Positions 1-23,376 of a DNA stretch of 23,376 nt are shown here, in pieces. The DNA is from a virus. The translations under genes and the position numbers were made by a program. The DNA lies in IMG/VR virus record IMGVR_UViG_3300043772_001133, positions 1 to 23,376 of that record, one strand, 5' to 3'. Position 1 is the first letter of the stretch. Every line of letters starts with the position of its first letter. The notes beneath the pieces were generated by a model that did no database searches, was not told the DNA's origin, and was given only the letters and a program-made list of their open reading frames with translations.

Positions 1-2
1 TC

Positions 3-1325
3 TCGCGCGAATGGTATCGGTTTTTCTTAAATCTGTTTAATCTGACTGGCGGCGGCAGTAATGTAACGTCGCTAACTGATTTGCAACTTGGGCCGCCCAC
101 GCCGCAACAGGAAGACTTGGTTGACATTATTATTGATGTCGAGGCGACTAAAATTCAGCCGACTGAAGAATCGGCTAATGAGCAGATTGCTGAACTTGCC
201 AAGCAAGTTGAAGGGTTGTTAACTGCGTCTGTTCCGCCGGTTAATTTTTTAACCAGTGGGTCTTCTATTTTATACGGCGACAATTTGGGCGGTTTTAGCA
301 ACGTCACAATTGGGTCGGGCGTATCGTTTAGTGGAGGTACGTTAAGCGCCACTGGTAGCGGCGGTACAGTAACTGCGGTAACTGGCGTAGCGCCCATTAC
401 ATCAACAGGTGGCACTACTCCGGCTATTGGCGTTACCGCCTCTGCGCTGACCAAAGTTGACGATACTAACGTTACGCTGACTTTAGGTGGAACACCAGCT
501 ACATCTTTGCTTGCCGCCACTAGCTTGACATTGGGTTGGACGGGCGAATTGGCCGCTACGCGCGGCGGCACAGGGTTTGGCTCCTATGCAGTAGGCGATA
601 TTTTGTACGCCAACACAACTACTACACTGGCAAAATTGCCCGATGTCGCAACTGGTAATGCGTTGATTTCTGGCGGTGTAGGTGTGGCTCCTGCATGGGG
701 TAAGATTGGGCTAACTACGCACGTATCGGGAACTTTGCCGGTAGGCAACGGTGGCACAGGAACGGCTACGGCATTTACTGCCGGATCAGTTGTGTTTGCT
801 GGCGCGTCGGGCGTTTACAGCCAAGACAACGCAAATTTCTTTTGGGATGCGGCAAACGTTCGTTTAGGTATTGATACGGCATCACCTGCTTGCGCGCTTG
901 ATGTTGCTGGCGGCATTCAAACAAGCCGCACTAGTGTTACATCGCCCGCTACAACAGACGGAAATATTTTTAGCGGGACGTATGTGCCGACACAGGTAAG
1001 CACAAACACAAACGTGGATGCTGTGACGTTTAGTACTTCCCACTATATGCGAGTTGGCAACACAGTTACGGTAGGCGGACAAATTAGTATTGACGCAACA
1101 ACTGCAGCAACAGATACAATCGTAAAGATGTCATTCCCCATCGCAAGTGCTATTTCATCCAACAGACAATGCGGAGGAACAGGGTCTTCTTTGACAACAC
1201 CTTACGCTGCAAATAATATGTCAATTTTTGCAAACACAGCAGACGATTGCGTAGAAATTCGCCTTCGTCCAAGTCTTAACACTAATTTAGCTTACGCCTT
1301 TTCATTTACGTATTTGGTGATTTAA
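3..1325 (+). CDS. Tail-fibre-like virion protein, 5'-truncated by window edge
   Basis: The reading frame is open back to base 3, so the gene starts outside the window; the TTG at 81 is internal and not a real start. The upstream residues read SREWYRFFLNLFN and then a Gly/Ser linker. The body is low-complexity, rich in Gly, Thr, Ala and Val, with repeated GGTG blocks (for example TRGGTG and GNGGTG) and a segment RLGIDTASPACALDVAG, which resembles the repeat style of phage tail fibres. The last roughly 120 residues are less repetitive and could be a receptor-binding or trimerisation tip. Such proteins normally form trimeric beta-rich fibres that recognise the host surface. The stop overlaps the next ATG by one base (TAATG). 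The fibre role is inferred from composition and repeats, not from a recognised catalytic motif. Confidence 0.7.
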   Translation, partial: SREWYRFFLNLFNLTGGGSNVTSLTDLQLGPPTPQQEDLVDIIIDVEATKIQPTEESANEQIAELAKQVEGLLTASVPPVNFLTSGSSILYGDNLGGFSNVTIGSGVSFSGGTLSATGSGGTVTAVTGVAPITSTGGTTPAIGVTASALTKVDDTNVTLTLGGTPATSLLAATSLTLGWTGELAATRGGTGFGSYAVGDILYANTTTTLAKLPDVATGNALISGGVGVAPAWGKIGLTTHVSGTLPVGNGGTGTATAFTAGSVVFAGASGVYSQDNANFFWDAANVRLGIDTASPACALDVAGGIQTSRTSVTSPATTDGNIFSGTYVPTQVSTNTNVDAVTFSTSHYMRVGNTVTVGGQISIDATTAATDTIVKMSFPIASAISSNRQCGGTGSSLTTPYAANNMSIFANTADDCVEIRLRPSLNTNLAYAFSFTYLVI

Positions 1326-1477
1326 TGGTTGACTCATACACACTTAACTGGGCAGAACAAAAGCTAATTGTCACTTTTGAGGATGGCACGACCAAGGAAT
1401 ACACACAAGCTACTAAAGATCAGTACCTTGCTAATCATCCTGATCGCGTTGAAGACATCATTGCAATGAATTGGTAA
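1325..1477 (+). CDS. Small hypothetical phage protein (50 aa)
   Basis: This short gene of 50 codons begins on the last base of the tail-fibre stop codon (TAATG), an arrangement typical of translational coupling. The product starts MVDSYTLNWAEQK and ends RVEDIIAMNW; it is acidic and soluble, with no membrane segment or cysteine. The segment LIVTFEDGTTKEY looks like a beta-hairpin. I do not recognise a family. Its position between a fibre and other virion genes suggests a small virion or assembly accessory protein, but this is context only. Confidence 0.6.
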   Translation: MVDSYTLNWAEQKLIVTFEDGTTKEYTQATKDQYLANHPDRVEDIIAMNW

Positions 1478-1510
1478 TGTAAAAGTAGGGAATTAAGCAA
1501 AGGAAAAATT

Positions 1511-1846
1511 ATGACCGTTACCGTTAAAGTATTAATTCCTGCTAAGACGGCAGAAAATAGCCAGACCACGCAGTACACGGCGACCGGCGTGACGACCATC
1601 ATCGACAAATTTACAGCGACCAACTACAGCGCCAGCGCGGCTACCATTAGTATTAACTTGGTAACAGGTGCTGATACGGCAGGTAACCAAAACTTGATTA
1701 CCAAAACGAAAACATTGCAGCCGTCCGAAGTCTACACGTTTCCAGAAATTGTAGGCCAGGTCTTGGCACCCAGCGGTTTTATCTCTACTATCGCGGGGAC
1801 TGCAAGTGCTATTAATATTCGGGCATCTGGCCGCGAAGTGACGTAA
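1511..1846 (+). CDS. Hypothetical virion-associated protein (111 aa)
   Basis: The ATG is preceded by AGGA at 1501-1504 with six bases of spacing, which supports this start. The 111-residue product is rich in Thr, Ala, Ser and Ile and has alternating hydrophobic patterns (TVTVKVLIPAK, ATISINLVTG, FISTIAGTASAINIRASG), so it is probably all-beta. There is no signal peptide, membrane helix or cysteine. It lies in the late rightward run after the fibre gene and three bases before the next gene. I do not recognise a named family; a small head or tail decoration or fibre-associated protein would fit. The assignment as a gene is well supported by start signal, spacing and composition, while its function is unknown. 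Confidence 0.65.
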   Translation: MTVTVKVLIPAKTAENSQTTQYTATGVTTIIDKFTATNYSASAATISINLVTGADTAGNQNLITKTKTLQPSEVYTFPEIVGQVLAPSGFISTIAGTASAINIRASGREVT

Positions 1847-1849
1847 AGT

Positions 1850-2371
1850 ATGGGCGCGATTGAACTTTTTGACGCGGATGGCACTGCGGTAGTTACCGCA
1901 GAAGTCATGCGTGAAAAAGTTGTTGCGTTGCAAGATGTGCTGTTAGAAATGCCGCAGGCCGGTATTGTGACCACGCACACATTTTTGCCCGGCGTGTACG
2001 AACGTAAAATTACCGTGCCGCCTTGGACAGTATTGACCGGGGCCGCGCATAAAACAGGTTATCGCGTGCGGCTGGAAAAAGGCACGATTGCGGTAAACCG
2101 TGAGACAGAAGTAGTTGTGCTAACAGCGCCAGTTGAGTTTGATGCAAAAGCAGGTGAACAACGCGCGGGGCGTGTGTTTGACGATGAAGTTGTTTGGGTA
2201 GATATCTATGACAATCCAGATGACTGCCAAGACTTAGATGTACTTGAAGACCGTCTGTATGTAGTGCCAGACTGTGGGCTAGGTGACGCCCGTAAACGGC
2301 TGGCGCTTAAAAATGAAACTGAAAGTGTGAAGGAATTGTCATGGCCGGATGGACAGCAGGCGCAATCATAG
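1850..2371 (+). CDS. Hypothetical phage protein, possibly cupin-like (173 aa)
   Basis: The gene starts three bases after the previous stop and its last 31 bases overlap the next gene in another frame. The 173-residue product has a beta-rich middle: TFLPGVYERKITVPPWTVLTG, then RVRLEKGTIAVNRETEVVVLTAPVEF. The pattern of short strands separated by Gly and Pro turns resembles a double-stranded beta-helix (cupin-like) fold, but I see no clear His/Glu metal-binding set. The C-terminal third is acidic (VFDDEVVWVDIYDNPDDCQDLDVLEDRLY). It belongs to the late virion gene run. The fold suggestion is inference; no function can be given. Confidence 0.65.
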   Translation: MGAIELFDADGTAVVTAEVMREKVVALQDVLLEMPQAGIVTTHTFLPGVYERKITVPPWTVLTGAAHKTGYRVRLEKGTIAVNRETEVVVLTAPVEFDAKAGEQRAGRVFDDEVVWVDIYDNPDDCQDLDVLEDRLYVVPDCGLGDARKRLALKNETESVKELSWPDGQQAQS

Positions 2372-3045
2372 GTGGCGCCGTAATTGGCGCGGGGGCTTCT
2401 AAAAGCGCAGCTAGATCGCAAGAACGCGCAGCAGACCGTTCAACGGCCGCGCAAGAGCGCATGTTTGAGAAACAGGTTGAACTGCAAGAGCCGTTTCGCA
2501 AAGTCGGCGTCAACGCGCTGCCTGAGTTAGTAGAGGCGTCCAAATACACGCCCTTCACTATGCAGCAGTTTGAAGCAGATCCTGGCTACGCGTTCCGGCT
2601 GCAAGAAGGTCTGAAGGCCCTTGATCGCACGGCAGCCGCCAGAGGCGGTTTGTTGTCAGGCGCTACGCTAAAAGGTGCGCAACGCTATGGTCAAGAGCTT
2701 GGATCGCAAGAGTTCACTAATGCGTTTAACCGCTACCAAATGGAACGTCAAGCGCGTTTGAACCCACTGCAATCGTTGGCCGGCATGGCTCAAACATCCG
2801 CCAATACGTTGACTGGCGCGGCAGGCCAGCTAGGACAAAACATCGGCGCCAACATTATTGGTGCTGGTAATGCCCGCGCGTCCTCTTATATAGGTGGGGC
2901 AAACGCGGTGTCTAATGCTTTGAGCCAAGGGTTGAACTACTACCAGAATCAACAGCTGATGAATCGTATGTTTCCGCAACAAGGTGGCAGTACGATGGGC
3001 CCCGCGTATCCAGCGGGTATATACAACCCTACTGATTTGGCGTAA
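2341..3045 (+). CDS. Putative DNA ejection (injection) protein, 234 aa
   Basis: The ATG at 2341 has AAGGA at 2330-2334 upstream and overlaps the previous gene by 31 bases. The N-terminus (MAGWTAGAIIGGAVIGAGAS) is a Gly/Ala-rich helix able to insert into a membrane, followed by a charged coiled-coil segment to about residue 50. The middle carries a pattern seen repeatedly in phage ejection proteins: GYAFRLQEGLKALDRTAAA, then RGGLLSGATLKGAQRYGQE. The C-terminal part is rich in Gly, Asn and Gln. Proteins with this pattern are annotated as DNA transfer or internal virion proteins, released into the host envelope ahead of the DNA. The two long downstream genes are similar candidates, giving a three-gene ejection block before the lysis genes. 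Confidence 0.7.
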   Translation: MAGWTAGAIIGGAVIGAGASKSAARSQERAADRSTAAQERMFEKQVELQEPFRKVGVNALPELVEASKYTPFTMQQFEADPGYAFRLQEGLKALDRTAAARGGLLSGATLKGAQRYGQELGSQEFTNAFNRYQMERQARLNPLQSLAGMAQTSANTLTGAAGQLGQNIGANIIGAGNARASSYIGGANAVSNALSQGLNYYQNQQLMNRMFPQQGGSTMGPAYPAGIYNPTDLA

Positions 3046-3051
3046 ACGACT

Positions 3052-4380
3052 ATGGCACAAATCGATCCGTCTATCGCGATGGGTTTTCGGCCGGTTCAAA
3101 TTGAATCGCCGGTAAACCAAATGGCTGCTATTGCGCAACTGCGCAGCGCGCAAGAAGCGTCGCAGATGAACGCGCTGAAGATGCAGGAATATCAGCAACA
3201 ACAGCGAGATAAAAACGCTTTAGCGCGCATCATGGGCGAAAAAGGCTTAGAGTTTGGTTCAGATGAATTTATGAACCGCGTGTTGGCTGAAGCACCAAGC
3301 CAGTACGAAGGCGTTGCTACTCGCGCAGCTCAGCGTGCGGAAATAGGCGAAAAAGTAGAAGAGCGCAAGTTTAAAAATTTTGAGCGCAAGTTTGCTTTGT
3401 TTAAATCGATCGTACCTAACATTAATTCTGAAGGCGGCGTCTACCAGTACATTCAAGCCGCGTACAACGACCCTGACTTAAAACCTGTTCTTGAAAAAAT
3501 TCAGCCGCTTGAGGCTGCATTGGAAAGTAATGTAAGTGCGTTTTACAACAACCCAGAAGAATGGCGGATGCGTTCAAGCGGCGTGCCGGCGGAAAAGATG
3601 GCTGAGTTAGCGTTGCAAAAAGAACGCGCCCGACGTGAAGAAGCGCGGCTCGATTTGGAAGGCCAGCGAGTGGAAGAAACTCAGCGGCACCAGAAAGCAA
3701 TGGAAAGTATTTCTGGCACAACTGCTGAGCGTCAACAGAAACAATTGGAAGAAACGCAGCGCCATAACCGCGCGATGGAAGCGTTGTCGGCTCGCCGCGA
3801 GTCTACAGACAGAAACAAAGTCGCGAATACCGTGACCGATGACCAAGGCAACGTCACATTCTACAATGCCTACGGCGAAAAACTGCGCACGGAACCTAAC
3901 GCTGGCAAACGTAGCCCAACGCTTATTAAGCAAGAACAAGCAGAGCAAAATCTTAGCCGCGATATTGCCCGCACCACTAAAGAATTGGCGGAAATTACTA
4001 AAGATGGCGGCTTGATTGACCAATCAACCGGTAGTGGTGCCGGACGTCTTGCTGATATTGGCGCTCGATTTGTTGGGCGGGCTACAGAAGGCGATATTGC
4101 AATTACTAAGCTAAAGCCGATTGCTGACATGGTGCTGAAGATGGTGCCGCGCTTTGAGGGCCCGCAATCTGATAAAGACACACAGTCTTATAAAGAAGCT
4201 GCGGGTCAGTTGTCAGACCCTTCATTGCCAACTACGCTTCGAAAAGAAGCGGGCAAAACTATTCTTCGCTTAATGAGAGAGCGTAAAGATCAATTTGCTG
4301 GCGAAGGCATGGACACAAGCCCTAACCAACGCCGCGCGGCGCCGCCTCCACCGTCAGGTTTTGTAACGGATAAAAAATAA
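3052..4380 (+). CDS. Putative internal virion/ejection protein with coiled coil, 442 aa
   Basis: This 442-residue protein follows six bases after the previous stop; no strong ribosome site is visible. Residues about 180-260 form a long charged coiled coil in which a unit is repeated: EETQRHQKAMESIS and, further on, EETQRHNRAMEALS. The region after residue 300 is helical (RDIARTTKELAEITKDGG) and the end is a Pro-rich tail (RAAPPPPSGF). There is no catalytic motif and no membrane helix. Long helical proteins between a small ejection protein and the lysis cassette are typical of the ejection-protein set in short-tailed phages. The stop TAA shares its last A with the ATG of the next gene. The gene is certain; the ejection role is inferred from context and helical character. 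Confidence 0.65.
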   Translation: MAQIDPSIAMGFRPVQIESPVNQMAAIAQLRSAQEASQMNALKMQEYQQQQRDKNALARIMGEKGLEFGSDEFMNRVLAEAPSQYEGVATRAAQRAEIGEKVEERKFKNFERKFALFKSIVPNINSEGGVYQYIQAAYNDPDLKPVLEKIQPLEAALESNVSAFYNNPEEWRMRSSGVPAEKMAELALQKERARREEARLDLEGQRVEETQRHQKAMESISGTTAERQQKQLEETQRHNRAMEALSARRESTDRNKVANTVTDDQGNVTFYNAYGEKLRTEPNAGKRSPTLIKQEQAEQNLSRDIARTTKELAEITKDGGLIDQSTGSGAGRLADIGARFVGRATEGDIAITKLKPIADMVLKMVPRFEGPQSDKDTQSYKEAAGQLSDPSLPTTLRKEAGKTILRLMRERKDQFAGEGMDTSPNQRRAAPPPPSGFVTDKK

Positions 4381-6515
4381 TGGCTCTGGAAACCGCAACC
4401 AATCCTGAAACTGGCGAGCGCGTCGCGTTTGTTAATGGACAATGGCGGCCTATCACGCAGTCGGCTACCAACAAAGAAGGCGTCAAAGCCTACCTTGTTG
4501 ACGACAACTGGGTGTCTGATATCCCGCTGCCTGCCGCCCCAGAAGAAACGTCGGCAGCGCCCAGCGAAGTGCCCGGCCCTCGCGTGCAGCCGCCTGCATG
4601 GGCTAAAGATTACCCCGGCCTATATCAAGGCGCGCGTACTGCTCGAGAGGCGCTCGGCCCAACCGTAGAAGCGTTAGGCGCTGTGGGCGGTGCGGTAGCG
4701 GGTGCGCCTGCTGGTCCTGCTGGGGCTGTGGTGGGTTCGGCAACTGGTTACGGTGCAGCTACCGGCTTGCTGCGTCAGGCCGATATCGCGTTAGGCAACA
4801 TCCCTGATATGACGCCAGCAGAAGGAATTACCGCTGGCACACGTGATTTGCTGGTCGGCGCTATCTATGAAGCGGGCGGTCGCGTGGCGGCGCCCTACAT
4901 CGACAAAGCTCTGCAGATGGGCGGACGCGGTATGGGTTGGCTGTACGACACCCTGTCCGGCCAGATCGGCTCACAAAAAGCGGCCAGAATTCTGCGCGAC
5001 TCATTAGGTGTAGACATAGGGGCGGCACGCGCGTTAGCTCGCAGCTCACCGACGGACGTGACCGCTGCTCAGTCAATCGCTGGCTTGACGTCGCCTACTA
5101 CGCAGGCACTGCTTGAGCAGGCTGCTAAGCGTGACCCTCGCTACTTGTTGACGACCGCTGAAGCGCAGGAAGCTGCGCGGCTAAACCAGCTTGCTGAGCT
5201 GGCTGGCGCCGAGACACAAACAGGTGCCAGAGGCGTACAGAAAGAAGCCAAGAAAGAACTGCGCAACCGACTAATTCCGCAGCTTGAAGTCGAAATGGCG
5301 GCAGCCAACACCGCTGGTCAACTAAAGCCTGCTTTGGAAGCACAAGCCGAACGCATGGGCACGGTGGCGGCGGAAAAGGTCGGCGACGTACGCCGCATGG
5401 CGCCTGCTGCCGAACGACTGGCTAAAGCCGGTAGTGAAAGAGGCGCGATCGAGCGCGGTATGCCTGTGCCGGGCCGCTATACTTATGAAGGTGAGTTAGC
5501 TAAGCGAGCCGACGATGTGGCCACACAAGCTGCTGAAGGTTCGCTGGTGTTTGGTGAAGCGTCACGCTTTGCGACCGCTGCCGCTAATAGCTTGGAAGCC
5601 CACGGTCTAAAGCCATTGAAGGGCGACGCTATCACAGCCAACATCGAGAAAACGCTCGCTGACCCTCAGATCGCACCTGGTAACCGTGACTTGCAACGCG
5701 TCTTGCGTCGGGTAGCCGCAGACATCCAGCAGTGGACTAACGTGGGCGGTGTAATTGACGCATGGGCGTTGGACACCATCCGTAAGAATTCCGTCAACGC
5801 GGTTGCCAAGCAGTTGCATCCGAACGACCCTAACGCGCAGAAAGAGCTTGCCGCGATGGCGTTGGACAAGGTTCGCCCTGCGATCGTTAAAGCGATTGAA
5901 GACGCAGGTGGCACCGGCTACGGCGCGTACCTTGATGCGTACGCATCGGGGCTAAAGGCTGTCAGCGAGAAGAAGATGTCGGCCAAGGCGCTGCAGATGT
6001 ACCAGACCGACCCGAAAGCGTTTGTCAAACTGGTCGAAGGCAACAGCCCGAAAGAAGTCGAGAAGGTCTTTGGCTCGGGCAGCTACGACATTGCCAAAGA
6101 GATAAGCGACAAGGCGATGACGACCTTAAAAGGTGTTGCAGGCGAAATCAAGCGCGACATTCGCGTAGGCGAACAGGCAGCGGCTGGCCGCGACGCGTTG
6201 CGTGAGCTGCTAGAAGCCAATCAGTCAAGATTTAGGTTGCCGAATTTTGCGTTTAGCCGTACGGCCACTGCAACCAATACGGCGTTAGATGCGCTAGAGA
6301 AAAAGCTCGGCAAGAACGTCATGAACAAGTTGACGGAAGCGTCCAAGTCTGGCCAAGATATGGCTAGGCTGTTAGATACGCTGCCGGCTGTGGAGCGCAG
6401 CACGGTCTTGCGTGCGCTGAACAATCCGCAAGAATGGGCCGTGATACCTAAAGAAGCTAGAGGTGCTACGGTAAATCTTTTAGCGCCAGAAAACCGAAAC
6501 GAATTAAGGAGATGA
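4380..6515 (+). CDS. Large putative virion/ejection protein, 711 aa
   Basis: This is the longest late gene complete in the window, coupled to the previous one by TAATG. The N-terminus (ATNPETGERVAFVNGQW) looks like a small beta domain, followed by an acidic Pro/Ala linker. Residues about 90-135 are a Gly/Ala-rich hydrophobic stretch (VGGAVAGAPAGPAGAVVG) that resembles a glycine-zipper membrane segment. The remaining roughly 550 residues are mostly Ala-rich helix. I found no convincing lysozyme or transglycosylase motif, so a peptidoglycan-cutting activity is not claimed. Together with the two upstream genes it fits a set of three ejection proteins that line the capsid interior and enter the cell envelope during infection. 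Function is inferred from position and composition. Confidence 0.65.
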   Translation: MALETATNPETGERVAFVNGQWRPITQSATNKEGVKAYLVDDNWVSDIPLPAAPEETSAAPSEVPGPRVQPPAWAKDYPGLYQGARTAREALGPTVEALGAVGGAVAGAPAGPAGAVVGSATGYGAATGLLRQADIALGNIPDMTPAEGITAGTRDLLVGAIYEAGGRVAAPYIDKALQMGGRGMGWLYDTLSGQIGSQKAARILRDSLGVDIGAARALARSSPTDVTAAQSIAGLTSPTTQALLEQAAKRDPRYLLTTAEAQEAARLNQLAELAGAETQTGARGVQKEAKKELRNRLIPQLEVEMAAANTAGQLKPALEAQAERMGTVAAEKVGDVRRMAPAAERLAKAGSERGAIERGMPVPGRYTYEGELAKRADDVATQAAEGSLVFGEASRFATAAANSLEAHGLKPLKGDAITANIEKTLADPQIAPGNRDLQRVLRRVAADIQQWTNVGGVIDAWALDTIRKNSVNAVAKQLHPNDPNAQKELAAMALDKVRPAIVKAIEDAGGTGYGAYLDAYASGLKAVSEKKMSAKALQMYQTDPKAFVKLVEGNSPKEVEKVFGSGSYDIAKEISDKAMTTLKGVAGEIKRDIRVGEQAAAGRDALRELLEANQSRFRLPNFAFSRTATATNTALDALEKKLGKNVMNKLTEASKSGQDMARLLDTLPAVERSTVLRALNNPQEWAVIPKEARGATVNLLAPENRNELRR

Positions 6516-6518
6516 TTA

Positions 6519-6740
6519 GTGGACTCGCAAGTGCTTTTCAATATCGCAGTTGCGATTGCCGGATTTTTTGGCGGCTGGATATTGAACAACATCCACAAGT
6601 CGATTGACCGGCTGGACGTAGACGTGCGCGCTATGCCGCACGTTTATGTCAGCCGTGAGGACTACCGCGACGACATGCGCGAAGTAAAAGAAATGCTGGG
6701 CAAGATTTTTGATCGGCTAGAGGCCAAGCAAGACAAGTGA
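6519..6740 (+). CDS. Small single-pass membrane protein (73 aa)
   Basis: The start is GTG at 6519, supported by AAGGAG at 6506-6511 with seven bases of spacing. Residues about 5-24 (VLFNIAVAIAGFFGGWILNN) form one transmembrane helix, followed by a charged helical tail (VSREDYRDDMREVKEMLGKIFDRLEAK) with heptad spacing. This is the layout of small phage membrane proteins found next to lysis genes, some of which act as holin accessories or antiholins. The three-helix holin is about 1 kb downstream, so this protein may modulate lysis or sit in the virion. I cannot choose between these roles from sequence alone. Confidence 0.65.
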   Translation: MDSQVLFNIAVAIAGFFGGWILNNIHKSIDRLDVDVRAMPHVYVSREDYRDDMREVKEMLGKIFDRLEAKQDK

Positions 6741-6741
6741 G

Positions 6742-7437
6742 GTGGATCCGCTAACCTTACTGGCGGCGGCTAATGCTGCAGTCGCCGCAGTCAAAAAAGG
6801 CTGCGAGCTGTACAAGGACATCAAGAATGCCAGCGGCGAGGTGTCCGACGTACTGAAGGATTTGCGTGCGCAGTTCGATAAGGTAACGAACGGTAATCCG
6901 ACAGTTGAGCAGAAGCAGAAGTACAACGCCGAGGTGCAGCGCGTCCAGGAGATCGCCAAGGCTGACCCGAACGACGTATACACCGAAATCGGCGAGCAGC
7001 TCGGCAAACTGATGGACAGCTACGACGCGCTAAGTAAGGCGCTGTTGGCTGAGCAGGTGGCAGGCAAGAAGGTGTACAAGGGCGAGGAGAGCATCGGTCG
7101 TCGGGCGCTGCGGCGTATCATCATCACGACACGCTTAGACGCCATGCTGACCGAGATACGCGAAACGATGGTGTACCGTAGCCCACCGGAATTATCTGGA
7201 CTGTGGGGTAAGTTCGAAGAAATGTGGCAGACGATCGTTGCCGAGCAAGAAGCGGCGCACGCAGAAGAGCTTAAACTGATTCAGATGGCGAGATGGCGAC
7301 GCAGAAGAAAAATAGCGGAACTAAGAGCCAAAGCAACTTGGATTTCAGCAGTCGTTTTCGTAGTGCTGTGGGCGGTGGGTCTGATGTGGCTAACGACAAG
7401 AAGCGCGACAATGAAGACGTCCCTTGGGGCTTACTGA
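6742..7437 (+). CDS. Helical protein with C-terminal membrane anchor (231 aa)
   Basis: The start is GTG at 6742, one base after the previous stop. The product begins MDPLTLLAAANAAVAAVKKG, an amphipathic hydrophobic helix, and continues as a long charged helical region. Near the end there is a basic patch (ARWRRRRK, residues 183-190) followed by one transmembrane helix at about residues 200-217 (WISAVVFVVLWAVGLMWL). The basic patch before the helix predicts an N-in, C-out orientation. The last 145 bases overlap the next gene in a different frame, yet both frames keep a plausible membrane helix. I recall similar proteins (MDPLTLLAAANAAVAAVKKG start) from podovirus-like environmental phages, without a known function. 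Confidence 0.65.
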   Translation: MDPLTLLAAANAAVAAVKKGCELYKDIKNASGEVSDVLKDLRAQFDKVTNGNPTVEQKQKYNAEVQRVQEIAKADPNDVYTEIGEQLGKLMDSYDALSKALLAEQVAGKKVYKGEESIGRRALRRIIITTRLDAMLTEIRETMVYRSPPELSGLWGKFEEMWQTIVAEQEAAHAEELKLIQMARWRRRRKIAELRAKATWISAVVFVVLWAVGLMWLTTRSATMKTSLGAY

Positions 7438-7598
7438 TTACCGTCATGGCGGTGCTGCTGACCTTCTTCGTCGTCATGCCCGTATTAGCGTTCATGTATT
7501 ACGACATGTACTACGCCACCCAGGCGGCGATGACCGAAGTCAAAAAGATGAAACAACTGCGGCGTGAAATACAGGAAGAACGACTTTACGGAAGGTAG
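7293..7598 (+). CDS. Small membrane protein overlapping the previous gene (101 aa)
   Basis: The ATG at 7293 lies 145 bases inside the preceding gene, in another frame. The product has a hydrophilic Ser/Gly/Lys-rich N-terminus (about residues 1-44), one transmembrane helix at about 46-69 (GLLITVMAVLLTFFVVMPVLAF) and a charged C-terminal helix (MTEVKKMKQLRREIQEERLYGR). The downstream two-thirds is outside the overlap and is clearly coding-like. The overlapped part encodes only the hydrophilic tail, so a later start is possible, but no other ATG or GTG with a good ribosome site is obvious before the helix. It lies directly before the holin gene and could be a lysis regulator. Function is unknown. 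Confidence 0.6.
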   Translation: MATQKKNSGTKSQSNLDFSSRFRSAVGGGSDVANDKKRDNEDVPWGLLITVMAVLLTFFVVMPVLAFMYYDMYYATQAAMTEVKKMKQLRREIQEERLYGR

Positions 7599-7601
7599 AC
7601 C

Positions 7602-8114
7602 ATGCTAACACTCATCTCAACCATCGGCGGCTACATCGTCGCGTTGTTCCCCCGCCTGTTCGACATCCTGCAAGACCGTGCGGACAAGAAGCACGAACTA
7701 GACATCCTGCACATGCAGATGCGTCAACAGCTCGCGTTAACCGAAAAGGGTTACTCGCCTTCGGATAAGACCGAAGAGGTGCGCGAGAACGACGAGCAGG
7801 ATCACCAGCAGTACATGGCGCAGACCGCCGCGATCTACAGCAACCAAGAGAAGATGCTCGAGTCGTCCTCCCAGTGGGTCAAGGACATGACCGCAGCCAC
7901 GCGTCCGTTCGTTACCTTCATCTTCGTGTTCGAGCTGGTGCTGATCAACTTGCTGACCATGCTCTGGATATTCGTCCACGGCGACAAGGTCACGTCGATC
8001 GGCGAGTTCATCCAGATCATGGAGATCGTCTTTGACGCCGACGAGATGGCGCTACTGGGCACCATCATCGCTATGTGGTTCGGCAGCCGTGGCAACAGCA
8101 AGGCAGGTAAATGA
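7602..8114 (+). CDS. Holin, three-transmembrane (GTA_holin_3TM-like) family
   Basis: The ATG is preceded by GGAAGG at 7590-7595. The 170-residue product has hydrophobic segments at about 4-20, 103-125 and 148-161. A charged region with Gln/Glu (residues 21-100) separates the first two, and the ATRPF motif stands at 99-103 just before the second helix. The end, IIAMWFGSRGNSKAGK, matches the FGSR-type tail of the three-helix holins first described in gene transfer agents and common in proteobacterial phages. Holins build lesions in the inner membrane at a set time and let the endolysin reach the wall. The stop overlaps the endolysin start (ATGA), the usual holin-endolysin coupling. Confidence 0.85.
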   Translation: MLTLISTIGGYIVALFPRLFDILQDRADKKHELDILHMQMRQQLALTEKGYSPSDKTEEVRENDEQDHQQYMAQTAAIYSNQEKMLESSSQWVKDMTAATRPFVTFIFVFELVLINLLTMLWIFVHGDKVTSIGEFIQIMEIVFDADEMALLGTIIAMWFGSRGNSKAGK

Positions 8115-8596
8115 AGCTGCCCGAGGCAACGATTGCGATGATCAAACACCATGAGGGTGTTCGATACAAGCCTTACAAGTGCCCGGCGAAGTTGTGGACG
8201 ATCGGGGTAGGCCATGTGCTGTACCCCGAGCAGGGTAAACTGCCCGTCGATCAGCGCGACAAGTTCGCACTAAAGATAGAGGACTTCCGTGTATTTAGCA
8301 AAGAAGAAGTTGATTCGATCCTTGCGAAAGACCTACAGCGTTTTGTCACTGGCGTTCTTCGCTACTGCCCTGACCATCTTAACGATAATCGCTTGGGAGC
8401 GTTGGTCAGCTTTGCGTTCAATGTTGGGCTAGGCACCCTGCAACGCTCGACCCTGCGCCAGAAGCACAACCGAGGCGACTTCCAAGGCGTCAAGGAAGAG
8501 TTTCTGAAGTTCACCAAAGGCGGCGGCAAGGTGTTGCCGGGCTTGATCAAGCGACGCAACGACGAGATCGCGCTTTACTTCATGGAGCCTAAGTGA
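8111..8596 (+). CDS. Endolysin, T4-type lysozyme (GH24)
   Basis: This 161-residue protein has the full catalytic triad of T4-type lysozymes in the Glu-8-Cys-5-Thr spacing: Glu15, Cys24 and Thr30, within HHEGVRYKPYKCP and WTIGVGH. Downstream are FAFNVGLG and GLIKRRNDEIALY, the usual GH24 core and C-terminal motif. It cuts the beta-1,4 bond between N-acetylmuramic acid and N-acetylglucosamine in peptidoglycan. No signal peptide or signal-anchor sequence is present, so export should depend on the holin encoded just upstream, with which it overlaps by four bases (ATGA). Its own stop overlaps the GTG of the spanin gene (GTGA). Length and motifs are normal for the family. Confidence 0.95.
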   Translation: MKLPEATIAMIKHHEGVRYKPYKCPAKLWTIGVGHVLYPEQGKLPVDQRDKFALKIEDFRVFSKEEVDSILAKDLQRFVTGVLRYCPDHLNDNRLGALVSFAFNVGLGTLQRSTLRQKHNRGDFQGVKEEFLKFTKGGGKVLPGLIKRRNDEIALYFMEPK

Positions 8597-9087
8597 ACCC
8601 GTGGTTGATTCTAGCCGCCGTGTTGGCCGTGGGCGCTGCAGGCGGCGCTGGCTACGTCAAGGGGCGCGGTGACGGTCAGGCAAAGGTGCAGGCAGCCTGG
8701 GATGCCGAGCGCATCCAGCAGCAGGAGGCGCACAATCAGGCGCTGCGGGAGTCGATTGAGAAACAGCAGGCGCTGCAGTTGGGCGCCGACCAACTAAGAC
8801 AGGAGGCCGATCGTGAGAAACGTGAGCTGGCTGCTCGCAATACTGCCCTTACTAACAGCCTGCGCAACAGGCCGGAGCGGCCCACCACCGAAGTCGGTGC
8901 CGTGCGCAATGCCGCCGGTGCTGGATCAGGCGGTTGTACCCCAAGAGAGCTTTACCGACAGGATAGCGAAGTGGTTGTCGGACTCGCCAGAGAAGCCGAC
9001 GAAGTCCTCATCGCGTTGAAACAATGTTATGCCCAGTACGACGCCGTCCGCCTCAAACTAGGCGGCGGCGCAACTGCTGGCAAATGA
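8593..9087 (+). CDS. Inner-membrane spanin (Rz-like)
   Basis: The start is GTG at 8593, overlapping the endolysin stop (GTGA). The 164-residue product has an N-terminal signal-anchor helix (residues about 3-22, PWLILAAVLAVGAAGGAGYV) and then a long Gln/Glu/Arg-rich coiled coil to about residue 90, followed by a Gly-rich and Cys-containing end. This is the architecture of the i-spanin Rz: anchored in the inner membrane, with its periplasmic coiled coil reaching the outer-membrane partner. A lipoprotein reading frame with a strong ribosome site is nested inside it (8813-9019), which is the classical Rz/Rz1 arrangement. Spanins fuse inner and outer membranes in the last step of lysis of Gram-negative hosts. 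Confidence 0.88.
   Translation: MNPWLILAAVLAVGAAGGAGYVKGRGDGQAKVQAAWDAERIQQQEAHNQALRESIEKQQALQLGADQLRQEADREKRELAARNTALTNSLRNRPERPTTEVGAVRNAAGAGSGGCTPRELYRQDSEVVVGLAREADEVLIALKQCYAQYDAVRLKLGGGATAGK
8801..8806 (+). promoter_or_regulatory. Ribosome binding site of the nested o-spanin
   Basis: AGGAGG lies inside the i-spanin coding region, six bases before the GTG of the nested lipoprotein. Its perfect match to the Shine-Dalgarno consensus decides the o-spanin start and argues that the nested frame is translated independently. Confidence 0.8.
8813..9019 (+). CDS. Outer-membrane spanin lipoprotein (Rz1-like), nested gene
   Basis: This 68-residue reading frame lies wholly inside the Rz-like gene in the +1 frame. 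Its GTG start has an AGGAGG at 8801-8806 with six bases of spacing, the best ribosome site in this part of the window. The product starts MRNVSWLLAILPLLTAC: a short basic N-terminus, a hydrophobic core and a lipobox L14-T15-A16-C17, so Cys17 would be lipidated and the mature protein sorted to the outer membrane. The mature part is Pro-rich near its start (GPPPKSVPCAMPP), as in Rz1. It pairs with the Rz coiled coil to disrupt the outer membrane. Evidence is strong despite the small size. Confidence 0.88.
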   Translation: MRNVSWLLAILPLLTACATGRSGPPPKSVPCAMPPVLDQAVVPQESFTDRIAKWLSDSPEKPTKSSSR

Positions 9088-9235
9088 CGCGGTCACGCGT
9101 CGTCATCCAGACTGTCGTGTCCTTCGTCGTGCATTCAGCCGGTGTCGGCCCCTTGGGTTCGGGCAAGCCGATGGCAAGAAAAGTAAACGTGGCCACCGCG
9201 ATGGCCGCGTAGTACACCACCACAAGGTCTTTCAT
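9053..9235 (-). CDS. Small membrane-anchored hypothetical protein (60 aa)
   Basis: This is the last gene of the leftward operon. Its ATG overlaps the stop of the upstream gene (ATGA, 9232-9235), which supports it being real. The product begins MKDLVVVYYAAIAVATFTFLA, one hydrophobic helix usable as a signal anchor, followed by a short polar tail with two cysteines (PAECTTKD, DRVICQQ) that could form a disulfide outside the cytoplasm. Its 3' end overlaps the convergent i-spanin gene by 35 bases. No family is recognised. Confidence 0.5.
   Translation of the reverse strand: MKDLVVVYYAAIAVATFTFLAIGLPEPKGPTPAECTTKDTTVWMTTRDRVICQQLRRRLV
9086..9101. other. GC-rich stem-loop at convergent gene ends
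   Basis: GACGCG-GTCA-CGCGTC forms a perfect 6-bp stem with a 4-base loop right at the i-spanin stop, where the rightward lysis genes meet the leftward operon. There is no T-run on either side, so it is not a classical intrinsic terminator. It may still slow or protect transcripts at the convergence point. On the minus strand it lies inside the last small gene. Confidence 0.35.
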
Positions 9236-9414
9236 ATCCGTAGCAGCCTCCCAAGCAGTTTGGTCACCGGCGACTCTTGGTACGGCTGGATGCCTAGCAT
9301 CACGTCTTGCACGAACCGCTCTTCGGGCGTCGCAGGCTTCTGATAAAACTGCGGCGTGTAATGCGAACCGATTTTAGGCGGGTCTTCCTTGATAAAGTAA
9401 CCATCACGAAGCAT
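9232..9414 (-). CDS. Small hypothetical phage protein (60 aa)
   Basis: I place the start at the ATG ending at 9414 (MLRDGYFIKEDPPK), because AGGAGG lies eight bases upstream on the minus strand; an in-frame start nine codons earlier has no such signal. The 60-residue product is soluble, with several Pro and aromatic residues (IGSHYTPQFYQKPATPEE) and a C-terminal basic amphipathic helix (VTKLLGRLLRI). Upstream and downstream junctions overlap the neighbouring genes by 11 and 4 bases. Function is unknown. Confidence 0.65.
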   Translation of the reverse strand: MLRDGYFIKEDPPKIGSHYTPQFYQKPATPEERFVQDVMLGIQPYQESPVTKLLGRLLRI

Positions 9415-9649
9415 CGTCTTTCCTCCTATCTTCATTTGCACGGCGCGCGTTGACTGCTTTCTTTTTTATTAACGCTGCCTCTTCCTTAGTATAAACAGGT
9501 TCTGCGCCGTTGGCCGTTGCTTTTAGCCACACCTCGGCGGTGTAGGCGCCTGCTCCGCACGCCTTGCACTTGCGCTGGCGTCGCAGGCCACCGGCCATCT
9601 TGATGACGTTGACGACGTAGGTGCGTTCACTGCACTGCATACATTTCAT
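9404..9649 (-). CDS. Small zinc-ribbon protein (81 aa)
   Basis: The product starts MKCMQCSERTYVV and carries four cysteines as two CxxC pairs: Cys3/Cys6 and Cys28/Cys31 (RKCKACG). This is a zinc ribbon. The cysteine spacing is identical to that of the NrdR-like protein encoded at 11738-11956 in the same operon, suggesting the two are paralogues, although the rest of the sequence differs and this one lacks the RFTT motif. The C-terminal half is a Lys/Arg/Ala-rich helix (EEAALIKKKAVNARRANEDRRKDD), likely nucleic-acid binding. The ATG overlaps the stop of the upstream gene (ATGA). A small transcription or replication regulator is plausible; the target is unknown. Confidence 0.7.
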   Translation of the reverse strand: MKCMQCSERTYVVNVIKMAGGLRRQRKCKACGAGAYTAEVWLKATANGAEPVYTKEEAALIKKKAVNARRANEDRRKDDAS

Positions 9650-9840
9650 GGTCGTACCGCCTTGGCCATGATCTCGATCCGCTCCCGTGCGTCACGCAGG
9701 GCGCAGTACCGCTGGTGCAGGCGCTGCAGGATCGAGCTGCGGCGCTCGGTCATGGACTCATGCGTCAACAGCGCGAACACCTCCTCCTCGGTCAGGGTGG
9801 GCAGTTTGTCATTTAGACTGCGCCAGCTTAGTTTTTTCAT
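9646..9840 (-). CDS. Small conserved phage protein (64 aa)
   Basis: The start is taken as the ATG at 9840 (MKKLSWRSLNDKLPTLTEEEV), with AAGG about eight bases upstream; a TTG six codons earlier is less likely. The product is helical and highly charged: LTEEEVFALLTHES, then RRSSILQRLHQRYCALRDARERIEI. The pattern reads as a helix-turn-helix-like pair of helices with Arg-rich surface. I recall close look-alikes as unnamed proteins in replication modules of proteobacterial phages. It overlaps the upstream gene by 32 bases and the downstream zinc-ribbon gene by four (ATGA). Function is unknown; DNA binding is a guess. Confidence 0.65.
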   Translation of the reverse strand: MKKLSWRSLNDKLPTLTEEEVFALLTHESMTERRSSILQRLHQRYCALRDARERIEIMAKAVRP

Positions 9841-9982
9841 CTTCAACCTTTTGTTCAATTTCCACTACCTTGTCAACTGCACGCATCCAAGCGCGCGCCA
9901 TTTGGTTGTACTGCCTAGTAACCTGGCGCTCTTCGGTCTGCGCGGCCTTGAGTTGGGCTTTCCAGTAATCAATTCTTTTCAC
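9809..9982 (-). CDS. Small coiled-coil hypothetical protein (57 aa)
   Basis: I take the GTG at 9982 as the start because GGAGG lies nine bases upstream; a longer frame would run back through the upstream gene without a start signal. The product, beginning VKRIDYWKAQLKAAQTEER (the first residue is translated as Met), is almost entirely one long charged helix (ARAWMRAVDKVVEIEQKVEDEK) with coiled-coil heptads. No cysteine or membrane segment. It overlaps the genes on both sides by 14 and 32 bases. It could act as a small oligomerisation or adaptor protein; nothing more can be said. Confidence 0.55.
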   Translation of the reverse strand: MKRIDYWKAQLKAAQTEERQVTRQYNQMARAWMRAVDKVVEIEQKVEDEKTKLAQSK

Positions 9983-10115
9983 GTTGTTCGGCCTCCAGTT
10001 CGCGCAGGTCGTTGGCGACGTCCGACACGCCATGCCAGTCGCTGCGGGCGATCATGACGTGCAGATAGTCGATCAGAATCTCGCGCTGTGTTTCGTATTT
10101 AGTAAAGTCAGTCAT
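9969..10115 (-). CDS. Small acidic helical protein (48 aa)
   Basis: This gene is short and easily missed. Its ATG overlaps the stop of the upstream secreted-protein gene (ATGA, 10112-10115), and its TGA lies 14 bases inside the next gene. The 48-residue product begins MTDFTKYETQREILIDYLHV and ends LRELEAEQREKN; it is helical and slightly acidic. It fills what would otherwise be the only gap in the leftward operon, and the overlap pattern matches its neighbours. No family is recognised. Confidence 0.6.
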   Translation of the reverse strand: MTDFTKYETQREILIDYLHVMIARSDWHGVSDVANDLRELEAEQREKN

Positions 10116-10414
10116 CGTATTGGCTCCATTTTAGGTTGTGCTGCGGTTAAAGTTGATCGAGTAAATTGTGTTAACGGCATGATGCGCTGGCTGCCGTCGG
10201 CCATCTCGATGTGCGCAAACCCTTGCGCGGACGACCAGCAGCCGTAGTAGGCACGCTGGCGACCGTCGATGTCGAACATCAGCAACCGGCCCCGGCAGGC
10301 GTCAACGCGGTCTTGCGTTAACACGGTCTGCACGCTAATGTCGTTGGTGTAGGTTAGGTACCCAGGCTCGGCGGCGACGGGCGCTGCCAGTAGTAGTAAG
10401 AGTAACTTCTTCAT
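10112..10414 (-). CDS. Secreted hypothetical protein with signal peptide (100 aa)
   Basis: The product begins MKKLLLLLLAAPVAAEPGY: a two-lysine n-region, a poly-Leu core and a probable signal peptidase I site after AAPVAA. The mature part of about 85 residues contains two cysteines (VDACRGR, YYGCWSS) and a beta-rich segment that would be disulfide-linked in the periplasm. The start overlaps the stop of the helicase gene (ATGA) and the stop overlaps the next start. A secreted protein inside a replication operon is unusual and may alter the host envelope or exclude other phages, but this is a guess from location only. Confidence 0.65.
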   Translation of the reverse strand: MKKLLLLLLAAPVAAEPGYLTYTNDISVQTVLTQDRVDACRGRLLMFDIDGRQRAYYGCWSSAQGFAHIEMADGSQRIMPLTQFTRSTLTAAQPKMEPIR

Positions 10415-11748
10415 TTCAACGCCTCCATCGCTATGTCTGAGATTGCTCGTTTGTCATGCAGGGCGGCCCAGATTTTCTCGTCGACCGTTTTCTGTGCCAT
10501 AAGGATATACACCCATACCTCTCGCAATTGCCCGGAACGATGCAGACGTCCGACGGTCTGCTCGTACAGCTCAAGGGACCACGGTAGGGATATAAAAGCA
10601 ATGCAGCTTCCTCCGTGCTGTAGGTTGAGTCCGTGTCCCGCGCTTTTCGGGTGAATGGCCATAAGCTCGACCAACCCATTATTCCAACGCGCCGCCGCGT
10701 CAACGTCATCCAGCGTCTGAACCTGCGGATAGCGACGCTTAATCTCTGCCAACTCTTCCTGAAACTGATAGACCAATAAGGTGTTCGCACGTTGGTTCTC
10801 CTGTAGTAGTTCATCCAACCGATCAAACTTGTGACTGCTAAACCAGACCGCCGTCTTGCTCGAGGTAAACTTACCTGGCACGGCAGATGCGGTGCGCTGG
10901 CTGTCGTACGCAAAGCCAGAAGCCATCTGCTGCAGTTTGCTGGTGACCGCTGCAGCGTTTGCCGCCAGTATCTCAGCGGTCGGGAACTGCACCACGAAGT
11001 CTTTCTTCATCTTCTCGTATGGTGCGCGGTCGTCTAGTTCACACCGCAGCTCAACGACGTGGCAGGGCGGCAGCTTGTCCTTGTAGTCGCCCGGCTCCAG
11101 CAAATACGTCGCAGGCTTGATGCGCTCCATGACTAACTGCAATGCGCCTGGGCGCGGCATCCACTCGCCGAAGTCGCGGTTCATACATACAAAGTATTGT
11201 TGCAAGAAGGCGCCTTTGGCACGGCCTAAGAGCTTCTCGTCGACGATCTTGCACTGCCCGAACACGTCCTCTAAGCCGTTGCTGGTGAACGATCCGGTCA
11301 GACCCCAGCGAATCTTGAACTGGTCGATGACCTTGTGCAGCGCCTTAAAGCGTGCGCCGGAGGGATTCTTGAGCTTGGTCAGCTCGTCAAACACGATCGC
11401 ATCAAAGTCGGACAGGTCTTGCTCGGCCAGCCAGCCGATGTTGTCGTAGTTGATAATGATGATCGGCACAAAAGAATTTAACGCTGCCGTGCGATCCTTT
11501 GGGCTGCCCACGGCCACGCGGTAATCCAAGTCTGGCGCCCATTTCGGGGCCTCAATCGGCCAGACATCCGTGCAGACACGTTTGGGCGCCAAGACTAGAA
11601 AACGACGGGCGTAACCGTCTTCGATCATCGCCTGCATGGCGGTCAGCGTGATCGCGGTCTTGCCAGCGCCCACGGGTGCTAAGATCATCGCCCGATCGCG
11701 CTCGTACAGGAAGTCAGCCGCTTCCTCCTGATAAGGTCTAAGCTGCAT
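10411..11748 (-). CDS. SNF2-type DEAD-like helicase/ATPase
   Basis: This 445-residue protein has the superfamily 2 helicase motifs in order: RPYQEEA (Q-like/motif I context) at 4-10, Walker A PVGAGKT at 25-31, motif Ia LVLAPKRV at 51-58, motif II FDEL at 120-123 (Asp-Glu), motif III LTGS at 150-153, then in the second RecA domain motif V AGHGLNLQ and motif VI QTVGRLHRSGQ. The QxxGRxxRxGQ form and overall order are those of SNF2-family phage helicases, often encoded next to a VRR-NUC nuclease and a family A polymerase. It would use ATP to translocate on double-stranded DNA. The chromatin-type accessory domains are absent, as usual in phages. It overlaps the upstream zinc-ribbon gene by 11 bases. 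Confidence 0.92.
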   Translation of the reverse strand: MQLRPYQEEAADFLYERDRAMILAPVGAGKTAITLTAMQAMIEDGYARRFLVLAPKRVCTDVWPIEAPKWAPDLDYRVAVGSPKDRTAALNSFVPIIIINYDNIGWLAEQDLSDFDAIVFDELTKLKNPSGARFKALHKVIDQFKIRWGLTGSFTSNGLEDVFGQCKIVDEKLLGRAKGAFLQQYFVCMNRDFGEWMPRPGALQLVMERIKPATYLLEPGDYKDKLPPCHVVELRCELDDRAPYEKMKKDFVVQFPTAEILAANAAAVTSKLQQMASGFAYDSQRTASAVPGKFTSSKTAVWFSSHKFDRLDELLQENQRANTLLVYQFQEELAEIKRRYPQVQTLDDVDAAARWNNGLVELMAIHPKSAGHGLNLQHGGSCIAFISLPWSLELYEQTVGRLHRSGQLREVWVYILMAQKTVDEKIWAALHDKRAISDIAMEALK

Positions 11749-11956
11749 CTTTGCCCCATCTATTGGCGTGTTTTCTCATCTCGGCCATGTGTTCTGGTGT
11801 GCGTCGCCCTCCGGCTAATTCTCCAGTGTCAACGACTTTTTCGTGCGTTGTGAATCGTATTTTGCAGCCATCGCAAATGTGCCGCCGCCTAACATGCGAT
11901 TTAAGTTGGCGTGTGTCCATCACCGTCGACCGAGAATTACAATTAGGACATTTCAT
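11738..11956 (-). CDS. NrdR-like zinc-ribbon protein lacking the ATP-cone (72 aa)
   Basis: The N-terminal half closely follows the zinc-ribbon domain of the ribonucleotide reductase repressor NrdR: MKCPNCNSRSTVMDTRQ, then RRRHICDGCKIRFTTHEKV, with Cys3/Cys6 and Cys28/Cys31 and the RRR and RFTT motifs. NrdR is about 150 residues and has a C-terminal ATP-cone that senses nucleotides; here the protein stops at 72 residues after a short basic tail (HANRWGKDAA), so the ATP-cone is absent. It may bind NrdR-type sites without nucleotide control, or simply be a small DNA-binding zinc ribbon. The ATG overlaps the VRR-NUC stop (ATGA). Confidence 0.75.
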   Translation of the reverse strand: MKCPNCNSRSTVMDTRQLKSHVRRRHICDGCKIRFTTHEKVVDTGELAGGRRTPEHMAEMRKHANRWGKDAA

Positions 11957-12225
11957 CTCTGTTTAATCCACTCATCGATTTGCTCCTTTGACCATAAACA
12001 GGCGTAGTTTTGTTTTAGCAACAGTACGTCGTTGCGGAATATTTTTTGTAACTCTGACAATCGTCCGGCTTTGGTTTTCAATTCGACAAACCACGTTGAC
12101 CCATCAGGCAGACAAGCGATGCGGTCACTCACACCGCGCTGCGTTGGCGACTTAAACTTGTACGTTCTGCCGCCAGCGCGCTCGACTGTCCAAACGAAGT
12201 ACTTCTCAATTTCTTTTTCTAACAT
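11953..12225 (-). CDS. VRR-NUC domain nuclease (90 aa)
   Basis: The whole 90-residue protein is one VRR-NUC domain, a compact branch of the PD-(D/E)XK nucleases. Visible elements are Glu5 in the first helix (LEKEIEKYF), GVSDRIA with Asp34, the ELK motif with Glu48 and Lys50 (WFVELKTKAGRLS), and Gln60 in the following helix. Stand-alone VRR-NUC proteins are frequent in phages beside SNF2 helicases and act on branched or replicating DNA, probably as Holliday-junction-type nucleases. It is the first gene of the leftward operon. The ATG has no ribosome site, and the predicted transcription start falls on or next to the A of the ATG, so the message may be leaderless. Confidence 0.9.
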   Translation of the reverse strand: MLEKEIEKYFVWTVERAGGRTYKFKSPTQRGVSDRIACLPDGSTWFVELKTKAGRLSELQKIFRNDVLLLKQNYACLWSKEQIDEWIKQR

Positions 12226-12231
12226 GGCGCA

Positions 12232-12260
12232 AATATAAAGGCTAAAAAAGTATTTGACAA
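12232..12260 (-). promoter_or_regulatory. Leftward sigma70-type promoter of the VRR-NUC/helicase operon
   Basis: On the minus strand TTGTCA (12260-12255) and TATATT (12237-12232) are separated by exactly 17 bases; each hexamer matches the consensus at five of six positions. The expected +1, seven bases past the -10, is at about 12225, the first base of the VRR-NUC ATG. The -35 overlaps the rightward promoter's -35 by five bases. Confidence 0.7.
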
Positions 12261-12282
12261 GGATTATTTTACGGACTACAGT
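12254..12282 (+). promoter_or_regulatory. Rightward sigma70-type promoter of the nuclease/polymerase operon
   Basis: TTGACA (12254-12259) is a perfect -35 and TACAGT (12277-12282) a four-of-six -10, with a 17-base spacer. The expected +1 is at about 12289, leaving a 5' leader of some 22 bases before the GTG at 12311, with the CGGAGG ribosome site inside it. This explains why the TTG at 12254 is not a translation start. Confidence 0.65.
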
Positions 12283-12310
12283 CGAGGCTCAAACACTAAA
12301 CGGAGGTACA

Positions 12311-13435
12311 GTGCAACACTCATCTATCGTCGGCGGCTCCACCGCCAAACGCGTCATCAACTGCCCGGCGTCGGTCGCTCTGTGCGCCAAGATGCCGCCC
12401 AAGCCCTCTAACGAACACGCCGATCGTGGCACGCTCCTGCACAATGTGATCGCTGAGTTGCTGGAGTTCGACAAGAAGCCCGAGCAGTGCATCGGCGCCA
12501 CATACAAAGATCAGGTACTCACACAGGAGCTAATCGATGAGAAAATTATTCCCGCTCTCGCGGCCCTCGATGAAATTGATCCAGAAAAGCGAATGGAGTA
12601 CATGGTTGAGACTCGCGTTGGCTTTGGTGATTTTCTACCTGATGTTTTCGGCAGCACTGATCTGCTTGGCCGCCGTGATAACCGTGCATTCGTTATCGAT
12701 TGGAAGTTCGGTGACGGGGTAGTCGTTGACGCCGTTGAGAATCCGCAGTTGCTGTTCTACGCAGCCGCTGCCATGCGTACCGAAGCCGCCAAGTGGGTGT
12801 TCGAAGGTGCTGACGAGATCGAGTGCATCATCGTGCAGCCACCGATGATTAAACGCTGGGTGACGACGTTTGAGCGTGTGCGTGAGTTTGAGCAAGAGCT
12901 GCTGTACGCTGTGCGACTGTCCTCTTGGCCAGAACCACCGATGCAGACCGGCGACCATTGCCGCTGGTGTGCAGCCAAGCCGATCTGCCCGCAGATGACT
13001 GGCGCAGTTGAGCGCGCGTTGAAGGTGCAACTGGTGAACCTGCCTGCTGAGCAGATCAGTCAACAGCTACAGCAGGCGGACGCGATCGAGGACTATCTGC
13101 GTGACCTGCGTGCGTTAGCGTTTCAGATGCTTGAAAACGGACACCCGGTGCCAGGTTACAAACTAGTCGCCAAACGTGCGACGCGTCAGTGGGTAGACGA
13201 AGCAAAGATCGAAGCATGGGTCGACGCGAATGCTATTGAAGGCGCGTACGAGCCGGTAAAAATAAAGTCGCCTGCACAGCTCGAGAAGACGCTGAAAAAG
13301 GCTAAAATAGAATTTCCCGCTGAGATGGTCGTTGCTATCTCTTCGGGCGATACGTTGGCACCGGACTCTGATCCGAGGCCAGCGGTGTTGCAAATCGGGA
13401 AGCAGTTAACTGCAGCCCTCTCTAAACTTCAATAA
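12311..13435 (+). CDS. DUF2800-family RecB/Cas4-like nuclease
   Basis: I start the gene at GTG 12311 (MQHSSIVGGSTAKRV, 374 aa), because CGGAGG lies at 12301-12306 and the upstream TTG belongs to a promoter -35 box. The protein shows the RecB-type PD-(D/E)XK motifs in order: RGTLLH with His44, GSTDLLG with Asp117, IDWKFG with Asp130 and Lys132, and PQLLFY with Gln146 and Tyr150. One Cys near the N-terminus (Cys18) and three near HCRWCAAKPIC (Cys217, Cys220, Cys226) match the four-cysteine 4Fe-4S arrangement of Cas4 and AddB. It probably resects or processes DNA ends during phage replication or recombination. In many phages a DUF2800 gene stands just upstream of a family A polymerase, as here. 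Confidence 0.85.
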   Translation: MQHSSIVGGSTAKRVINCPASVALCAKMPPKPSNEHADRGTLLHNVIAELLEFDKKPEQCIGATYKDQVLTQELIDEKIIPALAALDEIDPEKRMEYMVETRVGFGDFLPDVFGSTDLLGRRDNRAFVIDWKFGDGVVVDAVENPQLLFYAAAAMRTEAAKWVFEGADEIECIIVQPPMIKRWVTTFERVREFEQELLYAVRLSSWPEPPMQTGDHCRWCAAKPICPQMTGAVERALKVQLVNLPAEQISQQLQQADAIEDYLRDLRALAFQMLENGHPVPGYKLVAKRATRQWVDEAKIEAWVDANAIEGAYEPVKIKSPAQLEKTLKKAKIEFPAEMVVAISSGDTLAPDSDPRPAVLQIGKQLTAALSKLQ

Positions 13436-13445
13436 GGAAATAGTC

Positions 13446-14090
13446 ATGTCCAATATCGTAACCTTCAAAGGCGCTAACCTGCCTGCAGTATCTACCCTCT
13501 CTACCGCACTGCGTGCGCTCGAGACTGAAGTCGGCCCAGCTGGCGCGGTCATCCTTAAAATGGATAAGACCGGTCACTGGGTGTTTGGTGCAGACCAAAC
13601 CGAAGTCGAAGCCGATTCGACTTGGGCCATCAATCCGTTTTCTTTCGTGCATGGTTACATCGCATGGGGTGACGGTGAGGTCTTGGGTGAGAAGATGGCG
13701 CCGGTCACCGATCCTCTGCCTGAAATTGACGTCGCTCCCGGCGGCGCTAAGAATGGATGGCAAAAGCAGGTCGGCATGTCGTTGAAGTGCGTCTCTGGCG
13801 AAGACCAAGGGATGGAAGCACGCTACACCGTCACGTCAGTGGGCGGCAAGAGTGCGGTCAATACGCTTGCAGTGGCTATTGCGCAGCAAGTTGAGAAAGA
13901 CCAAAGCAAGCCGGTGCCGATCGTGCGTCTGAAGAAAGACCACTATCAGCACAAGTCGTACGGTCGCATCTACACGCCAGTGTTCGAGCTGGTGACGTGG
14001 GTCGGCATGGACGGCGAGCGCGATGAAGCGCCTGCAGAAGAAGCAGCGCCTGCTGCCGAGGCTGCACCAGCACGTCGTCGTCGCGGTTAA
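13446..14090 (+). CDS. Putative phage single-stranded DNA-binding protein (214 aa)
   Basis: The ATG follows AAGGA at 13434-13438. The product has a beta-rich core (HWVFGADQ, INPFSFVHGYIAWGDGEVLG, GMSLKCVSGEDQGMEARYTV, YTPVFELVTWVGM) and a low-complexity Ala/Glu-Pro tail ending ARRRRG. Many phage single-stranded DNA-binding proteins have a beta-barrel core and a disordered tail, although those tails usually end in acidic residues, not Arg. Position between the DUF2800 nuclease and the polymerase is the place normally held by DUF2815-type proteins, proposed to bind ssDNA. I do not see a clear DUF2815 signature, so this is function by position and composition. Confidence 0.55.
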   Translation: MSNIVTFKGANLPAVSTLSTALRALETEVGPAGAVILKMDKTGHWVFGADQTEVEADSTWAINPFSFVHGYIAWGDGEVLGEKMAPVTDPLPEIDVAPGGAKNGWQKQVGMSLKCVSGEDQGMEARYTVTSVGGKSAVNTLAVAIAQQVEKDQSKPVPIVRLKKDHYQHKSYGRIYTPVFELVTWVGMDGERDEAPAEEAAPAAEAAPARRRRG

Positions 14091-14178
14091 GTAACACGGG
14101 CCCAAAGCGGATGCCGGAAGCTGGAACGCACCACCAGCATGAGAAAGCCGGACGCAGCGAGTAGGCCCACCCTTTCTA

Positions 14179-14249
14179 TGGCTCTGGTCATTTTGATGTC
14201 AGGTACCCTTGGTCGGATCTGCCTGACAGCGGTCGAATGACCGGAGCCA
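14179..14249 (+). promoter_or_regulatory. Long two-tier RNA hairpin upstream of the DNA polymerase
   Basis: Bases 14179-14192 pair with 14236-14249 over 14 bp, all Watson-Crick except one G-U, and inside it TGTCAGG (14197-14203) pairs with CCTGACA (14222-14228) over 7 bp, leaving an 18-base loop. The wobble pair would be an A-C mismatch on the minus strand, so the fold fits plus-strand RNA best. GGAG at 14243-14246, the only ribosome-site-like sequence before the polymerase start, lies in the 3' arm and would be hidden in the folded RNA. There is no T-run, so it is not a terminator. The rest of the 168-base gap (14091-14258) holds only a small 5-bp hairpin (14120-14138). Confidence 0.6.
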
Positions 14250-14258
14250 CCCTCTCTC

Positions 14259-16217
14259 ATGACTATGTCTATTCTCTGGATTGACTTCGAAACTCGGTCG
14301 AGGTGCGACCTCACCACTCGAGGAGTCTATAACTATGCGCAAGACGGAACCACCGATGTACTTTGCATGTCCTACGCGTTTGACGACGACGAGGTTGTTA
14401 CCTGGACTCCCGACATGCCATTTCCCGATGCTGTTCGCCAGCACACGGGGCAGATACGCGCTCACAATGCGGCGTTCGAGCGACTCATATTCTGGTACGT
14501 TTTACAGTGTGACTTTCAACTCGAGCAGTTCTACTGCACCGCTACTCAAGCGCGTGCTAACTGCCTACCGGGCAGCCTTGAAGATGTCGGACGCGCCATC
14601 AGCAGCAACATGCGCAAGGATCATCGAGGATCGCAACTTATTAGACTTCTATCAGTACCTCGTGCTGACGGCACCTTCAATAATGACCCGGCCTTGATGG
14701 CCGAGATGATCGCGTATTGCGAGCAGGACGTTCGCGCCATGCGTGCCATTTCCAAGGCCATGCGCGACCTGTCAGACGACGAGCTTGCCGACTACCATGT
14801 CAACGAGCGGATTAATGATAAAGGCGTGTTGCTTGACCTGCCGCTCTCGCAGGCCGCGATCAGCTACGCGTCGCAAGAGACGGACGACATCGAGCGGATC
14901 GTCGCCGAAGTGACCGAGGGTGCAATCGCCTCCGTGCGTAGCCCGCGTATGCGTGAGTGGGTGTTGGAGCGTGTGGGGCCGCAGGCGAAAGAGATGATGG
15001 TGGTCTACAAAGACGGCGAAAAGAAGTACAGTATCGATAAGGCTGTTCGCGCTAATTTGCTTAACTTTGCAGAGGAAAACCCCGATGAGATTCCGGCCAA
15101 TGTTGCGGACGTCATTCAATGTGCGGACGACCTCTGGGCGTCTTCGGTCGCAAAGTTCAGCCGCCTTGCAGCTCTCGCGGATGTTGAAGACCATCGCGTA
15201 CGGGGCGCATTCGTTTTCGCTGGTGGATCAGCCACTGGACGGGCATCAAGCTACGGCGCCCAGGTTCACAACTTCACTCGTAAGTGCGCCAAGGAACCTG
15301 ACGCAGTACGCCACGCTATGGTGCGAGGCCACAGCGTCATCCCAAGATTTGGAAAACGCATTACAGATGTTCTCCGGGGAATGCTCCGGCCCGCACTAAT
15401 CCCTGCGCCCGGACATTCCTTCGTCGTCGCCGACTGGTCAGCCATCGAGGCACGCGTCACGCCTTGGGCGTCCGCTGACCCGCAGGCCGAGTCGGTGTTG
15501 GACGTGTTCCGCCAAGGTCGTGACATCTATAAACGTGAGGCCGCAGGCATCTACCGGATGCCCGAGGAGGACATCGGCGACGAGTCCGAGGAGCGCCAGA
15601 TCGGCAAGGTCGCGATCCTGTCGCTCGGTTTCGGTGGCTCGGTCGGTGCGTTCTCGGCGATGGGCCGCAACTACGGCATCGTGCTGCCCGAGTCGGATTC
15701 CCGCCGGATCGTTGACGCATGGCGTCGCGCTAATCCGTGGGCGGTGCGCTACTGGGGCAAGCTCGAGGAGGCGTACACACGCGCGCTACGCAACCCGGGG
15801 CGCGAGTTCCCGGTCGGGCGCATCACCTACATGTACGACGGTCAGCACCTGTGGTACGCGCTGCCGTCAGGGCGCATCCTATGCTATCCATTTGCTAAGT
15901 TTGAGGGCGACGAGATCACCTACGTCAAGGCGGCATGGAAGCCTGCAGCGGATGCGAAGGAATGGCCGCGAGCGCGCTTGTGGCGGGGACTCGCCTGTGA
16001 GAATATAACGCAGGCAATCGCGCACGACTTGCTGCGGCATTCTTTACGCCAACTTCCCGAAACAGTCCTACACGTTCATGATGAGATCGTCCTCGAGGCC
16101 GCTGACCCTGAAGCATCTAAGCAGCGGCTAGTCGAGGTCATGTGTACGGCGCCTGCATGGGCGCAAGGGTTGCCGTTGAAGGCAGGCGTTAAAGTAATGG
16201 AGCGGTATGGGAAGTAG
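14259..16217 (+). CDS. Family A DNA polymerase with 3'-5' exonuclease
   Basis: The 652-residue protein has an exonuclease domain and a polymerase domain. Exo I is IDFET (Asp9, Glu11), exo II HNAAFE (Asn70, with Glu74 where E. coli Pol I has Asp424) and exo III YCEQD (Tyr153, Asp157). Polymerase motif A is VADWSAIEAR (Asp392, Glu397), motif B R446-QIG-K450-VAI-L454-SLG-F458-G, and motif C VHDE (His607, Asp608, Glu609). The residue aligned with Phe762 of Pol I is Leu454, which places it in the Leu762 type common in environmental phages. No 5'-3' exonuclease domain is present. It would copy the phage genome with the downstream primase-helicase. ATG 14265 is an alternative start two codons later. 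Confidence 0.93.
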   Translation: MTMSILWIDFETRSRCDLTTRGVYNYAQDGTTDVLCMSYAFDDDEVVTWTPDMPFPDAVRQHTGQIRAHNAAFERLIFWYVLQCDFQLEQFYCTATQARANCLPGSLEDVGRAISSNMRKDHRGSQLIRLLSVPRADGTFNNDPALMAEMIAYCEQDVRAMRAISKAMRDLSDDELADYHVNERINDKGVLLDLPLSQAAISYASQETDDIERIVAEVTEGAIASVRSPRMREWVLERVGPQAKEMMVVYKDGEKKYSIDKAVRANLLNFAEENPDEIPANVADVIQCADDLWASSVAKFSRLAALADVEDHRVRGAFVFAGGSATGRASSYGAQVHNFTRKCAKEPDAVRHAMVRGHSVIPRFGKRITDVLRGMLRPALIPAPGHSFVVADWSAIEARVTPWASADPQAESVLDVFRQGRDIYKREAAGIYRMPEEDIGDESEERQIGKVAILSLGFGGSVGAFSAMGRNYGIVLPESDSRRIVDAWRRANPWAVRYWGKLEEAYTRALRNPGREFPVGRITYMYDGQHLWYALPSGRILCYPFAKFEGDEITYVKAAWKPAADAKEWPRARLWRGLACENITQAIAHDLLRHSLRQLPETVLHVHDEIVLEAADPEASKQRLVEVMCTAPAWAQGLPLKAGVKVMERYGK

Positions 16218-16221
16218 TTGC

Positions 16222-16252
16222 CAAAATAAAAAAGCCGCCTGGCGGGGCGGCT
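16222..16252 (-). terminator. Leftward-facing intrinsic terminator before the primase gene
   Basis: AGCCGCC (16233-16239) and GGCGGCT (16246-16252) form a perfect 7-bp stem with a 6-base loop. On the minus strand the stem is followed by TTTTTTATTTT (from the A-rich stretch 16223-16233), the form of an intrinsic terminator for leftward transcripts. On the plus strand no T-run follows. It lies in the spacer between the polymerase stop and the primase start. Confidence 0.65.
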
Positions 16253-16272
16253 CAACCAAATGGAGGGGTCAC

Positions 16273-18591
16273 TTGGAATTTCTTGATTATTACACAAAAC
16301 TCGCGCCGGAAGGCGAGACGGCGCTCATTGTGCGCCAAAAGCCACAACTAAAAGACGGTGAGCTGCAGTTCCACGCCGATGGCGCGATCAAATGCACTTG
16401 GCCTGCTGCGCTGCCGGACGCGCGCAAGATCAAGCCTGATCAGGCATGGTACGGCAACACGGCGTCGTTTATCGTCGACCGCTTCACCGAGGGCAAACCG
16501 TCGGCCAGTGCCGCTAACTGCGAGTACGTCTTGGTCATGGTGCTGGACGACGTGGGCGACCCGATCAAGGCGCCGAAGACGCCGCAACTGCCGCCGACAT
16601 GGATCATCGAGACGTCCGCCGGATCGTTCCAGTGGGGCTACACGTTCAGCCTAGACGATCAGCCAACCAAGGCCGAGTACGCTGCAGCCATCAAAGCAAT
16701 CGCTGACGCGGGCTACACCGACCCAGGCGCTTGCAATGCCGTGCGCAACTTCCGCCTGCCGGGGTCGATCAATCTAAAGCCCGGACGCGACCGGTTTGCC
16801 GCGCAGCTAGTCGAGTTCCACCCCGACCGCGAGTACAGTCTGACCGAGATATGCGACGCGCTTGGCGTGACACCTGCGCCTGCCGAGTCGCTTGGTGTGC
16901 GCCCGATCCGTTTGTCGGATGATGGCGCTGACGACGTGATGGCGTGGCTCTCGGGTCAGGGGCTATTGCTGTCGCTACCGAATCCTGCAGGCTGGGCAGG
17001 CGTCATCTGCCCGAACAGTGCCGAGCATACCGATGGCAACCCGGAAGGGCGCTATAGCCCGGCTACGCGTTCCTACTGCTGCCTGCACAGCCACTGCATC
17101 GACTTAGACTCCAACGTGTTCTTGGATTGGGTTGCGGCCAACGGCGGCCCAAAGCACGCGCCTGGGCTGCGTGACGAGCTGCTCGCGCAGACGATGAGCC
17201 ACACGCTGTCGCAGCTGACGCCCACCGAAGCGTTCCCCGACGCTGCAGCGCAAGTAATCGCCGATGTTGAGAAGAAGCAGCGCGACCGTGTCGAAAAGGC
17301 CGACTGGTATACCCGCTATGCGTATATCGAGTCCGAGGATGCGTACTTCGACCTGCATGACCGCCGGGAAGTCGCGCGCAGTACGTTCAATGCGCTCTAC
17401 CGGCATGTGACCTGTTTCTCGATTCACCCGAGCCGCTACAAGCGCCGCATCGAGGCGTCCGTCTGTTTCGATGAAAACCGCCAGAAGCTAGGCGCGCTCA
17501 CGTTGGCGGGCATCACCTATGCCGCAGGCGAGAGCGTTCAGGTGGCGCGCGAGGGGCAAGTGTACGGTAACCGCTGGATTGATCACCGACCGGCGGCGGC
17601 TACTGGTAACCCGCGCGTCTGGCTCGAGCATGTCGAGCGGATGATTCCTGAGTCGTCCGAGCGCGAGCATGTGCTAAACGTGATGGCTTACAAGCTGCAG
17701 AATCCGAATAAAAAGATCAATCACGCAGTACTGCATATCGGTAACCCGGGCTCCGGCAAAGATACCCTATGGCAACCGCTGTTATGGGGCATCGGTGGCG
17801 AGTCGCTCGCGAACGTGTCAATTGTGCGTAACGAAGAGATCATGAGCCAGTGGGGCTACGCGCTCGAGTCTGAGGTAATGGTGTTCGAAGAGCTGCGACA
17901 GGCCGAGGCCAAGGATCGCCGGGCGCTCGAGAACCATCTAAAGCCGATCATCGCTGCGCCGCCCGAGTTCCTGCAGGTGAACCGCAAGGGCCTGCACCCG
18001 TACCAGGCGCTGAACCGCATTTTCGTGCTTGCTTTTTCGAATGAGCGCGTGCCGCTATCGTTGCCGTCGGACGATCGGCGCTGGTTCGTCACCTACTCAG
18101 ACGCGCCGAGAATGGCCGAGCGTGACGCGCAGGCGATATGGGATTGGTACGCCGCCGGTGGCGTGGCCACGGCCGCAGGATGGCTCTATCAGCGGGACGT
18201 GTCACGATTCAACCCAGGGGCCGCGCCACCGCTGACTGAGGCGAAAATGATCATGGTCGAACAAGGGCGCTCCACCGCTGAATCGTACCTTGTGGACATG
18301 ATGCGCGCGCGCTTGGGTGAGTTTTCGACAGGCGTTGTCGCGAGCCCGTTCTACGCGCTTTGCGAGCGTATTGTGCATGGCGCGCCGTCAGGGGTGAAGA
18401 TACCGCAGGCGGCGCTCTTGCACGCGCTCAAAGAGGCGGGATGGGTCGACATGGGGCGCTTAAAGTCGCGCGAGTATGACGCCAAAAAGCACATATTCTG
18501 CGCGCCTGAGATGGCCGATACACCGAAATCAGAACTCAGGCGCATGGTGGAGCAAGTACCGGTTCCGGCCGCCGTTCGCTTGGTCAAATAA
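16273..18591 (+). CDS. Primase-helicase: RepB-like primase N-terminus and DUF5906/D5-type helicase
   Basis: I start at TTG 16273 (M-EFLDYYTKLAPEGE, 772 aa), since GGAGG lies at 16262-16266 six bases upstream; the ATG at 16207 would translate through a terminator hairpin. The N-terminal part looks like an archaeo-eukaryotic-type primase (VMVLDDVGDP, WIIETSAGSFQWGY, RNFRLPGSINLKPG). Next comes a zinc-binding knot, CPNSAEH and CCLHSHC (from about residue 246 to 275). The C-terminal part is a superfamily 3-like ATPase: Walker A GNPGSGKDT (about 490-498), Walker B VMVFEE, and the sensor/arginine segment AFSNERVPLSLPSDDRRWF. It should open DNA and lay primers for the upstream polymerase. Confidence 0.9.
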   Translation: MEFLDYYTKLAPEGETALIVRQKPQLKDGELQFHADGAIKCTWPAALPDARKIKPDQAWYGNTASFIVDRFTEGKPSASAANCEYVLVMVLDDVGDPIKAPKTPQLPPTWIIETSAGSFQWGYTFSLDDQPTKAEYAAAIKAIADAGYTDPGACNAVRNFRLPGSINLKPGRDRFAAQLVEFHPDREYSLTEICDALGVTPAPAESLGVRPIRLSDDGADDVMAWLSGQGLLLSLPNPAGWAGVICPNSAEHTDGNPEGRYSPATRSYCCLHSHCIDLDSNVFLDWVAANGGPKHAPGLRDELLAQTMSHTLSQLTPTEAFPDAAAQVIADVEKKQRDRVEKADWYTRYAYIESEDAYFDLHDRREVARSTFNALYRHVTCFSIHPSRYKRRIEASVCFDENRQKLGALTLAGITYAAGESVQVAREGQVYGNRWIDHRPAAATGNPRVWLEHVERMIPESSEREHVLNVMAYKLQNPNKKINHAVLHIGNPGSGKDTLWQPLLWGIGGESLANVSIVRNEEIMSQWGYALESEVMVFEELRQAEAKDRRALENHLKPIIAAPPEFLQVNRKGLHPYQALNRIFVLAFSNERVPLSLPSDDRRWFVTYSDAPRMAERDAQAIWDWYAAGGVATAAGWLYQRDVSRFNPGAAPPLTEAKMIMVEQGRSTAESYLVDMMRARLGEFSTGVVASPFYALCERIVHGAPSGVKIPQAALLHALKEAGWVDMGRLKSREYDAKKHIFCAPEMADTPKSELRRMVEQVPVPAAVRLVK

Positions 18592-18615
18592 AGAAAAACC
18601 CGCCGAAAGGCGGGT
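18587..18615 (-). terminator. Intrinsic terminator of the leftward small-gene operon
   Basis: ACCCGCC (18598-18604) and GGCGGGT (18609-18615) form a 7-bp stem with a 4-base loop. Read leftward the stem is followed by TTTTTCTTTATTT, a good U-tract, about 35 bases after the last gene of the leftward operon. On the plus strand the loop is a GAAA (GNRA) tetraloop with no following U-tract, so it may also stabilise the 3' end of the primase-helicase message. Confidence 0.75.
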
Positions 18616-18648
18616 CAAAGGGTAAAACGCGCGGGAGAGTGGCGCGCG

Positions 18649-18708
18649 CTATAAACCTAGCACAATGGCGAGCGCGGCCGCAAGTAGTAATCCTAACAGC
18701 GCAAACAT
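18649..18708 (-). CDS. Candidate 19-aa hydrophobic microprotein
   Basis: On the minus strand the TAA of the upstream gene overlaps an ATG (TAATG at 18710-18706), and the frame encodes 19 residues, MFALLGLLLAAALAIVLGL, before a TAG. This is one complete transmembrane helix with no charged residue. A G-rich run precedes the start. The gene is followed directly by the operon's terminator. Very small single-helix proteins are often seen in phage early operons and can affect membrane proteins, but short hydrophobic frames also arise by chance; coupling and position are the main support. Confidence 0.4.
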   Translation of the reverse strand: MFALLGLLLAAALAIVLGL

Positions 18709-18977
18709 TAGCCGCCCCCCGACAGATAATCGGCCGCGTCCGCCTCAAGCGTTTTTACGGCGGAGTCGCGCAACAGCTCAGATAGGTCAGTCGAATCACC
18801 GCGTACGTGAGCTCGGATCAGCCAAGCGGTGGCTGGCCAGCCCACGCTCGGGTCTGCCGGTTCGAAGTCATACCAGCACGTCAGCTGTACGTCCCCGAGC
18901 TCCTGCTCCACGCGCTCGAGATAATGGGCATAGGAACGGCCGTTAGAACCGGTTACTGCAGCGGTGTCAGTCATCAT
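18708..18977 (-). CDS. Hypothetical phage protein (89 aa)
   Basis: I choose the ATG at 18977 (MMTDTAAVTGSNGRSY), since it overlaps the previous stop (TAATG) and has GAGG seven bases upstream; a start five codons earlier lies inside the upstream gene without a signal. The product is acidic: ELGDVQLTCWYDFEPADPSVGW, then LIRAHVRGDSTDLSELLRDSAV, and ends DAADYLSGGG. It has a mixed alpha/beta pattern and one cysteine. No family is recognised. It belongs to the leftward operon driven from 21.3 kb. Confidence 0.65.
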   Translation of the reverse strand: MMTDTAAVTGSNGRSYAHYLERVEQELGDVQLTCWYDFEPADPSVGWPATAWLIRAHVRGDSTDLSELLRDSAVKTLEADAADYLSGGG

Positions 18978-19243
18978 TAAAAAACCTCGCATAGTGGGAT
19001 TGTGGAGTCGTACTGCGCGGTATTGCCGAAATTGAGGTTGTCATACTTGACGCGCGTCAAATTGTTCAATTCGTCGAATTGCCGCACATATTCGGCCGTG
19101 GTGAGGTCTGCGCGGTGCGGAAATTTCCGGATATCTTTGGGTTTCTTTGGCTTGTACGGCTTGCGGGCCGCTTTGGCGAGCTCGATAGGGTCCCGATCAA
19201 ATTTCACTTTGTACGTGGTGCCGTCGATAATTATCGTTTGCAT
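18977..19243 (-). CDS. Basic hypothetical phage protein (88 aa)
   Basis: The ATG at 19243 is preceded by GGAGG about seven bases upstream. The product begins MQTIIIDGTTYKVKFD, a beta-hairpin, and continues with a Lys/Pro-rich linker (ARKPYKPKKPKDIRKFPHR) and an Asn/Tyr-rich helix-loop segment (VRQFDELNNLTRVKYDNLNF). The basic linker could contact nucleic acid. The first codons contain a 12-bp palindrome (CGATAATTATCG). It overlaps the upstream gene by 13 bases and the downstream one by one. Function is unknown. Confidence 0.65.
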   Translation of the reverse strand: MQTIIIDGTTYKVKFDRDPIELAKAARKPYKPKKPKDIRKFPHRADLTTAEYVRQFDELNNLTRVKYDNLNFGNTAQYDSTIPLCEVF

Positions 19244-19437
19244 AATTCGACCTCCATCAAGTAAGTATTCAGCAGCTGCAGCGCATGCTCGGCGCTTGCC
19301 AGGCCTTCGTCAGGCTCGCCCATGTTATAGAGCGCGGCCGCTAGGGCCGCTTGCGCGCGCCAGAGTAATGCTTCATTCGTGCCATTGAGCGCGGCCGTTT
19401 CCTGAGCGCCGATGAGCGCCTCTTTTAATTTACCCAT
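19231..19437 (-). CDS. Small Ala/Leu-rich helical protein (68 aa)
   Basis: The ATG at 19437 has GGAGGG about seven bases upstream on the minus strand. The product is almost all helix: KLKEALIGAQETAALNGTNE, then LLWRAQAALAAALYNMGEPDEG and ASAEHALQLLNTYLMEV. The pair of amphipathic helices separated by a Gly-Glu-Pro turn resembles one tetratricopeptide-like repeat, which often mediates protein binding. The repeat assignment is only a pattern impression. The gene is 20 bases from the upstream gene. Confidence 0.65.
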   Translation of the reverse strand: MGKLKEALIGAQETAALNGTNEALLWRAQAALAAALYNMGEPDEGLASAEHALQLLNTYLMEVELCKR

Positions 19438-19457
19438 TGTTTACCCTCCGTTTAAGT

Positions 19458-19685
19458 TTAGATTGTGCAGCAACCGCAACAAGGCGCGTCGATACACCGG
19501 CCGCGCGCGTTGCGGTAATAGTCACGCGGGCCATGCTCGCCGATCAGCGTCACGGTATCGATTCGGGCCGCTTTGCGCTCCAATAGCACCGAGCGGCCGC
19601 GCGCCCATTGGATAACATCCCCTGGCAATATGCGCGCGCCAGTGGCCGCGCAGAATCCGTCATATTTCGCTGTGATCGTTTTCAT
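19458..19685 (-). CDS. Small cysteine-containing beta protein (75 aa)
   Basis: The start is the ATG at 19685 (MKTITAKYDGFCAATGARILPGD), one base after the stop of the previous gene; a longer frame extends into that gene but has no start signal. The segment KYDGFCAATGARILPGDVIQWARG resembles a small zinc-ribbon or beta-barrel motif (G-x-C-x3-G-x-x-I-x-x-G-D) found in several unnamed phage and plasmid proteins. The tail ends GRCIDAPCCGCCTI, with five cysteines in 13 residues, suggesting metal binding. Function is unknown. Confidence 0.7.
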   Translation of the reverse strand: MKTITAKYDGFCAATGARILPGDVIQWARGRSVLLERKAARIDTVTLIGEHGPRDYYRNARGRCIDAPCCGCCTI

Positions 19686-19686
19686 A

Positions 19687-20370
19687 TTAGGCCGCCTTTT
19701 GCATGAAAAATACTTTTTCCGCTTTTTTGGCGCCGGATCCGTGGGCCAAAAATCCGATGATCGTCGGCCGATCCGAGCGCGCGCACAATTGACAATCCGC
19801 GCAGCTAATATCGTCGCGCAGCTGCGCGGGACACGTGACAACCAGGCGGCCGGCCGGCGTGCGGTTTTTAGCGCCGGCGTCGATCGGTAGAATTGTGACG
19901 ACGGGGCCGGCGCCGGTATCGGCGAGCGCGTCGGCGTGCGTCAAATCATTGGCCGATAAATTGATAGTAAAGCCGGCCGCATTGGCCGCTTTAATCTGCG
20001 CCAGGTTGTCGGCCGTCGCCGGCTTGTGAGTGTAAGTAAAGCCACGGCGGCCGGCGTTGGCGTTGACTAGCATTTCGAGCGCGGCCGGATTAATCGAATT
20101 GTCTAAGCCTGGTAAATCGCCGGCTTGATTGTGACGCCATAATTGGCCGACCGGTAGCGCGGCGATAACGTCGCAGAAACTTTGCCAATCCAGGCCGCGC
20201 TCGCCGGCCGTGACAGCGCGCCAATGCAGCGCAAGCGGGCCGCCGTCGGCGTAACAACCGCCGCTTTTAAGCGGGCACGCGCTCGGACACGATAGGGCCG
20301 ACGTCGTCGAAACAGGTATCGGGCCGGTTTTTACGTTAGCTGATTTCAGCGTTAAATGTACGGTTTTCAT
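19687..20370 (-). CDS. Cysteine-rich DUF7227-like phage protein (227 aa)
   Basis: This is the largest gene of the leftward operon. The N-terminal end MKTVHLTLKSANVKTGPIPV is followed by SCPSACPLKSGGCYAD (Cys28, Cys32, Cys39), and near the end TCPAQ and SCADCQLCARSDR (Cys180, Cys190, Cys193, Cys196), then IGFLAHGSGAKKAEK. Between them are QLWRHNQAGDLPG and alternating strand/helix patterns such as AGFTINLSAND and PVVTILPID, compatible with a TIM-barrel-like fold. The layout recalls the phage families (Gp88-like, DUF7227) in which cysteine clusters resemble metal or iron-sulfur sites. No enzyme activity is established to my knowledge. It overlaps the upstream gene by four bases (ATGA). Confidence 0.75.
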   Translation of the reverse strand: MKTVHLTLKSANVKTGPIPVSTTSALSCPSACPLKSGGCYADGGPLALHWRAVTAGERGLDWQSFCDVIAALPVGQLWRHNQAGDLPGLDNSINPAALEMLVNANAGRRGFTYTHKPATADNLAQIKAANAAGFTINLSANDLTHADALADTGAGPVVTILPIDAGAKNRTPAGRLVVTCPAQLRDDISCADCQLCARSDRPTIIGFLAHGSGAKKAEKVFFMQKAA

Positions 20371-20666
20371 TGCGCGGCCCCTTGTGCAATATTGGCCGCG
20401 ATCGCCGGCGTGTAGCAGAGATATTCGCGGACTTTTGACCGGCGCTCGCGCGCGACGCGGTTACGCAGTTTCGGATCCGCGCCGAATCGTGCGTTATATG
20501 CATTTATGAATCTGGCCGCGTCGCAGTCCTCCTCAAGATACACAAACCCGTCGCGGTAATATGAATAAGCGGAAATGTCGCCGGCGATATTCAATTCGAG
20601 CAATAGCGCAACGGGTACTTTGATCCAGCCGTGGCCTGGATCCTGAATGTAATCAAATGTTTTCAT
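20367..20666 (-). CDS. Conserved hypothetical phage protein (99 aa)
   Basis: The start is set at the ATG at 20666 (MKTFDYIQDPGHGWIKVPVALL); a longer frame of 118 codons would begin with a spurious hydrophobic run overlapping the small membrane-protein gene. The product has a compact alpha/beta pattern: GWIKVPVALLLELNIAGD, SAYSYYRDGFVYLEEDCDAARF, then a basic C-terminal segment (RNRVARERRSKVREYLCY). I recall similar small proteins (DPGHGWIKVP, VYLEEDCDA motifs) as unnamed genes in phages and plasmids of proteobacteria. The gene is coupled to the cysteine-rich protein downstream. Function is unknown. Confidence 0.7.
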   Translation of the reverse strand: MKTFDYIQDPGHGWIKVPVALLLELNIAGDISAYSYYRDGFVYLEEDCDAARFINAYNARFGADPKLRNRVARERRSKVREYLCYTPAIAANIAQGAAQ

Positions 20667-20689
20667 GGTCGGATCACTTTTGAGAAAAG

Positions 20690-20782
20690 TTAAAAAGAAA
20701 ACAAAACGTAGAAAAAGGCCCACATGATCAGCGCGCCGAGCGCGCCGCCGAGCATTTCGAGAATTGTTGGTTTATCGCTCAT
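20690..20782 (-). CDS. Small single-helix membrane protein (30 aa)
   Basis: This 30-codon gene sits in the gap between two annotated-size genes. Its ATG at 20782 has GGAG six bases upstream on the minus strand and follows the previous stop by one base. The product MSDKPTILEMLGGALGAL then IMWAFFYVLFSF has a short charged N-terminus and one hydrophobic helix (about residues 10-28). Start signal, spacing, and membrane pattern together make it a better candidate than most frames of this size. A role in the membrane, perhaps against host defence or for lysis timing, can only be guessed. Confidence 0.6.
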   Translation of the reverse strand: MSDKPTILEMLGGALGALIMWAFFYVLFSF

Positions 20783-20783
20783 A

Positions 20784-20972
20784 TCAAGCTCCATTCATAG
20801 ACAGTTGCGCCGCGATCTTTTTTGCATCTTTCAAGCGAGTACAGCTCCAATAAAATTTACCGTCATACATTACATGCCAACTATTGCTTAGCGTATTGCT
20901 ACGAAAACCGTAGCTTGAAATTTTGATAATAGCTACGCTACCGTTTTCGTAGACTGTTTTTTCGTCTTGCAT
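20784..20972 (-). CDS. Small hypothetical protein (62 aa)
   Basis: The ATG at 20972 is preceded by AGGAG about six bases upstream. The product begins MQDEKTVYENGSVAIIKISS and continues WHVMYDGKFYWSCTRLKDAKKIAAQLS: alternating polar/hydrophobic strands followed by one helix, a compact beta-beta-alpha layout. It is the second gene after the strong leftward promoter and lies 11 bases from the first. Its codons are more A/T-rich than those of the genes farther down the operon. No family is recognised. Confidence 0.65.
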   Translation of the reverse strand: MQDEKTVYENGSVAIIKISSYGFRSNTLSNSWHVMYDGKFYWSCTRLKDAKKIAAQLSMNGA

Positions 20973-20983
20973 AACTTCTCCTC

Positions 20984-21217
20984 TTAGCTAACTAACTTCA
21001 GTTGATTGACGCCGCCGCGAATGCCGATGAGCATTTGAATCATTACGTGCTTTTGAAACCATTGAATGGAGTCGACGTTACTCGCAAAGACATAAACCTT
21101 ATCGCCGAGTTCCTGAACCTTGAACTCGAGCTCGCCGTCAATACGGTGGCCAAGCTTCCATTCAATCCAGTTTTTAGTCGCTACCGTTTCGAGTGTTTTT
21201 GCTTGCTTGGTGTTCAT
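20984..21217 (-). CDS. First gene of the leftward operon, hypothetical (77 aa)
   Basis: The ATG at 21217 has AAGGG about seven bases upstream and follows a leader of roughly 58 bases after the predicted transcription start. The product begins MNTKQAKTLETVATKNWIEWKL and has beta-like segments (GELEFKVQELGDKVYVFASN) and a hydrophobic, Met/Ile-rich stretch (HVMIQMLIGIRGGVNQLKLVS). It lacks cysteines. As the first product of a perfect-consensus promoter it should be made early and abundantly, which would suit a host-takeover protein, but no family is recognised. Confidence 0.7.
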   Translation of the reverse strand: MNTKQAKTLETVATKNWIEWKLGHRIDGELEFKVQELGDKVYVFASNVDSIQWFQKHVMIQMLIGIRGGVNQLKLVS

Positions 21218-21281
21218 TTTTTGCCCTTCTGCCTAAAATTTAATCAGCTAATCTGTAAGACAATGTTTTGCTGCTGAAACC

Positions 21282-21309
21282 ATTATAGTGACTGAATCGG
21301 AAATGTCAA
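21282..21309 (-). promoter_or_regulatory. Perfect-consensus leftward sigma70 promoter
   Basis: On the minus strand TTGACA (21309-21304) and TATAAT (21287-21282) are both exact consensus hexamers, with a 16-base spacer. The predicted +1 is at about 21275. It drives the ten-gene leftward operon, and the nearest 9-bp repeat of the origin-like cluster begins 30 bp upstream of the -35. Confidence 0.85.
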
Positions 21310-21426
21310 GGAATCTTTTACACTTTTTTTGGGTTTTTTGTGGACTGCGTGGACAAGAGTGTGGACAACGAAAACGGCCGCGATTGTCCACGTCACATTC
21401 AAGGGACGGTGCGGCTTTTGGCTATT

Positions 21427-21570
21427 TGTGGACAATGTGGACAATAAAATCTGTTGAACTATAGGAACTTAAAAATGTTATCTATATGGTAATAGATTGT
21501 CCGGCCACGTGTGCGCTCTCGCACGCGCCGCGATTTTTTTCCCCTCTGTAGATTGTCCACATTGTCCACA
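21427..21570. repeat. 19-bp inverted repeat made of two tandem iterons per arm
   Basis: The left arm 21427-21445 (two adjacent TGTGGACAA units plus one base) is the exact reverse complement of 21552-21570. The arms are separated by 106 bp that hold an AT-rich stretch with few other repeats. The symmetry suggests two protein-bound platforms facing each other across a segment that could be opened. Confidence 0.75.
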
Positions 21571-21795
21571 TAGCTTTTTGGCAACATTTTGTCCGGTCAA
21601 AAGTTATCCACAGATTCGGTTCTTTTTTGATAACACTTTTACGTCCGCGCGGCCGCCGGTTCGTGTGGACAATGTGCGTGACCCACACCCATAACCTTAC
21701 AAAAAATAAGTTTTTGTGGAACACTAGTCTGCTATGTTTCACGCCTGGCTAATAGCTTGACCCTATTTGACATAATCCGTTAGCTTTTTGGCAAC
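21571..21795 (+). repeat. 15-bp direct repeat pair
   Basis: TAGCTTTTTGGCAAC occurs at 21571-21585 and again at 21781-21795, identical over 15 bases and in the same orientation. The first copy directly follows the right tandem iteron pair. Its length makes chance unlikely in a region this small; a second protein-binding site type is possible. Confidence 0.6.
21604..21612 (+). promoter_or_regulatory. Exact E. coli-type DnaA box
   Basis: TTATCCACA matches the strongest E. coli DnaA-binding sequence at all nine positions and stands inside the repeat cluster. It differs from the local repeat by one base, so it may be the high-affinity member of the group. Confidence 0.65.
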
Positions 21796-21800
21796 CAGCT

Positions 21801-21881
21801 CGAGGCAGGGGGGTGGGGGTCCGCGGCCGGCCGGTCACGTCCACGGAGGTGTTGCACAAAATTTTTTATTTTTTTAAAAAA
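21801..21881. other. G-rich tract, GGCCGGCCGG block and AT-rich tract before the terminase gene
   Basis: A run of six and five G's (21808-21819) is followed by CGCGGCCGGCCGG, and 21857-21881 is almost pure A/T. With the preceding cluster this completes the 580-base non-coding stretch 21310-21898, in which no convincing gene is seen. The G-rich block next to the terminase small subunit is where a cos or pac packaging site is usually found, and the A/T tract could be an unwinding element; neither is proved. Confidence 0.35.
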
Positions 21882-21898
21882 CCCGCTACTATTCAGGC

Positions 21899-22351
21899 AT
21901 GGGTATACATTCGTTACCGCTGACGGTTCGCAAACTAGAGGCCACGGAGTCGCGCCTACAGTCCATCTACGACGCAGCTAAGCTCGGACTGAAGGGCGAC
22001 ACACTGGCGTTAGCTGCAGGCATGTTGCCGCAGGAGTACCGGCACCTCTGCGAGATGGATCCGGTAGCGACGATGGCTGAGCAGAAGGGGCGCGCTGACG
22101 GCGAGTTGGAGGCGTCTGCGCTGCTGCACGACGCCGCCCGTAATGGTGACGCCAAGGCGGCGTTAGCGATCCTGCAGCACGCCCACGGTTGGACGGCGCG
22201 TCAGGAGATCAGCGTCGACGTCACGAACAAGATCAGTATCACCCAGGCGCTGCAACAGGCGCAGTCCCGCGTCATCGACGGGCTGATCACGGAACAGAAG
22301 CCGGAGTATCTAGAACATGCCAAACAACAAACTCGCGTCCACGCCAGCTAA
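21899..22351 (+). CDS. Putative terminase small subunit (150 aa)
   Basis: The gene begins at an ATG with no strong ribosome site, right after an A/T-rich tract. The N-terminal half is helical and has a helix-turn-helix-like order: ESRLQSIYDAAKLGLKGDTLALAAGM, then LPQEYRHLCEMDPVATM, where the first helix pair could bind DNA. The middle (EASALLHDAARNGDAKAALAILQHAHGW) resembles the oligomerisation helices of phage TerS proteins, followed by QEISVDVTNKISITQALQQAQ. TerS recognises the packaging site and stimulates the large subunit. Position, two genes before TerL and beside a candidate packaging region, supports the call. It overlaps the next gene by 35 bases. Confidence 0.75.
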   Translation: MGIHSLPLTVRKLEATESRLQSIYDAAKLGLKGDTLALAAGMLPQEYRHLCEMDPVATMAEQKGRADGELEASALLHDAARNGDAKAALAILQHAHGWTARQEISVDVTNKISITQALQQAQSRVIDGLITEQKPEYLEHAKQQTRVHAS

Positions 22352-22706
22352 CAACCTAATCGGGCTGGCGCCGTACGGTATGCGTTACGCTGGGGAGTCT
22401 GGTCTGGACGAACTGGTGCTGCCCAAGGGCAAAGGTTTTATGGGCGCTATTCCGACGGCCACGGGCGGCAAGATGACTGAGCTGTCGTCGGCGTTTGACT
22501 ACAACGGCAAGCTGGTGTCGCACCCGCTGGTTGTGCCGACGCTGACTAAGGACGAGCTGAATCTGTTGAAAAACCTGAAAGATGACGAGCAAATCCCCGA
22601 AGGGATTTACCGCAAGGCGCAGGCGCACGCCATCTCGCGGTTGGAGCGCGGGCTGAACCCGTTTGCTGGCCCGACCGAATTACGTTACCCGCAGCCGCAG
22701 GATTAA
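22317..22706 (+). CDS. Conserved hypothetical protein between TerS and TerL (129 aa)
   Basis: The ATG lies 35 bases inside the TerS gene, in another frame, and the stop is three bases before TerL. The product has characteristic blocks: LPKGKGFMGAIPTATGGKMTE, then FDYNGKLVSHPLVVPTLTKDELN, and GIYRKAQAHAISRLERGLNPF. I recall this combination (KGKGF, PLVVPTLT, IYxKAxxHAxxR, NPFAGP) as an unnamed family in many podovirus-like phages, in various positions near structural genes. It has no membrane helix or cysteine. A small virion or packaging accessory protein is possible; nothing decisive is visible. Confidence 0.7.
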   Translation: MPNNKLASTPANNLIGLAPYGMRYAGESGLDELVLPKGKGFMGAIPTATGGKMTELSSAFDYNGKLVSHPLVVPTLTKDELNLLKNLKDDEQIPEGIYRKAQAHAISRLERGLNPFAGPTELRYPQPQD

Positions 22707-22709
22707 CTA

Positions 22710-23376
22710 ATGGCGCAACAGCCGATCTATGACGCCGAGGGCGAGCAGTTACTGATGACCCGGCTGTGGGCGCCACAGCTCGCAGATGACCCCGAGGCGT
22801 TCGTGCTGTTCGCCTTCCCGTGGGGGCAGCCCAACACACCGCTCGCTAAGTTCAAAGGCCCGCGCACCTGGCAGCGCAAGATACTGCGCCGGATCGCCAC
22901 GCACATCAAGACAAACAAAGGGCAGGTCGACATGGACGCCTTGCGCACTGCGGTTGCGTCCGGGCGAGGCATCGGTAAGTCGGCGCTGGTCAGTTGGCTG
23001 GTGTTGTGGATGCTGTCGACCCGCATCGGGTCTAGTGTGATCGTGTCAGCCAACTCAGAAGCGCAGCTCCGCTCGGTCACATGGGGTGAGTTGACTAAGT
23101 GGCAAGCGATGATCATCAACAGCCACTGGTGGGAGATTAGCGCAACAAAGCTGATCCCGGCGAAGTGGCTAACTGAGTTAGTCGAGCGAGACTTGAAGAA
23201 GGGTACGCGCTACTGGGCAGCCGAGGGTAAGCTGTGGTCGGAAGAGAACCCGGACAGCTACGCCGGTGTTCACAACCACGACGGCATGATGCTGATATTC
23301 GACGAAGCCAGCGGTATCCCGGACGCCATCTGGTCGGTCGGTGCGGGCTTCTTCACCGAACCGATCCTAGACCGGT
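22710..23376 (+). CDS. Terminase large subunit, 3'-truncated by window edge
   Basis: An open frame starts at ATG 22710 with AGGA seven bases upstream and continues without stop to the end of the window, giving the first 222 residues. The ATPase domain is clear: Walker A as RGIGKS in AVASGRGIGKSALVSW (residues about 87-102), an adjacent SANSEAQLRS segment, and Walker B LIFDEAS (about residues 197-203) with the catalytic Glu. The upstream segment PRTWQRKILRRIATHI is the usual adenine-binding region. This is the packaging motor ATPase; the C-terminal nuclease domain lies outside the window. The missing portal and capsid genes would be expected next. Confidence 0.93.
   Translation, partial: MAQQPIYDAEGEQLLMTRLWAPQLADDPEAFVLFAFPWGQPNTPLAKFKGPRTWQRKILRRIATHIKTNKGQVDMDALRTAVASGRGIGKSALVSWLVLWMLSTRIGSSVIVSANSEAQLRSVTWGELTKWQAMIINSHWWEISATKLIPAKWLTELVERDLKKGTRYWAAEGKLWSEENPDSYAGVHNHDGMMLIFDEASGIPDAIWSVGAGFFTEPILDR

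Follow-up and report, generated by a model that had tools for sequence, protein, structure and literature searches.

A nine-copy repeat array in a phage genome probably serves as an iteron origin for the phage's own PrimPol-D5 primase-helicase

We analysed a viral record 23,376 bases long (the window, by which we mean this whole stretch of DNA). It is part of a phage, and the related records are about 37 kb long. The window encodes a PolA-type polymerase (14259-16217), a primase-helicase, a DUF2800 exonuclease, an SNF2-like helicase and TerL (22710). An array of repeated 9-mers lies between two small minus-strand ORFs on one side and, on the other, TerL and the ORF at 21899, a putative TerS labelled from its position alone and without a family match. 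The first-pass annotation had described a cluster of at least nine copies in both orientations within a phage intergenic region, and this description was borne out. We found six exact copies of TTGTCCACA, two one-mismatch copies (TTGTCCACG) and one TTATCCACA, all within 21348-21672. The array starts 2.7 kb from the end of the primase-helicase gene, and ORFs lie in between. The coordinates of the features are collected in Table 1.

Table 1. Features of the array and of its proposed initiator in the window.
Feature	Position	Strand	Basis
Primase-helicase (PrimPol / D5-type SF3 helicase), 794 aa, proposed initiator	16207..18591	+	Pfam DUF5906, PHROG DNA primase, fold matches
Codons of residues 752-760 (LKSREYDAK), proposed iteron-specificity loop	18460..18486	+	Co-variation, predicted structure
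Outer left repeat TTGTCCACG, 1 mismatch	21348..21356	-	Sequence match
Outer left candidate iteron TTGTCCACA	21360..21368	-	Sequence match
Outer left repeat TTGTCCACG, opposite strand	21384..21392	+	Sequence match
Left tandem, TTGTCCACA x2 head-to-tail	21427..21444	-	Relatives: place and inverted orientation kept, core varies
AT-rich valley, 26% GC, candidate unwinding element	21440..21489		Base composition
Right tandem, TTGTCCACA x2 head-to-tail	21553..21570	+	Relatives: place and inverted orientation kept, core varies
Conserved 17-mer AAAGTTATCCACAGATT with likely DnaA box TTATCCACA (21604-21612)	21601..21617	+	Kept across repeat types in the window's clade
Outer right candidate iteron TTGTCCACA	21664..21672	-	Sequence match

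The array is far denser than expected by chance. In a first-order Markov simulation approximately 0.14 exact copies of TTGTCCACA were expected per window, and two exact copies within 334 bp were found in 0 of 200 simulated windows. When up to one mismatch was allowed, 12 matches were observed in the whole window versus 4.36 expected (0 of 100 shuffles reached 12), and only three of them, all with one mismatch, lay outside the array (7679, 8193 and 18291). The pairs at 21427/21436 and 21553/21562 are perfect head-to-tail 9-bp tandems, inverted with respect to each other, and the AT-richest stretch lies between them. Short tandem direct repeats and an adjoining AT-rich stretch, both features of iteron origins, are thus present in the window.

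Two further elements were noted towards the TerS ORF. An inverted repeat, GTGGAACA...TGTTTCAC, is located at 21716-21742 and was detected in 5 of 97 typed loci (the window, L009, L013, L095 and L113); we take its half-sites to resemble ParB parS half-sites in reversed order. Directly before the TerS ORF, at 21806-21885, there are a G-rich tract, GGTCACGTCCACGGAGGTGT and a T-rich run, with similar sequences in distant relatives. This stretch is a candidate cos/pac site or promoter.

We collected relatives of the phage by scans with TerL and the primase, which gave approximately 250 loci, while a DNA search of a phage collection returned three distant records only. Relatives were found in environmental MAG bins, several of these with a betaproteobacterial label. 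Two of the records, G002 and G007 (those of loci L087 and L138), are approximately 37 kb long and carry terminal direct repeats of 114 and 123 bp, which suggests that they are complete genomes. In the open-access literature we found no report on the origin of this phage family.

Two inverted 9-bp tandems around an AT-rich valley recur in approximately 100 related phage contigs. The 9-mer itself depends on the lineage (TTGTCCACA, TTGCCTACA, TAGCCAACA, TGACTAACA, TTGCCCACA, TGACCCACA and others) and occupies the same place in many loci. The check proposed in the first-pass annotation, a search for the same array in related phages, therefore gave a divided answer: the scaffold is found at the same place, and the repeat differs. 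In the alignment of relatives the ..ACAT frame is constant and only the core of the repeat varies, on both sides simultaneously. Therefore, the repeat looks as if it were read by a co-evolving phage protein rather than being a host DnaA box.

Several loci departed from this pattern in their details. L027 has a hybrid array, with TAGCCAACA in the left tandem and TTGCCTACA in the right one. L007, L009 and L014, which share an INTREHAT loop in the primase-helicase, carry extra repeats of another type, GCACGTCA, upstream of the left tandem. Another family of repeats, consisting of palindromes similar to GTTAGTGAGTACTCACTAAC, was present in 44 of 97 typed loci (L007, L018, L023 and others) and absent from the window; these palindromes sit between the 17-mer with the DnaA box and the TerS ORF.

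The nine repeats had been annotated as DnaA boxes, which would make the array an origin at which host DnaA initiates replication of the phage. The R1-type DnaA box of E. coli is TTATCCACA (PMC5835720), one base apart from TTGTCCACA, and an exact, conserved TTATCCACA is indeed present. However, in relatives with primases 60-97% identical to that of the window, TTGTCCACA is replaced at the same positions by 9-mers other than DnaA boxes (in close relatives TAGCCAACA, TGACTAACA, TTGCCTACA and so on), while TTATCCACA stays. What is conserved in the array is the arrangement of perfect 9-bp head-to-tail tandems in inverted pairs, and the core of the repeat tracks a phage protein, as described below. 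Of the features of an oriC-type origin, a consensus DnaA box is present (TTATCCACA at 21604), and the repeated 9-mers are not conserved as DnaA boxes in the relatives. A GC-skew minimum, also proposed as a check, was not observed at the array in four relatives of approximately 37 kb, where the skew drifts with the coding strand, so that this is weak evidence. We consider an array of host DnaA boxes very unlikely and rejected it; the repeats of the nine-copy array are most likely not DnaA boxes. The origin-like architecture, in a phage with PolA and a primase-helicase, stands.

The same comparison bears on the suggestion that the site titrates DnaA (datA-like) or acts as a decoy which delays initiation in the host. 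Several near-DnaA boxes are packed in a short stretch, which speaks for it. Nevertheless, relatives keep the scaffold and lose the likeness to DnaA boxes, therefore titration is not the conserved function, and we regard it as extremely unlikely. The single TTATCCACA behaves differently from the repeats. The 17-mer that contains it was found with at most two mismatches in 39 of 43 typed loci whose primase is at least 72% identical to that of the window, across six core types; in more distant loci it was absent (at least four mismatches). Since TTATCCACA is kept whatever the repeat type in the window's clade, it is likely a true DnaA box.

The protein whose sequence follows the repeat core is the primase-helicase. 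It matched Pfam DUF5906 above the cut-off and a PHROG DNA primase, and DUF5906 together with the NrS-1 and PriRep1 fold matches given below indicates a D5/SF3 helicase core. Its N-terminal part matched the fold of the S-2L AEP domain (TM 0.65 by target), and Pfam RepB_primase was below the cut-off. The only meaningful match in a sequence search of the PDB was NrS-1 (E = 0.004). Fold matches of the whole protein included the C-terminal region of NrS-1 (E = 7e-14), PriRep1 with dsDNA (E = 3e-7) and D5/E5 helicases. The AlphaFold models had a pLDDT of 79 for the whole protein and 81 for the last 165 residues. Both models placed helices at 715-723 and 734-743, strands at 747-752 and 761-765 and a helix at 774-781. 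This predicted topology suggests a winged-helix-like C-terminal domain, in which residues 753-760 would form the loop between the two strands, after the first two helices. When the C-terminal domain alone was used, the fold search gave no significant match (best E = 0.1); the weak matches included several winged-helix proteins.

The association of this loop with the repeat was first noticed in six sequences and then tested on all columns. L007, L009 and L014, with primases approximately 96% identical to that of the window and other repeats, share L752I, K753N, S754T, Y757H, D758A and A759T. L011 and L013, which carry TTGTCCACA, keep the window's residues at 752-759, save for A759V in L013. Core types were assigned by a fixed rule from the tandem 9-mers, and reverse-strand readings were merged by hand (TGGG/ACCC, ATGG/GTCC, TTAG/ACTA). 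In the first typing, among the loci listed, the GTCC core was accompanied by K753 in 38 of 38 (segments shown) and the GCCA core by A753 in 13 of 13. When 1,563 columns from primase, PolA and TerS were compared over 97 loci, residue 753 came first and residue 758 second. By permutation z-scores 753, 758 and 760 were the top three in the primase, and no column of PolA, TerS or TerL equalled 753. Among primase pairs with an identity of at least 88%, a difference at residue 753 was seen in 62% of those with different repeats versus 2% of those with the same repeats.

We also took the phylogeny into account. The core changed 32 times on a tree from which the C-terminal domain had been left out. 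Phylogenetically independent pairs were concordant for GTCC with K753 (8.2 concordant vs 0 discordant, p = 0.008), GTCC with D/E758 (8.6 vs 0, p = 0.004) and GCCA with A753 (4 vs 0). Across clades (<85% identity), the accuracy with which residues 752-760 predicted the core was 0.635, versus 0.374 for the nearest neighbour by whole protein, and 0 of 718 control stretches of 9 residues matched this accuracy; at 75% identity they were only slightly ahead of the best control (0.442 vs 0.432). In the exonuclease, helicase and VRR nuclease, used as upstream controls, some columns scored as high as 753, in only 30-41 typed loci, therefore the test has no power in that subset. The correspondence is partial, as the same core can go with several loops and the same loop with more than one core. 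GCCC, for instance, occurs with the loops KSR..R, HSREWPT and GTREYQT. In some loci the arrays were mixed or untyped. An initiator of the same replicon with repeat-matched specificity, a further feature of iteron origins, is thus indicated by a statistical match. This supports the alternative offered in the first-pass annotation, a phage initiator that uses the site, as the core tracks residues 753 and 758.

Co-inheritance of loop and array by recombination, with no physical contact between them, could also produce such an association. The primase gene ends close to the array, and L007 and L013, sisters by the primase body, differ in both loop and array, so exchange of the cassette does happen. 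However, the signal stays within one loop, where a few residues carry it, instead of covering the entire 3' end of the gene. Moreover, identical residue-core pairs are found again in clades that share 62-70% identity, between which a recent exchange is unlikely. Linkage as the sole explanation is in our opinion highly unlikely. Alternatively, the array might serve a phage regulator as a set of operators and have nothing to do with replication. Where repeated sites lie near divergently oriented genes, they could act as operators, and repressor-operator pairs co-diverge too. Yet the co-varying protein is a primase-helicase and not a repressor, and the tandems surround an AT-rich valley, as in origins. 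The small ORFs adjoining the array (20367-21217) had no match in 80 TerL-selected relatives under the settings used, and they were rejected as repeat binders. An operator array is, in our judgement, quite unlikely.

Taken with the predicted domain, the array and its co-variation argue that the array is an iteron replication origin recognised by the phage's own PrimPol-D5 primase-helicase (probability of about 0.83). From the array and loop evidence, and from what is known of SaPI Reps, we infer how such an origin of a phage with a genome of approximately 37 kb would work. Its 9-bp direct repeats, in two inverted tandems that flank the AT-rich stretch and with extra copies outside, would be bound by the winged-helix-like C-terminal domain of the primase-helicase. 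The protein would load as hexamers on both tandems, melt the AT-rich stretch between them and prime, after which the phage PolA would take over. Each repeat would consist of the constant ..ACAT frame and a variable core read by loop 753-760. Core and loop may have changed together many times, giving different origin specificities among related phages. Host DnaA probably helps at the conserved TTATCCACA adjoining the right tandem.

The best structural match of the primase-helicase is the primase-polymerase of phage NrS-1. The alpha protein of phage P4 is a primase, helicase and origin-binding protein in one, whose C-terminal winged helix binds iterons; it was retrieved by none of our searches, and the resemblance of this protein and its ori to the system described here is a possible one. 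Rep/PriRep1 of the staphylococcal pathogenicity islands (SaPI) and Cch2 of SCCmec are self-loading initiators with an AEP primase and a D5-type helicase; the proposed initiator has the D5-type helicase and a candidate AEP primase and would load itself likewise, and PriRep1 with dsDNA matches the full model. SaPI Reps bind their iterons with the C-terminal domain (PMC7581432), and this recognition of short iterons resembles the loop reading proposed here. Unlike in SaPIs, the initiator is encoded in a phage with PolA and terminase genes, and the iterons are 9-mers in inverted tandems together with a conserved DnaA box. SaPI iterons lie directly downstream of rep, whereas the array lies 2.7 kb from the initiator gene with ORFs between, therefore we did not classify it as a SaPI-type locus.

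Co-variation of an initiator with its repeats has been described in other systems. In geminiviruses a base of the iteron and a residue in the iteron-related domain of Rep vary together from strain to strain and determine replication compatibility (PMC2974675); that co-variation is alike, but the protein is an unrelated rolling-circle Rep of plant ssDNA viruses. In the Vibrio PLE the DNA-binding domain of the RepA_N initiator varies together with the iterons and both are swapped, with a phage nuclease directed at the origin as the driving force (PMC8263062). There a whole domain is swapped, the iterons are semi-palindromes of approximately 30 bp and the element is a satellite, whereas the family described here is one of phages, with 9-bp repeats and a few residues in one loop.

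If the proposed reading is true, DnaA-box finders can take phage iterons for host boxes, replication compatibility of related phages would be predictable from approximately 8 residues, and natural matched and mismatched pairs would exist for studying how a winged-helix initiator changes its specificity. As a tentative suggestion, this may be a widespread freshwater-type phage family with a readable protein-DNA code, in which a few loop residues set the origin repeat and the pair has switched repeatedly, perhaps in escape from satellites, co-infecting relatives or origin-targeting defences.
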